Shown piece after piece: positions 1 through 64,000 of a DNA stretch of 64,000 nt. Source of the DNA: Asticcacaulis aquaticus (lineage in GTDB: Bacteria > Pseudomonadota > Alphaproteobacteria > Caulobacterales > Caulobacteraceae); NCBI RefSeq assembly GCF_028550415.1, contig NZ_JAQQKX010000001.1, positions 372,001 through 436,000 of the forward strand, written 5' to 3'. The notes beneath the pieces were generated by a model. That model was given only the letters and a program-made list of their open reading frames with translations, was not told the origin of the DNA and ran no database searches. Positions within the stretch are counted from its first letter, which is position 1. Each line of letters opens with the position of its first letter. Position numbers and translations under genes: made by a program.

Positions 1-2
1 AG

Positions 3-1139
3 TATGTCGAGGTCGATATGAACGGCAAGCTTACGCCGCTGTTCGAGGACGCCACACAGACGAAGGGCCTTTTGCGTCATCCGGCGACCGGCGTGATCGC
101 AGGCACCTATACCTATCCGGGATGGATCAAGTACGACTACACCGATCCGCTGCTCAAGCCCCTGCCTCAGATGATCGAGGCCATATTTTCCGGCTATAGG
201 ACGCAAATCACCGGTCTGGCGCAGGATGGGCGTAAAACCATTATCTACAGCGAAGGACCCGATGACGCCGGGACCTATTTCTTTATCGATTTCGAGTCGG
301 GTCAGAACCTGCGCCTGGGTCAGGCCTATCCCGACCTGCCCGCCGCCTGGATTGCAGAAAAACAGGCCATTACCTACAAGGCCGCCGACGGGCTTGAGAT
401 CGAGGCTTACCTCACCCTGCCGCCCGGGCGCGACAAAAAGAACCTGCCGCTGATCGTCCTGCCCCACGGTGGGCCACAGGCGCGCGACGATCTTAGCTTT
501 GGCTGGGATGTCAATGCCTATGCCTCGCGCGGTTACGCCGTGCTTCAGCCTAATTTCCGCGGTTCCGGCGGTTACGGAACCGCCTTCGTCGAAAAAGGCT
601 ATGGCGAATGGGGCCGCAAGATGCAGACCGACCTTTCCGACGGGGTCCGACATCTGGCCGACAAAGGCATAATAGACCCCAAACGTGTGGCCATCGTCGG
701 TTATTCCTATGGCGGGTATGCGGCCATGGCGGCGGCGGCCTTTGATAACGGCATCTATCGGTGCGCGGCCTCTTATGCCGGGGTATCCGATCTCAAAAGC
801 ATGATCGCAGGTGAAGGCCGCCAGTCCGGCGACGCCAACAGCGATGCTATTCGTTACTGGAAACGTTACCTTGGCGATGAAGCCCGCTGGGACTCGATCT
901 CACCATTGAAAAATGCCGATAAGGTTACCATCCCGCTTCTGCTGATGCACGGCAAGGACGATACCGTGGTCGAATACATCCAGTCGAAACAGATGGCCGA
1001 CGCCTTGCAAAAAGCCGGCAAACCCGTTGAATTCGTCACCTTAACCGGCGAAGATCACTGGCTGTCGCGCGATGAAACGCGGTTACAGATGCTCAAGACG
1101 ATTCTGGCCTTTGTCGAAAAATATAATCCGGCCTACTAG
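3..1139 (+). CDS. S9 family (prolyl oligopeptidase-like) peptidase, C-terminal part, cut by window edge
   Basis: The frame is open from base 3, so the gene begins upstream of the window; about 378 codons are visible. It contains the end of a beta-propeller-like region and a complete alpha/beta-hydrolase peptidase domain. Counted from the first ATG in the window, the nucleophile Ser230 lies in GYSYGGYA, the acid Asp in HGKDDTVV and the base His in GEDHWL. It is very similar to the next gene, including identical stretches such as GYGEWGRKMQTDLSDGVR, so the two are tandem duplicates. The expected role is hydrolysis of short peptides in the periplasm. The substrate cannot be read from the sequence. 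Confidence 0.93.
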   Translation, partial: YVEVDMNGKLTPLFEDATQTKGLLRHPATGVIAGTYTYPGWIKYDYTDPLLKPLPQMIEAIFSGYRTQITGLAQDGRKTIIYSEGPDDAGTYFFIDFESGQNLRLGQAYPDLPAAWIAEKQAITYKAADGLEIEAYLTLPPGRDKKNLPLIVLPHGGPQARDDLSFGWDVNAYASRGYAVLQPNFRGSGGYGTAFVEKGYGEWGRKMQTDLSDGVRHLADKGIIDPKRVAIVGYSYGGYAAMAAAAFDNGIYRCAASYAGVSDLKSMIAGEGRQSGDANSDAIRYWKRYLGDEARWDSISPLKNADKVTIPLLLMHGKDDTVVEYIQSKQMADALQKAGKPVEFVTLTGEDHWLSRDETRLQMLKTILAFVEKYNPAY

Positions 1140-1277
1140 ATCGGAATGAGTCTAAATCTAATCATCATTCCAGCCTAAGCTTTTGCATAAGCGCAATATT
1201 GCAGCCGAAAACCACTTAATATGCCTGGCTGCGCCGAACGTCTTTTCAGCTTACCCATTTAGGTCAAGGGGGACCAT

Positions 1278-3254
1278 ATGACGACACATACGCAATGGCG
1301 GCTTGACCGGCGAACCCTGCTTTCCGGGCTGACCGCCGGTCTCGCGACCGCTCTGACCGGTACAGATACCGCACAGGCCGCAGCTTCCAGCACCCCGCCC
1401 GCCCTCAGCGTCTATGGCCGCCTGCCTGATATGGCGGAGGTTGTCCTGTCGCCCGACGGCAAGCGCGTGGCTCTGGTCAAGAACATGGATGGCCAGCGTA
1501 TCGTCGTCGACTTCGAGCTGGCGACTGGCGTCACCAAGTTCATGTCCGTCGGCAAGATGAAGGTCCGCGACCTGATGTGGGCCGATAATGATCGCCTGTT
1601 CCTGCTGTCGTCTCAGGCAGCGGATCTGGCCGGCTTCGCAGGCGACAAGAACGAATTTTCGACGGGTCAGATTCTCGACGTCCGCGCCAACAAGGCCTTC
1701 CTGCTGTTCAAGGATATGCCGGGTTTTTATCCCATCGTCATGGGCGATTTCAACCGCATCGTCGTCGACGGTCAGGCGCGCTTCACCGCAGCCAATGTCC
1801 GCTTTAAAGGCGAAGGCCTGCGCAGCCTGTACAGCTTCGACACGATCAAGGGCGCGCCGAAGCTGCTCGATGAAGACGACCATCCGATCGACAACTGGGT
1901 CGTCCGGCCCGACGGTACGCTCATGGCGCGCGCCGAACACGATCCCCGCACCAAGGCCTGGAGCCTGTTTTACCGGACCACCGGCTGGAAAAAGCTGTAC
2001 AGCGAGGTACAGGCGATCGACAATCCCAGCCTTGTCGGACGCGGGCGGGACGACGAGTCGCTGCTGATCTATTTCAACGCCGGACCGAACGCGGGCCGCT
2101 ACTGCGAAATCAGCGCTGCCGGCGTGGTCAGCGAGCCTCTGGATCTGCCCGGCGATAATGTGTCGCCTATCTTTCATCCGGCGACGCGCAAACTGGCCGG
2201 GTTCATCAGCCGCCACCCGAACGGCAATGAATACAAGTTCTACGACCGAACCATGGAACGCATCTCCGTGGCCATCGAAAAGGCCCTCGAAGGCAGCCAT
2301 GCACAACGGGTCGCCTCGCGCGCCGACGATCCCAAAAAGGTCATCGTCTATACCGAAGGCCCCGGCGATCCCGGCAGCTACGTCTATATCGATTTCGCCA
2401 CCGGTGAGCAGAAACTGGTCGGGGAAACCCGTCCAAACCTGCCGTCGGACTGGGTCGCCGACAAACAGCGCATCACCTACAAGGCTGCTGACGGTCTGGA
2501 AATCCACGGCTACCTGACCCTGCCGCCCGCCATTGCACTTAATGGGCGCGCGGCGAAGAACCTGCCGCTGGTGGTCCTGCCGCACGGCGGGCCGCAATCT
2601 TATGACAACATTGCCTTCGACTGGATGTCGCAAGCCTTCGCCTCGCGCGGCTATGCCGTGCTGCAACCCAATTTCCGCGGCTCCGACGGTTATGGCACGG
2701 CCTTCGTGGAAAAAGGCTATGGCGAATGGGGCCGCAAGATGCAGACCGACCTGTCGGATGGCGTCCGCTATCTGGCGGCGCAAGGCACGATCGATCCCAA
2801 ACGCGTGGCCATCGCCGGAGCCTCCTACGGCGGTTATGCGGCCCTGGCGGGCGTAACGCTCGATCCGGGCATCTATCGCTGTTCGGTCGCGATCGCCGGC
2901 GTGTCGAACCTTAAGGCCATGATCAAGTGGGAATTCGCCGAAACCGGCCGCCGCCAGAGTTCGACCATCCTGTACTGGCGTCGCTTCATGGGTAACGAAG
3001 CCCTGTGGGACGCCGTATCGCCCGAGCTTCAGGCGGCAAAGGCCGATGCGCCGATCCTGCTCATCCACGGTAAGGACGATGACGTCGTGCCGCTGGAGCA
3101 AAGCACGCGGATGCGGGAGGCTTTGCAAAAAGCGGGAAAGACAGTCGAGATGATCACGCTGGCGGGCGAGGATCACTGGCTGACGACGGAGGCGACGCGT
3201 ATCCAGACTCTGGAAGCCATGCTGACCTTCATTCAGACGCACAACCCTGCCTGA
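1278..3254 (+). CDS. S9 family prolyl oligopeptidase-like peptidase
   Basis: A complete 658-residue S9 peptidase. The N-terminus carries a twin-arginine-like signal (DRRTLLSG, then a hydrophobic stretch ending near AQAA at about residue 36), so export as a folded protein is likely. Residues of about 45-400 form a propeller-type domain and about 410-658 the hydrolase domain. The catalytic triad reads Ser516 in GASYGGY, Asp near 601 in HGKDDDVV and His633 in GEDHWL. It lies about 140 bp behind its paralogue in the same direction. A 663-codon antisense frame over the same DNA is a codon-bias shadow. Confidence 0.95.
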   Translation: MTTHTQWRLDRRTLLSGLTAGLATALTGTDTAQAAASSTPPALSVYGRLPDMAEVVLSPDGKRVALVKNMDGQRIVVDFELATGVTKFMSVGKMKVRDLMWADNDRLFLLSSQAADLAGFAGDKNEFSTGQILDVRANKAFLLFKDMPGFYPIVMGDFNRIVVDGQARFTAANVRFKGEGLRSLYSFDTIKGAPKLLDEDDHPIDNWVVRPDGTLMARAEHDPRTKAWSLFYRTTGWKKLYSEVQAIDNPSLVGRGRDDESLLIYFNAGPNAGRYCEISAAGVVSEPLDLPGDNVSPIFHPATRKLAGFISRHPNGNEYKFYDRTMERISVAIEKALEGSHAQRVASRADDPKKVIVYTEGPGDPGSYVYIDFATGEQKLVGETRPNLPSDWVADKQRITYKAADGLEIHGYLTLPPAIALNGRAAKNLPLVVLPHGGPQSYDNIAFDWMSQAFASRGYAVLQPNFRGSDGYGTAFVEKGYGEWGRKMQTDLSDGVRYLAAQGTIDPKRVAIAGASYGGYAALAGVTLDPGIYRCSVAIAGVSNLKAMIKWEFAETGRRQSSTILYWRRFMGNEALWDAVSPELQAAKADAPILLIHGKDDDVVPLEQSTRMREALQKAGKTVEMITLAGEDHWLTTEATRIQTLEAMLTFIQTHNPA

Positions 3255-3315
3255 TTTTTAATGAGCCGAACGGCGGGCAATGACGTATAAGGGCGAAACC
3301 TCAGGAGATCATGCC

Positions 3316-3834
3316 ATGAAAACCGCCCTTATCGTCACCGCTCTCGCCCTTGCGGCGTCGCCCGCCTTCGCCGCGCTCAAGGTCGGTGATAAGGCCCCCG
3401 ACTTCAAGGTGAGCGCCGCCACCAACGGCGTGGTCTCCGATTTCTCGCTGAAACAGGCGCTGAAAAAAGGCCCGGTGGTCGTCTATTTCTACCCGAAGGC
3501 TTTCACCGGCGGATGCTCGCTTGAGGCGCGCCAGTTCTCGGAAAACATGGACACCTTCAAGGCCCGTGGCATCAGCGTGGTGGGGCTGTCCGCCGACGAC
3601 GTGCCGACCCTGACGAAGTTCTCGACCGCCGACTGTGGCGGCAAATTCCCGGTGGGCTCGGACCTAGGGGCAAAAATCGCGGCGAAATACGACGCCAAGC
3701 TGCCGGCCGTCGATCGTTCGGGCCGGGTGTCCTATATCATCGGCAAGAACGGCAAGATTGCCTATGTGCACGACTCGGGCAATGCCTCGACCCACGTCCC
3801 CAGCCTGCTGGAAGCCTCCGCCAAGCTAAAATAA
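3316..3834 (+). CDS. exported peroxiredoxin (AhpC/TSA, Bcp-like)
   Basis: A 172-residue thiol peroxidase with a cleavable signal peptide ending at about residue 19 (SPAFA). The peroxidatic site is PKAFTGGC, with Cys67, matching the PxxxTxxC motif of peroxiredoxins. The second cysteine found five residues later in typical Bcp/PrxQ enzymes is missing; Cys107 is a possible resolving residue. The start at 3316 is chosen because AGGAG lies 8 bases upstream and the signal peptide begins there; an upstream ATG at 3280 would add 12 residues before the signal. It probably reduces peroxides in the periplasm. Confidence 0.9.
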   Translation: MKTALIVTALALAASPAFAALKVGDKAPDFKVSAATNGVVSDFSLKQALKKGPVVVYFYPKAFTGGCSLEARQFSENMDTFKARGISVVGLSADDVPTLTKFSTADCGGKFPVGSDLGAKIAAKYDAKLPAVDRSGRVSYIIGKNGKIAYVHDSGNASTHVPSLLEASAKLK

Positions 3835-3845
3835 GCTTACACAAC

Positions 3846-3873
3846 TTGCGTTTCCTCAGTTTATCGACTATAG
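3846..3873 (+). promoter_or_regulatory. possible sigma-70-type promoter for rpsF-rpsR-rplI
   Basis: TTGCGT at 3846-3851 and CTATAG at 3868-3873 are separated by 16 bases and lie just before the folded rpsF leader. The boxes match a housekeeping promoter imperfectly. No transcript start is known. Confidence 0.3.
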
Positions 3874-3886
3874 CGCCCGCTTCGCC

Positions 3887-3965
3887 GCGAGGTGGTCACT
3901 CCGTATTCCACGGAATCTGATCCATCGTGCCTCTGAGACTTCCGCTCAGGGGTGCGCCACCTCGC
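3887..3965 (+). promoter_or_regulatory. folded rpsF leader, candidate S6:S18 autoregulatory RNA
   Basis: The leader closes with a perfect 9-bp helix, GCGAGGTGG (3887-3895) with CCACCTCGC (3957-3965). Inside is an 8-bp helix CCTCTGAG (3930-3937) with CTCAGGGG (3945-3952), whose loop ends in CCG, and a short CCGT/ACGG hairpin at about 3901-3913. An mRNA structure in rpsF leaders that binds the S6:S18 complex is known in many bacteria and includes a conserved CCG. Assignment to that class is by position and general shape only. Confidence 0.5.
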
Positions 3966-3984
3966 CTTTCGGAAGAGGATATAA

Positions 3985-4359
3985 ATGGCACTCTACGAAC
4001 ACGTCGTGATTGCACGACAAGATATTTCGCCGCAACAGGCGGAAGGTCTGAACGACACCCTGAAAGCCCTGATCGAAGAAAACGGCGGCTCGGTCGCCAA
4101 GATCGAATACTGGGGCCTGCGCAACCTCACCTACCGCGTGAAGAAGAACCGCAAGGGTCACTACTCGCTCCTCGCCATCGACGCCCCGGCCGCCGCCGTG
4201 AAGGAAATGGAACGTCAGTTGTCGATCAACGAAGACGTCATCCGCTTCCTGACCGTCCGCGTCGAGGAACTCGATCTGGAACTGTCGCCGGTTCTGTCGC
4301 GTCGTGACCGTCCGGAACGCGCCGAGCGTGCCGAACGCACTGAATTCGCCGAGCAATAA
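3985..4359 (+). CDS. rpsF: 30S ribosomal protein S6
   Basis: A 124-residue S6 protein that binds S18 on the platform of the 30S subunit. The N-terminal [13 protein letters not shown] and the central [17 protein letters not shown] are typical of the family. The C-terminus is extended by a charged tail made of repeated RAER-type units (about residues 106-124). AGAGGA lies about 7 bases before the ATG. It is the first gene of an rpsF-rpsR-rplI operon with gaps of 12 bases. Confidence 0.98.
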
Positions 4360-4371
4360 GGAGCATTGACA

Positions 4372-4647
4372 ATGGCTGAAGATACCACTGCCGCCGTCGG
4401 CTCGCCCGTCGGCAACGGCCCTGCCCGCCGTCCGTTTTTCCGCCGCCGCAAGGTGTGCCCGTTCTCCGGCGCCAACGCCCCGAAGATCGACTACAAGGAC
4501 GTGAAGCTGCTGCAGCGCTACATTTCCGAGCGCGGCAAGATCGTGCCGTCGCGCATCACCGCCGTGTCGCAAAAGAAGCAGCGTGAACTGGCCAAGGCCA
4601 TCAAGCGCGCGCGCTTCCTGGCACTGCTGCCCTACGTCGTGAAGTAA
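4372..4647 (+). CDS. rpsR: 30S ribosomal protein S18
   Basis: A 91-residue S18. The [12 protein letters not shown] and [28 protein letters not shown] segments are diagnostic. The start is the ATG at 4372, since AAGGAG at 4358-4363 overlaps the rpsF stop and sits 8 bases upstream. An in-frame TTG at 4366 is too close to that site. It partners with S6 on the 30S platform and is co-transcribed with rpsF and rplI. Confidence 0.98.
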
Positions 4648-4659
4648 GGAGAGCCTCAC

Positions 4660-5244
4660 ATGAAAGTTGTTCTCCTGGAACGAGTCGAAAACCTCGGTCA
4701 CATCGGCGAAGTCGTCTCGGTTAAGGACGGTTTTGCCCGTAACTTCCTCCTGCCGCGCCACAAGGCTCTGCGCGCCAACGCCCAGAACCTGAAGTTCTTC
4801 GAAGCGCAAAAGGAACAGATCGTCGCCCGTAACGCCGCCAACAAGGCCGCTGCCGAAACGCAGGGTGCCGAGCTTGACGGTCAGCAGTACGTGATGATCC
4901 GTCAGGCCGGCGAAACCGGTCAGCTCTACGGATCGGTCACCGGCCGCGACGTCTCCGACGCCATCGCCGAAACCGGTGCCAAGGTCGAGCGCAACCAGAT
5001 CGTTCTGGACACGCCGATCAAGACGCTGGGCGTCCACAGCCTGAAGATCCGCCTCCACGCCGAAGTCTCGATCACCATCACGGTGAACGTGGCCCGTTCG
5101 GCCGAAGAAGCCGAGCGTCAGGCCGCTGGCGAAAACGTCATCGCTTCGCAATTCGAAGAAGACCGTCTGGCCGATGACGCCGCCGCTGCCGACCTGCTCG
5201 AAGGCGGCGCCGGTCAGGCCATCGCCGACTCTTACGAGTACTAA
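4660..5244 (+). CDS. rplI: 50S ribosomal protein L9
   Basis: A 194-residue L9 that binds 23S rRNA near the L1 stalk. The N-terminal domain (MKVVLLERVENLGHIGEVVSVKDGFARNFLLPR) is classical, followed by the long connecting helix and a C-terminal domain to about residue 150. The remaining 40 or so residues form an acidic, alanine-rich tail not found in the roughly 150-residue E. coli protein. AAGGAG precedes the start. A terminator follows 40 bases after the stop. Confidence 0.98.
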   Translation: MKVVLLERVENLGHIGEVVSVKDGFARNFLLPRHKALRANAQNLKFFEAQKEQIVARNAANKAAAETQGAELDGQQYVMIRQAGETGQLYGSVTGRDVSDAIAETGAKVERNQIVLDTPIKTLGVHSLKIRLHAEVSITITVNVARSAEEAERQAAGENVIASQFEEDRLADDAAAADLLEGGAGQAIADSYEY

Positions 5245-5283
5245 GAACCGGCGTCTCTGACGCCGATGTTCGAAGACAATTGA

Positions 5284-5314
5284 CCCCTGAGCCATTCTGG
5301 TTCAGGGGTTTTTT
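5284..5314 (+). terminator. intrinsic terminator of rpsF-rpsR-rplI
   Basis: CCCCTGA (5284-5290) pairs with TCAGGGG (5302-5308) around an 11-base loop and is followed directly by six T residues. Confidence 0.9.
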
Positions 5315-5320
5315 GATAAG

Positions 5321-5477
5321 AGACTGTTTGGGAAGTCAGCGGTTGAGCGCTCGCGAAGGATTTTTTTCGATCCGCAAGGCGGAAACGAAGCCTCGATGTA
5401 ACATCGGGGCAAGTTTCCAACATAGCGGGCGGAAATAAAGACCCGCGAGAGCGACCCGAAGACTTTCCAAACAGTCT
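5321..5477. repeat. 157-bp highly self-complementary element, MITE-like or structured leader RNA
   Basis: The ends are 17-base inverted repeats, 5321-5337 and 5461-5477, that pair fully apart from one position which would be a G-U pair in RNA. Nested inside are GGAAAC (5381-5386) with GTTTCC (5413-5418), enclosing GCCTCGATG (5390-5398) with CATCGGGGC (5402-5410) around a TAA loop. There are also CCGC/GCGG at 5372-5382, GCGGG/CCCGC at 5425-5446, and an imperfect helix between about 5345-5355 and 5444-5452. No ORF fits. It starts 7 bases after the rplI terminator and ends 21 bases before the next ATG. It could be a non-autonomous mobile palindrome or a cis-acting RNA; no other copy was noticed in this window. 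Confidence 0.6.
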
Positions 5478-5498
5478 AAAAGTCCATCAGGGGGACAC

Positions 5499-6152
5499 AT
5501 GCAACCCAATATTCCCGCCGCGGGTTCGCTCACGCCGTTGTTCGTCACCGAGGTCTACCGCACCGATCTGGCCGGGACCTCCGCTGATCCGCTCATCACC
5601 CGGCTGGAAGCCGCCTGCCGTCGGATCGCTGCCGAAGACAAAAAGGGGTGGGAATGGTCCGCCGCTCAGGGCTATCTGGGCTATACGTCGTATGAGAGCA
5701 TCGTCGATCCGACCAAAATCGATCCGGACTTCGCCGAATTGAAGGCGCTGCTGGACGTGCAGGCCCTGATCTTCGCCCGGCTGATGGAATTCGACCTGCG
5801 CGGCAAGGTACCGACGCTGGGGGCCCTGTGGATCAATATTCTCGATCCCAACGGCTCGCACGGCGGCCATACGCACCCCCACAGCGTCTTTTCCGGCACG
5901 ATCTACATCAGCGTCCCCGAAGGGGCCAGCGCCCTGCAGTTCGAAGACCCGCGACTGGGCTTCATGATGCACGCGCCGCAACGCCTGCCCAATGCCCGCC
6001 CGTACCGTCAGGTCATGGTGCCCATGGCACCCGCGCGCGGTACGTTGCTGCTGTGGGAAAGCTGGTTGCGTCACGAAGTCCCCACCAACCGCGCCAAAAC
6101 CCCGCGCATCTCGATCAGCTTCAACTACGACGTCGATCTGCGCACGTCCTGA
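5499..6152 (+). CDS. putative 2OG-Fe(II) oxygenase (TIGR02466-type family)
   Basis: A 217-residue protein with the double-stranded beta-helix pattern of 2-oxoglutarate/Fe(II) oxygenases. Candidate metal ligands are in GGHTHPHS (His124, His126, His128) and the distal His192 in WLRHEVP. Arg203, in the final strand RISISFNY, is a candidate for binding the 2-oxoglutarate carboxylate. These residues fit the family annotated as TIGR02466/PF13759, whose substrates are largely unknown. The start has CAGGGGG about 5 bases upstream. It is a single gene between the structured element and the first receptor's upstream region. Confidence 0.75.
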   Translation: MQPNIPAAGSLTPLFVTEVYRTDLAGTSADPLITRLEAACRRIAAEDKKGWEWSAAQGYLGYTSYESIVDPTKIDPDFAELKALLDVQALIFARLMEFDLRGKVPTLGALWINILDPNGSHGGHTHPHSVFSGTIYISVPEGASALQFEDPRLGFMMHAPQRLPNARPYRQVMVPMAPARGTLLLWESWLRHEVPTNRAKTPRISISFNYDVDLRTS

Positions 6153-6489
6153 GCCGCCAAAATTCGGCATTACGGCAAAGACATGTCATAAATTTGATAC
6201 ATATTTCAATTTTCAAACCCTGACCGCCTCGTTATTGCTTCGCAATTGCAATATAAAAACAGATTGCATCGCACAATGATCCGCTTGCCGAACATCAGAA
6301 GACAATGAGAAGCTGCGGATTCCATACAATAATAGGGAAACTGAAGCTCAACCCTTCGCATTCCGGGTGAATTTTAAAACGTTTTACAGCAACCGTCTGT
6401 AAATTTTCGCTGCGCCGCACCCACTTCCAAATTGATACAGTTGTGACAACCTTTCGTTCGTCGGTTCAAAACAACGAAAGTGCACCCTT
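6153..6489 (+). promoter_or_regulatory. AT-rich 337-bp upstream region of the first TonB-dependent receptor
   Basis: No ORF is convincing here. The region is clearly richer in A+T than its surroundings. It contains a dyad ATTGC-ttc-GCAAT at 6234-6246, which resembles a dyad upstream of the second receptor. Near the gene, CTTTCGTT (6451-6458) pairs with AACGAAAG (6473-6480), and the 3' arm contains the only purine-rich stretch suitably placed to act as a ribosome-binding site for the ATG at 6490. A smaller GTTG/CAAC dyad lies at about 6440-6450. Confidence 0.45.
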
Positions 6490-8931
6490 ATGACTCGTTC
6501 GAACTTCCGCCTTCTGATGCTGGGCACCGCGCTCACCCTGTCCATGTCTCTCCCCGCCACCTTTGCATCGGCTCAGGAGGCTGCCGCAGACGAACTGACC
6601 GAGGTCGTGGTCACCGGGACGCGCACGGCCCGCCGTTCCAAGCTCGAAACCCTGGCCCCCGTCGATGTCATCAAGGCCGACACGCTTCAGGCGCAGGGCT
6701 CGACCGAACTGGCCGAAGGCCTGTCGCGACTGGCACCGTCGATCACCTTCCAGCGCCCGGCCGTCACCGACGGCACCGACAGCGTGCGTCCGGCGTCCTT
6801 GCGCGGCCTGTCGCCGGACCAGACTCTGGTGCTGCTCAACGGCAAGCGCCGCCACGCCTCGTCGCTGGTCAATATCAACGGCTCGGTCGGCCGCGGTTCG
6901 GCGGCGGTCGATCTCAACACCATCCCCGAACCGGCGCTCGGTTCGGTCGAAGTCCTGCGCGACGGGGCTTCGGCCCAATACGGTTCCGATGCCATCGCCG
7001 GGGTGATGAACCTGCGTCTGCGCGAAGCCCGTCAGGGCGGCAGCCTCGGCCTGACGCTCGGTTACTACGATACCCGGGTCAAGACGGCTAACACCATGTA
7101 CGATATCATGGACGGCGAAACCCTGACGCTCAGCGGCTGGGTCGGCCTGCCGCTGCTTTCGGACGGTTTCCTGACCCTGTCCGGCGAAATCAAGGACCGC
7201 AAGCCGACCTCGCGCGGCGGTCTCGACACCCGCATCACCCCGGCGGCAGTCAAATCGCGTTACGGCGATCCGCAGGAACGCGCCGTGACGCTGTTTGCCA
7301 ATGCCGGCACACCGATCAACGACGTCTGGTCGGCCTATGGCTGGGCCAGCTACCAGAATCGCCGCGACGACAGCGCCGCCAACTACCGCCAACCGGCCAA
7401 TGCCGGCAATGTGTTGGCCATCTATCCCAATGGCTTCCTGCCGATCATTCAGGCCCATACCGAGGACTATTCGCTGACCGGCGGCGTGACCGGCGACATC
7501 TTAGGCTGGACGTCGGATTTCAGCCTGTCCTACGGCAATAACAAGCTCAGCTACGCCACCGCCAACAGCGTCAACGCCTCCTACGGCACGGCGTCGAAGA
7601 CCTGGTTCTATTCCGGCTATCTGCAATACGGCCAGACCCTGCTCAATGCCAGCTTCAGCAAACCCTACGATGTCAGCTGGCTGGCCGCGCCGCTGGATGT
7701 CGCCTTCGGCTTCGAAGCCCGCAAAGAGACCTACAAGATCGGTCAGGGTGAGTTGCAGTCCTGGGCTCTGGGCCCCATCGCCGCCCAGCAAGGCGCGCAG
7801 GGTTTCCCCGGCCTGTTCCCGCAGAACGAGGCCGATGTCGATCGCAACAATTTCGGTGCCTATCTCGACTTCGAAAGCAAGCTGACCGAAAAACTGAGCG
7901 CCGGTGTCGCCATCCGCTACGAGGACTATTCCGACTTCGGCGACAATGTCTCGGCCAAGCTGTCGGCGCGTTACGACTTTACCGACGCGTTCGCCATCCG
8001 CGGTTCGGCCTCGAACGGCTTCCGCGCGCCGTCGCTGCAACAGCAGTACTTCTCATCGACGGCGACCAACTTCGTCAGCGGCGTGCCTCTGCTGATCACC
8101 ACCTTCCCGGCGACCAGCAATGTCGCCAAGGCGCTGGGGGCTGCCCCGCTCGAAGCGGAAACCTCGGAAAACCTGGCGCTCGGCTTCGTCTTCCATAAGG
8201 GGCCGTTCGACGTCACGGTCGATGCCTATACGATCAAGATCGAAGACCGCATCGTCCTGACCGAAAACCTGATCGGCAAAAGTGGCCCGACCATCACCAA
8301 TCAGGGCATCTACAACCTTCTGGCCCCCTTCGGCGTCGATGCCGCGCGCTTCTTCATGAACGGCGTCGATACGACCACCAAGGGCATCGACGTCGTCGCC
8401 AATTACCGTCTGAGCACCGACAGCTTTGGCGATTACCTCTTCAGCCTCGCCGCCAATCATGGCGAAACCGAAATCGACCGCTTCCCCGCCAACAATACGC
8501 TGTCGTCGCTTCCGGTGCCGCCGGCCCTGTTCGCGCGCGTCAATCAGAACCTGCTGTCGACCTCGACCCCCGAAGACAAGTTCAACGCCTCGGTGGACTG
8601 GAAAGCCGGTGGCTGGGGCGCGTCGATCAACGCCGTGTACTATGCGTCGATCCTCTCGGCGCAAACCAACGCGGCCTTCGACTTCGAAACGGGCGACAAG
8701 ACGGTGGTCAATATCTCGGCCAACTACCGTTTCGCCAGCAAGGTCGTCTGGTCCGTCGGCATCGACAATATCGGCGACGTCTATCCGGAACCTACGCCCA
8801 TCACGACCCTGTCCGGTACGCTGACGCCGACCTCGACCACCGCCTATAACGGAGGCGCGGGCTTCAGCCCCCGTTCGCCGTTCGGCTTCAACGGGCGCTT
8901 CATCTATACGCGCATCACCAAGAGCTGGTAA
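6490..8931 (+). CDS. TonB-dependent receptor
   Basis: An 813-residue outer-membrane receptor. A signal peptide ends at about residue 28 (ASA/QE). The TonB-box-like segment ELTEVVVTGTR follows, then a plug domain (about 45-170) with SLRGLSPDQTLVLLNGKRR and the YGSDAIAGVMNLR motif, then a long beta-barrel that ends in an aromatic residue (KSW), as expected for outer-membrane insertion. It resembles the gene at 9269 over its whole length, so the pair arose by duplication. The transported ligand is unknown. A strong terminator follows. Confidence 0.95.
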   Translation: MTRSNFRLLMLGTALTLSMSLPATFASAQEAAADELTEVVVTGTRTARRSKLETLAPVDVIKADTLQAQGSTELAEGLSRLAPSITFQRPAVTDGTDSVRPASLRGLSPDQTLVLLNGKRRHASSLVNINGSVGRGSAAVDLNTIPEPALGSVEVLRDGASAQYGSDAIAGVMNLRLREARQGGSLGLTLGYYDTRVKTANTMYDIMDGETLTLSGWVGLPLLSDGFLTLSGEIKDRKPTSRGGLDTRITPAAVKSRYGDPQERAVTLFANAGTPINDVWSAYGWASYQNRRDDSAANYRQPANAGNVLAIYPNGFLPIIQAHTEDYSLTGGVTGDILGWTSDFSLSYGNNKLSYATANSVNASYGTASKTWFYSGYLQYGQTLLNASFSKPYDVSWLAAPLDVAFGFEARKETYKIGQGELQSWALGPIAAQQGAQGFPGLFPQNEADVDRNNFGAYLDFESKLTEKLSAGVAIRYEDYSDFGDNVSAKLSARYDFTDAFAIRGSASNGFRAPSLQQQYFSSTATNFVSGVPLLITTFPATSNVAKALGAAPLEAETSENLALGFVFHKGPFDVTVDAYTIKIEDRIVLTENLIGKSGPTITNQGIYNLLAPFGVDAARFFMNGVDTTTKGIDVVANYRLSTDSFGDYLFSLAANHGETEIDRFPANNTLSSLPVPPALFARVNQNLLSTSTPEDKFNASVDWKAGGWGASINAVYYASILSAQTNAAFDFETGDKTVVNISANYRFASKVVWSVGIDNIGDVYPEPTPITTLSGTLTPTSTTAYNGGAGFSPRSPFGFNGRFIYTRITKSW

Positions 8932-8956
8932 TTATTTACCCATAAAAATGGTTTCG

Positions 8957-8984
8957 CCCCGCAGGTCCGCCTGCGGGGTTTTTT
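8957..8984 (+). terminator. intrinsic terminator after first receptor
   Basis: CCCCGCAGG (8957-8965) pairs perfectly with CCTGCGGGG (8970-8978) around a 4-base loop, and six T residues follow. The stem matches the one after the second receptor. Confidence 0.93.
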
Positions 8985-9268
8985 ATGAGCTTATCGTGTC
9001 GCCGAATTGCCACTATTTCCTATCTAAATAGTTTTATATTAATGAACGCAAGGACTTCATTCGTTTTAATTGCAATAAGCAATTATAATTCAAGTAAATG
9101 ATTTTACTCAACTAAATGTCATTTCAATTTTTCAAGCCACGGCCATGATTAGATTTTCTAACGCGCAATAGCAAAACATTTGCCTTCGCGCGCCCCTTTA
9201 AAACGCTCTAAGCGAGGGCGAGATATGGCCCAGTTTCAGCCATAAACGTTTTCCTTGGAGCCTTCCAA
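8985..9268 (+). promoter_or_regulatory. AT-rich upstream region of the second TonB-dependent receptor
   Basis: No gene is visible in these 284 bases, which are strongly A+T-rich from about 9010 to 9180. AATTGC (9068-9073) and GCAATT (9079-9084) form a perfect dyad with a 5-base spacer. A 5-bp hairpin, TTGGA (9255-9259) with TCCAA (9264-9268), ends just before the ATG and would cover part of the GGAG ribosome-binding site. Confidence 0.4.
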
Positions 9269-11647
9269 ATGTCCAGAACTTCCCTTTTCGTCGCCGCTCT
9301 GACGGCCTCCACCGCCCTCACCTTTGTCCCCGCATACGCACAGGACAGCGCCGGTGATGAGGTCACCGAAGTCGTCGTCACCGGGTCGCGCGCCCAGCCG
9401 CGCTCGCGTCTCGATACGCTCGCCCCCGTCGATGTCATCCGCAAGGACGCCCTCGATGCGCAGGGTTCGACCGAACTGGCGCAAGCCCTGTCGCGCGTCG
9501 CCCCGTCCCTGACCTTCCCGCGCCCGTCCGCCGTCGACGGCACCGACTCGATCCGTCCGGCAAGCTTGCGCGGCCTGTCGCCGGATCAGACGCTGGTGCT
9601 GGTCAATGGCAAGCGTCGCCACACCTCGGCCAATGTCAACACCAACGGCTCGACCGGCCGCGGTTCGTCGGCGGTCGATCTGAACGCCATCCCGACCGCT
9701 AGCCTGAGCAATGTCGAAATCCTGCGCGACGGCGCTTCGGCCCAGTACGGTTCGGACGCCATCGCCGGGGTCGTGAACCTGAAACTGCGCGAAGCCCGTT
9801 CCGGCGGCGGCCTGACGGCCACCTACGGGCAGTATAATACCGAAGTCGATGCCGCCCGTTCGTCGCGTAAGGAAAATGATGGCCGCACCTATAATCTCGG
9901 CGGCTGGGTCGGTCTGCCGCTCGGCACCGACGGTTTCCTGACCGTGTCGGGCGAATACCGTAACCGCGAAGCGACCAACCGCGCCGATACCGATCCGCGC
10001 GTCACGCCGAACCGCGTCACCAGCCGTTACGGCGATCCGGAGCAGGAAAGCCTTGCCCTGTTCGCCAATGCGGGCAAGCCGCTGGCCAATGGCTGGGAAG
10101 TCTATGGTTTCGCCGGGTTCCAGACGCTGGAGTCCGAAAGCGCCGCCTTCTTCCGCGACCCAGCCAATTCGGGCAATGTGGCCTCCGTCTATCCGAACGG
10201 CTTCCTGCCGCTGATCAATATCAAGTCGAAGGACTATTCGACGACGATCGGCACGCGCGGCGAATGGGGCGAATGGACCTCGGACTACTCCCTGACCTGG
10301 GGCCGCAATGAACTGGAGTTCAATGTTCTGAACTCGATCAACGCCTCGATCGGCGCGACCTCGAAGACCAACTTCTATGCGGGCGACGTCACCTATGACC
10401 AACTGGTCTTCAATGGCGACATCAGCCGCCAGTACGACATCGGCCTGCACGGCCCGCTGACGCTGGCGCTCGGCCTCGAAGCCCGCCACGAGACCTATCA
10501 GATCGAAGCGGGCGAGCTTCAATCCTACGTCTTCGGCGGCATCTCCGGCAAAACCGCCGGTGCGCAGGGCTTCCCCGGCTTCCAGCCGTCGAACGCCATC
10601 GACGTCAACCGCGACAATATCGGCGCCTATATCGAACTTGAAGCCGACGTCACCGAGCGCCTGACGCTCAACGGTGCGGCGCGCGTCGAAAACTATTCGG
10701 ACTTCGGCGACAATCTGTCCGGCAAGGTGTCGGGCCGTTATCGTTTGACCGACTCGCTGGCGTTCCGCGCCTCGGTGTCGTCGGGCTTCCGCGCCCCGTC
10801 GCTGGCGCAGCAGTATTTCACCTCGACGGCTTCCGTCGTCAGCGGTGGCAATATCGTCGAAACCGGCACCTTCCCGGCCTCGTCCGCCGTGGCAAAGGCT
10901 CTGGGGGCTCCGGCGCTCGAAGCCGAGGAATCGACCAACTATGCGGCGGGCTTCGTCTTCCGCAAGGGACCGTTCGACCTGACGCTCGACGCGTATAAAA
11001 TCAACATTGATAATCGCATCGTCCTGACGGAAAACCTGTCCGGCACGACGGAGATCACGACCCTGCTCCAGCCCTATGGCGTCACGGCGGCACGCTTCTT
11101 CACCAATGGCGTCGATACGGAAACGACCGGCATCGATCTGGTTGCCAACTACCGTCTGCCGACGGATAGCTATGGCCGCTTCAACTTCAATGTCGCCTGG
11201 AATTCGGGCAATACCGAGATCACCCGCCTGCCCGGCGCCAATACGGTATCGAGCCTGAAGAATCCGCCGGTGCTGTTCGCGCGTGTCCGTCAGTACATCA
11301 TCACCAACTCGACGCCTGAGAACAAGGGTTCGGCGACGGTGGACTGGACCGGCGGCAAGTGGTCGGCCAATGCCCGCGCCACCTATTACGGCGATGTAAT
11401 CGATGCGGCCTCGACCTATGTCACCGACATCCACACCGGCGAAAAGACGCTGGTGGACCTGTCGGCCAGCTACAAGCTGACCCCTAAGACCTCGGTAAGC
11501 CTGGGGGCGGATAACGTCTTCGACGTCTATCCAGACCAGACTCTGGCCTCGCTGCAAGGCTCGCAAGGGGCGCTGTCCTTTACGCGCTTCTCGCCGTTCG
11601 GCTTCAACGGCCGCTTCGTCTATGCGCGCCTGACGCATAACTGGTAA
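9269..11647 (+). CDS. TonB-dependent receptor (paralogue of the preceding gene)
   Basis: A 792-residue receptor with a signal peptide ending at about residue 24 (AYA/QD), a TonB-box-like DEVTEVVVTGSR, a plug with SLRGLSPDQTLVLVNGKRRH and YGSDAIAGVVNLK, and a barrel ending in HNW. Alignment by eye with the 6490 gene is nearly colinear, differing by short indels. GGAG lies 8 bases before the ATG. It has its own upstream region and terminator, so the two copies are probably separate transcription units. The ligand is unknown. Confidence 0.95.
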   Translation: MSRTSLFVAALTASTALTFVPAYAQDSAGDEVTEVVVTGSRAQPRSRLDTLAPVDVIRKDALDAQGSTELAQALSRVAPSLTFPRPSAVDGTDSIRPASLRGLSPDQTLVLVNGKRRHTSANVNTNGSTGRGSSAVDLNAIPTASLSNVEILRDGASAQYGSDAIAGVVNLKLREARSGGGLTATYGQYNTEVDAARSSRKENDGRTYNLGGWVGLPLGTDGFLTVSGEYRNREATNRADTDPRVTPNRVTSRYGDPEQESLALFANAGKPLANGWEVYGFAGFQTLESESAAFFRDPANSGNVASVYPNGFLPLINIKSKDYSTTIGTRGEWGEWTSDYSLTWGRNELEFNVLNSINASIGATSKTNFYAGDVTYDQLVFNGDISRQYDIGLHGPLTLALGLEARHETYQIEAGELQSYVFGGISGKTAGAQGFPGFQPSNAIDVNRDNIGAYIELEADVTERLTLNGAARVENYSDFGDNLSGKVSGRYRLTDSLAFRASVSSGFRAPSLAQQYFTSTASVVSGGNIVETGTFPASSAVAKALGAPALEAEESTNYAAGFVFRKGPFDLTLDAYKINIDNRIVLTENLSGTTEITTLLQPYGVTAARFFTNGVDTETTGIDLVANYRLPTDSYGRFNFNVAWNSGNTEITRLPGANTVSSLKNPPVLFARVRQYIITNSTPENKGSATVDWTGGKWSANARATYYGDVIDAASTYVTDIHTGEKTLVDLSASYKLTPKTSVSLGADNVFDVYPDQTLASLQGSQGALSFTRFSPFGFNGRFVYARLTHNW

Positions 11648-11670
11648 GCCGGACCGCGCCAAAATCGAAA

Positions 11671-11700
11671 GCCCCGCAGGACCACCTGCGGGGCTTTTTT
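11671..11700 (+). terminator. intrinsic terminator after second receptor
   Basis: GCCCCGCAGG (11671-11680) pairs with CCTGCGGGGC (11685-11694) around a 4-base loop, with six T residues following. Confidence 0.93.
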
Positions 11701-11771
11701 GCGTCCATGATGCCGTCTTGCCGAACCTCGTTTTTCGTGATGATATCTCATGAAATCATATGGGTATCGTT

Positions 11772-13394
11772 ATGCGTAAACTTCTCATCGCCGTGTCCCT
11801 GATCGGGGCCCACCTGCTTCTGGCGTCCTGCGGGGGTGGCGGCGGCGGCGGAACGACCAGCACACCCTCTACGGGCGGCGGCACCACGGTCACCGGCTGG
11901 GTGTCGGGCGTGTTTCAGGCCGCCAGCAGCTTCAAGAGCAAGTGCGAAACCGTGCGCACCGGTGTCGATATCGAAGGCAACCGCTTCACCGATACGGCGG
12001 GCACCGCCACCGACGAAAAGAACTGGCTGCGGTCGTGGACCCGCGAAACCTATCTGTGGAACACCGAGGTCGCCGACACCGACCCGGCGCTGGGCGGTAC
12101 GCGCACGGCCTATTTCGCGACACTGCGGACCACGGCCAAAACCTCATCGGGCAAGGACAAGGACAATTTCCATTTCAGCCAGTCGACCGAGGAATACCTC
12201 AAGGCGCGCAACTCGACCGCCAGCGCCAGCTACGGCCTGAAACTGGTCGCCTATTCGACGACCGTGCCGCGCGATTACCGCATCGTCTATACCGAGCCGG
12301 GCTCGCCCTCGGCCGGCATCGTGCCGCGCGGGGCCCGCATCATGAAGGTCAACGACGTCAGTCTGGTCAGCGACGGCACTCAGGCCGGGGTCAATGTGCT
12401 GAACGCGGGTCTGTTTCCGGCCAGCGCCGGGACGGTGACGAAATTCGAGTTCCTGCTGGTCGACGGCACCACGAAAACGGTCAACCTGACCTCGGCCAAT
12501 GTCAGCCCCAAGGCGGTCAACACGACCTCGGTCATTACCCGCGGCAGCAGCAAGGTCGGCTACATCCTGTTCAACACCTTCAGCCCCTATGCCAGCGAGA
12601 CCGAGATCGTCACGGCGATGCGCGACATGCAGACCGCGGGCGTCAGCGACCTGGTCCTCGATCTGCGCTATAATGGCGGCGGGCTCCTCGCCGTTGCGTC
12701 GGAACTGAGCTACATGATCGCAGGCAATACACGCACCACGGGTCGCACCTTCGAGAAGCTGCAATTCAACGCCGCCGCCGGGACCCGCAACCCGGTCACG
12801 GGTGAGGCCAACAACCCCGTGCCGTTCTACACGACCGCGCTGGGGTTCAGCCTGACCGCCGGGACGACCCTGCCGACGCTCAACCTCAGCCGCGTCTATA
12901 TCCTTGCGACCGACAGCACGTGCAGCGCCTCAGAGGCCGTCATCAACGGGCTGCGCGGTGTCGGCGTCGAGGTCGTCCTCATCGGCAGCAAGACCTGCGG
13001 TAAGCCCTACGGCTTCTATCCGCAGGACAATTGCGGCGAGACCTTCTACACCATCCAGTTTCAGGGCGTGAACGATGTCGGCTTCGGTGACTATGCCGAC
13101 GGCTTCGTGCCGCTCAATACGACCGAGACGACCGGCGTCAAGTTGCCCGGCTGTCAGGCCGCCGACGATCTGAGCCGCGACCTCGGCAATTCCAGCGAAC
13201 GCCTGCTGAGCACGGCCCTGTCCTATCGCGACACCCTGTCGTGTCCGGTCGTGGCGACGTCGGAAATCCAGAAAGTCACCCTGGCCGTGCAGTCGTCCAG
13301 CGCGTCCGCCACCGGGGCGTCGGGTATCGAGCTGGCGCCGCTCAACCACATCATGGACGTCAATCGCGACATGACCCTGCCGGGGCGAATGTGA
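11772..13394 (+). CDS. S41 family (C-terminal processing-like) peptidase, lipoprotein
   Basis: A 540-residue protein with a lipoprotein signal (LLASC, Cys20) followed by a polyglycine run and a Thr/Gly/Ser-rich spacer. A PDZ-like segment lies around EPGSPSAGIVPRGARIMKVND (about residues 175-195). The tail-specific protease core contains LDLRYNGGG, the nucleophile region DSTCSASE (Ser near 385-387) and the lysine region GSKTCGKP. It probably degrades envelope proteins while anchored to a membrane. An ATG at 11760 would add four residues; 11772 fits the signal peptide better. Its stop overlaps the next start. Confidence 0.88.
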   Translation: MRKLLIAVSLIGAHLLLASCGGGGGGGTTSTPSTGGGTTVTGWVSGVFQAASSFKSKCETVRTGVDIEGNRFTDTAGTATDEKNWLRSWTRETYLWNTEVADTDPALGGTRTAYFATLRTTAKTSSGKDKDNFHFSQSTEEYLKARNSTASASYGLKLVAYSTTVPRDYRIVYTEPGSPSAGIVPRGARIMKVNDVSLVSDGTQAGVNVLNAGLFPASAGTVTKFEFLLVDGTTKTVNLTSANVSPKAVNTTSVITRGSSKVGYILFNTFSPYASETEIVTAMRDMQTAGVSDLVLDLRYNGGGLLAVASELSYMIAGNTRTTGRTFEKLQFNAAAGTRNPVTGEANNPVPFYTTALGFSLTAGTTLPTLNLSRVYILATDSTCSASEAVINGLRGVGVEVVLIGSKTCGKPYGFYPQDNCGETFYTIQFQGVNDVGFGDYADGFVPLNTTETTGVKLPGCQAADDLSRDLGNSSERLLSTALSYRDTLSCPVVATSEIQKVTLAVQSSSASATGASGIELAPLNHIMDVNRDMTLPGRM

Positions 13395-13732
13395 TGCGCG
13401 GTTTATGGATCCTTGCCGCCTGTCTTCTGTCAGGTTGTCAGACGGCCGCCGCCGTGCCCGCCCGTATAGACCTGAGCGATCCGGCAACCCAGATCAGCGT
13501 CACGACGGCTCTGGCCAAGGCGGTCGGACGCGCCCGCATCGAACTCGGTCCCGTCGATCCGGACGGTCGTGTGATCACCGTCCTGCCGCCCCCGCCGGGG
13601 CCGTTGGAAACCCATGCGACGGCCGTGCCAATCCGCTTCGATATCGTCCGCGAAGGCGGCACCTGCTACGCCGTGCGTCAGGATACCAAAACGCGGGTCA
13701 GCCTCCCGAAGGTGACCTGTACGGCCAATTAA
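13394..13732 (+). CDS. small lipoprotein of unknown function
   Basis: A 112-residue protein starting with a lipoprotein signal (ACLLSGCQ, Cys at about residue 15). Its ATG shares a base with the TGA of the S41 peptidase (TGATG), so the two are translationally coupled. An open frame extends upstream inside the peptidase gene, but the signal sequence fixes the start at 13394. No domain is recognised; there is a proline-rich patch (LPPPPGPLE) and two late cysteines. The coupling suggests it works with the peptidase in the envelope. Confidence 0.75.
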   Translation: MRGLWILAACLLSGCQTAAAVPARIDLSDPATQISVTTALAKAVGRARIELGPVDPDGRVITVLPPPPGPLETHATAVPIRFDIVREGGTCYAVRQDTKTRVSLPKVTCTAN

Positions 13733-13738
13733 TCCCCG

Positions 13739-13747
13739 CTATCCACA
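13739..13747 (+). promoter_or_regulatory. DnaA-box-like 9-mer upstream of dnaB
   Basis: CTATCCACA differs from the consensus TTATCCACA at one position. A weaker inverted match, TGTGAATCG, starts at 13751. The site lies about 80 bases before the likely dnaB start. A single near-match may be chance. Confidence 0.3.
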
Positions 13748-13821
13748 GGCTGTGAATCGGAGTTAAGTGGACAGTCGTGCATAAGGCCAAACGCGGCGCG
13801 ACACGGCCTTCCGCGTTCTCT

Positions 13822-15300
13822 ATGACTATCGCCATGCTTGACACCCCTCTCCCCCAGACCGACGCCCCCTCGGCCCTGCCGCACAATCTCGAAGCCGAAC
13901 AGGCGCTGCTCGGCTGCCTGATGTTCGACAACGGCGCCTATGAGCGCATGTATGACGGCCTGACCGCGCGCCATTTCTATGAGCCGTTCCATCAGAAGCT
14001 GTTCGGCACGATCGAAGAACAGATCCGTATCGGGCATCTGGCGGAGCCCATTGTTCTGCTGGACAAATTCAAACACGATCAGGCGTTTAACGACCTCGGC
14101 GGCATCCGCTATCTGGCCGATCTGGTCGACCGCGCGCCCCCGGCGGCCAATGCCTCAGACTATGCCCGCGTCATCTACGATCTGGCGCTGCGCCGCGATC
14201 TGATCCGTCTGGGCGGCGAGATTGCCCGTTCGGCGACGCAGGAAGGCAATGGCCGCGACCAGATCGAGCGCGCCGAAGCCCAGCTTTACGAGATGGCCGA
14301 AAAGGGCACCTCCTCGACCGGCTTCAAGACCTTTTCCGAGGCCGTGACCGGCGCGATCAGCCACGCCGAAGAAGCTTTCCACAGGGACGGCGGCCTGTCG
14401 GGCCTTGCCACGCGACTGGACGACCTCGACCGGCAAATCGGCGGTCTGCACAAGTCCGACCTGATTATCCTTGCCGGACGCCCCTCGATGGGTAAGACCG
14501 CGCTGGCGACCAACATCGCCATGAACGTAGCGAAAAAGTACCGCTTCGAAATTCAGCCCGACGGCTCGCGCAAGACCGCCGACGGCGGCGTCGTCGCCTT
14601 CTACTCGCTCGAAATGTCTGCCGATCAGCTGGCCACGCGTCTGCTGGCCGATGCCTCGGGCGTCTCGTCCGACCGGCTGCGTAAGGGTGAAATCGACGCC
14701 GTGGAGTTCGGACGGCTGAAAGACGCGGCGATGGAGATCGCGTCCTACCCGCTCTATATCGACGACACCGGCGGCCTGAGCCTCGCCAAGCTGACCGCCC
14801 GCGCCCGCCGCCTCAAACGCACCGCCGGGCTCGACTGTATCGTGGTCGACTACCTTCAGCTGGTGACGCTGGGCGATTCCAACATGAACCGCGTGCAGGA
14901 GGTTTCGACCATCACCATGGGCCTGAAATCGCTGGCCAAGGAGCTTCAGGTGCCGGTCATCGCCCTGTCGCAGCTCTCGCGTCAGGTCGAGTCGCGCGAC
15001 GACAAGCGCCCGCAGCTGTCCGACCTGCGCGAATCCGGCTCGATCGAGCAGGACGCCGATATCGTGATGTTCGTGTATCGCGAAAGCTACTATCTCGGCC
15101 GCGCCGAGCCCAAGGAAGGCACGCCCGAACACCTGCAATGGCAGGAAGATATGGACAAGCTGCGCGGTACCGCCGAGGTCATTATCGGCAAGCAGCGTCA
15201 CGGTCCTATCGGCACGGTCCGCCTGTCGTTCGACGAAAACGTCACCCGCTTCGGCAACCTCGCCCATTCGGACCGTTACTCAAGCTACAGCAATGAATAA
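13822..15300 (+). CDS. dnaB: replicative DNA helicase DnaB
   Basis: The hexameric helicase that unwinds DNA ahead of the replisome. The N-terminal DnaB domain starts at PHNLEAEQALLGCLMFDN. The RecA-like domain has Walker A GRPSMGKTALATN (about residue 218), the Walker B region LDCIVVDYLQLV and the DnaB signature SQLSRQVESRDDKRPQLSDLRESGSIEQDAD. Length is about 492 residues from 13822. The start is uncertain: GTG at 13777 and ATG at 13834 are alternatives, and none has a clear ribosome-binding site. Confidence 0.95.
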   Translation: MTIAMLDTPLPQTDAPSALPHNLEAEQALLGCLMFDNGAYERMYDGLTARHFYEPFHQKLFGTIEEQIRIGHLAEPIVLLDKFKHDQAFNDLGGIRYLADLVDRAPPAANASDYARVIYDLALRRDLIRLGGEIARSATQEGNGRDQIERAEAQLYEMAEKGTSSTGFKTFSEAVTGAISHAEEAFHRDGGLSGLATRLDDLDRQIGGLHKSDLIILAGRPSMGKTALATNIAMNVAKKYRFEIQPDGSRKTADGGVVAFYSLEMSADQLATRLLADASGVSSDRLRKGEIDAVEFGRLKDAAMEIASYPLYIDDTGGLSLAKLTARARRLKRTAGLDCIVVDYLQLVTLGDSNMNRVQEVSTITMGLKSLAKELQVPVIALSQLSRQVESRDDKRPQLSDLRESGSIEQDADIVMFVYRESYYLGRAEPKEGTPEHLQWQEDMDKLRGTAEVIIGKQRHGPIGTVRLSFDENVTRFGNLAHSDRYSSYSNE

Positions 15301-15302
15301 AA

Positions 15303-15328
15303 AAAGGCGGCTCAAACGAGCCGCCTTT
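15303..15328. terminator. bidirectional terminator between dnaB and the convergent lipoprotein gene
   Basis: AAAGGCGGCTC (15303-15313) pairs with GAGCCGCCTTT (15318-15328) around AAAC. The minus strand has the longer T run, formed by the A tract from 15299; the plus strand ends in TTTCCTTT. Confidence 0.85.
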
Positions 15329-15351
15329 CCTTTGATGAATGGCCCAAATGC

Positions 15352-15744
15352 CTATTCTTCTTTTTCCAGCTTCACGACCAGCGGATTAGGCACCAGATCG
15401 AGCATCGCCCCGTTGGAGCCGTCGACCGCCGCACCGATGATGCCGCCGACCAGCACATTGCCCGCCATGGCCGCACCGCCGCCGCCCGAGACCTTGTTGG
15501 TCACATTGCCGGTCCAGGTCTTGTAGCCCGCCTTGGTGATGGTGACCTGAAATTCCGACTTGCGCGGCATCTTGAACGAACACGGCGTGGCGTCGCAGGT
15601 GAAGCCGTTGGTGGTGACCACCTTGGCGCCGATCGGGTCGGTTTCCACGACGAACACGTCGTTGGTGCCGCGCGTGATCGTTGCGCACGAGACGAGCGGA
15701 AGGGCCAGCGCGGCAAGTGCCGCGGCCTTGAGTACGATTTTCAT
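15352..15744 (-). CDS. PEGA-domain-like lipoprotein
   Basis: A 130-residue lipoprotein with a signal ending at LVSC (Cys20). The body (about residues 30-80) reads like a PEGA domain: FVVETDPIGAKVVTTNG, then a Cys-X4-Cys pair (CDATPC) and FQVTITKAGYKTW. A glycine-rich hydrophobic segment (about 86-108) may contact a membrane. Such proteins in alphaproteobacteria are often mislabelled as translation initiation factor 2. GGGGGG lies upstream of the ATG. It is convergent with dnaB and divergent from alr. Function is unknown. Confidence 0.75.
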   Translation of the reverse strand: MKIVLKAAALAALALPLVSCATITRGTNDVFVVETDPIGAKVVTTNGFTCDATPCSFKMPRKSEFQVTITKAGYKTWTGNVTNKVSGGGGAAMAGNVLVGGIIGAAVDGSNGAMLDLVPNPLVVKLEKEE

Positions 15745-15904
15745 GATTTCCCCCCAAAGGAAATGTCACAGGCGAACAGCCGCCGCGCATAAACAACATT
15801 GATTTCAGTCGTTTGTCAAAGCCAATTCTTTCAGCCCGGCAACACAGAACCCGTAAAGCAGAGAAAGGCTTGCCTTTTGACGAGACGCGATTTAACCCCG
15901 CCGC

Positions 15905-16975
15905 ATGTCCGACCTCTCGACCGCCACGCTGGAAATCGACCTTGCCGCCCTGCTGCACAATTTCCGTGTGCTCAAGGGCATTGCCGGACGCGCCGAGGTC
16001 GCCCCGGTGGTCAAGGCCGACGCCTATGGTCTCGGCATGGCCGACATCGCGCCGTTTCTGCACAGTCACGGCGCGCGCACCTTCTTTGTGGCGCGACTGG
16101 ACGAAGGGATCAGCCTGCGCCGCGTGCTCCGTGACGCGCCCGCCGATATCTATGTCTTCGACGGTTTGCGTAAAGGCCAGAATGCGCTGTTCGCCGCGCA
16201 CGATCTGCGGCCCGTCCTCAACAGCCTCGACGACTATGCGCGCTGGATCAACGGCCCGTCCGACGTTGTGGCGGCGGTGCAGTTCGATACCGGCATGAAT
16301 CGTCTGGGCCTGAGACCCGATGAGGTTTCCCAAATAAAATCAAAACCCAATACGCACAGGCTCAGCCTGATCATGAGCCATCTGGCCTGCGGCGATCAGC
16401 CCGATCACCCGATGAACGCCGATCAGTTGCGGTTGTTTCGCCATCATGCCGACGGCTTCATCGGCACCCCGAAAAGTCTGGCCAACAGCGCCGGGACTTT
16501 CATGGGGCGCGACTATCATTTCGACCTCGTGCGCCCCGGAATCAGCCTGTACGGCGGCGGCCCGTTCGGTGAGCCCCATCCCGACCTCAGGCCCGTGGCT
16601 CACCTGTCGGCGCGGCTGCTTCAGGTCCGCGACCTCAGGGCGGGCGAAAGCGTCGGCTACGGCGCGCACTTCGTCGCCCCCCGCGACATGACCATCGCCA
16701 CGATCGGACTAGGCTATGCCGATGGGTTTTTACGCGCGCTTGGCGGGCGGGGGCACGTCGTCGTCAAGGGGCGACGCTGCCCTATCCTTGGGCGCATCTC
16801 GATGGACGTGACCAGCATCGACGTCACCGGGCTGGCCGTTCAGGCAGGGGATACCGCCTCGGTTTTCGGCGATACGCCCACGCTCGACGAACAGGCGACG
16901 GCCGCTCAGACCATATCCTATGAACTTCTGTCGCGGTTGGGATCGCGGTTCGAACGGACCTACAGACGAATTTAG
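15905..16975 (+). CDS. alr: alanine racemase
   Basis: A 356-residue PLP enzyme that interconverts L- and D-alanine for peptidoglycan. The PLP-binding lysine is Lys37 in VVKADAYGLG, and the second catalytic residue is Tyr252 in SVGYGAHF. The C-terminal beta domain begins near MTIATIGLGYADGF and includes GRISMDVTSIDVT. Length is normal for the family. radA follows 76 bases downstream in the same direction. Confidence 0.95.
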   Translation: MSDLSTATLEIDLAALLHNFRVLKGIAGRAEVAPVVKADAYGLGMADIAPFLHSHGARTFFVARLDEGISLRRVLRDAPADIYVFDGLRKGQNALFAAHDLRPVLNSLDDYARWINGPSDVVAAVQFDTGMNRLGLRPDEVSQIKSKPNTHRLSLIMSHLACGDQPDHPMNADQLRLFRHHADGFIGTPKSLANSAGTFMGRDYHFDLVRPGISLYGGGPFGEPHPDLRPVAHLSARLLQVRDLRAGESVGYGAHFVAPRDMTIATIGLGYADGFLRALGGRGHVVVKGRRCPILGRISMDVTSIDVTGLAVQAGDTASVFGDTPTLDEQATAAQTISYELLSRLGSRFERTYRRI

Positions 16976-17051
16976 TTCCCATTTTGTTCTGGATTTTGTG
17001 CCCAGAACCGGATATCAAAAACGCGATCTGAATATCGAGAGCGCGAATCGC

Positions 17052-18419
17052 ATGTCCAAAGCCCAAGCCGTCTTCGTCTGTCAGTCCTGCGGCATGACCC
17101 ACACCAAATGGGCGGGTCAATGTTCAGGCTGCCTGACGTGGAACACGCTGGTGCAGGAGACCTTTTCGACGCCACCGGGCGGGTTGAAGCCCGAAACCTC
17201 GAAGATTTCGCGCCTGACCAAGTTGAACTTCGAGACGCTGGACACGCAGGACGAAGCGCCTGCCCGCATGGTCACCGGGATCGAGGAGTTCGACCGTGTC
17301 TGCGGCGGCGGCGTGGTGCCGGGCTCGGCCATCCTGCTGGCCGGCGATCCCGGTGTCGGCAAATCTACCCTCTTGCTGCAAGTAACGGCGCGAGCGGCGA
17401 TGAACGGGCTGCGCGTCGCCTATATTTCCGGCGAAGAGGCCGTCGAGCAGATCCGTGGCCGCGCCCTGCGCATGGGGGTCACCAAGGCCCCGGTCGATCT
17501 CGCGGCGGAAACGAGCTTACGTACGATCCTCGATGCCTTGAAACGCGATAAATACGACCTCGTCGTCGTCGATTCGATCCAGACCTTATGGTCCGACGCC
17601 ATCGACGCCGCGCAAGGCTCGGTGTCTCAGGTCCGGGCCTGCGCCGGGGAACTGGTGCGACTGGCCAAGAAAACGCGCACGGCGATGATTCTGGTCGGTC
17701 ACGTCACCAAGGAAGGTCAGATCGCCGGGCCGCGCGTCGTCGAACACATGGTCGATGCAGTCCTCTCTTTCGAAGGCGAGCGCGGCTATCCGTTCCGTAT
17801 CCTGCGCGGCTCGAAAAACCGCTTCGGGGCAACGGACGAAATCGGCGTGTTTGAAATGGGCGATGGCGGCCTGCGCGAAGTGCCGAACCCCTCGGCCCTG
17901 TTTTTGGGGGACAATGATGAGCGCTCATCCGGATCGGCGGTATTTGCCGGGATCGAGGGCTCGCGCCCCGTGCTGGTCGAAATTCAGGCGCTGGTCGCAC
18001 CGTCGGCGCTCGGCACCCCGCGCCGCGCCGTGGTCGGTTGGGATTCCGGGCGGCTGGCCATGATTCTGGCGGTGCTGGAATCGCGTTGCGGGCTGGGCTT
18101 CGGCGGCAAGGACGTCTATCTCAATGTCGCGGGCGGACTGAAAATCAATGAACCCGCGGCGGACCTTGCCGCCGCCATGGCGCTGGTCTCGGCGCTCCTC
18201 GATCAGCCTCTGCCCAAAGCCTCTGTTATCTTTGGCGAAATCAGCCTGTCGGGCGAGGTGCGCGGCGTGTCGCGCATGGAAGCCAGAATGAAGGAGGCGC
18301 TCAAGCTCGGCTTTTCCAACGCCATTGCCCCATCGACCGCTTTGGAAAACGCCCCGTTTGAGGTAAAAGCCTATTCGCACTTGGTTAACGCCATGGGGGC
18401 GTTCGACATGAACGGGTGA
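17052..18419 (+). CDS. radA: DNA repair protein RadA
   Basis: A 455-residue RecA-like helicase that promotes branch migration during recombination. The order is: zinc finger (Cys10, Cys13, Cys24, Cys27 around MTHTKWAGQ), Walker A GDPGVGKST (about residue 97), the RadA signature GSKNRFGATDEIGVFEM, and a Lon-protease-like C-terminal domain. The start at 17052 is set by the zinc finger; a longer open frame back to 16920 runs into alr and has no conserved content. Confidence 0.96.
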   Translation: MSKAQAVFVCQSCGMTHTKWAGQCSGCLTWNTLVQETFSTPPGGLKPETSKISRLTKLNFETLDTQDEAPARMVTGIEEFDRVCGGGVVPGSAILLAGDPGVGKSTLLLQVTARAAMNGLRVAYISGEEAVEQIRGRALRMGVTKAPVDLAAETSLRTILDALKRDKYDLVVVDSIQTLWSDAIDAAQGSVSQVRACAGELVRLAKKTRTAMILVGHVTKEGQIAGPRVVEHMVDAVLSFEGERGYPFRILRGSKNRFGATDEIGVFEMGDGGLREVPNPSALFLGDNDERSSGSAVFAGIEGSRPVLVEIQALVAPSALGTPRRAVVGWDSGRLAMILAVLESRCGLGFGGKDVYLNVAGGLKINEPAADLAAAMALVSALLDQPLPKASVIFGEISLSGEVRGVSRMEARMKEALKLGFSNAIAPSTALENAPFEVKAYSHLVNAMGAFDMNG

Positions 18420-18509
18420 AGCGGCCTATCGTTTTTTTATACGAAAGGCCACAATGGTTAATGAACGCCGTAACGGCGGTACGTCAATCAGCCGCGCACG
18501 GGGACACAC

Positions 18510-19004
18510 ATGCAGGCCTACGACCTTATTTTTCTGGCGATCTTCCTGTTTTCCTGCCTTTCGGGTTTTACACGCGGCGCGACCCGCGAAATCGTCGGCA
18601 CAGCATCCTTCATTCTGGCGGTTCTGATCGCCATCTGGCTGGCACCGTGGCTGCAAACCACCTTCAATCTCGATGACCTCCTGACCATCGCCGTGGTCGT
18701 CTGCGTCTTCATCGGTGCCTATTTCGGTATTCGGGCGCTGGGCAACAACCTGTCCGAGAAGGTCAACAAGCAGCAGATGATGGGCTATGCCGACCGGACG
18801 CTGGGCGTCGCCTTCGGGGTTTTGCGGGCGCTGGCCATCCTTGGTTTTATTCACCTGCTCTTCTCGGTTATCCTGCCGAAAAGCAAACCGGACTGGTTCA
18901 CTCAGGCCAAGGTCTATCCACTCAGCGTGCAATGCGCCAAAGCCATAGTTTCGGTCGCCCCGTCGTGGGCGCGCTACGCCGACAATGTGGCCCCCAAGAC
19001 CTAG
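18510..19004 (+). CDS. cvpA: CvpA family membrane protein
   Basis: A 164-residue inner-membrane protein with about four transmembrane helices (roughly residues 5-22, 30-48, 58-77 and 100-120). The SGFTRGATREIV segment near the N-terminus matches the CvpA family, known from colicin V production and bile or envelope-stress resistance in enterobacteria. It lies directly upstream of purF, a classic arrangement, although here a strong hairpin with a T tract separates the two. Confidence 0.88.
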   Translation: MQAYDLIFLAIFLFSCLSGFTRGATREIVGTASFILAVLIAIWLAPWLQTTFNLDDLLTIAVVVCVFIGAYFGIRALGNNLSEKVNKQQMMGYADRTLGVAFGVLRALAILGFIHLLFSVILPKSKPDWFTQAKVYPLSVQCAKAIVSVAPSWARYADNVAPKT

Positions 19005-19021
19005 AACCCATTAGCCGGACC

Positions 19022-19050
19022 AAAAAGGAAAGCTTAGGGCTTTCCTTTTT
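19022..19050 (+). terminator. intrinsic terminator between cvpA and purF
   Basis: AAAAAGGAAAGC (19022-19033) pairs perfectly with GCTTTCCTTTTT (19039-19050) around TTAGG. The T tract is part of the 3' arm. It suggests purF is largely expressed from its own promoter in the 80 bases that follow. Confidence 0.8.
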
Positions 19051-19130
19051 CCTTATACCGACTATATGAGGCGCGAACCTGCTCTGCTCCTGCGTTTTGC
19101 GTCCGGCCGTGAGGCCGAAAGGTATTCTCC

Positions 19131-20621
19131 ATGCTGAATTCGCCCACGGAATTGTCGGAAAACTTCGTTTCGCGCGATCCCGACGACGACACCCTGCGTC
19201 TGGAATGCGGGGTCTTCGGCATCTATGGCATGGATGACGCCGCCGCCGTCACCGTTCTGGGGCTGCACGCCCTCCAGCATCGCGGTCAGGAAGCCTGCGG
19301 CATCGCCTCGTGCGACGGCCGCCGCTTCTACACCGAACGCTCGCACGGCCTGGTCAGCGATGTCTTCACCGGTTCCGACCTGATAAAGCGCCTGCCCGGG
19401 CATTCGGCCATCGGCCACACGCGCTACGCCACCGCCGGCGGCTCGCATCTGCGCAACGTGCAGCCGATGTTCGCCGACCTCGATACCGGCGGCATCGCCA
19501 TCGCCCACAACGGCAACCTGACCAATTTCATGTACCTTCGCACCAAGCTGGTCGCCGAAGGCGCCATCTTCCAGTCGACCTCCGATTCGGAGGTCATTTT
19601 GCATCTGATCGCCCGTTCGCGCGGAATGAAGATCATGGATCGCTTCGTCGATGCCCTGCGCGACATCGAAGGCGGCTTCGCTCTGGTGGCGCAGACCCGT
19701 AAAGCGCTCATCGGCGCGCGCGACCCGCTCGGCATCCGTCCGCTGGTCATCGGCAAGCTGGGCGATGCCTATGTGCTGGCGTCTGAAACCTGCGCGCTCG
19801 ACATGATCGGCGCGGTGTTTGTGCGCGACGTCGAACACGGCGAAGTCGTTCAGATCGACGAGGACGGCCTCAAATCGATCAAGCCGTTCGAGCGCAAGGC
19901 CGCCCGCCCCTGCCTGTTCGAATACGTCTATTTTTCGCGCCCGGATTCGGTGGTCAACGGCAAGTCGATCTACGAAGTGCGCAAGGCCATGGGCCGTCAG
20001 CTGGCGCTGGAACACCCCGCCGACGCCGACATCGTCGTACCCGTCCCCGATTCCGGCGTCCCCGCCTCGCTCGGTTTTTCCGAACAATCGGGCCTGCCGT
20101 TCGAGCTGGGCATCATCCGCAACCACTATGTCGGCCGCACCTTTATCCAGCCGACCCAGAACATTCGCGACCTCGGTGTGCGTAAGAAGCACTCGCCCAA
20201 TCGCGTCGTGCTGGAAGGCAAGCGCGTCATCCTGATCGACGATTCAATCGTGCGCGGCACCACCTCGGTCAAGATCGTGCGCATGGTCCGCGCCGCCGGG
20301 GCCAAGGAGGTCCATCTGCGCTCGGCCTCGCCGCCGATCCTGTGGCCCGACTATTACGGCATCGACATGCCGGACCGCGCCAAGCTGCTGGCCGCCCAGC
20401 ATTCGATCGAAGAGATGCGTCAGATGCTGGAATGCGACAGTCTGGGCTTCCTGTCGGTCGATGGCCTGTACAAGGCCATGGGCCACGACGGCCGCAACAA
20501 CGATCAGCCGCAATATACCGACCACTACTTCACCGGCGATTACCCGACGCGCCTGACCGACAAGGAAATGGCCGCCGAGGCTGAGAGCGCCGGGCAGCAA
20601 CTGTCCCTGCTGGCGCAATAG
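19131..20621 (+). CDS. purF: amidophosphoribosyltransferase
   Basis: A 496-residue enzyme for the first committed step of purine synthesis, making phosphoribosylamine from PRPP and glutamine. Cys26 in LECGVFG is the expected N-terminal nucleophile after removal of a 25-residue propeptide. The glutaminase domain has GHTRYATAG and HNGNLTN. The phosphoribosyltransferase domain carries the PRPP loop VILIDDSIVRGTTS. GAAAGG lies 8 bases before the ATG. An SDR gene starts three bases after the stop. Confidence 0.97.
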   Translation: MLNSPTELSENFVSRDPDDDTLRLECGVFGIYGMDDAAAVTVLGLHALQHRGQEACGIASCDGRRFYTERSHGLVSDVFTGSDLIKRLPGHSAIGHTRYATAGGSHLRNVQPMFADLDTGGIAIAHNGNLTNFMYLRTKLVAEGAIFQSTSDSEVILHLIARSRGMKIMDRFVDALRDIEGGFALVAQTRKALIGARDPLGIRPLVIGKLGDAYVLASETCALDMIGAVFVRDVEHGEVVQIDEDGLKSIKPFERKAARPCLFEYVYFSRPDSVVNGKSIYEVRKAMGRQLALEHPADADIVVPVPDSGVPASLGFSEQSGLPFELGIIRNHYVGRTFIQPTQNIRDLGVRKKHSPNRVVLEGKRVILIDDSIVRGTTSVKIVRMVRAAGAKEVHLRSASPPILWPDYYGIDMPDRAKLLAAQHSIEEMRQMLECDSLGFLSVDGLYKAMGHDGRNNDQPQYTDHYFTGDYPTRLTDKEMAAEAESAGQQLSLLAQ

Positions 20622-20624
20622 CTG

Positions 20625-21362
20625 ATGAGCGAGCCGCTTCTCACGGGCCGCATCGCCCTCGTCACCGGCGCGTCGCGCGGTATCGGTCGCGCCTCGGCGC
20701 TCGGTCTGGCCCGTGCCGGGGCGCACGTCATCGCCTGTGCCCGGACGCAGGGCGCGCTCGAAGAACTGGACGACCAGATTTTCGCCGAGACGGGCCGTCA
20801 CGCCACGCTCATGCCGTTCGACCTCGCCGACGGCGCGGCGCTGGAACGCATCGGTCAGGCGGTGTTCGACCGTTTTCAGAAGCTCGACATCTTCGTCCAC
20901 GCCGCCGCCACGCTTGGGTCGCTGACGCCGGTGTCGCATTACGAGCCCAAGGATTTCAACCGCGTCATCACGCTGAACCTCAACGCGACCTATCGCCTGA
21001 TCCGTCAGCTTGAACCCCTGCTGAAATTCTCCGACGCCGCCCGTGCCATCTTCATTTCGTCGGGCGTGGCCAATCATCCGCGCGCCTTCTGGGGGGCCTA
21101 TGCCGCCTCGAAGGCCGGGATGGAAGCGCTGGTCAAGACCTGGGCCGACGAGATGGAAGTCACCCCCATCCGCACCGCGCTGGTCAATCCCGGCGCCATG
21201 CGCACCCGGATGCGTTATGAGGCCTTCCCCGGCGAAGATCCGGAGACCCTGCCCCTCCCCGAAGAGATCATTCCGCTGATCGTCGATCTGGCCCGCGCCG
21301 ACAAGGTACCACCGCTCGACGTCATCGACCGCCGGGCGTGGAGCGCCGCGCAGAACGCATAG
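20625..21362 (+). CDS. short-chain dehydrogenase/reductase
   Basis: A 245-residue classical SDR. The cofactor motif TGASRGIG is at about residues 14-21, the NLNATYR helix at about 125, the catalytic Ser in FISSGVAN and the Tyr-Lys pair in YAASK (about 163-167). It starts three bases after purF, so both are probably on one mRNA. The substrate is unknown. YciK-type SDRs of similar size exist, but a specific reaction cannot be assigned. Confidence 0.9.
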   Translation: MSEPLLTGRIALVTGASRGIGRASALGLARAGAHVIACARTQGALEELDDQIFAETGRHATLMPFDLADGAALERIGQAVFDRFQKLDIFVHAAATLGSLTPVSHYEPKDFNRVITLNLNATYRLIRQLEPLLKFSDAARAIFISSGVANHPRAFWGAYAASKAGMEALVKTWADEMEVTPIRTALVNPGAMRTRMRYEAFPGEDPETLPLPEEIIPLIVDLARADKVPPLDVIDRRAWSAAQNA

Positions 21363-21424
21363 TTTTTGCTGGATATCGAGGGTTTTGAGTTCACTTTCGC
21401 GCTCGAAACGTTCTATCTAGCGGC

Positions 21425-22753
21425 ATGACTCAGACGCCCGTTTTCCCCAAAAGCCATAGTGCCGCCCTGCTCGATGAGCTGGGCCAATATGTCATCGCCG
21501 AGCCTTATCCCTTCGTCGTCGATCTGGAAAATTCCAGCGGCATGGAGCTGGCGACGGTAGATGGCGACCGGATCACCGACTGGTGTGGGCTCTACGGATC
21601 GCGCCTGATCGGCTACAACCACCCGCGCCTGTATGAGCCCGACTATATGCGCCGGCTGGTGACCGCGGCTAATACCAAGATGGCCAATCCGGACTTCCTG
21701 ACGCGCGACTGTCTTGAGTACTACCGCCTGTTGCACGCACTTCGCCCCAAATGTATGCGCGGCGAACGCGTCGAGGTGTACGCTGTGAACTCCGGCGCCG
21801 AAGCCGTTGAGAATATGATGAAATATCTCATCAATCTCCACAGCCGCCGCATGCAGGCCGCGGGCAAACCCGTCGCTAATCCGCGCTTCATCTATTTCGA
21901 GCAGGCCTTCCACGGTCGCACGGTCTTCGCACTCAACATCACACGCCTGTCGAACGACCCGATCGCCACGCGCGACTATCAGGGCCTGATACAGGGCAAT
22001 CTTCAGGTGCCCTTCCCCGAATATGACAGCCGCCGCCGTGAGGCCGACAACCAGCGCGAAGTCGACAAATGTCTGGCGACGCTCGACTATCTGATGTCGA
22101 CCTATCGCGACGAAATCGCCGGTGTGATCCTTGAGCCGTTGCAGGGTGCGGGCGGCCATCGGCTGGCCCTGCCGCGCTTCTATCAGGAACTGTCGCGGCT
22201 GTGCCACCATCACGGCGTCGCGTGGGGGCTGGACGAGGTGCAGACCTCCGGCGGTCAGACCGGCGAGGTCTTTTCCATCGACCTGTTCGATGTGCCACAC
22301 CCGCCGCAGGCCGTCGCCACCGCCAAGAAATTCGGTAACGGCGTCGTCTATATGCTGCATTCGATGGACGATATCGGAGTGCTCGATTCGACCTGGGGCG
22401 GGTCGCTGGCCGACATGGTCCGCTTCTGCGAAGAATGGAAAATCGTCGAGGACGAAGACTTGTTGAGCAAGGTCGAAGCCAAGGGCAACCGCCTGTTCGG
22501 CGGGTTGAATGCACTGGTTGAAAAGTTCCCGGACAAGATCGGCAATGTGCGGGGTCTGGGGCTCTATCTTGGGTTCAGCCTGCTCTATGCGGCCAATAAA
22601 AGCCGCCTGATCGACATGGCGCTGGAAGAGGAAAACCTGCTTCTGCTGGGGGCGGGCACAGATTCGATCCGCTTCCGTCCACCGCTCGACGTCAGCGAAG
22701 CCGATATCGATGAACTTCTGCGCAAGCTGGCGCGTTTACTGGGAAAGCTCTGA
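21425..22753 (+). CDS. class III aminotransferase, L-lysine 6-transaminase-like
   Basis: A 442-residue PLP aminotransferase. The fold-type I markers are NSGAEAVENMMK, the pocket aspartate in WGLDEVQTSGGQTG and the Schiff-base lysine in ATAKKFGNG (Lys301 or Lys302). The segment LDSTWGGSLADMVR resembles the STWGGN-LVDMVR signature of lysine epsilon-aminotransferases (lat), which convert L-lysine to alpha-aminoadipate semialdehyde. Other omega-aminotransferases cannot be excluded. Its TGA overlaps the phzF-like ATG (TGATG), indicating coupling. Confidence 0.75.
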   Translation: MTQTPVFPKSHSAALLDELGQYVIAEPYPFVVDLENSSGMELATVDGDRITDWCGLYGSRLIGYNHPRLYEPDYMRRLVTAANTKMANPDFLTRDCLEYYRLLHALRPKCMRGERVEVYAVNSGAEAVENMMKYLINLHSRRMQAAGKPVANPRFIYFEQAFHGRTVFALNITRLSNDPIATRDYQGLIQGNLQVPFPEYDSRRREADNQREVDKCLATLDYLMSTYRDEIAGVILEPLQGAGGHRLALPRFYQELSRLCHHHGVAWGLDEVQTSGGQTGEVFSIDLFDVPHPPQAVATAKKFGNGVVYMLHSMDDIGVLDSTWGGSLADMVRFCEEWKIVEDEDLLSKVEAKGNRLFGGLNALVEKFPDKIGNVRGLGLYLGFSLLYAANKSRLIDMALEEENLLLLGAGTDSIRFRPPLDVSEADIDELLRKLARLLGKL

Positions 22754-23586
22754 TGCAACGTCGTTTTCAGATGGTGGATGTGTTCCATAGCGGTAATTTT
22801 ACCGGCAATCCGGTCGCCGTCGTGCTGGACTCACAAGGCCTGACGACCGAGGACATGCAGTGCATCACGCGGTGGTTCAACCTGTCGGAAACGACCTTCC
22901 TGCTGCCACCGGAGACGCCCGAAGCCGATTACCGCGTCCGTATCTTCACGCTGGATCGCGAATTGCCCTTCGCTGGGCACCCGACGCTCGGCTCGGCGCA
23001 CGCGTGGAAACTGGCGACCGGCTCGGACAAAACCGATATCGTGCAGCAATGCGCCGTCGGTCTGGTACCCGTGGCGTTCGACGGTGATCGTCCGGCCTTT
23101 GCCGCCCCGCCTTTGCTAAAATCCGGCCCGGTCGATGAGGCGAAAATCGCCGAAATCGTATCGGTTCTGCGCATCGCCCGTGAGGACATCATCAAGATCG
23201 AATGGGCCGATAACGGCCCCGGCTGGGTGCTGGTGCAACTCGCGTCGGCCGACGCCGTTCTGGCCGTCGATGCCGTGAAATACTGGGACAACCGCATCGA
23301 AATCGGTCTTGTCGGGGCCCATCCCGTAGGCCATGAGACCGCCTTTGAAGTGCGCGCCCTGTTCAGCGACGCGTTCGGCGGGATTATGGAAGACCCGGTG
23401 ACAGGCTCGCTCAACGCCGCCGTCGCGCAATGCCTGTTGGCCGACGGTCGCGCCACCGCGCCTTACGTCGCCGGGCAGGGCACGAAGCTGGGTCGCGCCG
23501 GTCGGGTTTACGTCACGCAAGCCGATGGTGACATTTGGATCGGCGGCGAAACCCGGACTCTGTTCAGCGGCACGGGCGAATTTTAA
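22753..23586 (+). CDS. PhzF family isomerase-like protein
   Basis: A 277-residue protein with the two-domain diaminopimelate-epimerase-like fold of PhzF. Diagnostic segments are FTGNPVAVVLD, the catalytic Glu46 in NLSETTF, FTLDRELPFAGHPTLGSAHAW, and the C-terminal EDPVTGSLNAAVAQ. Phenazine genes are absent, so it is a PhzF relative of unknown substrate. Overlap with the upstream aminotransferase suggests it handles a product of that enzyme or of a shared amino-acid pathway. Confidence 0.88.
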   Translation: MQRRFQMVDVFHSGNFTGNPVAVVLDSQGLTTEDMQCITRWFNLSETTFLLPPETPEADYRVRIFTLDRELPFAGHPTLGSAHAWKLATGSDKTDIVQQCAVGLVPVAFDGDRPAFAAPPLLKSGPVDEAKIAEIVSVLRIAREDIIKIEWADNGPGWVLVQLASADAVLAVDAVKYWDNRIEIGLVGAHPVGHETAFEVRALFSDAFGGIMEDPVTGSLNAAVAQCLLADGRATAPYVAGQGTKLGRAGRVYVTQADGDIWIGGETRTLFSGTGEF

Positions 23587-23616
23587 CAACCTCCCCGGCG
23601 CATCGGGGAGGTTGTT
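23585..23616. terminator. strong hairpin between convergent phzF-like gene and der
   Basis: AACAACCTCCCC (23585-23596) pairs perfectly with GGGGAGGTTGTT (23605-23616) around an 8-base loop. It overlaps the phzF stop and ends two bases before the der stop. Neither side has a proper T tract, so it may act as an mRNA 3'-end stabiliser or a weak terminator. Confidence 0.55.
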
Positions 23617-23618
23617 GC

Positions 23619-25211
23619 CTATCGCTTGCCCTTGCCCGCCGGTTTGGCGCGGCCACCGGGACCTGCGGCACCGGGCTTGGTCGACGGCACGGCCTTGCTG
23701 CGCGTGGTGCGCGCCTTGACGGTGACCTTGGGCGCGGTGGGTGTCCCCTTGGGCTTCTGCTTGACGCGGTTGGGGTGCGCGGGCTTCTCACCCGGCTTGA
23801 CCTTGGGCTTGGACCGCACGCGCGGCGGGCCGGAGGTGTCCTTGCCGCCCGCATTTTCGTCAAACGGATTGATCCCGGCATTGGCCTTGACCGTCAGGCG
23901 GATCGGTACGCCCGGCATGTCAAAAGATTCACGCAAGCTATTGATCATATAGCGTTGATAGTGCGCGGGCATGGCATAGGCGCGGCTGGCGAACAGCACA
24001 AACGTCGGCGGACGCCCCTTGGTCTGGGCCATGTATTTCGGCTTGATGCGCTTGCCGTCGACGGCGGGCGGCGGGTGTCTCTGGATGGCCAGTTTCAGCC
24101 AGTCATTGAGGTCGCGCGTCTTCACCTTGGCCGACCAGTTGCGGTAGGCCTTGAGGATCGCCGGCATCAACCGGTCCAGCCCCCGCCCGTTCAGCGCCGA
24201 CAGGGCGACGAACGGCGCGCCGCGCAATTGCGGCAACATGCGCTCGGCGACCTCGGACAGTTCCGACAGGCGCGATTGCGGCTCATCGGTCGTATCCCAC
24301 TTCGAGATGACGTAGATCAGGGCGCGACCTTCGCGTTCGACCAGATCGGCGATTTGCAGATCCTGCGTTTCGAAGGCGTTTTCCTGATCCATGACCAGCA
24401 CCACCACCTCGGCGAAGGTGATGGCGCGGATGGTGTCGGCGGTCGACAGCTTCTCCAGCTTTTCCTGAACGCGCGCCTTGCGCCGCAGACCGGCGGTATC
24501 CACCAGACGGATCTTGCGGCCTTCATATTCCCAGTCGACCGAGATCGAGTCACGGGTAATACCGGCTTCCGGCCCGGTCAGCAGGCGGTCTTCGCCCAGC
24601 AGACGGTTGATCAGGGTCGATTTACCGGCGTTCGGGCGACCGATGATCGCAATACGGATCGGCTTGGTGTCCTCGTCCTCATCTTCTTCCTCGTCGACGA
24701 TATAGTCGCCTTCGAACAGTTGACGGTACTTTTCCAGCGCTTCGTAAAGGTCGGAAATGCCCTCGCCATGTTCCGCCGACAGGTGCAGCGGCGCGCCGAA
24801 ACCCAGCACGTGGGCTTCTTCGGCCCCGGCAAAACCGGCATGGCCCTCAGCCTTGTTGGCAATCAGCAGGACCGGCTTTTCCTTATGGCGCAGGATATCG
24901 GCGAAGATGCGGTCCAGCGGCACGACGCCTTCGCGGGCATCGACAACGAACAGGGCGACATCGGCTTCTTCGATGGCCTTTTCGGTCTGGATACGCATCC
25001 GCGATTCCAGCGAGGTGTCGGCGACGTCTTCGAAACCGGCGGTGTCGATCAGGTCGAGATCGATGTCGCCGATATTGCCCGTGGCGTAGCGGCGGTCGCG
25101 CGTGACGCCCGGCTGGTCATCGACGATGGCCAGTTTCTTGCCCGCCAGGCGGTTGAACAGGGTGGATTTGCCGACGTTCGGACGTCCGACAATGGCTATT
25201 TTCAAGGTCAT
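23619..25211 (-). CDS. der: GTPase Der (EngA), ribosome assembly
   Basis: A 530-residue double-GTPase that assists 50S assembly. The first G domain starts at IVGRPNVGKST (about residue 6) with NKAE as G4. The second starts at IIGRPNAGKST (about residue 190) after an acidic linker (EEEDEDEDT) and has SKWD as G4. A KH-like domain follows. The last 75 or so residues are a basic, proline-rich tail absent from E. coli Der. The start is the ATG at 25211, just before MTLKIAIVGRPN. It is third in a yfgM-bamB-der order. Confidence 0.96.
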   Translation of the reverse strand: MTLKIAIVGRPNVGKSTLFNRLAGKKLAIVDDQPGVTRDRRYATGNIGDIDLDLIDTAGFEDVADTSLESRMRIQTEKAIEEADVALFVVDAREGVVPLDRIFADILRHKEKPVLLIANKAEGHAGFAGAEEAHVLGFGAPLHLSAEHGEGISDLYEALEKYRQLFEGDYIVDEEEDEDEDTKPIRIAIIGRPNAGKSTLINRLLGEDRLLTGPEAGITRDSISVDWEYEGRKIRLVDTAGLRRKARVQEKLEKLSTADTIRAITFAEVVVLVMDQENAFETQDLQIADLVEREGRALIYVISKWDTTDEPQSRLSELSEVAERMLPQLRGAPFVALSALNGRGLDRLMPAILKAYRNWSAKVKTRDLNDWLKLAIQRHPPPAVDGKRIKPKYMAQTKGRPPTFVLFASRAYAMPAHYQRYMINSLRESFDMPGVPIRLTVKANAGINPFDENAGGKDTSGPPRVRSKPKVKPGEKPAHPNRVKQKPKGTPTAPKVTVKARTTRSKAVPSTKPGAAGPGGRAKPAGKGKR

Positions 25212-25240
25212 GAACGGGTGTGTACAGGAGAAAGGGGATA

Positions 25241-25277
25241 AAAAAAAGAAAAGATGCAGGGGACCTTGTCCCCTGCA
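25241..25277 (-). terminator. terminator-like hairpin between bamB and der
   Basis: TGCAGGGGAC (25255-25264) pairs perfectly with GTCCCCTGCA (25268-25277). On the minus strand it is followed by a T-rich run (the A-rich stretch 25241-25254 on plus). It would end bamB transcripts about 30 bases before the der start, so der may need read-through or its own promoter. The sequence also resembles a dispersed palindrome near 45451. Confidence 0.65.
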
Positions 25278-25305
25278 CCCCAAAACTTCAGAGCGGCAGC
25301 ACGAC

Positions 25306-26709
25306 TTACTGAATGGCGACCAGACGACCTTTGTCAGTCACCACGAACAGTTGGTCGCCCACCACGATCGGCGCGACATAGGCCGGATCGCCCAGCTTGA
25401 GGCTTTCCTTGCGCTCGCCGGTCTTCGGATCGAAGGCCACCATGTCGCCTTCGGAATTGACCATGATCAGGCGGCCCGAGGCCAGAACCGGACCGGTCCA
25501 GGTCGGCAGCTTGGCGGGTTTCTTGCCCTCGCCCATGGCGAAGAAGCTGGAGGTGGTCTTCTTGCGACCCTTGTTCAGGTCGGCGATCCAATAGACCTGA
25601 CCCGACGTGGCGTTGGCGGCCATCAGTTCGCTTTGCACCGTCGAAAGATAGATGACGTCGCCCGCGACCCACGGCGCATTGGTCGAATCGGCCGGGACGC
25701 TCCAGCGGCGCTGACCCGACTTGGCATCCATCGCGGCGAAGACGCCCGAATGGCTGGCGGCGAAAACCATGTTGTTGGCAATCAGCGGACGACCCGAAAT
25801 GTCGCGGATTTCCGACAGGGCGTTGGTGCGCGTCGATTGCGCCAGCACCTGAGTCCATACCGGCTGCCCCGAGGCGGCATCGAGCCCGATCAGCTCGCCG
25901 GACGAAAACGGCGCAATGATCAGGTTTTCATACGGCACCGGCGCGGCGGTACGCAGGATACGCGCGGGTTCGACGATCGCCTGATAGGTCCAGCCGGGCG
26001 CGCCGTCGGCCTGATTGAGGGCGATCATCTGATTGTCGACATCGCTGAACACGACGAACTTGCCGCTGACGGTCGGCGCAGCGCGCAACGGCGTTTCCAC
26101 CGTCTTTGTCCACTGCACTTCGCCCGTGGCGGCGTCCAGCGCGGCCACCAGACGGAAACCCGACGTCACGAACAGCTTACCGCCCGACAGGGCCATGCCG
26201 CCGCCAAACGCGTCCTTGTCGCGGCGAATGCCGGGATTGAGGTTGCGGGTCCAGGCCTCGGCCCCCGTATTGACGTCGAAGGCGCGGATGCGGGCTTCGC
26301 CGTCAAGGGTGTAGATCAGCTTGCCGTCCGATACTGGCGTGGCCATGACCTGAGTCGTGGTGGACGAGCCCGTACCGATCGATTTCGACCAGGCGACCTT
26401 GAACTGAGCGGCGGCGGCGGCGTGTTCGACGGCCTGCGCCGGGCCGGTGGCCAGCGGCCAATCGGCAACGGGTTGCGCCGACGGGATATAGAAGTCCTGC
26501 CCCTTGAGACGTTCGGACGGCGTCAGCTTCTGTTCGAAGGCGACGATGGAGATACGCTCGCCCTGGGCGGCGCTTTCCACCGGTTCGTCCTTCTTGAGCG
26601 GATTGAGCTTCTGAACCGTCGAACAGCCCGCAAACCCCGCCGCCATGACCAGCGCCAGAGCGGTGGCGGCGATCCGGCGGCCCATTGTCGTAGTGTGTGT
26701 CACGGTCAT
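25306..26709 (-). CDS. bamB: outer membrane assembly factor BamB-like PQQ-repeat lipoprotein
   Basis: A 467-residue beta-propeller protein with a lipoprotein signal (AAGFAGC, Cys29). Repeats with the pattern DAATGEVQWTK, DAASGQPVW and DAKSGQRRW are typical of PQQ-type blades. BamB helps the BAM complex fold outer-membrane proteins. GAAGAGA precedes the ATG at 26709; an internal ATG at 26685 lacks a ribosome-binding site. The neighbours (yfgM-like upstream, der downstream) match the E. coli yfgM-yfgL-engA order, which supports the name. Confidence 0.9.
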   Translation of the reverse strand: MTVTHTTTMGRRIAATALALVMAAGFAGCSTVQKLNPLKKDEPVESAAQGERISIVAFEQKLTPSERLKGQDFYIPSAQPVADWPLATGPAQAVEHAAAAAQFKVAWSKSIGTGSSTTTQVMATPVSDGKLIYTLDGEARIRAFDVNTGAEAWTRNLNPGIRRDKDAFGGGMALSGGKLFVTSGFRLVAALDAATGEVQWTKTVETPLRAAPTVSGKFVVFSDVDNQMIALNQADGAPGWTYQAIVEPARILRTAAPVPYENLIIAPFSSGELIGLDAASGQPVWTQVLAQSTRTNALSEIRDISGRPLIANNMVFAASHSGVFAAMDAKSGQRRWSVPADSTNAPWVAGDVIYLSTVQSELMAANATSGQVYWIADLNKGRKKTTSSFFAMGEGKKPAKLPTWTGPVLASGRLIMVNSEGDMVAFDPKTGERKESLKLGDPAYVAPIVVGDQLFVVTDKGRLVAIQ

Positions 26710-26743
26710 CGTCTCTTCAAAATCTCAATGTGCGAAGTAGGGT

Positions 26744-27481
26744 TTATTGCGCCGGCATCTGCGGTTGCAAACCGGCCGGCAGTTGCGGCGCGGCCTTGAC
26801 TTCCGGCAGCTTGAGCGACTCGACCGCGGCCTTGGCGCCACCCGAATCGATCAGGGCCACCGCCATCTGGGCGCGCTGCTTGAGGCCGTCGGAAGCGTCG
26901 AGCGACAGGCCGAGCGCCTGAAGATCGCCGCGCGCGCCTTGCAGGTCGCCTTTCTGGATCTTGGCCATGGCCAGGGCTTCCTTGGCCAGCGGCGCGAACG
27001 GACGACCGTCCTTGATCAGCGGCGTCAGGCGCTTTTCGACATCGGCATAGGGGGCCTTGTCCATGATCAGATAGACGGCCTTGAGCGCGGCGACGTCAGA
27101 GATCAGGGGCGCCGACGACGCCTTGGCGGCTTCGTCGAACAGTTTCAGCGCCTCGTCGGGCTTGTTTTCCTCGATGGCGATGGCGCCGAGGTTCGACAGG
27201 GCCATGGCCTTATAGGCCGGAGCACCGGCCTCGACGACCTTCTGGAATTCGGCCTTAGCCTTGGTCAGATCGCCCTTGCCCGCCACTTCGGCGGCGGCGA
27301 CGTAAAGTTCCGACGCCTTGTGCACCTTGGCGTCCTGCCACGAGGTATAGCCCCAGAAGCCGAGCGCCAGAATCAGCGCGCCGCCGAGAATACCACCGAC
27401 CCACGGGGCGCTTTTTTTGGCGATAGCTTTCAGATCTTCGTTGCGAAGACCTTCTTCGGCTTCTTCAAAAATGTCGCTCAA
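26744..27481 (-). CDS. YfgM-like membrane-anchored tetratricopeptide protein
   Basis: A 245-residue protein with a short cytoplasmic N-terminus, one transmembrane helix (about residues 29-47, GGILGGALILALGFWGY) and a periplasmic TPR-like domain (about 55-220; AMALSNLGAIAIEENKPDEALKLFDEA is a recognisable repeat). This layout matches YfgM, an ancillary SecYEG translocon subunit and periplasmic chaperone partner. The C-terminus is proline-rich. It is the first gene of the bamB-der group, with 34 bases before bamB. Confidence 0.85.
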   Translation of the reverse strand: MSDIFEEAEEGLRNEDLKAIAKKSAPWVGGILGGALILALGFWGYTSWQDAKVHKASELYVAAAEVAGKGDLTKAKAEFQKVVEAGAPAYKAMALSNLGAIAIEENKPDEALKLFDEAAKASSAPLISDVAALKAVYLIMDKAPYADVEKRLTPLIKDGRPFAPLAKEALAMAKIQKGDLQGARGDLQALGLSLDASDGLKQRAQMAVALIDSGGAKAAVESLKLPEVKAAPQLPAGLQPQMPAQ

Positions 27482-27665
27482 CTTAATTCCCTTACCTTAT
27501 GGGACCCGCCAGACGGTGATCGTGCCGGGCCTCAAACCTCATCAGTGCGGGGGACGCGCCGGTGTCTGCGGCGGCCCCTCAAATATTGCGCGAACCTAGC
27601 CGCAAGCGGCGGGATGCGCAATCGTCATTCGGCACCATTCGGTTAATCCCCATAGTCGCCGCTAT

Positions 27666-28484
27666 TTACTTAGCAAAATATGTCTCTTGTGGGGCGGGAA
27701 AGTCGCGCGACCTGACATCTTTGGCATAGGCTTCGGCCGCGTCCGAGATCGTTTCGCGCAGGCCCGCATAACGGCGGACGAACTTCGGCGACCAGTCGAA
27801 TTGCCCTAGCATGTCATCGACCACCAGAATCTGTCCGTCGCAGGCCGCCGACGCACCGATGCCTATGGTGGGCGCCTTCACCGCCGCGGTGATTTCCCCC
27901 GCCAGATCCGCCGCCACGCCTTCGACGACGATGGCAAAGGCCCCGGCGGCGTCCGAATCGCGGGCCTCCTGCAACACCTTGTCGCGCTCGGCCTGGGTGC
28001 GGCCCTTGGCCTTGAAGCCGCCGTCGACATTGACCGCCTGAGGGCGCAGACCGACGTGGCCCATGACGGGAATACCGCGCTGGGTCAGGTAACCGATGGT
28101 TTCGTGCACGGTCGGGCCGCTCTCCAGCTTGACCGCCTGCGCTCCGGTTTCCTTAAGGATACGCACGGCATTGGCGAAGGCCTGCTCCGGTCCGGCCTCG
28201 TAGGAACCGAACGGCATATCGACCACGACAAAGGCCTTTTTCGCGCCGCGCATGACGGCCTGACCGTGCAGGATCATCATCTCCATCGTGACGCCGATGG
28301 TGCTGGGCAGGCCGTGGACGACCATGCCGACGCTGTCGCCGACCAGCAGGATGTCGCAGGCCGCATCGAGAATATCCGCCATGGGGGCGGAATAGGCGGT
28401 CAGGCAGACCAGCGGGGTTTGCCCCTTGCGGGCATAGATTTCCGGCGCGGTCAGGCGCTTGACGGTCTGGGTATGGCTGCTCAC
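27666..28484 (-). CDS. panB: 3-methyl-2-oxobutanoate hydroxymethyltransferase
   Basis: A 272-residue enzyme for the first step of pantothenate synthesis, making ketopantoate from 2-oxoisovalerate and methylene-THF. Recognisable segments are [27 protein letters not shown], the [11 protein letters not shown] loop, AVKLESG and [13 protein letters not shown], and [20 protein letters not shown]. The start is taken as the GTG at 28484, with AGGGG upstream, giving the usual family length. A longer open frame to 28628 crosses a dispersed repeat and the next gene. Confidence 0.93.
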
Positions 28485-28502
28485 GCAAAACCCCTTTTTC
28501 AA

Positions 28503-28552
28503 GTCGCGCATCTGCATCCGAAAAACCGGTACCCACTTTTCGGGATGCGCTT
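28503..28552. repeat. dispersed palindromic intergenic repeat (GCGCATCC...GGATGCGC type), copy 1
   Basis: Read on the minus strand it starts AAGCGCATCCCGAAAAGTGG, continues with ACCGGTTTTTCGG and ends GATGCGCGAC. A related copy lies at 41381-41449. Repeats of this type, bounded by GCGCATCC and GGATGCGC with GAAAAGTG and CGGTTTT inside, are common between genes in alphaproteobacteria. It lies between a membrane-protein gene and panB. Confidence 0.75.
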
Positions 28553-28555
28553 GTT

Positions 28556-28984
28556 CTAAAGGGCGTCCTCGCGTGCATTCACGAGGTAGAGCCCGACGAT
28601 GGCCATACATAGCGAAAAACTGACCCAAAAAAAGAGGGGCGATTGCATGAGCGTCAAATATTCGGTGGAGCGGCTGAGGCCATTGGCCAGCGAATGGGCG
28701 GCGCTCTCCAGCAGGTCGCGCCCGACGCCCAACCCGGCCTCGAAACCGCTATCGGTGCGGGTGGCGACCGCGCGCACCTCGGCTTCCGCCGCCGGCGTCC
28801 AGCCGGGCAGCCGCACGAACTGCATCAGGGCATAGAGCCCGCCGATGATGCCGGACAGGGCGATCAGGCCCTGACGCAGCCAGGTCTTGGTGTTTAGACT
28901 GCGCATGACCCTGTCGTGAAACACGGCCTCGTCGGCGAACCTTTGGGGCGCGTTGAACAGGGCATGAAAATCGTCGTCTTTCAT
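28556..28984 (-). CDS. small membrane protein downstream of ECF sigma factor, possible anti-sigma factor
   Basis: A 142-residue protein with two predicted transmembrane helices (about residues 39-58 and 115-135) and a short N-terminal cytoplasmic part ([27 protein letters not shown]). It starts 15 bases after the sigma gene stop. Position and topology suggest an anti-sigma factor, but no zinc-binding HxxxCxxC motif is present and no family was recognised. Confidence 0.7.
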
Positions 28985-28999
28985 GGCGTTACGACTCCC

Positions 29000-29581
29000 T
29001 TAGATAGCGGCCCGGTCGTTACCGACCGCACCGAGGCTTGATTTGAGGCTGGCCAGGGCCCGCTTGATATGGCTCTTGACCGTGCCGAGCGGAAGGCCCG
29101 TCTCGGTGGCGACCTCCTGATGGCTGAGACCACCGGAAAAATTCAGCGTCACGCATAACCGCTCGGTGGGTTTTAATTGTGACAAGGCCCCGTCCAGATC
29201 GTAGGTCCGGCCTTCCGACGCGCGGTGTTCGTGGATATCCGGCGCGGGTTCAAAGGCCTGCATGTCATCGACGAACAGATATTTCTGCGTTTTCCTGAGC
29301 TTGCGCAGATAGCGGCGCGAGGCGATCATCTTGAGCCAGTTTACGAACGGTCCGTCGGCGCGGTACTCGCTCAGGCGCTCGAAGGCCGCCACGAAGGCCT
29401 CCTGCGCCATATCGTCGGCGTCCGGCCCCTGCGCCCCCATCCGCCGTAAGTGCGTCCGCAGGCTTGATCCGTGCCGCCGCGCCAGTTCCCCGAACGCTGC
29501 CGACGCGCCCAGCAGCGCCTGAGCGATCAGGTCGTGATCGGACAGATGTTTGAGGCTGGAAGAGGACAGGATGTCGGACAT
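29000..29581 (-). CDS. ECF-type RNA polymerase sigma factor
   Basis: A 193-residue sigma-70 family protein. Region 2 (about residues 15-85) includes PDADDMAQEAFVAAFERLSEY and FVNWLKMIASRRYLRKLRK. Region 4 (about 130-185) includes LKPTERLCVTLNFSGGLSHQEVATETGLPLGTVKSHIKRAL. There is no region 3, as expected for ECF factors. It is followed by a membrane-protein gene and preceded by a DUF6249 membrane-protein gene in the same direction. The signal it responds to is unknown. Confidence 0.93.
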   Translation of the reverse strand: MSDILSSSSLKHLSDHDLIAQALLGASAAFGELARRHGSSLRTHLRRMGAQGPDADDMAQEAFVAAFERLSEYRADGPFVNWLKMIASRRYLRKLRKTQKYLFVDDMQAFEPAPDIHEHRASEGRTYDLDGALSQLKPTERLCVTLNFSGGLSHQEVATETGLPLGTVKSHIKRALASLKSSLGAVGNDRAAI

Positions 29582-29641
29582 ACTCAGGCTTCGAAGTCGT
29601 GGCAGCAGGCAGGGCGGGCGGATTGGATCGTCAGGAAAGGT

Positions 29642-30025
29642 CTAAGCCTTGCGTTTGCCGACAATACCCATGATCAGCAAGGCCACCCCGATAAAGCCGG
29701 GGATGGCGGCAACGCCGCTCAGGCCACCGAACATAAAGTCGCCGTGCATGAAATCCAGTACGCACAGGCCTCCAGCGACAGCGATCAGGATCAGGCCGGA
29801 ACGAATATCGCGCTCCGGCGTCTTTTCCTTGAGCGTGCCGGTTTTCTGCAGGCTTTCGAGAAATTCCGGCGGCAGGGTCTGACCTTTTTCGATCGCCATG
29901 CGGACGGTCTTTTGGGTTTCCGCCCGATCCTTGGCACGGAAATAGGCGACGATGCCGACGATGAAGACGGGCATGCCAAAAATCATGATGATGGCCAGAA
30001 TGCCTTGGAAATCACTCATATCCAT
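29642..30025 (-). CDS. DUF6249-like membrane protein
   Basis: A 127-residue protein with an N-terminal transmembrane helix (about residues 6-28), a charged middle part (ETQKTVRMAIEKGQTLPPEFLESLQ) and two C-terminal hydrophobic segments (about 76-93 and 98-120). The central QTLPPEFLE element matches DUF6249 proteins, which often sit beside ECF sigma genes. AGGAG lies 8 bases before the ATG at 30025; a longer open frame begins at 30112 without support. It may belong to the same stress-response unit as the sigma factor. Confidence 0.75.
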   Translation of the reverse strand: MDMSDFQGILAIIMIFGMPVFIVGIVAYFRAKDRAETQKTVRMAIEKGQTLPPEFLESLQKTGTLKEKTPERDIRSGLILIAVAGGLCVLDFMHGDFMFGGLSGVAAIPGFIGVALLIMGIVGKRKA

Positions 30026-30160
30026 AGTTTCAACTCCTCTGAGTGGAATGGGAACGAACCGTTTCCGGCCCTTTGATGAATAAGAGGCCCTGATCGCCCG
30101 GTTTGGATGCAAAAATCGGGATTAAATAAAATTCATGATCGTCGCCTTGATTTAGATGCA

Positions 30161-30178
30161 ATTTAGATATATCTAAAT
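30161..30178. promoter_or_regulatory. 18-bp perfect palindrome, probable PadR-family operator
   Basis: ATTTAGATATATCTAAAT is a perfect palindrome 26 bases before the regulator start, and GCAA/TTGC flanks extend the symmetry imperfectly. A second TTTAGAT half-site begins at about 30150. The site overlaps where a promoter -10 region would be, so binding of the downstream PadR protein would repress its own operon. Confidence 0.7.
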
Positions 30179-30204
30179 ATTGCCTAATTAAGAAGGAAAA
30201 TTCA

Positions 30205-30789
30205 ATGAGACTGTTTCATCATATGCGCCACGGGCGCCCACATCCTCACTTTTCCCGCGACGATATGTTCGGTGGCTTTGGCGGCCGCGGTGACGGCGGA
30301 CGTCACGGCCGGGGCGGCGAAGGTAGGGGCCGCGGCGGCGGCCGCATGTTCGGTCACGGCGGCCTGCGTCTGGTTCTGCTGTCGCTGCTGAAAGAAAAGC
30401 CCAGCCATGGCTATGAGCTGATCAAGGCCGTCGAAGACCGCCTGAACGGTGCCTATGCCCCCTCGCCCGGCGTCGTCTATCCGATCCTGACCTGGATCGA
30501 GGAACTGGGCTATGCCACGGTTGAAACCACCGACGGCGGCCGCAAGCTCTACACCCTGACCGAGGCCGGCGAGGCGTTCCTCACCGAAAATGCCGACATC
30601 GTGGCCGAGGCCATGTCGCGGCTCGACCGTGGCGGCAAACGGGCCGGTCGTCCGCCGCAGATCGTCCGCGCCATCGAAAACTTCAAGACCGCCATGCACC
30701 TGCGGCTGGAGCGCGACCTGACGCCTGAGCAGATCGACGCCATCGCCAATATCCTCGATGCCGCCGCCAAATCGGTGGAGCGCGTTTAG
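30205..30789 (+). CDS. PadR family regulator, NfeR/YqjI-like
   Basis: A 194-residue regulator with a His/Arg/Gly-rich N-terminal extension (about residues 1-52) followed by a PadR winged helix: GHGGLRLVLLSLLKEKPSHGYELIKAVEDR, then YAPSPGVVYPILTWIEELGY and the GGRKLYTLTEAG wing. E. coli YqjI (NfeR), a nickel/iron-responsive repressor of a ferric reductase, has the same architecture and near-identical motifs. The tail may bind metal. AAGGA precedes the ATG. The reductase gene begins one base after its stop. Confidence 0.88.
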   Translation: MRLFHHMRHGRPHPHFSRDDMFGGFGGRGDGGRHGRGGEGRGRGGGRMFGHGGLRLVLLSLLKEKPSHGYELIKAVEDRLNGAYAPSPGVVYPILTWIEELGYATVETTDGGRKLYTLTEAGEAFLTENADIVAEAMSRLDRGGKRAGRPPQIVRAIENFKTAMHLRLERDLTPEQIDAIANILDAAAKSVERV

Positions 30790-30790
30790 G

Positions 30791-31597
30791 ATGGAAGAGT
30801 TGCAAACCATCCTGCGCCAGCCGACGCGCGTCCGCCACGAACTGAAACGCCGAAGCCTCAGCGTGGTGTCAGTGCAGGCCCTGACACCGCACATGATCCG
30901 CGTGGTGGTCGGCGGCGACGACCTGAGCGGGTTTCGCTCCCTGTCGCACGACGACCACGTGAAGGTCTTTTTCCCAGATCCGCTGACGGGAGAGATCAAC
31001 ACACCGGACTTTTCCGGCAATGGTGCGCCGGTGTTCCCTCTGGGCAAGACGGTCATCGCGCGGGACTATACGCCCCGGGCGTTCGACGCGGCGCGCAACG
31101 AACTGACGCTCGATTTCGCGGTCCATGAGGCCGGTCCGGCCACGTCGTGGGCGCAATCGGCAAAGCCGGGCGATCCGCTGATGATCGGCGGCCCCAAGGG
31201 CTCGACCGTCGTGCCTCTGGCCTTTGACGGCTATGTGCTGATCGGCGACGACACCGCCCTGCCCGCCATCGCCCGACGGCTGGAGGAACTGCCCGCCGGG
31301 GTCGCGGCGCTGGTCATTGCCGAGATCGAGGACGGGCAAGGCGAACTGAGCTTAGAGACAAAGGCCGATCTCGACCTGCGCTGGGTGCACCGGTCGGCGG
31401 GTGAAACGCTGGAAAGCGCGCTGGAGACCGCGACCCTGCCCGACGGCGATATCTATGTCTGGGCGGCCTGTGAAGGCAGCGTCGCGCGACGTCTGAGGCC
31501 GCAACTGATCGCGCGCGGCGTCAATGCGAAATGGCTCAAGGTCGCCGCCTATTGGCAGCGCGGCAGCGCCGATACGCACGCGACTATCGAGGATTAA
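30791..31597 (+). CDS. siderophore-interacting protein / ferric reductase, NfeF/YqjH-like
   Basis: A 268-residue flavoprotein of the FAD_binding_9/SIP family, which reduces ferric siderophores and releases iron in the cytoplasm. Diagnostic parts are the N-terminal barrel (LTPHMIRVVVGGDDLSGF, DDHVKVFFPD), the FAD motif RDYTPRAFD, HEAGPATSWAQSAKPGD, and the NAD(P)-side WAACEGSVARRLR. It follows the PadR gene by one base, so the operator upstream should control both. Its stop overlaps the stop of the convergent FUSC gene. Confidence 0.9.
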   Translation: MEELQTILRQPTRVRHELKRRSLSVVSVQALTPHMIRVVVGGDDLSGFRSLSHDDHVKVFFPDPLTGEINTPDFSGNGAPVFPLGKTVIARDYTPRAFDAARNELTLDFAVHEAGPATSWAQSAKPGDPLMIGGPKGSTVVPLAFDGYVLIGDDTALPAIARRLEELPAGVAALVIAEIEDGQGELSLETKADLDLRWVHRSAGETLESALETATLPDGDIYVWAACEGSVARRLRPQLIARGVNAKWLKVAAYWQRGSADTHATIED

Positions 31598-33441
31598 AAC
31601 GCAAAGACGGGTTTGGCGGCTTCGACCGCGTCCCCAGCATTGACGATGGCCCGCTGCGCGCGCGGATCACCGACGCGCAAGGACCGCAAGGTCGCCGCCA
31701 CCGCATCGGGATGATCGGCGAACCCGTCCAGCTTATGCAGGGCGAGCGTCGCGGCCTCGGCGGCGTCCGGATCGGCGGCCAGCCGTTGCAGACGCGTGAT
31801 GGCGTGGCCCAGATTAAGCGCCGCTAGCAAACCGTCAGGCGCGTTCTCGCCCAGCTTGCCCGCCCGCCCCAGATGCAGCATCAGCCGCAATATCTGCCGC
31901 GTCGTGTGCGGGTGCCAGTCATTTACATCGGGAGGCGTATCCCGCCTTAGCATGGCCTCCAGCTCGCGCCGAATACGCGCGGCGGCGTTGGCCGCATGGT
32001 TTTCGGCGTGCGGCGGAAACAGCATGAACCCGGCGCAGACCGAAGCCATGCCGACGACAAAGGCCAGCGAGGACAACAGCACGTGCCCGGCAGGAATCGC
32101 CGCCGCGCCCGCCTGACTGGTCAGCAGGAAGCCCATATTGGCCTCCAACGCCGGGACGGCGGTCTTCGGGCTGACGCGGCCCAGGCCGCCCAGGATCAAA
32201 AACGGCAGGATGGACAGAAGGCTGGCCCACGGTCCGGTCGCATAGGGCTGGATCGTCAGGCGATAGAGTATGGCCAGCACCACGCCGACGATCATGCCTT
32301 TGAGCAGTTGCGGGGCTATGGCCTGCGGTTTCGGCATCTGGCCCAGCACCATCGAGAAGATGCACACCCCCATGGCCGTCAGTTCGGCCAGCGGCCATTT
32401 CGACGCGAACGCCCCGCCTGCCGCGATCAGGGTTGCGCCCCCGGCCACCACCGCCGCCCGCAGCGCCATCGACCGGTCGCGATGCGGCGCGAGGTAAATC
32501 GCCTTGTGCCCGAACGACTTCGCATCGGCGTCGTCCGATACGGCAAATAAGCGTCGCTCGGCTTCGGCCAGTTGCGTCAGGGCGTCGACCAGCCGCGCCG
32601 CTTCGGGGATCAGGCCGGTGTGTGAGATGTGGGCGGGATCGTTAAGCGCCTCGGCAAAACCGTCTGGCAAGAGGTCGCCATGCCGAAGCCGCGACCGCAC
32701 GGCCCGCCCCGCCGCCATCACCGCCAGCGAGGCCGCGATCAGCGCATCGAGATGACGCAACCGGCGATAGCCTTCGACCGAACCGGCGGAAATCAGCGCG
32801 GCGGACGCCTCGACCTCGCTGATGTCGCCCACTATACGCCGTTCGGCCTTCGCGCTGTCCTCGGTCGGCTGCGCAATGGCCTTCGTCGCAAAACCGATAG
32901 CCTCGGCGGACACCTGCTTCACCCGGCGATAGAGTTCGTCGCGTGGCGAGACCGGGGTGAAAAACCCGGTCACCAGCGTCACCACCGCCACCCCGATCAG
33001 GGTGCAGATAACCCGCGCCTCGGCAACGTGCAGCGCGGTCTGGGGCGCGACCAGCGACGGCAGAACGACGATGGTCGCCGTCATCCCGGCCATCAGCGCC
33101 CCGTATCCGTGTACCCCGCGCAGGATATGGGTCAGGCCCGCGTTCACCGCGACCCACAGCGCCAGACAGAGGATCGCCGCATAGGGCCCAGGCGCAAGCG
33201 TGAGGACCGCAAATCCGGCCCCGGCCCCGATCAGCGTCCCGAAAATACGGAAAAAGGCGCGCTCCAGCAGCAGGCCGCGTGAGGGCTGAGACACGACCCA
33301 TACCGGCATGGCCGCCCAGTAGGCGTGTTCGATATGCAGGAACGAGGCGATGGCAAAGGCCAGCCACGCCGCAAAGGCCAGCCGCAGCGCCTGATGGACA
33401 CCGGCACGATCGATCTCAAGCCATGTCCATAAGCGTTTCAT
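31594..33441 (-). CDS. FUSC family (aromatic acid exporter-like) inner-membrane transporter
   Basis: A 615-residue membrane protein with two clusters of transmembrane helices, about residues 18-170 and 340-480, each followed by a cytoplasmic helical part. This is the FUSC/AaeB layout, associated with efflux of aromatic acids. The stop codons of this gene and of the convergent SIP gene share the palindrome TTAA. The ArsC-like gene lies 4 bases upstream in the same direction, so they are probably co-transcribed. The substrate is unknown. Confidence 0.85.
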   Translation of the reverse strand: MKRLWTWLEIDRAGVHQALRLAFAAWLAFAIASFLHIEHAYWAAMPVWVVSQPSRGLLLERAFFRIFGTLIGAGAGFAVLTLAPGPYAAILCLALWVAVNAGLTHILRGVHGYGALMAGMTATIVVLPSLVAPQTALHVAEARVICTLIGVAVVTLVTGFFTPVSPRDELYRRVKQVSAEAIGFATKAIAQPTEDSAKAERRIVGDISEVEASAALISAGSVEGYRRLRHLDALIAASLAVMAAGRAVRSRLRHGDLLPDGFAEALNDPAHISHTGLIPEAARLVDALTQLAEAERRLFAVSDDADAKSFGHKAIYLAPHRDRSMALRAAVVAGGATLIAAGGAFASKWPLAELTAMGVCIFSMVLGQMPKPQAIAPQLLKGMIVGVVLAILYRLTIQPYATGPWASLLSILPFLILGGLGRVSPKTAVPALEANMGFLLTSQAGAAAIPAGHVLLSSLAFVVGMASVCAGFMLFPPHAENHAANAAARIRRELEAMLRRDTPPDVNDWHPHTTRQILRLMLHLGRAGKLGENAPDGLLAALNLGHAITRLQRLAADPDAAEAATLALHKLDGFADHPDAVAATLRSLRVGDPRAQRAIVNAGDAVEAAKPVFAF

Positions 33442-33445
33442 AGGG

Positions 33446-33793
33446 TTATCCGAATGTCTTCGCGTAAACGTCCGGCTTGAAGCCTACCGTAATATCTCCG
33501 TCGCGGTCCAGTACCGGGCGCTTGATCATCGACGGATTGGCGATCATCAGGCGGATGGCTTTCGCTTCGTCGATATCGGCCTTGTCGGCGTCGGTCAGCG
33601 CTCTGAACGTCGTTCCGGCCTTGTTGAGCAAGACCGTCCAGCCGACCTTTGCCGCCCACACCTTCAGATGCGCCTCGTCGATGCCGGACGCCTTGTAATC
33701 ATGGAAGTCGTAGATAATGCCGCGCGCCGCCAACCAGTCGCGCGCCTTCTTCATCGTGTCGCAGGACTTGATACCATAAAGCGTGACCGTCAT
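33446..33793 (-). CDS. ArsC/Spx-like reductase family protein (YffB type)
   Basis: A 115-residue thioredoxin-fold protein. The start VTLYGIKSCDTMKKARDWL carries a single cysteine in the ArsC position, followed by FHDYKASG and the RPVLDRDG segment found in ArsC/Spx proteins. This is like the YffB subgroup, whose substrate is unsettled. GGAG lies upstream of the ATG at 33793; the frame is open further to 33841 but without conservation. It is directly upstream of the FUSC gene. Confidence 0.88.
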   Translation of the reverse strand: MTVTLYGIKSCDTMKKARDWLAARGIIYDFHDYKASGIDEAHLKVWAAKVGWTVLLNKAGTTFRALTDADKADIDEAKAIRLMIANPSMIKRPVLDRDGDITVGFKPDVYAKTFG

Positions 33794-33843
33794 TTTTATC
33801 TCCCAAACCGGGGGATTAACGCCGTTCGTGTGACGGATCAAGC

Positions 33844-34671
33844 CTATCGTCCGAAGAGTTTAAGCAGATAGGACGGTGCCTGATTGGCGATAGCCATGGC
33901 CTGAATGGCCAGTTGCCGCTTGACCTGAAGCGCCTGAAACTTCGCACTTTCCTTCGCCAGATCGGCGTCGACCATGCGCCCGATACTGGCGATCATCGTG
34001 TCCTGAATCTTGTCGATAAAGGTGGCGTGACGATCGAGCGACTGTGACGACGTCCCAAGCCGCGACAGGGCCGCCGAGACATTGTCGATGGACGTATTCA
34101 GCCCCGACAGAAGGTTCGACGCCGCGGTGGCGCTGGTGAAAGTGGCGGCCGCGCTGAAGGTGATGATCGATCCGCCAAACGACAGGTTCTGCGCCGCCAC
34201 CGTCAGGCTATCGCTGCCGCGCGCATTGGCCAGCGCATAGATGGCGGATTTGGACCCATCGAGCAGGTTGATGCCATTGAAGCTGGCATTTTGCAGGGTG
34301 CGCGTGATCTGGGTCTTGATCGCGTCGAAGTCGGATTTGAGCGCGTTGCGACTGCTGGTACTCAACGAGGTGTCGGAGGCCGCCAGCACCTTTTCCTTCA
34401 ATTCGATCAGCAGGTCGGAGACGCTTTCGCCGGCGGTCAGGGCGACATCGACGACGGAGCTGTTGCGCGACAGGGACTCCTTGACGGCGTCGAGGCCGCG
34501 CACCTCCGCGCGCTGGGTCTGCGCCATGGCCCAGACCGCGCCGTTATCCTTGGCGCTGGCGACCTTATAGCCCGTCGAGATACGGTTCTGCGTCGCGATC
34601 AATTCGGCATTGATCGCGTTCAGATTCCGCAGCGCGATCATCGCGCCGACATTGGTATTGATGGAATTCAC
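33844..34671 (-). CDS. flagellin
   Basis: A 275-residue flagellin with the conserved D0/D1 ends (MNSINTNVGAMIALRNLNAINAELIATQNRISTGYKV and the C-terminal QALQVKRQLAIQAMAIANQAPSYLLKLFGR) and a short central variable region, as in Caulobacter filaments. It is isolated from other flagellar genes. The 170 bases upstream contain GC-rich inverted repeats (34690-34740), which could matter because Caulobacter flagellin mRNA is controlled post-transcriptionally by FlbT. No sigma-54 -24/-12 pair was found. Confidence 0.95.
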   Translation of the reverse strand: MNSINTNVGAMIALRNLNAINAELIATQNRISTGYKVASAKDNGAVWAMAQTQRAEVRGLDAVKESLSRNSSVVDVALTAGESVSDLLIELKEKVLAASDTSLSTSSRNALKSDFDAIKTQITRTLQNASFNGINLLDGSKSAIYALANARGSDSLTVAAQNLSFGGSIITFSAAATFTSATAASNLLSGLNTSIDNVSAALSRLGTSSQSLDRHATFIDKIQDTMIASIGRMVDADLAKESAKFQALQVKRQLAIQAMAIANQAPSYLLKLFGR

Positions 34672-34840
34672 GGTCCGTGATCCCCCTACCGGTTTCGCCG
34701 ACCTTCTGTCCGGCGACGGCCCTGCGGCCCGGTAAAAGGATACGGGGAAAACGCTAAGAGAATTTTAACGCTTCCCGGAAAGGTTGCGACATTTTTCAAC
34801 GCGAACGCAGGATCGATCCAACGCGAGTCGCTCCTGCCCT

Positions 34841-36145
34841 CTACTTTGAGGCGGCCTCCGCTGTGATGCGATAGATAAATCCGCCCTTGTCGTCGGTGAC
34901 CAGCAGGCTGCCGTCCTTTGCCACCGCCAGACTGCGCGGGCGACCATAGACCGTGTCGGTACCGGCGGTGAAACCGGACAGGAAAAGCTCCATCGGCCCC
35001 GACGGCTTGCCGTTGGCAAACGGGATGAAGACCACGTCGTAGCCGATCAGGCTCTGGCGGTTCCACGACCCGTGACGCCCGACGAACACCCCGTCACGGA
35101 AGCGGGCCGGGAATGTCGTCTGAGCCCCGAAAACGATCCCCAGCGCCGATACGTGCGGACCGACAGCATAGTCGGGTTTGATGGCCTTAGCGACCAGATC
35201 CGGGCGCTGCCCTTTCAGACGCGGGTCTTCGTGCTGACCGTAATAGCTATAGGGCCAGCCATAGAAGCCGCCCTCTTTGACGCTGGTGATATAGTCCGGC
35301 ACCAGATCGTCACCTAGTTCGTCGCGCTCATTGACCGATGTCCACAGCGTGCCCGATTTGGGCTCCAGCGCCATGCCGACCGGGTTGCGAATCCCGCTGG
35401 CGTAGAGGGTTTCCCTGCCGGTCTTCAGGTCGATCTTAAGGATAGAAGCCCGGCGCACTTCTTCTTCGACGCCGTACTCACCGGCATTGGAAGCCGAACC
35501 GACCGCGACATAGAGGAACTTGCCGTCCTTCGACAGTTGCAGATTGCGCGTCCAGTGGTTGTTGTACCCGCCCGGCTTGAATTCGGCGATGCGCGTCTTT
35601 TTGACATCTGCAGCAACTTCGGTCGTGCCGAGCGTGAACGGTATCCAGAATATACCGTCCGTATCGGCCACATAGAGGCGCTTATTCGTATAGACCATGC
35701 CGTAGGGCTGACGCAGGTTGGCCATCAGAACGGTCTTGATTTCAGCCTTACCGTCGCCGTCGGCGTCTCTCAGGAGCCGGATACGATTGGCGCCCTTGTC
35801 CTTGAAGGTCGGGTCGTTGGGCTTTTTTTCGGTCGTCGCCTCGGCCACCAGCACGTCGCCGTTCGGCAGCACGACCAGTTGACGCGCCGATTCCAGTCCG
35901 GTCGCAAAAGGCTCGACCTTGAAGCCTTCGTGGACTTTCGGGCCCTGCCCTTCGGGGAAAGGGATGGTCTTGACAATAATGCGGCCGGACGGCGTGCTAT
36001 AGGGGGCGACCAGCGCCGGAGACGGTCCGGTGGTGCGCGGATCGTTCAGATCGGCCTGAGCCATAGCCTCAGAGCCCGACACACCGGAGGCCAGCAGCCC
36101 CATCGCCAGCGATACCACAGTCAGTGCATTGTGCTTAGTCTTCAT
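34841..36145 (-). CDS. sorbosone dehydrogenase-like PQQ-dependent sugar dehydrogenase, exported
   Basis: A 434-residue protein with a signal peptide ending at about residue 30 (AMAQA) and a six-bladed propeller of the soluble glucose dehydrogenase/L-sorbosone dehydrogenase type. Characteristic segments are FATGLESARQLVVLPNGDVLVAE, LRQPYGMVY, YASGIRNPVGMALEP, EGGFYGWPYSYYG, FVGRHGSWNRQ and YGRPRSLAVAKDGSLLVTDD. It probably oxidises a sugar or aldehyde in the periplasm with PQQ. No PQQ synthesis genes are visible. It is a single gene. Confidence 0.88.
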   Translation of the reverse strand: MKTKHNALTVVSLAMGLLASGVSGSEAMAQADLNDPRTTGPSPALVAPYSTPSGRIIVKTIPFPEGQGPKVHEGFKVEPFATGLESARQLVVLPNGDVLVAEATTEKKPNDPTFKDKGANRIRLLRDADGDGKAEIKTVLMANLRQPYGMVYTNKRLYVADTDGIFWIPFTLGTTEVAADVKKTRIAEFKPGGYNNHWTRNLQLSKDGKFLYVAVGSASNAGEYGVEEEVRRASILKIDLKTGRETLYASGIRNPVGMALEPKSGTLWTSVNERDELGDDLVPDYITSVKEGGFYGWPYSYYGQHEDPRLKGQRPDLVAKAIKPDYAVGPHVSALGIVFGAQTTFPARFRDGVFVGRHGSWNRQSLIGYDVVFIPFANGKPSGPMELFLSGFTAGTDTVYGRPRSLAVAKDGSLLVTDDKGGFIYRITAEAASK

Positions 36146-36278
36146 GTCGTTGGCTTCCGTCCCTTATTGCGCGGCTATAACTCGATTTTTTTAACATCGA
36201 AATTTATATGACAATAAACGGGTCTTATGGCCAACGCCAGCAAAGTTTATGCCGTTGCAGACGGATATCCGGTATCCG

Positions 36279-37829
36279 TTATTCCCACTCGATCGTGCCG
36301 GGGGGCTTTGAGGTTACGTCATAAACGACGCGGTTGACCCCTCTAATTTCATTGACAATTCTGGTGGCGCAGCGGCCCAGTACCGGCCACGGAAACTCGT
36401 AAAAGTCCGCCGTCATGCCGTCCGACGAGGTCACCGCGCGAAGCGCCAGCACGTCCTCATAGGTCCGCGCATCGCCCATCACGCCGACGGTTTTGACCGG
36501 CAGCAGCACGGCAAACGCCTGCCAGATTTCGTTGTAAAGACCCGCCTTGCGGATTTCGTCGAGATAGATGGCGTCGGCGTCCTGAAGCGTCTTGACCTTT
36601 TCTGCGGTCACTTCGCCGGGGATGCGGATGGCCAGACCCGGTCCGGGGAACGGGTGGCGACCGACGAAGGCTTCGCTCAGCCCCAGTTCGCGGCCCAGCG
36701 CGCGCACCTCGTCCTTGAACAGTTCGCGCAGCGGCTCGACCAGTTTCAGCTTCATATAGTCGGGCAAACCGCCGACATTGTGGTGCGACTTGATGACGGT
36801 GGACGGCCCGCCGTGCGGCGAAACGCTTTCGACCACGTCGGGATAGAGTGTCCCCTGCGCGAGGAATTCGGCGCCATCGATTTTTGCCGCTTCCTCATCG
36901 AAAACCTCGATGAACAGGCGGCCGATCGTCTTGCGCTTCTGTTCCGGATCGGACAGGCCCTTGAGTTCGCCGAGGAATTTATCCTGCGCCTGTACGTGGA
37001 TCAGGGGGATATTGTAATGGTCGCGGAACAGCGTCACCACCTGCTCGCCCTCGTTCTTGCGCAGCAGACCGGTGTCGACAAATACGCAGGTCAGTTGCTC
37101 GCCGATGGCTTCGTGGATCAGGACGGCGGCGACCGAGGAATCGACCCCGCCCGACAGGCCGCAGATGACCTTACCCGTGCCCACCTGCGCGCGGATCTTC
37201 TCGATCATTTCCTGACGGAAGGCGGCCATGGTCCAGTCGCCCTTGAGGCCGGCGACTTCGAACAGGAAGTTTTTCAACATCTGGGTGCCGCGCACGGTGT
37301 GGACGACTTCCGGATGGAACTGCACGGCGTAGAAGCGCTTGTCTTCGTTGGCGATGGCCGCGAACGGCGCGCCCTCAGACACCGCGATGACCTTGAAACC
37401 GTCGGGGATGGCGGTGACGCGGTCGCCGTGGCTCATCCAGACGATTTCCTTGTCGCCGACGTGGCCCAGACCGCGGAACAGCGGCGTGTCGGCGGTGATC
37501 TCGATCTCGGCACGGCCGAATTCGCGGTGGTGGCCGCTCTCGACCTTACCGCCGAGCAGATCGCACATCAGTTGCTCGCCGTAGCAGATACCGAACACCG
37601 GCAAGCCCATATCGAACAGGGCCTTGTCGACGGTCGGCCCGGCTTCGACGACGCTATGCGGCGAACCCGACAGGATGACGGCGTTGGGCTGGACGCTTTT
37701 CAGCGCTTCGGCGGCCTTGGTGAAGGGATGGATTTCGCAATAGACGCCGCATTCGCGCACGCGGCGGGCGATCAGCTGGGTGACTTGCGAACCGAAATCG
37801 ATGATCAGAACTTTTTCGTGGTGCGACAT
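36279..37829 (-). CDS. guaA: GMP synthase (glutamine-hydrolysing)
   Basis: A 516-residue enzyme that aminates XMP to GMP. The class I amidotransferase domain has Cys82 in FGICYGEQ and a His/Glu pair in FHPEV. The ATP-pyrophosphatase domain has the P-loop SGGVDSS. The dimerisation domain ends with KPPGTIEWE. The start is the ATG at 37829; an in-frame TTG two codons earlier is less likely. It lies at the end of a guaB-MAPEG-rsmB-guaA series, with 12 bases to the methyltransferase gene. Confidence 0.97.
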
Positions 37830-37841
37830 GGCCAATCTTTC

Positions 37842-39146
37842 TTACGGCTCGCGCCGGTATAACGAAACGAAGAACCCGTCCGTATGGCTGGTTCCGGGGC
37901 TCAGACGCAGGCGGTGGCCCCTGCTGTCCGATTTATGGGCGATGGATTTGAGGGTTTGTGCCCCCTCGGGCGTAATCGATGGCGTGTCGACGACCTCGGC
38001 GACGGCGCGTGGCGTGAACCACGGATGGTCGGCTTCGAAGCGGTCGGCGGTCCGTTCGTTCTCGTCCGGCAGGATCGAGCAGGTCGCATAGGCCAGCAAG
38101 CCGCCCGGCTTCACCAGCCGCGACGCGCGATGCAGGATCGCCGTTTGCAGCTCATGCAGCCGCGCGACCTCTTTTTCCTCAAGCTTGTGCGCGGTTTCCG
38201 GGCGGCGACGCCAGACGCCAGACCCCGAACACGGCGCGTCGACCAGCACAAGATCCGCCTGACCTTCGAGGTCTTCCATCCCTTCGCCGTCCGGACCAAG
38301 CTGGCGCAAATCCGCTTCCAGCCCCGCCCGCGTCAGGCGCGGCTTGATATTGTTGAGGCGGGTTTTTTCGACGTCCGAGGCGATCAGACGCCCTTCACCC
38401 TGCATGGCTTGCAGCAGGGCCAGCGTCTTGCCGCCGCCCCCGGCGCAGTAATCGACCACGGTCATGCCGGGCCTGGCCCCGGCCAGAAAACCGGCCAGTT
38501 GCGAGCCTTCGTCCTGAATCTCGATGGTGCCCTGACGGAACGCCGGCAAGGCGCGGACATTGGGCGGCGGATCGGCAGGCAGACGTACACCGAAGGCCGA
38601 GAACGGCGTCGGCTCCGGCTTGTAACCCAGCATCTCCAGCCCGGCGATCAGCGGTGCGCGGTCGCCATTGACGCGCAGATCGATCGGCGCGCGCGGCAGC
38701 ATCAGGGCCTCGGCCTCTTTAAGCCAGTTGTCGCCATAGACGCTTTTCAGGCGTTCGACGACGAATTCCGGTAGGCCGGATTCCAGCCATTCCGGCGCTT
38801 CACCATCCGGCGCTTCAAGGCGGTTACGTTCGGTCTCCGACAGCTTCGGCGGCGCGTAACCTTCGCCCGTATAGAGGTCGTCAATCTCGGCAATGCTGAC
38901 GCCATCAAGGAAATGCAGCGCCCCTAGCACCAGCGACCGACCTGCGTCGGAGTCCATTGCAAAAGACAAGCGTTCGCGTGCGCGCAGGCACTGATAGACC
39001 TTGTCGGCGATGGCGCGGCGGTCCTTCGACCCGGCGTAGCGGTTGTTGCGGCCCCAGTCCTTGAGCACCTCTTCGGCCGGACGGCGCGATTTCTTGAGGA
39101 GATCGAGGATCTCGGCAGCGGACTGAAGGCGGGCAGCAGGAGTCAA
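37842..39146 (-). CDS. RsmB/NOP-type RNA (cytosine-5) methyltransferase
   Basis: A 434-residue SAM-dependent RNA methyltransferase. The N-terminal part (about residues 1-140) resembles the NusB-like helical domain. The catalytic domain has VVDYCAGGGGKTLALL for SAM binding, DAPCSGSGVWRRRP with the motif IV cysteine and YATCSILPDEN with the motif VI cysteine. It modifies rRNA or tRNA cytosines; which one cannot be told. It sits between the guanine nucleotide genes and is probably in their operon. Confidence 0.92.
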   Translation of the reverse strand: MTPAARLQSAAEILDLLKKSRRPAEEVLKDWGRNNRYAGSKDRRAIADKVYQCLRARERLSFAMDSDAGRSLVLGALHFLDGVSIAEIDDLYTGEGYAPPKLSETERNRLEAPDGEAPEWLESGLPEFVVERLKSVYGDNWLKEAEALMLPRAPIDLRVNGDRAPLIAGLEMLGYKPEPTPFSAFGVRLPADPPPNVRALPAFRQGTIEIQDEGSQLAGFLAGARPGMTVVDYCAGGGGKTLALLQAMQGEGRLIASDVEKTRLNNIKPRLTRAGLEADLRQLGPDGEGMEDLEGQADLVLVDAPCSGSGVWRRRPETAHKLEEKEVARLHELQTAILHRASRLVKPGGLLAYATCSILPDENERTADRFEADHPWFTPRAVAEVVDTPSITPEGAQTLKSIAHKSDSRGHRLRLSPGTSHTDGFFVSLYRREP

Positions 39147-39155
39147 CGAATTACC

Positions 39156-39545
39156 TTAAAAGAACAACGACCAGACGCACATGGCCATGCCGATCAGCGA
39201 CACGATATAGAACGCGCTGCGCAGCTTGGTGCCAAGGGCATAGGCCGGGAAATAGGCGATGCGGGCGAACAGATAGACATGGACGCCCCACTTCGACACG
39301 TCGTCGGCGCGGCCTGAGAAAACCAGCGCCAGCACAATCACCGCAAAGATCGGAAACGTCTCAAGGAAATTCTTATAGGCCCGGTTCATCCGTCCGAACA
39401 CCGGACCGTAGTCGAATTCGGTATCACGCGGGCTCGCGTTCCATTTGAAATAGCCTGGACGAGCGGCGGGCGCGGTGGCGGCGATCAGGATTTGTATAAG
39501 ACCCCACAGGGCCGCAAACACCAGTACCTGCAATTCGACCGTCAT
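39156..39545 (-). CDS. MAPEG family membrane protein
   Basis: A 129-residue protein with four hydrophobic helices (about residues 5-22, 58-76, 85-102 and 112-128). The motif GRMNRAYKNFLETFPIFAVIVLAL matches the MAPEG superfamily of glutathione-linked and eicosanoid enzymes, where the N-F-x-E-x-P segment is conserved. The bacterial function is uncertain. It lies 9 bases before the rsmB-like gene and 15 bases after guaB. Confidence 0.9.
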   Translation of the reverse strand: MTVELQVLVFAALWGLIQILIAATAPAARPGYFKWNASPRDTEFDYGPVFGRMNRAYKNFLETFPIFAVIVLALVFSGRADDVSKWGVHVYLFARIAYFPAYALGTKLRSAFYIVSLIGMAMCVWSLFF

Positions 39546-39560
39546 CGCACCCGCTCCCTC

Positions 39561-41105
<1,545 letters not shown>

Positions 41106-41235
41106 TCAGACCGTGGATGGTTTTCACAGTCAAAACCTTTCAGGCAACCTTATTTTAACCGTCTTTGTTGGCCAGACCTTAAGGCGTCGCGGTTACAGTC
41201 AGCCGACACCCCTCTTCGAGTAGCGAGTACCGATC

Positions 41236-41379
41236 ATGACCCAGTTGAAAATCCGCGCCGAATATTCCATCGCCTGCGCCCTGATCGAGATGTCCTACGG
41301 CCTGACCGCGCTGTTCCGTCAGGCGCGCTTCCGCGCCATGATGAATGCCCATCGCTTGAAGCTGAAACTCGTAGGCTAA
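41236..41379 (+). CDS. small ORF, 47 codons, unknown function
   Basis: The frame MTQLKIRAEYSIACALIEMS... ends at the TAA at 41377 and encodes 47 residues. Third codon positions are nearly all G or C, as in neighbouring genes, which supports coding. The product is basic with a short amphipathic helix (about residues 10-36) and a second half rich in Arg, His and Lys. No strong ribosome-binding site is seen; GAG lies at 41225-41227. It is divergent from guaB and ends next to a dispersed palindrome. Confidence 0.55.
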   Translation: MTQLKIRAEYSIACALIEMSYGLTALFRQARFRAMMNAHRLKLKLVG

Positions 41380-41380
41380 A

Positions 41381-41449
41381 AGCGCATCCCAAAAAGTGTG
41401 AAGCGGTTTTTGGCTTCGCCGAACTTCGTTTGGAATCGGATGCGCGACT
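41381..41449. repeat. dispersed palindromic intergenic repeat (GCGCATCC...GGATGCGC type), copy 2
   Basis: It starts AGCGCATCCCAAAAAGTGTG, continues with AAGCGGTTTTTGG and ends GGAATCGGATGCGCGACT. It shares the outer inverted repeat, the AAAAGTG core and the CGGTTTTT block with the element at 28503-28552, but has about 20 more bases in the middle. It fills the gap between the small ORF stop and the phasin stop and may act as a shared 3' hairpin. Confidence 0.75.
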
Positions 41450-41456
41450 GAAAAGT

Positions 41457-41939
41457 CTACTTCCCGCGCTTCCCCAGACGCTTGGCATTGGCCACCGCAC
41501 GACTATGGACCGGTTTCAGGCCATGATCGGTCAGGGCCGCCGCCTTACCCGATATATCCGCCGCGTGCATCGCACCCTTGGTCAGGCTGTCGGCCAGCTT
41601 GGCCTGCCGCGTCAGAACCTGACCCGGCGACGTCGAGGTCGCCAGCGACGTCATGTCCTTGCCGATATCCATCATGTGCTTAAAGGCCTGCGCGCCCATC
41701 TCGTGGTTGAGGGTCATCCAGTAGGTGCCCATCGCCATCAGCGATTCGGTCCCCGCCTCCATCTTTTCCTGCCCCATCAGGGTGAATTCCTTCTGGTCCT
41801 CCAGGCTGGGGATGACATCGGCATTGGCCATGCGCGTCAGGCGGTGGGTGATCACTTCCGCCGAGGCGGTCATCATTTCCGAACTTTTCAGGGCCAGCGC
41901 GGTCCAGGCGAAAAACGGATTGAGGGGCAGTTTAGACAT
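41457..41939 (-). CDS. phasin family protein
   Basis: A 160-residue, mostly helical protein with a phasin-like body (about residues 10-120): SSEMMTASAEVITHRLTRMANAD, then QEKMEAGTESLMAMGTYWMTLNHEMGAQAFKHMMDIG. Phasins coat polyhydroxyalkanoate granules and can affect PHA synthesis. The C-terminal 40 residues are basic. No PHA enzymes are encoded nearby, so the role is inferred from family resemblance only. Confidence 0.8.
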   Translation of the reverse strand: MSKLPLNPFFAWTALALKSSEMMTASAEVITHRLTRMANADVIPSLEDQKEFTLMGQEKMEAGTESLMAMGTYWMTLNHEMGAQAFKHMMDIGKDMTSLATSTSPGQVLTRQAKLADSLTKGAMHAADISGKAAALTDHGLKPVHSRAVANAKRLGKRGK

Positions 41940-42033
41940 TCAAATCCTACGCAGACTCACAGGGCATGGGCCATCAGCTATACATGGAAACGATTGGGAG
42001 GCGAAGCCATCCTTTAAATTTGGCCTTTGCCCC

Positions 42034-42747
42034 CTACCCCTTGAACCCTTGCGCCACGATATAGATTTCCGAGGAGTCGGCGCGGCTCGACTTAGGCTTG
42101 AAGTGCTTCACGTCGTTGAAGGCCAGCTTCAGCTTGAGCAGCAGATGCTCGGTCTCGCCGCCCTGAAAGGCCTTGGCGATAAAGGTGCCGCCGGGTTTCA
42201 GATTGTCGCAGGCGAAGTCACCGGCCAACTCCAGCAACCCCATGATCTTGAGGTGGTCGGTCTGACGGTGGCCGACCGTATTGTGCGCCAGATCGGACAG
42301 GACGACATCGGGCTTACCGCCCATCATCTCCATCAGGCGGGGCCCGATCGCCGGATCGGTGAAGTCGGCTTCGATCATCTCGGCGCCGGGGATCGGATCG
42401 ACCGGCAGCAGATCAACGCCCACCACATGCGCCGCGCCGCGGCTCTTGGCCATCTGCACCCAGCCGCCCGGCGCGCAACCGAGGTCGATCACGCGCACAC
42501 CGCGTTTAAGGATATGGAAACGGTCGTCGATCTCTTCCAGCTTGAAGGCCGCGCGTGAGCGCCAGCCCTCGGCCTTGGCGCGCTGCACAAAGGGGTCGTT
42601 CAGTTGCCGCTCAAGCCATTTGGCCGAGGACTGCGTGCGCTGCTTGGCCGTCTTGACCGCTGTGTGGCCCTTGGCGCGCCCCGACAGGTTGCCGCCCGTG
42701 GGCGGCTTGACCATCTTGCGGCGGGGTTCTTCTGGTTCGTTACTCAT
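42034..42747 (-). CDS. rlmE: 23S rRNA (uridine-2'-O)-methyltransferase RlmE (FtsJ/RrmJ)
   Basis: A 237-residue enzyme that methylates U2552 of 23S rRNA late in 50S assembly. The catalytic tetrad is visible as Lys in SRAAFKLEEID, Asp in VLSDLAHN, Lys in FIAKAFQGGE and Glu in SSEIYIVA. SAM is bound at DLGCAPGGWVQ. The basic N-terminal extension of about 45 residues is longer than in E. coli. The gene stands alone. Confidence 0.94.
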   Translation of the reverse strand: MSNEPEEPRRKMVKPPTGGNLSGRAKGHTAVKTAKQRTQSSAKWLERQLNDPFVQRAKAEGWRSRAAFKLEEIDDRFHILKRGVRVIDLGCAPGGWVQMAKSRGAAHVVGVDLLPVDPIPGAEMIEADFTDPAIGPRLMEMMGGKPDVVLSDLAHNTVGHRQTDHLKIMGLLELAGDFACDNLKPGGTFIAKAFQGGETEHLLLKLKLAFNDVKHFKPKSSRADSSEIYIVAQGFKG

Positions 42748-42837
42748 AGGGCGCTCTATAACCGCTTTTATAGCTAAGCGAAAATCATTTTGCCTTTATG
42801 CGACCTTCGCTAAGTTCCAGCGTAAAAGGAGCATTCC

Positions 42838-43206
42838 ATGATCCACACATCCCTTTGTCTTTTGACCGCGCTGGCTCTGCTATCGGCCTGCAAGCCCGCG
42901 CCAGTCTCCGCAGAAGACGAATCCTACGCCACAGGTACCTCGGTCGCCGCGGTCGATGCCTCCGAAGCGCCTCTGGCCACCGCCGCGCCGACGCTCAACC
43001 CGACCAGTGCTTCTACCGGCACCTGCCGCGAGGAAAAGGGCGAGCTGGAGGCGCAAAAACTGGCCGACCGCTGTCGTCAGGTCAGTCCGGCGACGCATCC
43101 GCCCTGCCATATCGACAATGCCTGCCGGCTGATTCAGGGCGAGATCGACCGCGCCTGCGCCCTGTACGGACCGGACGAGAAAAAGCCGTCACAATGTAAC
43201 GGCTGA
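42838..43206 (+). CDS. cysteine-rich lipoprotein of unknown function
   Basis: A 122-residue protein with a lipoprotein signal (LLSAC, Cys18), then an Ala/Thr/Ser-rich linker (about residues 25-60) and a compact C-terminal region with six cysteines between about residues 63 and 120. This region could form disulphides in the periplasm. AAAAGGAG lies 6 bases before the ATG. No family is recognised. Confidence 0.75.
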   Translation: MIHTSLCLLTALALLSACKPAPVSAEDESYATGTSVAAVDASEAPLATAAPTLNPTSASTGTCREEKGELEAQKLADRCRQVSPATHPPCHIDNACRLIQGEIDRACALYGPDEKKPSQCNG

Positions 43207-43285
43207 CGCCGATTACATATTTTTGTTTTGTTTTCGGCGGTGAATGGCCTATGTCGAAAAAAACTTCCCCCACCAAGGAGACACC

Positions 43286-43750
43286 ATGTCCGAAGATCTG
43301 GAAAACACGCTCATCCTGACGCTGGAAAGCGGCGACGTGCGCATCAAGCTGCGTCCCGACCTCGCCCCCAACCACGTCGCGCGGATCAAGGAACTGGTAC
43401 GCGAAGGTTTTTATGACGGCATCGTCTTCCACCGCGTCATCCCGGGCTTCATGGCTCAGGGCGGCGACCCCGAAGGCCAGGGCTACGGCGGATCGGGCAA
43501 GAAGATCAAGGCCGAGTTCTCGAAAGAGCCGCACGTGCGCGGCGTCTGCTCGATGGCCCGTTCGCAGAACCCGGATTCGGCCGACAGCCAGTTCTTCATC
43601 TGCTTCGCCGACGCCCGCTTCCTCGACGGTCAATATACCGTCTGGGGCGAAGTGACCGAAGGCATGGAGCATGTCGACGCCCTCCCGAAGGGTGAGCCGC
43701 CGCGCGCCCCGGGCAAGATCGTCAGCTTCAAGGTCGCCGCCGACGCCTGA
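43286..43750 (+). CDS. peptidyl-prolyl cis-trans isomerase, cyclophilin type
   Basis: A 154-residue cytoplasmic cyclophilin that speeds proline isomerisation during folding. The active-site segments FHRVIPGFMAQGGDP (Arg and Phe of the catalytic site) and SADSQFFICFADARFLDGQYTVWGEV are typical. AAGGAG lies 7 bases before the ATG at 43286; the frame is open to 43244 but without a ribosome-binding site. No signal peptide is present. A terminator follows. Confidence 0.95.
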   Translation: MSEDLENTLILTLESGDVRIKLRPDLAPNHVARIKELVREGFYDGIVFHRVIPGFMAQGGDPEGQGYGGSGKKIKAEFSKEPHVRGVCSMARSQNPDSADSQFFICFADARFLDGQYTVWGEVTEGMEHVDALPKGEPPRAPGKIVSFKVAADA

Positions 43751-43786
43751 TAAAGGCGTAAAGGGTTACCGCAAAACGATAAATTG

Positions 43787-43820
43787 AAAGCCGGTGGGAC
43801 AGGTGCTCACCGGCTTTTAT
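43787..43820 (+). terminator. intrinsic terminator after cyclophilin gene
   Basis: AAAGCCGGTG (43787-43796) pairs with CACCGGCTTT (43808-43817) around an 11-base loop and leads into TTATTCCTT. Confidence 0.8.
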
Positions 43821-43894
43821 TCCTTCTAAGCCAAAAATTAACCCCTGCCGGTCATAATACGAGTCCAAAGCCCTGCCTTACCGAGCCTGCCCCC

Positions 43895-44302
43895 ATGCGA
43901 TCCCGCCTGATCTTCTCCATCGACGAGGACACCAAACGCATTATCGTCCGCTATATCGGCGATATTTCCGGCAATGAGATCGTCACGGAACTGACCAAAC
44001 ATCTGGAATCGGTCGGCAATGTCTGGCTGTACGACATGACCTTCGACATGCGCCGCTTCGAAGGCTTCGTGCCGTTCGAAGAACTGGCGCGCCTGGCCAA
44101 GCACTGGGCGACGCTGGCTCAGGGCCGTGACATGGGCCGCAAGGTCGCCATCGTCAGCAACGATCCGCTGGTTCTGGCGCGCGCCAATGCCTACAGCATC
44201 GAATTCCCCACGCGCAGCTTCCGCATTTTTGAGGACATGGCTGACGCCGATCTGTGGCTCGCTGGCGAACTGAGCGAGACGGCAGCCAAACTCGTCTCTT
44301 GA
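43895..44302 (+). CDS. conserved hypothetical protein, SpoIIAA/STAS-like
   Basis: A 135-residue soluble protein. Strand-helix alternation (RLIFSIDEDTKRIIVRYIGDISGNEIVTELTKHLES, YDMTFDMRRFEGFVPFEELARLAKHWATLAQ, KVAIVSNDPLVLARANAYSIEF) resembles SpoIIAA-like STAS proteins. The start at 43895 is preferred because upstream in-frame sequence overlaps the terminator hairpin of the previous gene. queA starts 31 bases after the stop. Function is unknown. Confidence 0.75.
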   Translation: MRSRLIFSIDEDTKRIIVRYIGDISGNEIVTELTKHLESVGNVWLYDMTFDMRRFEGFVPFEELARLAKHWATLAQGRDMGRKVAIVSNDPLVLARANAYSIEFPTRSFRIFEDMADADLWLAGELSETAAKLVS

Positions 44303-44333
44303 TTTTTATCGGCCCATGCCCTTTTAGACGGGC

Positions 44334-45380
44334 ATGAAGGTTTCCGATTTCGATTTCCACCTCCCCGAAGACCGCATCGCCCTGCGCCCCATGGTGCCGC
44401 GCGAAGCCGCACGCCTGCTGGAGGTCGCCGACGGCTTGCATGACCGCCGCGTTGCCGACCTGCCGTCTTTGCTGCGAGCGGGCGATCTATTAATTATCAA
44501 CAATACCAAGGTTTTGCCGACGCAACTTAAAGGCACGCGCGAACGCGACGGCCAGACGGCGGGGTTTGAGGCGACCCTGATCAAGTCGCTCGACGGTCAA
44601 AGCTGGCAGGCGTTTCTGAAACCCGGCAAGCGTATTCGCGAAGGCGACCGCGTGGCGTTTGGCGACCTGACCGCGGATATTCTGAGCAAGAACGAGGACG
44701 GCGTCTATGTCCTGCGTTTCGCGCAGTCGCCATCCGAGGTCATCAATGGCCTGCACCGGCTGGGCGGGATGCCCCTACCCCCCTATATCCGCTCGAAGCG
44801 CGCCGAAGACGCGCAGGATCTGACCGATTATCAGACCGTCTTCGCCCGCGACGAAGGCTCGGTCGCGGCCCCCACGGCGGGCCTGCATTTCACGCCGGAG
44901 TTGCTGGAGACGATCCGCGCCAAGGGTGTTCTAACCGAGGAAATCACCCTGCACGTCGGCGCCGGGACCTTCCTGCCGGTCAAGGTCGATGATACCGACG
45001 ACCACACCATGCACGCCGAATTCGGCCACATTACCCCCGACTCCGCTGCGCGCATCAATGCGGTGCGTCAGGCGGGCGGACGGTTGATCTGCGTCGGCAC
45101 CACCGCCCTGCGCCTGCTCGAAAGCGCCTGCGACGATCAGGGCGTCATCCGTCCCTTCGCGGCGGAGACCGCGATCTTCATTACGCCGGGCGTGCGGATC
45201 AATTCCGCCGATATGTTGCTGACCAACTTCCACCTGCCGAAATCGACCCTGTTCATGCTGGTCTGCGCCTTTGCGGGCACGGAAGCCATGAAGGCGGCCT
45301 ATGACCACGCCATCGAGACCGGATACCGGTTCTTTTCCTATGGCGATGCGTGTTTGTTGACAAACCGTTCAAGGGATTAA
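44334..45380 (+). CDS. queA: S-adenosylmethionine:tRNA ribosyltransferase-isomerase
   Basis: A 348-residue enzyme that transfers and isomerises the ribose of SAM onto preQ1 in tRNA, forming epoxyqueuosine. Recognisable segments are FDFHLPEDRIALRP, IINNTKVLPTQL, MPLPPYI, SVAAPTAGLHFTPEL and GAGTFLPVKV, and NFHLPKSTLFMLV. The ATG at 44334 fits the family N-terminus. tgt, the enzyme acting just before it, lies 2.4 kb downstream. Confidence 0.97.
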   Translation: MKVSDFDFHLPEDRIALRPMVPREAARLLEVADGLHDRRVADLPSLLRAGDLLIINNTKVLPTQLKGTRERDGQTAGFEATLIKSLDGQSWQAFLKPGKRIREGDRVAFGDLTADILSKNEDGVYVLRFAQSPSEVINGLHRLGGMPLPPYIRSKRAEDAQDLTDYQTVFARDEGSVAAPTAGLHFTPELLETIRAKGVLTEEITLHVGAGTFLPVKVDDTDDHTMHAEFGHITPDSAARINAVRQAGGRLICVGTTALRLLESACDDQGVIRPFAAETAIFITPGVRINSADMLLTNFHLPKSTLFMLVCAFAGTEAMKAAYDHAIETGYRFFSYGDACLLTNRSRD

Positions 45381-45383
45381 GAC

Positions 45384-45479
45384 GAAGGGGGCGCAGCCCC
45401 CTTCACCCCATAATTATCCGCGCTAAAATGGCCGACGCTGTGCGCCCGGTTTGGGGGTGCAAGGGTCTGCGCCCCCTGC
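45384..45479. repeat. paired GC-rich palindromes in the queA/aminotransferase convergent gap
   Basis: GAAGGGGGC (45384-45392) and GCCCCCTTC (45396-45404) form a perfect 9-bp hairpin. A second element at about 45451-45479, read on the minus strand, gives GACGCAGGGGGCG, then CCCTTGCACCCCC. It resembles the hairpin between bamB and der (ATGCAGGGG, then CCCCTGCACCCC at 25254-25280). The two genes converge here, so the hairpins may end or protect both mRNAs. Confidence 0.55.
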
Positions 45480-45483
45480 GTCT

Positions 45484-46614
45484 TTAACCTTTGGCCTTAA
45501 ACCAAGGAATCATACGCTTCACAGCCTCTTCGATCTCCCGCGTCGAGACCGCAAAACTGAAGCGGATAAAGTGCCGCCCCTCGACCGGATCGAAGTCGAT
45601 CCCCGGTGCCGTCGCCACCCCCGTCTCGTTCAGCAAATCCTTGCAGAATTGCAGGCTGTCGCCAGTCAGGTGCCCGATATCGGCATAGACGTAAAAGGCT
45701 CCGTCCGGCGGCGCGATGGTCGTCAGACCCAGTTCCGGCAAGGCCTCAAGCAAGATTTGACGATTACGGCGATAGGTCTCGACATGGCCCTCCAACTCGT
45801 CGCGGCTGTCCAGCGCCACCAGACCGGCGTGCTGGCTCAGCGACGGCGCCGTCAGGAACAGGTTGCCGACATAGGCGCGTGCCGTCTCCAGATGCGCTTC
45901 CGGCACCAGCAACCAGCCCAGACGCCAGCCCACCATGCTGAAATATTTGGAAAAACTGCTGACGATCAGCGCGTCCGGCGCATATTCCAGCATCGAGCGC
46001 GCCGGTTCGCCATAGGATAAACCATGATAGATTTCGTCCGAGACGATGCGGATATTCCGTGCGCGGCAGACCTCGGCTATGGCGCGTAACTCGTCAGGCG
46101 CGATGATCGTGCCGGTCGGATTGGCAGGGCTGGCGATGATCACCCCGTCCGGCGCCGGATCGAGCGCCGCCAGCGCCTGCGCCGTCAGTTGAAAGCGCAC
46201 CTCCGGCCCGCAGGGGATTTCCACTGCCTCCATATGCAGCGCCTTGAGCGTATTGCGGTAGGCGACATAGCCCGGCCGCGCCAGAGCCACTCTTGCCCCC
46301 GGCGCGAAGCTCGATGTCAGGGCCAGTACCAGGGCGGGCGACGCCCCGCAGGTCAGGATGAACCGATCTGGTGCGACTTCGACGCCGTAGCTGTCATGGT
46401 AATATTGCGCCAGCCGCGCCTTCAGCGGCGTGCTTTCCCAATAGCCCATGCCGTCACTGTCCAGCACCTCATGCGCCGTGGCGATGGCGGCCTTCGGTGC
46501 ACCGGTCGAGGGCTGACCGAACTCCATATGGATGATGGAGCGGCCCTGCGCTTTCAGGGCGTGGGCCAGACGGCTGATTTCGATGGCGTAAAAGGGTGCG
46601 ATTTGGGCGGTCAT
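45484..46614 (-). CDS. class I/II pyridoxal-phosphate aminotransferase
   Basis: A 376-residue fold-type I aminotransferase. Key parts are FGQPSTGAP, GYWESTPLKARLAQYY, SPANPTGTIIAPDEL, SDEIYHGLSYGE and the PLP lysine in VSSFSKYFSMVGWRLGW, followed by the carboxylate-binding Arg in HFIRFSFA. This fits the aspartate/aromatic aminotransferase family Igamma. The exact amino acid is not decidable. The ATG at 46614 fits the conserved N-terminus better than the upstream start at 46653. Confidence 0.92.
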   Translation of the reverse strand: MTAQIAPFYAIEISRLAHALKAQGRSIIHMEFGQPSTGAPKAAIATAHEVLDSDGMGYWESTPLKARLAQYYHDSYGVEVAPDRFILTCGASPALVLALTSSFAPGARVALARPGYVAYRNTLKALHMEAVEIPCGPEVRFQLTAQALAALDPAPDGVIIASPANPTGTIIAPDELRAIAEVCRARNIRIVSDEIYHGLSYGEPARSMLEYAPDALIVSSFSKYFSMVGWRLGWLLVPEAHLETARAYVGNLFLTAPSLSQHAGLVALDSRDELEGHVETYRRNRQILLEALPELGLTTIAPPDGAFYVYADIGHLTGDSLQFCKDLLNETGVATAPGIDFDPVEGRHFIRFSFAVSTREIEEAVKRMIPWFKAKG

Positions 46615-46672
46615 GCGGCGCTTATAGCCTGAACCCTTGCGCCACGTCAGCAACCTGTTTTAGCCTTTCACC

Positions 46673-47188
46673 ATGATCGAAACGCCCCACCTGATCCTGC
46701 GCCCACACACCCTCGAAGACTATGAGGGCATGACCGCCATGTTCGGCGATCCGGACTTCTTTCGCCTGTCGGGCATCAGCCCGCAGTCGCGCGAAGAGGT
46801 ATGGCACCGCCTGCTGCGCTATACCGGCCACTGGACGGTGTTCGGCTGGGGGCTGTTCGCCATCATCGACAAGACGTCAGGTCAGTTCATCGGCGAAACC
46901 GGTCTGGCCGATTTTCACCGTGGACTGGGTGACACCTTCGATCCTTTCCCCGAAGCGGCGTGGGCCCTGATGCCGTCGGTTCAGGGTAAAGGCTATGCGC
47001 TGGAAGCCGTCACGGCAGCGCACGCATGGTTCGACGCGAACCGGCCTCAACGCACGGTCTGCATCATCGATCCGATCAATAAGCCGTCGCAAAAGGTCGC
47101 CGCCGCACTCGGGTATGTCGCTTTCGGTGACACAATCTACAAAGGTCATAAGGTGACCATGTATGAGCGCTCTACGCGCCTCGCTTAA
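46673..47188 (+). CDS. GNAT family N-acetyltransferase
   Basis: A 171-residue acetyltransferase of the RimJ/RimL-like group: ETPHLILRPHTLEDYEGMTAMFGDPDF at the start, FIGETGLADFHRG in the middle, the acetyl-CoA loop VQGKGYALEAVTAAHAWFDA and the tail NKPSQKVAAALGYVAFGDTIYKGHKVTMYER. The substrate is unknown. Its stop overlaps the stop of the convergent gene at 47185. Confidence 0.92.
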   Translation: MIETPHLILRPHTLEDYEGMTAMFGDPDFFRLSGISPQSREEVWHRLLRYTGHWTVFGWGLFAIIDKTSGQFIGETGLADFHRGLGDTFDPFPEAAWALMPSVQGKGYALEAVTAAHAWFDANRPQRTVCIIDPINKPSQKVAAALGYVAFGDTIYKGHKVTMYERSTRLA

Positions 47189-47727
47189 GGCACAGAACCC
47201 GTTACCTTAATGTTGGCGCAGTATTTGCGGAAAGCCTCTGATTTTTTGAAATTCGGTGCAGGATACAGTTCGGTGAGGTCATAATCACTTGTAGAACGTT
47301 CCATGACCGGTTTGCGATGAATGGCTCGCACAACAATGAACTCGCCAGGGACAATGCCATCAATCAATTTAGTCCCACCTGCATATCTGGCCAGAGCCCA
47401 TCCCGAATAATCTGTATTTGCAGGTTCAAGTGATGCCTCAAGGCGTAAGACGGCCGTTTCCAGAGCGAACCGTTCATAATTTTCCGGGTTTGATCCACCT
47501 CCAACATCAGTCCAAAGGATAATACCTCGCGCCTCAACAACTAAACTACCGTCATCCGCACAAAACAAACTCAGCTTATCGTATAAGGGCTTGCCGTTCG
47601 AGATATCCCACAGGGTCAACAAGCCTTCATTCGACCGGTCGTAACGCCATTCGTACTTTTCTTTTGCGTTTGCAACACCGCTCAATAACGTTACGCACAA
47701 TCCCGCCACCCACATATGTCTCAGCAT
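47185..47727 (-). CDS. exported hypothetical protein
   Basis: A 180-residue protein with a signal peptide ending at about residue 20 (GVANA). The body contains EWRYDRSNEGLLTLWDISNGK, FCADDGSLVVEARG and late KYCANIKV, so two cysteines may pair in the periplasm. No family is recognised. Its DNA is less GC-biased than the flanking genes (many codons end in A or T), which hints at recent acquisition. The start at 47727 is set by the signal peptide; the frame is open to 47832, overlapping tgt. Confidence 0.7.
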   Translation of the reverse strand: MLRHMWVAGLCVTLLSGVANAKEKYEWRYDRSNEGLLTLWDISNGKPLYDKLSLFCADDGSLVVEARGIILWTDVGGGSNPENYERFALETAVLRLEASLEPANTDYSGWALARYAGGTKLIDGIVPGEFIVVRAIHRKPVMERSTSDYDLTELYPAPNFKKSEAFRKYCANIKVTGSVP

Positions 47728-47822
47728 ATTTTCCCTCCCTGATTGCAGGGATAAGCATGGGTTTGTTCCGGTGGATTTGCAACCGCTTTGACTTAACCGC
47801 GTCCGACGTTTAATAGGCCCGC

Positions 47823-48944
47823 ATGTCCGCATTCCCCTTTGAAATCACCGCCCACGAGGGTCAGGCCCGCACCGGCGTTCTGAAAACCCCGCGCGGCGAC
47901 ATCCCGACGCCTATCTTCATGCCGGTCGGCACCGCCGCTACCGTCAAGGCCCTGACGCTCGACATGGTCCGTCAGAGCCACGCCAAGATCATCCTCGGCA
48001 ATACCTACCACCTGATGCTGCGCCCGACCGCCGAGCGCGTGAAGCGTCTGGGCGGTCTGCACAAGTTCATGGGCTGGGACGGGCCGATCCTGACTGATTC
48101 CGGCGGTTTTCAGGTGATGAGCCTGTCGCAGATTTCCAAGGTCACCGAAGAGGCCGTGACGTTCCAAAGTCATATCGACGGCTCGCGTCACATCCTGTCG
48201 CCGGAACGCTCGATGGAGATTCAGGCCGACCTCTTGGGCTCCGACATCGTCATGCAGCTTGACGAGTGCGTGTCGTGGCCCGCCGAAGAGGCCCGCGCGC
48301 AAAAGGCGCTGCAACTGTCGGCGCGCTGGGGTCAGCGTTCGAAAGCCGCCTTCGGGCAGCGCGACACCCAGGCCCTGTTCGGTATCCAGCAAGGATCGAC
48401 GTTTGAGAATCTGCGCCGCGAATCGACCGACCGCCTGCTCGATATCGGTTTCGACGGTTACGCCATCGGCGGTCTGGCGGTCGGCGAAGGCCACGAAGCC
48501 ATGTGCGACACGCTCGACTACTGCGCGCCGTTATTGCCGTGGGAGCGTCCGCGTTACCTGATGGGCGTAGGCAAGCCGATCGATCTGGTCGAAGGCGTGG
48601 CGCGCGGCGTCGATATGTTCGACTGCGTCCTGCCGACGCGCTCGGGTCGTCACGGTCAGGTGTGGACGTGGGAAGGGCCGCTCAATATCAAGAACGCCCG
48701 CTTTGCCGAGGACGATACGCCGCTCGATGCCACAAGCGATTGCCCGGCCAGCCGCGACTATTCCAAGGCCTACCTGCACCACCTGTTCAAGGCCGAGGAG
48801 ATTCTGGGCCAGATACTGCTGAGCTGGCACAACATCGCCTTCTTTCAGGCCCTGATGATCCGGATGCGCGCGGCCATTGCGGCAGGCGAATTCGCCGCCT
48901 TCCGCAAATGGTTTCATGAAACGCACGTGAAAAGAGGGGCGTAA
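47823..48944 (+). CDS. tgt: tRNA-guanine transglycosylase, with altered zinc site
   Basis: A 373-residue TGT that exchanges guanine-34 for preQ1 in GUN-anticodon tRNAs. The general-base Asp92 is in [12 protein letters not shown] and the nucleophile Asp267 in [10 protein letters not shown]. In the usual C-x-C-x2-C zinc motif the gene reads Ser305, Cys307, Ser310 ([18 protein letters not shown]), with His336 in SWHNIAFFQ conserved at the expected spacing. Two of four zinc ligands are therefore missing. Length and the rest of the fold are normal. Confidence 0.95.
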
Positions 48945-48952
48945 ACCCCTCT
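48933..48952. terminator. weak bidirectional hairpin after tgt
   Basis: AGAGGGG (48933-48939) pairs with CCCCTCT (48946-48952) and the tgt stop lies in the loop. A T-rich stretch (CTTCTTTTTC) follows on plus within the convergent gene end. Confidence 0.45.
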
Positions 48953-48954
48953 GA

Positions 48955-49659
48955 TTACTTCTTTTTCTTGATGGGGAGCGGTTTCGGCTCCGGCGTGTCG
49001 GGCAGTTCCTCGACCGTCACCCGGATTTGCTTCGGTACGAACCACGACGGCGCCGCCGGGGGGGCGCAGTTCTTGTTCATGCCGACGCCTTTCAGATAGG
49101 CGCGGCGGACGTGACCCGCCGCCAGAGCGCGGTCCATATCCTTTTGATGGCGCTCGGCGCCGGTCATCTTGCGCACCAGCCCGCGCATGGGGATAAAGTC
49201 GGTGGCGGCGGAGCGCACCGCGGTCAGGGTAGCGTCCGACGCCGCCTTGCCGCCCTTTTCCTTCATCGAGCGTTCCGGTCCGGGCGCCTCGTCGAAATCG
49301 GCGCCCAGCACGTCATCGAGCAAGGCGACTTCGCCGGCAATGGCTTCGCACTTGTCCATGCCGGTAAGATCATAGGTATTTTTCGCCGCCTTCATCAGAA
49401 CGGGCGGTATGGCCTTACGCTTGAGATTGAGATCGACCAGCGGCGCCGAAATGGCATCGCCGAAACCGTCACCGACATCGGCCGCGCTTTTTTTAGCCAC
49501 ATCGCTGATGGACTCGTCGTCTCTGGATTTCGCATTGGCCGTATCTGCCGGGCGGGATTCGACCACTTCGAGCTTTTCGGATCGTCCGGCACAGGCGCTC
49601 AGCGGGGTCAGCAGACAGGCCGCTCCGCTCGCCACCAGAGTAAACCGCCAGAAATTCAT
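48955..49659 (-). CDS. lipoprotein of unknown function
   Basis: A 234-residue protein with a lipoprotein signal (TPLSAC, Cys23). The mature part is hydrophilic, with a conserved-looking core PLVDLNLKRKAIPPVLMKAAKNTYDLTGMDKCEAIAGEVALLDDVLGADFDE and a C-terminal basic proline-rich tail ending KPLPIKKKK. One cysteine (in DKCEAI) and a second (in NKNCAPP) could form a disulphide. No domain name is assigned. It is convergent with tgt. Confidence 0.8.
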   Translation of the reverse strand: MNFWRFTLVASGAACLLTPLSACAGRSEKLEVVESRPADTANAKSRDDESISDVAKKSAADVGDGFGDAISAPLVDLNLKRKAIPPVLMKAAKNTYDLTGMDKCEAIAGEVALLDDVLGADFDEAPGPERSMKEKGGKAASDATLTAVRSAATDFIPMRGLVRKMTGAERHQKDMDRALAAGHVRRAYLKGVGMNKNCAPPAAPSWFVPKQIRVTVEELPDTPEPKPLPIKKKK

Positions 49660-49807
49660 TGTCTAAACCCCTCCACGCACCACCTGTAAGTCATTTATCT
49701 ACAGAACTACACATAAAACTGAAAGCTTGCGCTTGCGAAAACAAAAAGTCCCCACTATGAAGTCCCCACCGAACGACGCCGCTTGCGGCGCGGTTCGCGA
49801 GGTTGAT

Positions 49808-49884
49808 GAGCCCGTAGCTCAGCCGGCTAGAGCATCTGACTTTTAATCAGAGGGTCCTGGGTTCGAGTCCCAGCGGGCTCACCA
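49808..49884 (+). tRNA. tRNA-Lys (anticodon TTT)
   Basis: A full cloverleaf can be drawn. The acceptor stem is GAGCCCG with CGGGCTC, the D arm is GCTC/GAGC, the anticodon stem is TCTGA/TCAGA enclosing CTTTTAA with anticodon TTT, and the T arm is CTGGG/CCCAG around TTCGAGT. The discriminator base is A and CCA is encoded at 49882-49884. Confidence 0.97.
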
Positions 49885-49912
49885 ATTCTCCCAGAATTGG
49901 TGAGCTTTTTTT
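49877..49912 (+). terminator. intrinsic terminator overlapping the tRNA 3' end
   Basis: GCTCACCAATTCT (49877-49889) pairs perfectly with AGAATTGGTGAGC (49893-49905), and seven T residues follow. The 5' arm includes the last four bases of the acceptor strand, the discriminator and the CCA, so the hairpin and the tRNA fold are mutually exclusive. Confidence 0.9.
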
Positions 49913-50143
49913 ATGTCTATCTGACGCCTGACCATAAAATTCCCATTATGAACCGCAGATGAAACTGCACTGAACGCAAACGTTTTTCGCGCTCAGAAGG
50001 CCCCCGCACCGCGGCGAAATTGCGGCGCGTTTATGAACGGATAGATTACGATTGATTTCGTTTTATGACGAACGGCGTTGCGCGTGTTCTTAGTGGGCGC
50101 GCCTCTATATCCTGAAAACCGCTGCACACTTTTCAGGAGGCGC

Positions 50144-50542
50144 TTAATTCGCCAGACGCGACTTGGGCAGGTAACGACCATTCTCGAAACGCTCGAAGAT
50201 CAGGCCGGTCTGCGGGTGGCGCAAAGGCTCACCGGTATCGTCGGCGCACAGATTGCCTTCGGACGCATAAGCGACGTAGCAGCTGTCGCCGTTTTCAGCC
50301 AGCAAGTGATAGAAGGGCTGGTCCTTCTGCGGGCGGACGGATTCCGGGATGGCCTGCCACCATTCCTCGGTATTGGAAAATTCCGGATCGACGTCGAAGA
50401 CCACGCCGCGAAAATCGAACAGCCGATGGGTGACCAACTGCCCGATGCCGAATTTGGCGCAGCGATCGAGCGCCTGAGCCCCCCAGGTGCCGGACTCCAG
50501 ATCGGGTAGCGACTTATGCAATGGATCGGAATGATCGGTCAT
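50144..50542 (-). CDS. hspQ: heat shock protein HspQ
   Basis: A 132-residue protein of the HspQ/YccV hemimethylated-DNA-binding-like fold. The signature KFGIGQLVTHRLFDFRGVVFDVDPEFSNTEEWW, then RPQKDQPFYHLLAE and YVAYASEGNL, is diagnostic. In enterobacteria HspQ is a heat-induced specificity factor for Lon. The N-terminal 25 or so residues are extra. It stands alone, 230 bases after the tRNA terminator. Confidence 0.93.
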   Translation of the reverse strand: MTDHSDPLHKSLPDLESGTWGAQALDRCAKFGIGQLVTHRLFDFRGVVFDVDPEFSNTEEWWQAIPESVRPQKDQPFYHLLAENGDSCYVAYASEGNLCADDTGEPLRHPQTGLIFERFENGRYLPKSRLAN

Positions 50543-50789
50543 CTGAGCCCCCGCGATTGGAATCGGTTTCGACCCATTATGTAGCCCGACTTTTTAGCCC
50601 CGCCTTGCCCCTTCCCCCGGCAGTTGTCGGCTACAACCCATTTTCATTTAAAGGGCGCGAACGTCACGCTCGAAATTAACACAAAACCGCTTTGCTTGAA
50701 GGGGAATGCGATTTAGGGTGATGACAACTTGATGACGCGCCTGTTTTTCAGCCGCCTCATCCTCACATCGATATAGCGGGGTACGAGCC

Positions 50790-51974
50790 ATGCGTCAGGC
50801 TCCCTCAAAAAAGGGCCCTCCGCCCCGGCGGGGGACCGGCGGGGGCTCAGAGTCCCTTAGAAAGCCAGAGTCCCGGCCTGCGCGACCACCGGTGCGCGCC
50901 GACAACGGCCTCGATCAGGCGCCGCTCTATGCCGCGCTCGACCTCGGCACCAATAATTGCCGCCTGATGATCGCCGCCTGGCACAATGGTCAATTCCGCA
51001 TCGTTGAAGCCTTTTCGCGCATCGTGCGCCTCGGCGAAGGCCTAAGCCAGAGCGGGCGTCTGAGCGACCGCGCCATCGACCGGGCGATGGCCGCCCTCAG
51101 ACTCTGCGCCGAAAAGGTCGGCCGCCGTCAGGTGGTCAAGATCCGCGCCGTCGCCACCCAGGCCTGTCGCATCGCCAGAAACGGCCCGGACTTCATCCGC
51201 CGTGTCGAGAAGGAAACCGGCCTCAAACTGACCATCATCCCGCCCGAAGAAGAGGCGCGCCTGTCCGTGGTCGGCTGCGCCTCGCTGCTGGAGGGCGACG
51301 CCAAGGCGGCCATCGTGATGGATGTCGGCGGCGGTTCGACCGAGATTTCGTGGCTGTCTCTGGAAACACCCGCACCCAAATCGGGACGTAACGGCGCGCA
51401 CGGCCTGTCGGCCACCCGCGGCGCGCCGAAACCCCAGCACTGGATTTCGATCCCCAAGGGCGTGGTCAATCTGGCCGAACGCTTCCCGGAACCCGCCACC
51501 GGCGACAAACAGGTATGGTTCGACAGCATGGTCGCCGACGTGCAGGCCGCCTTGCAGGACTTCAAGGGGCCCGAAGCCCTGCGGCCGCATTTCGACGCGC
51601 AGGACGCCTATATCGTCGGCACATCGGGGGCGATTACCTCTCTGGCCGGAATGCATCTGGGGCTGGAGCGCTACGACCGCTCGAAGGTCGACGGCCTGTG
51701 GATGAGCCACGATCAGTGCCGCGCCGTCATCGACCGTCTGCTCAGTCTGGGGCAATCGGGACGCGAGGGTGAACCGTGCATCGGCAAGGACCGCGCCGAT
51801 CTGGTGCTGGCCGGTGCCGCGATTTTGGAAGCTGTGCAGAATCTGTGGCCATGCGACCGGCTGCGCGTCGCCGACCGTGGCCTGCGCGAAGGGTTGCTGC
51901 TGTCGATGGTCAAGAAGAAGACGCGCCGCCGTCGTCGCTCGCGCGGCGGACGCTCGGCAGCATCGACCAACTAA
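50790..51974 (+). CDS. Ppx/GppA family exopolyphosphatase / guanosine pentaphosphate phosphohydrolase
   Basis: A 394-residue ASKHA-fold phosphatase. The phosphate-1 loop is AALDLGTNNCRLMIA and the phosphate-2 loop VMDVGGGSTEISW; the catalytic Glu region is RLGEGLSQSG and PPEEEARLS. The N-terminal 40 residues are proline/arginine-rich and low-complexity, and the C-terminus is strongly basic (KKKTRRRRRSRGGR). It cleaves polyphosphate or pppGpp; which is preferred cannot be read. It lacks the long C-terminal HD domain of E. coli Ppx. Confidence 0.92.
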   Translation: MRQAPSKKGPPPRRGTGGGSESLRKPESRPARPPVRADNGLDQAPLYAALDLGTNNCRLMIAAWHNGQFRIVEAFSRIVRLGEGLSQSGRLSDRAIDRAMAALRLCAEKVGRRQVVKIRAVATQACRIARNGPDFIRRVEKETGLKLTIIPPEEEARLSVVGCASLLEGDAKAAIVMDVGGGSTEISWLSLETPAPKSGRNGAHGLSATRGAPKPQHWISIPKGVVNLAERFPEPATGDKQVWFDSMVADVQAALQDFKGPEALRPHFDAQDAYIVGTSGAITSLAGMHLGLERYDRSKVDGLWMSHDQCRAVIDRLLSLGQSGREGEPCIGKDRADLVLAGAAILEAVQNLWPCDRLRVADRGLREGLLLSMVKKKTRRRRRSRGGRSAASTN

Positions 51975-51978
51975 AAAT

Positions 51979-52479
51979 TCAAATTGAATAAAGGCACCAA
52001 CTGTATTCGGGACACGAAAGTATGTCTTTTCGCTCTCGTCCGATATGCGGGATGACCTGAACGATATCGGCAGCGTTTTTTCCGGGTGGGTACGCGATGA
52101 AATCGACCGCGTTTCCCGTACCATAGGCCGCACTGGTTCCGCCGCTGAACACCACCGTGAATATCGTATAACCCATGCCGGATTCGCCAGCCGCATAGAG
52201 CTGATTGGCAAAATGAGCAGGCATGGCAAAGGCGCTCGGTTCTAAAGTCTCGATGTCCAGAACATCGACGCTGTGCTTGCCGGAGTCATTTTCTGGCCAG
52301 ACACCCCAATGATAATACCAGCTTTGCGCTTCGCAAAGATAAACGCAATCGAGTCTCTCTCCCGACTTCAGCGTCAGCGAGCAAGGATAATAAATTGGCT
52401 CATTATCACCACCGCTCGGGTGGATAGCGGAAAGCTGATCTATAACCGACTGTGGAATTTTAGGGTAAGAACGGCTCAT
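51979..52479 (-). CDS. hypothetical protein
   Basis: A 166-residue soluble protein without signal or transmembrane segment. It is rich in aromatic residues (EAQSWYYHWGVWPEND, PEYSWCLYSI) and mixed beta in appearance. No family is recognised. The DNA has a lower GC bias at third positions than its neighbours, so it may be a recent arrival. It is convergent with the ppx/gppA gene, four bases apart. Its style recalls immunity-type proteins, but this is only an impression. Confidence 0.65.
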   Translation of the reverse strand: MSRSYPKIPQSVIDQLSAIHPSGGDNEPIYYPCSLTLKSGERLDCVYLCEAQSWYYHWGVWPENDSGKHSVDVLDIETLEPSAFAMPAHFANQLYAAGESGMGYTIFTVVFSGGTSAAYGTGNAVDFIAYPPGKNAADIVQVIPHIGRERKDILSCPEYSWCLYSI

Positions 52480-52535
52480 GCTTTACGGTAATGCGTAAAG
52501 TTAAACCCTGCAACTGACCCAATGGGGCTGTTGTC

Positions 52536-53186
52536 TTATTTAAGCCCGACCATCTTGTGCGTCTGGACGCTCATCCGCCATTGCGGATGCGTCAGGCAGT
52601 AGTCGATGACCCTTTGCGTGTGGCCTGCGCGCACAGCCGGGTCCTGATCGAGCGGGTCTTTCGCCTGAAGATAAAAGCGCTCGAAGGCCATGTCTGCGAA
52701 CTCCGCCGGATCCACATTATCCTGCGGCCAGACCAGCTTCAGTTCCTGCCCCGACGTCTGATGGACGCGGTTCTCACCCTTGGGCGAGATACACAGCCAG
52801 TCGATGCCAGACGGCGCACGGATAGTGCCGTTGGATTCGACCGCGATGAAATAGCCCGCCGCCTTGGCCGCCGCAATCAGCGGTGCGTCCAGTTGCAGCA
52901 GCGGTTCGCCGCCGGTGAAGACCACCGACTTTTCCGCCGCGTCGATGCCGCCCCACTGCGCGTCCAGCGCTGCGACCACGGCGGCGGGCGTGGTAAACTT
53001 GCCGCCGTTTTCACCGTCGGTGCCGACGAAATCGGTGTCGCAAAAGGTACAGGCTGCCGTGGCGCGGTCCTGCTCGCGCCCGCTCCACAGGTTGCAACCG
53101 GCAAAGCGCGCAAAGACCGCGACGCGGCCCGCCTGCCCGCCCTCGCCCTGAAGAGTCAGGAATATTTCCTTGAAACTATAGGTCAT
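52536..53186 (-). CDS. queE: 7-carboxy-7-deazaguanine synthase
   Basis: A 216-residue radical-SAM enzyme that makes 7-carboxy-7-deazaguanine in preQ0 synthesis. The cluster motif is Cys31-x14-Cys46-x2-Cys49 (GCNLWSG through CTFCDTD), the expanded form known in QueE. EIFLTLQGEGGQAGR at the start binds substrate and VFTGGEPLLQ contacts SAM. Its ATG overlaps the TGA of queC on the minus strand (ATGA), so both are translated from one mRNA. Confidence 0.96.
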   Translation of the reverse strand: MTYSFKEIFLTLQGEGGQAGRVAVFARFAGCNLWSGREQDRATAACTFCDTDFVGTDGENGGKFTTPAAVVAALDAQWGGIDAAEKSVVFTGGEPLLQLDAPLIAAAKAAGYFIAVESNGTIRAPSGIDWLCISPKGENRVHQTSGQELKLVWPQDNVDPAEFADMAFERFYLQAKDPLDQDPAVRAGHTQRVIDYCLTHPQWRMSVQTHKMVGLK

Positions 53187-53917
53187 TTACCGGCACGCCA
53201 TTGTTCAAAGCCGTTGGCGCGCAGTTCACACGCCGGGCAGGTGCCGCACCCATAGCCCCACGCATGGCGCGCCCCGCGTTCGCCCATATAGCAGGTGTGG
53301 GTCTCTTCCAGTACCACCTCGACCAGAGCGTCACCGCCCAGATCGTGGGTCATCGCCCAGGTCTCGGCCTTGGTCAGGTACATCAACGGCGTGTCGATGA
53401 CATAGGGCCGCTCGATCCCCAGATTGAGCACGCGCTCCATCGCATCGAGCGTATCCTTGCGGCAGTCGGGATAGCCGGAAAAGTCCGTCTCGCACATGCC
53501 GCCGACCAGATGGTCGATCCCGCGCCGGTCGGCCACCGCCGCTGCATAGACGAAGAAGGCCAGATTGCGCCCCGGCACGAAGGAGTTGGGCAGGCCGCGT
53601 TCGCCCATCTTGATTTCCTGATCGCGCGTCAGCGACGATTCCGCTACGCGCCCGAAGCCTTTCAGATCGACCACATGGTCGTCGCCCAGCTTCGTTTGCG
53701 CGGGCGCATATTCGCGGCGTAGACGCGCCAGCACCTTGGTCCGCGTTTCCATCTCGATATGGTGGCGCTGTCCGTAATCGAAGCCCACCGTCTCGACACG
53801 CTCGAACTGCGTCAGGGCCCAGGCCAGACAGGCCGTCGAATCCTGCCCGCCGGAAAACAGCACCAGCGCCGAACGCTCGGCGGGCACGGCTTCGAGGGAC
53901 AGGGCAGCATCGGACAT
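53183..53917 (-). CDS. queC: 7-cyano-7-deazaguanine synthase
   Basis: A 244-residue ATP-dependent enzyme that makes preQ0 from the QueE product. The PP-loop is LFSGGQDSTACLAWAL (about residues 19-34), NSFVPGRNLAF and GMCETDFSGYPDCR follow, and the zinc-binding cysteines are in GCGTCPACELR near the end. The ATG at 53917 matches the family N-terminus; the frame is open to 54022 without support. It is the first gene of the queC-queE operon. No preQ1 riboswitch is apparent upstream. Confidence 0.95.
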   Translation of the reverse strand: MSDAALSLEAVPAERSALVLFSGGQDSTACLAWALTQFERVETVGFDYGQRHHIEMETRTKVLARLRREYAPAQTKLGDDHVVDLKGFGRVAESSLTRDQEIKMGERGLPNSFVPGRNLAFFVYAAAVADRRGIDHLVGGMCETDFSGYPDCRKDTLDAMERVLNLGIERPYVIDTPLMYLTKAETWAMTHDLGGDALVEVVLEETHTCYMGERGARHAWGYGCGTCPACELRANGFEQWRAGK

Positions 53918-54159
53918 GGGACTAAAAACTTTCACTGACGATTTGGAGATATCCGCAGATGGGCGCGCGGGGATGCCTTGTAAAGAAACGGTTTCGTTAA
54001 ATTTGCAAGGATTTTGTGACACGGCGCCTCACGACACCGTGCGTCATTCTTTTTGACGAGAAAGTCAATTTACGTCATGGTGAGCCGAAACATCCCGCCT
54101 AGCGGGCATTAGGTTACGGAAATATTACATAAGAACAATAGTCTACAGGGCTTATTTCA

Positions 54160-54609
54160 ATGTCGCACCGGCCGTTCCACGAGAGCTTTGCGCTGCTCGT
54201 CGATAATATTCCCTACATGAAAGCCATCGGCGCCTACTATGTCGGCCGCTCCGGCGAGGGCGTCAGCCTTGGTCTGCCGTACCGCGACGATCTGGTCGGC
54301 GATCCGCAGACGCGGGTCATTGCCGGGGGCGTGGTGACCGCCCTGCTCGATCATGCCTGCGGCATGGCCGTATGGGACGGGCTGGACGAGTTCAAGCCCA
54401 TCGCCACGCTGGACCTCAGGATCGACTATATGCGCCCGGCCCTGCCCGACCGCGACCTGATCGTGACGGCCCGCTGCTACAAGCTGACCCGCAGCGTCGG
54501 CTTCGTGCGCGGCTTCGCCTATGACGAGCGCATGGACGATCCCGTCGCCGCCGCACAATCCGCCTTCATCATCTCGCACCCCAGCCTCAAGGCGCGGGAG
54601 ATCCACTGA
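54160..54609 (+). CDS. PaaI-type hotdog-fold thioesterase (first of tandem pair)
   Basis: A 149-residue acyl-CoA thioesterase-like protein. VIAGGVVTALLDHACGMAVW carries the catalytic Asp/His region on the central helix, and TLDLRIDYMRPA is the conserved second strand of the PaaI family. Its TGA shares a base with the next ATG, so it is coupled with a second hotdog protein. The acyl substrate is unknown. Confidence 0.88.
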   Translation: MSHRPFHESFALLVDNIPYMKAIGAYYVGRSGEGVSLGLPYRDDLVGDPQTRVIAGGVVTALLDHACGMAVWDGLDEFKPIATLDLRIDYMRPALPDRDLIVTARCYKLTRSVGFVRGFAYDERMDDPVAAAQSAFIISHPSLKAREIH

Positions 54610-55022
54610 TGATTCAGGACATGATGATTTCCGGTCCGGAAGACCTGTTCAAAGTCATTCCCTTCGCGCGGCTTCTTGACCTGCGACTGGAACTGGCGGG
54701 CAACGAACTGACGACCCATATGCCGTTCGCCCCGCACCTGATCGGCAACCCCATGCTGCCGGCCCTGCACGGTGGCTCGCTGGGGGCCTTTCTCGAACTG
54801 ACCGCCACGGCACAGTTGTCGGTCTTCGAAACTTTCGACCACATCCCCAAGCCCGTCGACGTCAATATTCAGTACCTGCGCCCGGGCAAGCCCATCGACA
54901 CCTATGCCCGCGCCCGTATCAACCGCGTCGGCCGCACCATCGCCAATGTCGAGGTGTGGGCGTGGCAGGAGGTTCGGGAACAGCCCATCGCCACGCTGCA
55001 GGCGCACTTCCTGATCGGCTGA
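54609..55022 (+). CDS. PaaI-type hotdog-fold thioesterase (second of tandem pair)
   Basis: A 137-residue hotdog protein. ALHGGSLGAFLELTATAQLS is the central helix, with Glu in place of the Asp of its neighbour, and VNIQYLRPGKPIDTYARARINRVGRTIANVEVWAWQE is the family core. The pair could form a hetero-oligomer, since hotdog enzymes act as dimers or tetramers. It overlaps the upstream gene by one base (TGATG). Confidence 0.87.
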   Translation: MIQDMMISGPEDLFKVIPFARLLDLRLELAGNELTTHMPFAPHLIGNPMLPALHGGSLGAFLELTATAQLSVFETFDHIPKPVDVNIQYLRPGKPIDTYARARINRVGRTIANVEVWAWQEVREQPIATLQAHFLIG

Positions 55023-55113
55023 ATACACTCATAGCGATTAAAAGGAATAAATACTTACTCAAGGGCGCATTTTCCCATTGCGCTTCCTGAAATTGCGTAT
55101 ATGCCTATATGCT

Positions 55114-55136
55114 CGTTATAGGCGTTATCTATAACG
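55114..55136. promoter_or_regulatory. 8-bp inverted repeat upstream of hypothetical gene
   Basis: CGTTATAG (55114-55121) and CTATAACG (55129-55136) flank a 7-base spacer, about 30 bases before the next ATG. This is the size expected for a dimeric repressor site. Confidence 0.4.
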
Positions 55137-55164
55137 ACACATCTTTTGATATAGGAAATACGGC

Positions 55165-55527
55165 ATGTCCAAGGAAAAGAAACTCAGCGTCGCCCGGGCC
55201 CTGACCACGCAGCTGCACGCGTCGGAAGAAGCCATCGACACGGCTCTGGCCGAAGCGGCGCACCTGATCGAGACCTACGTCACCTCGCGCCGGGCGATCA
55301 ACATGTCCGCCATAATCGGGCCGGAGGTGCATAAGCACACGCTTGAGGCGATGATCGCGCTGCGTGACGCGCAGGAGCATATGAGTGCCGCCCATGCCGC
55401 CCTGCGTCAGCTCCAGACCCAGATCGGCCTTGCGCCATCGGCGGTCGTGCCAATCAATGACAAGCCGGAAAAAGACCCGGAACCGACCGAAGGCCGCCTG
55501 AGCCCTCAGACGGAGCGTGCGGCCTGA
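55165..55527 (+). CDS. hypothetical helical protein
   Basis: A 120-residue protein that is almost entirely helical (about residues 1-90, with LTTQLHASEEAIDTALAEAAHLIETYV and a second helix around EAMIALRDAQEHMSAAHAALRQLQTQIG) and ends in a Pro/Glu-rich tail. No cysteines, signal or membrane segments are present. No family is recognised. The start follows ATAGGAAATACGGC, in which AGGA is suitably placed. Confidence 0.7.
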   Translation: MSKEKKLSVARALTTQLHASEEAIDTALAEAAHLIETYVTSRRAINMSAIIGPEVHKHTLEAMIALRDAQEHMSAAHAALRQLQTQIGLAPSAVVPINDKPEKDPEPTEGRLSPQTERAA

Positions 55528-55596
55528 GCCCTCACCGCTTGAGCTTTCCTCTTCACGTCCTTATACCGCTTAAGGCTGTGAAGGGGATTGCTGCGT

Positions 55597-56022
55597 ATGT
55601 TGGGAACATTGCTGAGCCAGGTATCGCTGGTTCTGGTGCTGACGGGTTGCCTGACCGCGCTTATACTTGGGGGCCTGCGCGAGCGATTGGCGGGCGCGGC
55701 CTATCTGACCACCTTCCTGTTGCAGGCCGGGCTCTATTATCTGGGTTGGACACAACCGGGAATCAACCTAGGGTTAGATGGTCTTTTTTCAATCGCGCTG
55801 GTCTGTCTATGCTGGAAATCGCCGCATCCCTGGCCTTTATGGGCCTTAGGGTTTCAACTGATCGCCGTCATGATTCCGATCGTGCGCCTGAGCGACGCGC
55901 GCATTCAGGGCTGGGCCTATTACAGCGCCATGACCATTTCAGGGTACGCTGTGCTCTTGGCAATCGTCATTGGCGCTTTCGTCGCGTCAAGGATGCGAAA
56001 AGGACTAAAATCCCAAAAATAG
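55597..56022 (+). CDS. small integral membrane protein of unknown function
   Basis: A 141-residue protein with four hydrophobic helices (about residues 5-25, 35-50, 62-95 as one or two, and 110-133). AAGGGG at 55581-55586 is 10 bases before the ATG at 55597; a TTG at 55588 is too close to it. The LexA-like gene lies 57 bases downstream. No family is recognised. Confidence 0.7.
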   Translation: MLGTLLSQVSLVLVLTGCLTALILGGLRERLAGAAYLTTFLLQAGLYYLGWTQPGINLGLDGLFSIALVCLCWKSPHPWPLWALGFQLIAVMIPIVRLSDARIQGWAYYSAMTISGYAVLLAIVIGAFVASRMRKGLKSQK

Positions 56023-56079
56023 GTTGATTTTCCCATTTTTGGATATATCTTGCCCATATATTCCTGATCGTATCCGCCC

Positions 56080-56718
56080 ATGCCCCTGTCCCACGCCGAC
56101 ATCTGGAACGCCATAGACAGTCTGGCGCTCAGGCTCCATACGACGCCGTCCGGTCTGGCGCGTCTGGCAGGGCTCGACCCCACCAGTTTCAACAAGTCGA
56201 AACGCGTGGCCGACGCAGATACGACCGCACCGCGCCCGCGCTGGCCATCGACGGAAAGTCTGGCCAAACTGCTTGACGCCACCTCGCTCAGCTTCTCCGA
56301 TTTCGCCGCCCTGACGGAAAACCGGCGCGCCCAGAAAGGCGTACCGCTGATCGGCTTTGCCCAAGCCGGCAATGACGGCCTGTTCGACGATGCGGGCTTT
56401 CCGGTCGGTCAGGGCTGGGACGAAATCGACCTCCCCGAAGGCGAAAACGGCCTGTATGCGCTGGAAATTTCCGGCGATTCCATGCTGCCGCTCTATCGCG
56501 ACGGCGACCGGATCATTGTCGACCCGCATACCCAGAGCCTGAGGCGCGGCGACCGGGTGGTGGTGCGCACCACCGACGGCGAGGTCATGGCCAAGGAACT
56601 GGTTCGTCAGTCGGCGCTTCAGGTCGAACTGCGCTCCCTCAACCCCAGCTTCGCCAATCGTATCCTTGAACGAACCCAGGTCACATGGATCGCGCGTATC
56701 GTCTGGGCCAGTCAGTAG
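56080..56718 (+). CDS. LexA-like transcriptional repressor with S24 peptidase domain
   Basis: A 212-residue protein. The N-terminal 75 residues form a helix-turn-helix-like domain (TTPSGLARLAGLDPTSFNKSKR). The C-terminal S24 domain has the self-cleavage bond Ala96-Gly97 in GFAQAGND, the nucleophile Ser134 in ISGDSMLPLYRDGD and Lys172 in VMAKELVR. All residues for RecA-stimulated autocleavage are therefore present. It is not LexA itself. An AT-rich, partly symmetric stretch at 56041-56064 may be its operator. Confidence 0.85.
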   Translation: MPLSHADIWNAIDSLALRLHTTPSGLARLAGLDPTSFNKSKRVADADTTAPRPRWPSTESLAKLLDATSLSFSDFAALTENRRAQKGVPLIGFAQAGNDGLFDDAGFPVGQGWDEIDLPEGENGLYALEISGDSMLPLYRDGDRIIVDPHTQSLRRGDRVVVRTTDGEVMAKELVRQSALQVELRSLNPSFANRILERTQVTWIARIVWASQ

Positions 56719-56719
56719 C

Positions 56720-58072
56720 TTATTCAAGCGTCCACAGCAGCGTAAAGGTCACCGTGCGCCCGGCATAGGCCGTCGCCGCGTCCTTGTTTCCCTGTGTCGT
56801 CAAAGGTGCCGCCACGACGCGTAAGGCCGCTGCGCCGAAGCCATAGCCTTTGGGCTTGTCTTCCAACACCAGACAGTTTTCGAGCCACCCCGTCTGGCTC
56901 CACCGGCATTGCACGACCGTTCGGCCTTCGATTTCCGCATCGGCTGCACGTGGTGGATAATAGATCGCACCCCGTCGCTGAACCGTCCGGCGTATCGCCT
57001 CGGCAAAAGGATAGGCTTCGACACGGCGGCTATCCGGGTCACGCACCGTAAAACGGCCAGAAATCGCGGTCGCATCCACCTCACGCGCGGCAAGCCGGTC
57101 AGGCGTGATGTCGGGATGCGCAGCCATCCAGCCCTGTGCGCCCACATGACCCTGAGACGCCGCGTACCTATAGAGACGCCCGGCCTCCATAGGGTCCGAT
57201 GTCTCATAGGTCTTCGCCAGATCGGCGACGGCTTCGGGATTTTTCAGTCCTCCAAACGACCGGAAAATTGCATAGGCCTCCGCATCGCCTTTGTCCGCCA
57301 AACGCTTGAGCGCTGTCGCGGCCCGTTCGTCCGGCATGGCGTCGGCATAGTAGGCGATGGCGCGCGAGCGATCCTTTTTCAGCCCGCCCTTGCCGGCCTC
57401 AAGGGCCAGCCCCAGCCGCACAGGCGCATCGAGGCTGCCGCGCTGGACCGCCCGCGTGCAGAACGGCAGGGCGCGCGGCCACTGATTGTGCTCATCCAGC
57501 CATTTGCACGCATCGGCGGCATACCAATACGAAGTGGCAACCGTTTTATGATCGAGCCAATACAAGGCGCGCTTATCGTCGACCGAGGTAAAAATGCCCT
57601 GCGTATAGGACTCTACCAACCGTTTCAGACTGGAGGTGTGCCCTCGTTCGGCAGCCCGTTCCGCCCACTGCGTCTGCTTTTCCGGTGACGGCGAAAGTCC
57701 CAGTTTGAAATAAGGTTTAGGGCTATAGGCATCCGACATCCAGAACGCCGCCTCGGCGCTACCCGCAGCCGCCGCGCGCTCCATCCACATTCGGGCGGCA
57801 ACAAGGTCCTTGCCTGATTCCGGACTGTTGGGCGGTTCATAGGTATAGTCCAGCGCCAGATATATCTGGCAACCGATGTCTCCGCTTTCCGCACAAGCCA
57901 GACGTTTGGCGCGCCGGACCTCCGGCGGCGACCGCCCCCAATAGCAATCCCTACATGAGCTTTGTTGAATTTGACGCGGCGCTTTGATTTCAATAGTCAG
58001 GCCGGTTTCCGCCAGAGTCGATCCGGCAAACCCCATCATCAGACAGACAATAATCCCCCTGATCCATCCCAT
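56720..58072 (-). CDS. Sel1-like repeat protein with TonB-type C-terminal domain
   Basis: A 450-residue exported protein. A signal peptide ends at about residue 21 (STLAET). A cysteine-rich start (SSCRDC) is followed by Sel1/TPR-like repeats from about 75 to 330 (for example AAAAGSAEAAFWMSDAYS and KGDAEAYAIFRSFGG). The last 100 residues (GRTVVQCRWSQTGWLENCLVLEDKPKGYGFGAAALRV) look like a TonB_C domain. Sel1 repeats bind proteins; the TonB-like end may contact cell wall or outer-membrane partners. It is convergent with the S24 gene. Confidence 0.75.
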   Translation of the reverse strand: MGWIRGIIVCLMMGFAGSTLAETGLTIEIKAPRQIQQSSCRDCYWGRSPPEVRRAKRLACAESGDIGCQIYLALDYTYEPPNSPESGKDLVAARMWMERAAAAGSAEAAFWMSDAYSPKPYFKLGLSPSPEKQTQWAERAAERGHTSSLKRLVESYTQGIFTSVDDKRALYWLDHKTVATSYWYAADACKWLDEHNQWPRALPFCTRAVQRGSLDAPVRLGLALEAGKGGLKKDRSRAIAYYADAMPDERAATALKRLADKGDAEAYAIFRSFGGLKNPEAVADLAKTYETSDPMEAGRLYRYAASQGHVGAQGWMAAHPDITPDRLAAREVDATAISGRFTVRDPDSRRVEAYPFAEAIRRTVQRRGAIYYPPRAADAEIEGRTVVQCRWSQTGWLENCLVLEDKPKGYGFGAAALRVVAAPLTTQGNKDAATAYAGRTVTFTLLWTLE

Positions 58073-58093
58073 ACTATCCCCCTTCGTTTTTCG

Positions 58094-59245
58094 TTATTGA
58101 ACCGGCGTAAATCCGTACTCCCAGTCGTAAGGCACACCCGTATCGCCCAGAACGAGGGTCACCAATCCGGCAAAGGCCTTTTCCGACCGAACGTCGTTCG
58201 AGAGAATTACCACACAGCGCTTTGATTTTTCGATACAAACCCATGTATTGGCCGTCGTATCGTTATGGCCGCCCTTCATGAAGCCCCGGCCCTGCGGCCC
58301 GTCGAACACGACCACCCCCAGACCGGCAGCTAAATCCTTACGGCGCTGATCGACCGGCAATTCCGCCTGCAAGGACGGGAACTGCGACCGCGTGGTAATC
58401 GGCAACTGCGGTCTGACCAGTTCGGCGCGACCGGCCGGCGTCAGGCCGTCACCGCGCACATAGGCCGCGGCAAACTTCGAAAAATCGCTGATGGTGGTGT
58501 CCATCGACCCGGCGGCGCGGACCTTGGAGCGTTCGTCGTGCGGCTCGACCTTACCGTTTTCATCCCAGCCATCGGCCAGATTGGTGGCGAAATCGGCGCG
58601 CCAGATCAGGCTGGTGCGCTTCATGCCCAGTTTCAGAAACACCGCGTCCGCCGCCTGCCCGACATCGACGCTCAGCCCGGTCTCCATGACGAATTGCAGG
58701 GTGATAAGTCCGTCGCCGGAATAGGCATAACGCGTCCCCGGATCGAAATGGAACTTCAGCTTTTCATCCGGCTCCAGAAACCCGAAATTCGAGAACCCCG
58801 ACCCGTGATTGAGCAGGATGCGCGGGGTCAGTTTACGCCAGCGCTCATCCAGCGCCGACCAGTCGGCATAGCGATTGACGATATCCGGCGTATGATAGGC
58901 GGGCAACGGCTGCGGCAGATAGTCGGCGATCGACGTATCGAGCGCCATCTTACCCTTGTCGACCTGCTGCATGACCAGATAGCCGAACACGGTCTTGGTC
59001 AGGGACGCCCCGTACATGACGGTGTCGACCGTCAGGGGCTCGCCCTGAGCGTTACGGACGCCGTAGGCCTGCACATAGGCGACCTTGCCGTCATTTATGA
59101 CCGCGATCGCCAGCCCCCTGGCACCGGTCCGTGTCATGGCTTGTCGCACTTCGGCATCGACCGCCTGCGGCGTCGGCAGGGTGTGGGCCAATACCCAGCC
59201 CGGTGATACGGTGGCGAGGATCGCGCTCAGGATAATCGCCCGCAT
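58094..59245 (-). CDS. serine hydrolase, beta-lactamase (class C)/PBP4-like family
   Basis: A 383-residue exported protein with a signal peptide ending at about residue 20 (VLAHT). The nucleophile motif is Ser81-Leu-Thr-Lys84 in YGASLTK, and the tyrosine motif is TRYAYSGDG. KGGHNDTTANTWVC may be the third active-site strand. It fits the broad class C beta-lactamase/esterase family; beta-lactam hydrolysis is not implied. The RidA gene lies just upstream. Confidence 0.87.
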   Translation of the reverse strand: MRAIILSAILATVSPGWVLAHTLPTPQAVDAEVRQAMTRTGARGLAIAVINDGKVAYVQAYGVRNAQGEPLTVDTVMYGASLTKTVFGYLVMQQVDKGKMALDTSIADYLPQPLPAYHTPDIVNRYADWSALDERWRKLTPRILLNHGSGFSNFGFLEPDEKLKFHFDPGTRYAYSGDGLITLQFVMETGLSVDVGQAADAVFLKLGMKRTSLIWRADFATNLADGWDENGKVEPHDERSKVRAAGSMDTTISDFSKFAAAYVRGDGLTPAGRAELVRPQLPITTRSQFPSLQAELPVDQRRKDLAAGLGVVVFDGPQGRGFMKGGHNDTTANTWVCIEKSKRCVVILSNDVRSEKAFAGLVTLVLGDTGVPYDWEYGFTPVQ

Positions 59246-59254
59246 ACTCGCTCC

Positions 59255-59674
59255 CTATCCGCCGTGCGGCACAAAGGCCTGAAACTCCAGTTCGACCTCG
59301 GCACCATAGGCCAGATCGCTGACGCCGAAGGCTGTGCGTACCGGCAGACGCGTCGGGTGAAAATAAGGCTTGTAGAGACGGTTGAAGGCGCTCCAGTGCG
59401 TCATGTCCTTGAGCATGACCGTTGTCTTGAACACGTGCTCCAGCCCCAGACCGTAGCGTTTCAGGATCGCCTGCGAATTGCTCATGATCTGGCGCACCTG
59501 CGGCTCGAAGCCATCAACCAGCCGCCCCTGCCCGTCCAGACCGATCATGGCCGACAGATACATCACGCCGCCGACCTGTACCGCTTCGGAAAACGGCGAC
59601 CGCGGATGCGGGTGCATATAGTAGGTAACGCCATCGGCATGGACAGGCTTGATGGGGATTTCAGGCAGGCTCAT
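59255..59674 (-). CDS. RidA family protein
   Basis: A 139-residue member of the RidA/YjgF/YER057c family, which deaminates reactive enamine/imine intermediates. MYLSAMIGLDGQG and the end motif LPVRTAFGVSDLAYGAEVELEFQAF with the substrate-binding Arg are typical. GGAG lies 7 bases before the ATG at 59674. It stops 9 bases before the hydrolase start, so the two are likely one unit. Confidence 0.92.
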   Translation of the reverse strand: MSLPEIPIKPVHADGVTYYMHPHPRSPFSEAVQVGGVMYLSAMIGLDGQGRLVDGFEPQVRQIMSNSQAILKRYGLGLEHVFKTTVMLKDMTHWSAFNRLYKPYFHPTRLPVRTAFGVSDLAYGAEVELEFQAFVPHGG

Positions 59675-59760
59675 GGGACACTCCAAATTCGTCGCGCGAT
59701 TTGACCACGCCGCCCGTCATTTGCAAAGCGGCTTGACGCTTTTTTGAAGGATTGCCGATC

Positions 59761-60135
59761 CTACAGACGCGTCAGCCACTGACGCAAAAGGGCCGTCAGC
59801 GCCGCCGCCCGCGCGTTAAGAGCGGCGACGCTGTCGAAAGCGATCATCGCCCGGTCCGCCCCCAGCCAGTTCAGCAGCCGATCCGGATCGTCGATGGCCG
59901 GAAATACCGTGTGATCCTTCGCCTTGACGCCCGTATGCAATATCACGCCTATTCCCGACTTCGCCCGCAGATGCAGGGTGGCGAAATCCTTGCCTCTGTA
60001 AGTAAAGCTGGGGGCGTTCCACTTGATGATCTCCGCGACGTCGTCATCCAGCGCCTTTATCGCCAGACGCAAGGCTTCGATCAGCGGTTTTTCCGGATGT
60101 GTCATCCGGGTCATGAAAGCGTCAGGATCGGTCAC
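59761..60135 (-). CDS. DUF1801 family protein
   Basis: A 124-residue soluble protein. AIKALDDDVAEIIKWNAPSFTYRGKDFATLH matches the DUF1801 (YdhG-like) fold, whose role is uncertain. The GTG at 60135 follows AAAGGA at good spacing; an ATG seven codons later is an alternative. It is a single gene upstream of the RidA-hydrolase pair. Confidence 0.8.
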   Translation of the reverse strand: MTDPDAFMTRMTHPEKPLIEALRLAIKALDDDVAEIIKWNAPSFTYRGKDFATLHLRAKSGIGVILHTGVKAKDHTVFPAIDDPDRLLNWLGADRAMIAFDSVAALNARAAALTALLRQWLTRL

Positions 60136-60174
60136 GGATATTCCTTTCCGGCATAGCCCCATTTACCATAAAAG

Positions 60175-60203
60175 ACGCCCCGGCTTTTGACAAACCGGGG
60201 CGT
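60175..60203 (-). terminator. GC-rich hairpin, probable terminator of the OPT-tetR operon
   Basis: ACGCCCCGG (60175-60183) pairs with CCGGGGCGT (60195-60203) around an 11-base loop. On the minus strand it is followed by CTTTTATGG. It lies 180 bases beyond the tetR stop and 40 before the DUF1801 gene. Confidence 0.6.
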
Positions 60204-60339
60204 TAAATAAATGAAAAACCTAATGAAAACCGACTTCGTCCAATAGAGCGACGCGCATGGACATCGGAAGTCGGCGGCCGGAAGTTCCCCCATCCCCCCC
60301 AATGTGCATTGCACAATATGACGCTATGGAAACGATCGC

Positions 60340-60388
60340 AAGTCTAAAAATTTCTCAATTCCTCCCGTAGTGAGAAATTTTTAGACTT
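60340..60388. repeat. 18-bp perfect inverted repeat overlapping the tetR stop codon
   Basis: AAGTCTAAAAATTTCTCA (60340-60357) is exactly inverted at 60371-60388 with a 13-base spacer. The right arm contains the last codons and the stop of tetR. The stem is AT-rich with no external T tract, so it is not a standard terminator. A shorter palindrome TGTGCATTGCACA lies at 60303-60315. Confidence 0.75.
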
Positions 60389-60971
60389 CATGCAGATAAC
60401 CGTACAAGATTGCCCGGCAAATGCGGCGGTACTGCCCCGAAAGCTGGTCCAGCGGCATGGCCGGATAGACCTGATTCACCCCGCGCGCCGCATCGGCCAG
60501 CATCTGGGCCAGTTCGGCAGCGCTGTAGTCGCGCTTGAGCGACAGGTTGCCGTCGGCGGCCATGCCCTCGATCAGGCCGGCCAGTTTCGCCTGAAAGTCG
60601 CTCGCCAGCTGGATCATGATCGGCGTGCACAGACGAAATACCGCGCCCTTGATTTCCAGTGCGTGCGGCGACGGCTGGATCAGACGCCAGGTGTCGCCAT
60701 AGCGGATATCGAGCACCGCCGACAGGATATCCAGAACGCTGGCGCCGTCGCGTTTCAGATAGTCGCCCATGGTCATGGCCCGCTCGATCAGGTCGAGATT
60801 GTGCTGACGGAACATGGCCTGAAAGGCCTCTTCCTTGTTGGAAAAGTAGTTGTAGAGCGACCGTCGGGTAAACCCGCACATCGTAGCCAGGGTCACCATC
60901 GACAGATTCTGGTAGCCGTGTTCCAGAAACGCCGTCTGGACACGGTTCAGCAACGCGGAACTGGGGGTCAT
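60381..60971 (-). CDS. TetR family transcriptional regulator
   Basis: A 196-residue regulator. The N-terminal HTH reads LNRVQTAFLEHGYQNLSMVTLATMCGFTRRSLYNYFSNKEEAFQAMF (about residues 8-54). The remainder is a helical ligand-binding domain. It starts five bases after the OPT transporter stop, so both are on one transcript and it may control the transporter. The inducer is unknown. Confidence 0.9.
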   Translation of the reverse strand: MTPSSALLNRVQTAFLEHGYQNLSMVTLATMCGFTRRSLYNYFSNKEEAFQAMFRQHNLDLIERAMTMGDYLKRDGASVLDILSAVLDIRYGDTWRLIQPSPHALEIKGAVFRLCTPIMIQLASDFQAKLAGLIEGMAADGNLSLKRDYSAAELAQMLADAARGVNQVYPAMPLDQLSGQYRRICRAILYGYLHEV

Positions 60972-60976
60972 GACGT

Positions 60977-62992
60977 TTAGATGTTCTTCGCCGCCCGGCG
61001 GCACCAGCCATAGAGACCGATCACCCCCGATGCCGCCAGAATCAGGGCGATGACCATGGCCGTCCCCTCACCGTAAGGTATGCCGAAGACGGCCAGCGGT
61101 GCCTTTGAGCCCGTGAAGGTGATCACCCCGGCCAGCATAACCTTAAACAGACTTTCGCCGACGATGAAGCCCGACGCGATCAGGACGCCAAGGCGGGAGG
61201 CGGCCTCGCCCCACGGCTTGTCCCTGACGGTGCGGTCGTAAATCCATCCGGCGAAGGCGCCTACCACGACCGGCGCGGTCACCGACGACGGCAGGTAGAT
61301 CGCCAGCCCCACACCCAGCGGCGGCAGGCTGTAGCGCTGGTTCGATACCTTGCGCAGGACGATGTCGAAGGCGACAAGCGCCGCGCCGATCACCGCGCCG
61401 GTCCCCAGCAGGTCCCAGGGCAGGTTGCCGCCGATGGCGCCCTTGGCCAGGGTCGAGATCAGGGTCGCCTGCGGCGCGCCGAGCGGCTCACCGGTGATGG
61501 CGCGGTAATTGGGATCACCGGCAAAACCGAAAGCATTGTTGAGAAGGTTGAGGACCAGCGGAATGACCACCGCCCCGGCAATGACGCCGATAACCAGCGC
61601 CACCTGCTGTTTCCACGGGGTTGCCCCGACCAGTTGCCCGGTCTTGAGATCCTGAAGATTATCGTTGCCGACCACGGCGACCGCCAGCACGAAGGTCGTG
61701 GCAAAAAGCGCGAAGGCCGTCAGGGCCTGACCGGCGTCCGGTCCCGTCACGCTGTGGCCCACCGCGCCGATGAGCAGGGCCGCACCGAGGACGCTGAGGA
61801 TGCCGACGCCCGACACCGGCGAGTTGGACGAGCCGATCAGACCGGCCATGTAGCCGCAGACCGCCGCCGCCAGCAGACCGGCCACCGCCAGATAGAGCAC
61901 GCCGAGCGCCACCAGAGGCACGCTCAGGCTGGCGATCGCCGTGCCCGACAGGAACTGCGCCATCATAAAGCCCGCCGGAACCAGCAGCAGCACGGAAATC
62001 AGCCCGACCAGAACGATGGGGATATCCTGTTCCTCGCGCGGCAGGTCGCCTTCGCCCGCCTTGCGCTTGCGATTGGCTTCCAGCGCCGACATCAGGCCGG
62101 ACCACACCGGCACCAGCAGCTTGCCGATCGTCCAGATGGCGGCGGCGCCGATGGCCCCCGCACCGAGATAGCGAACCTTGGTCGACCAGATGGCGCCCGC
62201 ATGATCCGCCGCCGACGCATCCGGCATTGGGGTCAGCGAGGTCAGGACCGGTACGGCAACGCCCCAGGCGATGCTCAACCCGACCAGCATGGCGATACCG
62301 ACCGTGATCCCCATCAGGTGCCCGGCCCCCAGAAGCGCCAGCGAGCTTTCGCCCGCCAGCCCCGTGGCCGCCGCCTTGCCGCCGAGATTGATCTTGAAGA
62401 AGGCCGCCAGTTCCCCGGCCAGTACCTTGGCAGCGGCCAGCGCCGAATAGGCCGCCGAGGCAAGGCTGCCCAGAATGACGGCGATCAGGCCGACCTTACC
62501 TTCACGGGCGCCTTCGCGGGTATTGGTCCCGACCTTCAGCACCTCGGCGGCGGCAACGCCTTCCGGGTATGGCAGGGGCGAATTCGACACCAGCGCCCGG
62601 CGCAGCGGAATGGTGTACATGACCCCCAGAATACCGCCGATGGCGCAGGCCATGAAGGTGATGAAGAACGGCACGTCGCGCCACCAGCCGATGATGATCA
62701 GACCGGGCAGGACAAAGATGACCGAGGCCAGGGTGCCCGCTGCCGAGGCAATCGTCTGAACGATGTTGTTTTCCTGAATCGTCGCACTTTTGAAGGCGCT
62801 GAGCAGGGCCATGGAAATGACGGCGGCCGGAATCGAGGTGGCGAAGGTCAGCCCCACCTGAAGCCCCAGATAGACCTGCGCTGCCGTGAAGACCAGCGTG
62901 ATGACGATCCCCAGAAGCACACCGCGAACGGTAATTTCGGCCATGGGTTTAGCCGGGGTTTCAGTCGTTGGGGCAGAAGACGAACGCATCAA
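60977..62992 (-). CDS. OPT family oligopeptide transporter
   Basis: A 671-residue inner-membrane protein with about 15 transmembrane helices. Family markers are AEITVRGVLLGIVITLVFTAAQVYLGLQVGLTFATSIPAAVISMALL at the start and LPYPEGVAAAEVLKVG after the third helix. OPT proteins import oligopeptides or metal-chelate complexes by proton symport. It is the first gene of an operon with a TetR regulator and is divergent from the third TonB-dependent receptor. Confidence 0.93.
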   Translation of the reverse strand: MMRSSSAPTTETPAKPMAEITVRGVLLGIVITLVFTAAQVYLGLQVGLTFATSIPAAVISMALLSAFKSATIQENNIVQTIASAAGTLASVIFVLPGLIIIGWWRDVPFFITFMACAIGGILGVMYTIPLRRALVSNSPLPYPEGVAAAEVLKVGTNTREGAREGKVGLIAVILGSLASAAYSALAAAKVLAGELAAFFKINLGGKAAATGLAGESSLALLGAGHLMGITVGIAMLVGLSIAWGVAVPVLTSLTPMPDASAADHAGAIWSTKVRYLGAGAIGAAAIWTIGKLLVPVWSGLMSALEANRKRKAGEGDLPREEQDIPIVLVGLISVLLLVPAGFMMAQFLSGTAIASLSVPLVALGVLYLAVAGLLAAAVCGYMAGLIGSSNSPVSGVGILSVLGAALLIGAVGHSVTGPDAGQALTAFALFATTFVLAVAVVGNDNLQDLKTGQLVGATPWKQQVALVIGVIAGAVVIPLVLNLLNNAFGFAGDPNYRAITGEPLGAPQATLISTLAKGAIGGNLPWDLLGTGAVIGAALVAFDIVLRKVSNQRYSLPPLGVGLAIYLPSSVTAPVVVGAFAGWIYDRTVRDKPWGEAASRLGVLIASGFIVGESLFKVMLAGVITFTGSKAPLAVFGIPYGEGTAMVIALILAASGVIGLYGWCRRAAKNI

Positions 62993-63360
62993 AACTCCAG
63001 GTCACGGCCGGACGCAGGTCCGAAAACGGTTTCAGGCGCATCTTGCCTGAGACAGGCCGCCTGACAACCCATAATTTCCGCAAACGGGAGAAAGTTACAA
63101 ATCAGCTTCAATCACCAAAATGCAACACTATGTCGCTTCGATCATCACATCCGCCGTGAGTGCAACTTTTCCGCTTTAATCGCGCCCCGATTTACCCTAG
63201 CCTACGACAATCCGGACACAATTCACAACGAATGGCCGGACGGAGTTGGCCACCATAGGCCGACCCGGGGGTAAATAAGCACAATCGATCACCCGCAAGA
63301 TCGACGCGTAAAACAGGATCACCACCCCATAAGTGGGTGCATTAAAAGAGGAAAAACGGG
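62993..63360. promoter_or_regulatory. 368-bp divergent intergenic region, OPT transporter / third receptor
   Basis: No gene is supported here. It must hold promoters in both directions. CACCC (63323-63327) and GGGTG (63335-63339) form a small dyad just before the receptor's AGAGG ribosome-binding site. No clear operator for the TetR protein was recognised. Confidence 0.35.
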
Positions 63361-64000
63361 ATGTCCCCCCATACTCCATCCGTGCGCAAGGATCGCCTCC
63401 TGCGTTCGTCGGCGCTTGTCGCCGCCCTGCTGTTCACCGCCGTACCTGCGCTGGCTCAGGAAGCCGCCGCCCCGGCTGAAGACATCGAGACCGTCGTCGT
63501 CAAAGGTTTCCGCGGTTCGCTGAAAAGCGCGCTGAACGTCAAGAAAACCAGCGCCGCCACCGTCGATTCGATTCTGGCCGAAGATGTCGGCAAGTTCCCC
63601 GACTCCAACCTCGCCGAGTCGATGCAACGCATCCCCGGCGTCGTGCTGTCGCGCGGCGATGGCGGCGAAGGCCGTAACATCTCGGTCCGCGGCCTTGGCG
63701 CGCAATATACGCGCGTCCGCCTGAACGGCATGGAAGGTGCGGCGCAGTCGGGTTCGGCGGATATCTACGGTGCCGGTAACAACGGGCGCAGCTTCGACTT
63801 CAACATCTTCCCGTCGGAAATCTTCTCGTCGCTGGCCGCCCGCAAGACGGCATCTGCCGATGTCGAAGAAGGTTCGCTTGGGGCGACCGTCGATCTGCGC
63901 GCGCCCAAGCCCTTCGACTACCGTCAGGACCAGGTGTTCAGCTTCTCGGCCAAGGGCGTCTATAACGAACTGGCCGAAAAGACCGATCCGCGCCTGACCC
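63361..64000 (+). CDS. TonB-dependent receptor, N-terminal part, cut by window edge
   Basis: The frame is open from the ATG at 63361 to the window end (213 codons). A signal peptide ends at about residue 35 (PALAQ). A TonB-box-like DIETVVVKGFRGSL follows, then the plug: DSILAEDVGKFPDSNLAESMQRIPGV, ISVRGLGAQYTRVRLNGME and GSLGATVDLRAPKPF. This type, with the KFPDSNLAESMQRIPG signature, belongs to the large receptors typical of Caulobacterales and differs from the two receptors at 6.5-11.6 kb. AGAGG lies about 8 bases upstream. Confidence 0.93.
   Translation, partial: MSPHTPSVRKDRLLRSSALVAALLFTAVPALAQEAAAPAEDIETVVVKGFRGSLKSALNVKKTSAATVDSILAEDVGKFPDSNLAESMQRIPGVVLSRGDGGEGRNISVRGLGAQYTRVRLNGMEGAAQSGSADIYGAGNNGRSFDFNIFPSEIFSSLAARKTASADVEEGSLGATVDLRAPKPFDYRQDQVFSFSAKGVYNELAEKTDPRLT

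Follow-up and report, generated by a model that had tools for sequence, protein, structure and literature searches.

The intergenic region examined here lies in a 64,000-nucleotide stretch of the Asticcacaulis aquaticus genome (referred to below as the window), between a gene that we take to be the ribosomal gene rplI, as named in a first-pass annotation of the same DNA, and a gene read as a 2OG-Fe(II) oxygenase, the latter name also coming from that annotation. It contains a 158-base element on the plus strand (5320–5477) that adjoins rplI and is overlapped by no ORF of 80 aa or longer. The features of the locus are as follows.

4660..5244, + strand: upstream gene, read as rplI
5282..5310, + strand: stem of the rplI terminator, a neighbour outside the element, identical in Asticcacaulis sp. 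YBE204
5317..5319, + strand: left target-site duplication, TAA
5320..5477, + strand: copy of the miniature element, one imperfect rod; plus is the better-folding (sense) strand
5320..5337, + strand: left terminal inverted repeat, GAGACTGTTTGGGAAGTC
5370..5432, + strand: conserved core module (model R3), common to elements with other ends
5376..5381, + strand: conserved internal loop, 5' side, AAGGCG
5390..5410, + strand: apical 9-bp hairpin of the core
5418..5424, + strand: conserved internal loop, 3' side, CAACATA
5461..5477, + strand: right terminal inverted repeat, GACTTTCCAAACAGTCT (...GTCTC at the end in most other copies)
5499..6152, + strand: downstream gene, read as a 2OG-Fe(II) oxygenase

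The 157 bases at 5321–5477 fold as a single rod of −82.4 kcal/mol, compared with a mean of −44.2 (sd 3.86) for 200 shuffles of the same bases, none of which reached as low a value (z −9.9). The 17-base end repeats described in the first-pass annotation pair at 17 of 17 positions, 5321–5337 (AGACTGTTTGGGAAGTC) with 5461–5477 (GACTTTCCAAACAGTCT), including one G-U, and a nested hairpin of 6 bp plus 9 bp occupies 5381–5418 as described; the upstream terminator was also recovered by our scan, as the stem 5282–5310. The further stems listed there exist, but as parts of one whole-element rod rather than as separate hairpins, and the two similar inner blocks (5378–5390 and 5427–5440) are present but sit in different arms of that rod. 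The left boundary moves outward by one base, to G5320, because other copies end in GAGAC...GTCTC. At the right end of the window copy two bases (CT) appear to have been lost, giving ...GTCT(CT lost)AA, in which case the right target-site duplication may be read as TAA at 5477–5479. In the internal loop of this copy, the invariant A5377 is followed by G5378, which pairs with C5421, and then by the oppositions G5379.A5420 and C5380.A5419.

Dispersed copies and their target sites

Six full copies, including that of the window, as well as short fragments, are present in the A. aquaticus genome, and five full copies, one of them with different ends (Y_C3), in Asticcacaulis sp. YBE204. Whole-element matches were confined to these two genomes in a DNA search of 61. 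The 12 copies aligned here comprise the six, the five, and one from Xanthobacter sp. NM-59. They are 158–174 bp long, with terminal inverted repeats of 17–18 bp, and all except Y_C3 have the end consensus GAGACTGTTTGGGAAGTC and its inverse. An exact 3-bp TAA/TTA duplication flanks nine of the 12 and is absent or damaged in the window copy, Y_C1, and Y_C3. Y_C3 (L049:1461-1634) keeps the core, and its ends, GAGATAGGGTGGG, are quite different yet complementary to each other, with no matching duplication around them.

At the orthologous rplI–oxygenase junction of YBE204 (L140) the sequence reads terminator-GATAAGAAACG, without the element, i.e., an empty site. The same gene order lacks the element in five genomes of the genus Asticcacaulis (YBE204, that is G012, together with G016, G006, G002, and G013). 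When 13 copy loci were compared by BLAST, each with every other, full-copy matches never extended more than 20 bases beyond the element, the sole other match being an unrelated 49-base stretch in two YBE204 loci. By rough ORF calls, the other copies are mostly located between ORFs, with an ORF of 110 aa or longer overlapping four of 11, and among the 21 neighbouring ORFs of 11 copies eight run in the direction of the copy and 13 opposite to it, so that no orientation is clearly preferred. A plasmid BLAST returned no match to the window element.

The window element is a copy of a non-autonomous miniature transposable element (MITE). The first-pass annotation had offered a MITE-like mobile palindrome as one possibility, and comparison of sequences shows mobility through the dispersed copies, their common ends, the target duplications, and the empty site. 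The search of the genome and its relatives returned multiple copies with compensatory changes, not a single copy lacking them. The element nevertheless goes beyond a DNA palindrome, since the core covaries in a strand-specific manner.

Homologues of the oxygenase in the window occur as tandem pairs at G000:C14:57410-58687 in the A. aquaticus genome and at G012:C21:71617-72894 in YBE204. In each pair one frame contains an internal TAA, probably because two adjacent genes are read through.

Structure and spread of the core

Across the alignment of 12 copies, 97.1% of 718 cells are paired. Changes on both sides are seen in 23 of the 60 pairs, in 37 cells compared with 7.8 in shuffled and at most 11 in slid controls. 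The plus strand folds better in all 12 copies. Among pairs with a Watson-Crick majority, G.U exceeds A.C by 21:3 in cells and 16:3 in columns (p 0.004), and by 14:3 columns (p 0.013) with pairs drawn from the fold of the minus strand; leaving out the Xanthobacter copy, the corresponding columns are 12:3 (p 0.035) and 11:3 (p 0.057).

The core was found well beyond the element itself. Model R1 matched five of 200 genomes of the order, and model R2, built without the end repeats, seven of 385 genomes of the class and two of 398 of the phylum, the A. aquaticus genome being included each time; several of the R2 relatives have other ends. Full-rod models were left out of the estimates of spread because the reverse strand and other rods also match them, and a 65-position core model without end repeats (R3, built from 23 cores) was used. 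In the class to which Asticcacaulis belongs, and thus in Alphaproteobacteria, R3 matched 55 of the 385 sampled genomes at E 0.01 in a scan of up to 13 scored places per genome, where chance alone would give about four if the E-values, which are rough, are right; 46 of the 55 were at E 1e-5 or better, and at least seven of the 385, A. aquaticus included, had contributed members to the model.

Thirty-three loci given to R3 yielded 50 cores. Two cores are present in 17 of these loci, and in all 17 they are inverted with their 3' ends facing, at a spacing of 34–40 bases in 14 and of 60, 81, and 81 bases in the rest. Of 23 core-bearing loci, 15 had ends readable over their full length, giving 13 elements of 265–285 bp and two of 316–318 bp, with ends that include TAGAGC..., TAGAGTCTTTCTGG..., and TTTCTCACC...; in the remaining loci the reading ended at inner arms, gave no ends, or was doubtful. 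In a plasmid BLAST of three core-bearing elements there was no match for two and one weak partial match for the third. The core is not a private feature of the window element: as an uncatalogued module with a fold of its own, it recurs in MITE-like elements of other Alphaproteobacteria whose ends are unrelated. The elements of 316–318 bp, L130 and L133, come from other families of the same order, and L132 looks similar by eye; the two inverted cores of L130 and of L132 are 81 bases apart.

Covariation in the 50 cores amounts to 272 double-change cells, compared with 89.6 in shuffled and at most 72 in slid controls; by a plainer count, 18 pairs show a double change, against 14.9 in shuffled controls. 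The covariance modelling proposed in the first-pass annotation gave a signal beyond both kinds of control, in copies as well as in cores. The most regular feature is located in the internal loop, where G10-C58 and the unpaired A9 are invariant (A9 in 50 of 50) and G11.A57 is found in 47. Next to them, columns 12 and 56 are not Watson-Crick paired and switch together, being A.G in 28 cores and C.A in 22, never A.A and never C-G. Their mutual information, 0.990 bits, is the top value outside the drawn helices and is free of alignment pull, because both columns are unpaired in R3. We take these loop pairs to be of the sheared type, by analogy with RNA motifs. The two cores of an element differ in their A.G/C.A state in seven of the 17 two-core elements, each core being self-consistent. 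On a tree of the 50 cores built without these columns the state changes five times, and three supported independent pairs agree 3:0, three being too few for significance in a sign test. In pairs of the core with a Watson-Crick majority, G.U is seen in 30 cells and A.C in three (12 and three columns), with 29 other mismatches, in an alignment fitted to the structure model and therefore slightly favouring G.U.

Taken together, the covariation, the 12/56 rule, and the excess of G.U over A.C indicate that the core folds as a single strand, RNA or single-stranded DNA, and that one of its two strands is the sense strand. This covariation is structural and strand-specific, so that selection appears to act on a single-stranded form of the core, quite possibly on RNA.

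Ends and the transposase partner

A search for the end-repeat pattern identified short elements with GAGACTGTTTGG-type ends in Mesorhizobium, in Xanthobacter, in a Rhodothermaceae MAG, and elsewhere, and several of these elements carry matching TWA flanks. We presume that these ends belong to the IS1031/IS427 subgroup of IS5, with a 3-bp TNA target; a passage of PMC2516522 describes the IS1031 group as recognizing three nucleotides. One complete autonomous element with such ends was found, a 1010-bp element of Pseudonocardia (L094) that has the ends GAGACTGTTTGGAAAGTC...GACTTATCAAACAGGCTC and encodes an IS5-family transposase (NF033580, E 2.9e-74). Its protein was scanned against 74 loci, a scan that sees L094-like transposases only, and returned L094 itself, a second copy severed at the end of its locus (L111), and, in L107, a weak match to part of a transposase. 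L107 is a Rubrobacter MAG contig in which this weak IS5-transposase fragment (361-543) lies about 600 bases from a GAGACTGTTTGG-type end (at 1153); it is possibly a second autonomous element.

A search with the L094 protein at E 1e-3 gave no IS5 match in the A. aquaticus genome, a draft of 38 contigs, or in G008, a further genome of the genus. YBE204 has three IS5 matches, and the one examined place (L124) is without such ends. The 15-base end, with one mismatch allowed, occurs at 13 sites in A. aquaticus and seven in YBE204, all of them in copies plus one fragment; neither genome thus showed an autonomous partner bearing such ends. We infer that the mobilizing enzyme is a transposase of the IS5-family type acting in trans, absent from or unassembled in the A. 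aquaticus genome.

Elements with the same ends differ in their interiors. R3 had no match at GAGACTGTTTGG-ended MITEs from one G008 locus, three Mesorhizobium loci, five loci of the Rhodothermaceae MAG, and three of the three G239 loci scanned, the best score in this test of 23 loci (E 0.025) falling outside the elements; therefore, the same ends do not imply the same core. Cores and ends are thus exchanged independently of each other, given that the same ends enclose other interiors and that one core is found between various ends.

Two of these families deserve a description of their own. The MITEs of G008 (L206–L218) form a second family in the genus, with the same ends, another interior, and 13 copies retrieved; by eye, they have interior sequence in common with the Mesorhizobium elements L063, L091, and L108. 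The element of G239 (L172–L183, as well as Komagataeibacter contig L113) is 162–163 bp long, with the same ends, and seven of the seven copies listed are flanked by an exact duplication, TWA or TCA. Rather than one rod, it forms two side hairpins.

A G.U bias common to all end-sharing families was also considered and was not found, the bias being weak or absent in several. Counted on pairs common to both folds, the G.U:A.C columns are 4:4 in G500 and 0:0 in G504 (two copies), both of which carry the core, 0:3 in Mesorhizobium, 7:5 in the Rhodothermaceae MAG, 2:0 in G239, and 5:0 in G008.

The element resembles IS5-family derived MITEs in being short and multi-copy, in its terminal inverted repeats and TWA duplication, in its location mostly between ORFs, and in having the same ends as the IS5-family element L094. 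It differs from them in that the whole element is one rod, that its core is common to elements with other ends, and that no partner transposase was detected in the host genome.

Relation to known repeats and possible modes of action

The usual view of hairpin MITEs is that they arise from insertion sequences by deletion. As a MITE, the window copy belongs to a known kind of element; what is new is the exchangeable, covarying core. In a literature search on MITEs with Asticcacaulis, Caulobacter, IS5, and Alphaproteobacteria and a number of its genera, no title or abstract opening among the papers listed describes the element or its core. The core persists while the ends change, and its non-canonical pairing rule holds without exception in 50 cores, an observation suggesting that the interior of a MITE can be a module with a function. 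It also offers a single-strand target for experimental tests in roughly one seventh of the class genomes sampled (55 of 385).

Among hairpin MITEs of the Correia/NEMIS, ERIC, RUP, YPAL, and QMITE types, likened here by description, a similar size and a long hairpin are found. Transcripts of Correia elements are cut by RNase III, according to a passage of a review (PMC10969869). Unlike in this group, the core described here occurs across families that differ in their ends, and its non-canonical loop covaries. GANTC, which we take to be the CcrM site, occurs in none of the 12 copies. In this respect they differ from the CcrM-associated intergenic repeats of Caulobacter (CIR; Chen and Shapiro 2003), considered here through the passage on them in the same review (PMC10969869), which are also intergenic repeats of Caulobacterales.

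The CGTC-tagged REPs (Di Nocera 2013) are alphaproteobacterial hairpins, often arranged as inverted dimers, and are defined in the relevant passage of PMC3733652 by an unpaired CGTC tag, a CCA-type tail, and a stem of 8–9 bp. Judged by that definition, the core differs from them in having neither a CGTC tag nor a CCA tail. In turn, longer repeats of the form TTGC-GAGG-AG...CGAC-GNN-GCAA have the loop letters of the core. Repeats TTGCGAGGAG...CGACGNNGCAA were found in 15 of 190 genomes, and with a looser pattern in 26 of 289, the reversed control giving 0 in both; we take them for long CGTC-type REPs as these are described in PMC3733652. At 10 such loci R3 gave one score below E 0.1 (E 0.09). 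Kinship of the core with CGTC-type REPs is thus a lead, not membership. Nearly all of the places listed for these repeats read GGAG/CGAC, although at a few GGCG occurs together with CGAC, or GGAG together with CAAC; in view of such mixed combinations, the strict A.G/C.A rule is observed in the MITE cores only. A literature search on the letters of these repeats gave nothing relevant among the matches listed. We know of no transposase for CGTC REPs, and the core may bear on how such palindromes are moved or maintained.

The element is very probably a non-autonomous MITE moved by an IS5-type transposase on its GAGACTGTTTGG ends, with a TAA/TTA duplication, and carrying a core that is selected as a folded sense strand. 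An IS5-family type transposase would act in trans on the ends and create the duplication at the target. A copy transcribed by read-through from neighbouring genes would fold into the rod, whose non-canonical internal loop could be bound or processed by an RNA-binding protein or endonuclease of the host; this would make the insertion tolerable and allow the element to spread. An inverted two-core element would yield one correctly folded core from either transcribed strand. The RNA level fits the sense-strand evidence best, and this combination of read-through, loop binding or processing, and tolerated insertions appears to be the most likely mode of working, although we favour it tentatively. 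It is perhaps nearly as conceivable that the core is a widespread module of Alphaproteobacteria, adopted by several unrelated MITE lineages, in many cases as two inverted cores, for a benefit to persistence at the RNA level. Such a module might be pictured as a 65-nt hairpin whose loop consists of an isolated G-C, a G.A, and then A.G or C.A. It would then be a mobile, RNA-like cargo, possibly sharing its origin with the CGTC REPs.

The main alternative, a rather doubtful one, treats the core as a signal in single-stranded DNA, namely a hairpin of the lagging strand that a protein of replication or transposition would bind. G.T and sheared G.A pairs also form in DNA, and folding with DNA parameters likewise has a better strand (z −8.3 on plus, −6.5 on minus). 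The core occurs in mobile DNA of several kinds, and its inverted pairs resemble the REP dimers described in the passage of PMC3733652. The preference for G.U, however, is as expected for RNA. Moreover, we know of no use of single-stranded DNA in IS5-type DDE transposition.

It is unlikely that the element is simply a fold-back DNA palindrome whose arms are kept complementary by arm-to-arm correction (template switching or cruciform repair), with no function as a single strand. Long palindromes are prone to such correction, which would account for the outer arms being re-paired despite a wholesale change, as in L049 (GAGATAGGGTGGG), and some families lack the G.U bias. Yet correction yields Watson-Crick pairs alike on both strands and would leave unexplained the 30 G.U against three A.C, the switching between A.G and C.A while none of the 50 cores has C-G, and the unpaired A that is invariant in all 50.

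The first-pass annotation had also raised a new leader RNA, and a cis-regulatory leader of the oxygenase gene would agree with the location of the element directly upstream of that gene on the same strand. This reading is contradicted by the empty sites in five syntenic genomes and is very improbable: the other copies lie at unrelated places, beside other genes and in both orientations, and a scan for sigma-70-like promoters, which suits alphaproteobacterial promoters poorly, found no such site.

Least probable of all is a known Rfam RNA (6S, SRP, a riboswitch, or a catalogued sRNA) or an intrinsic terminator since, for all the likeness of the rod to 6S RNA in shape and size, no T-run follows it, the only gathering-level Rfam match in the whole window is one tRNA, relaxing the cutoff to E 10 brought up only sub-threshold matches for the element (STnc480, 19.7 bits against a gathering value of 72), and the cores of 17 further loci gave nothing at E up to 1 or 0.5. 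Near one core-bearing MITE, at L198:1-142, there is a sub-threshold match to the Brucella sRNA CI27 (RF02600; 30.6 bits, gathering 59.8), an RNA that may itself be derived from a repeat.
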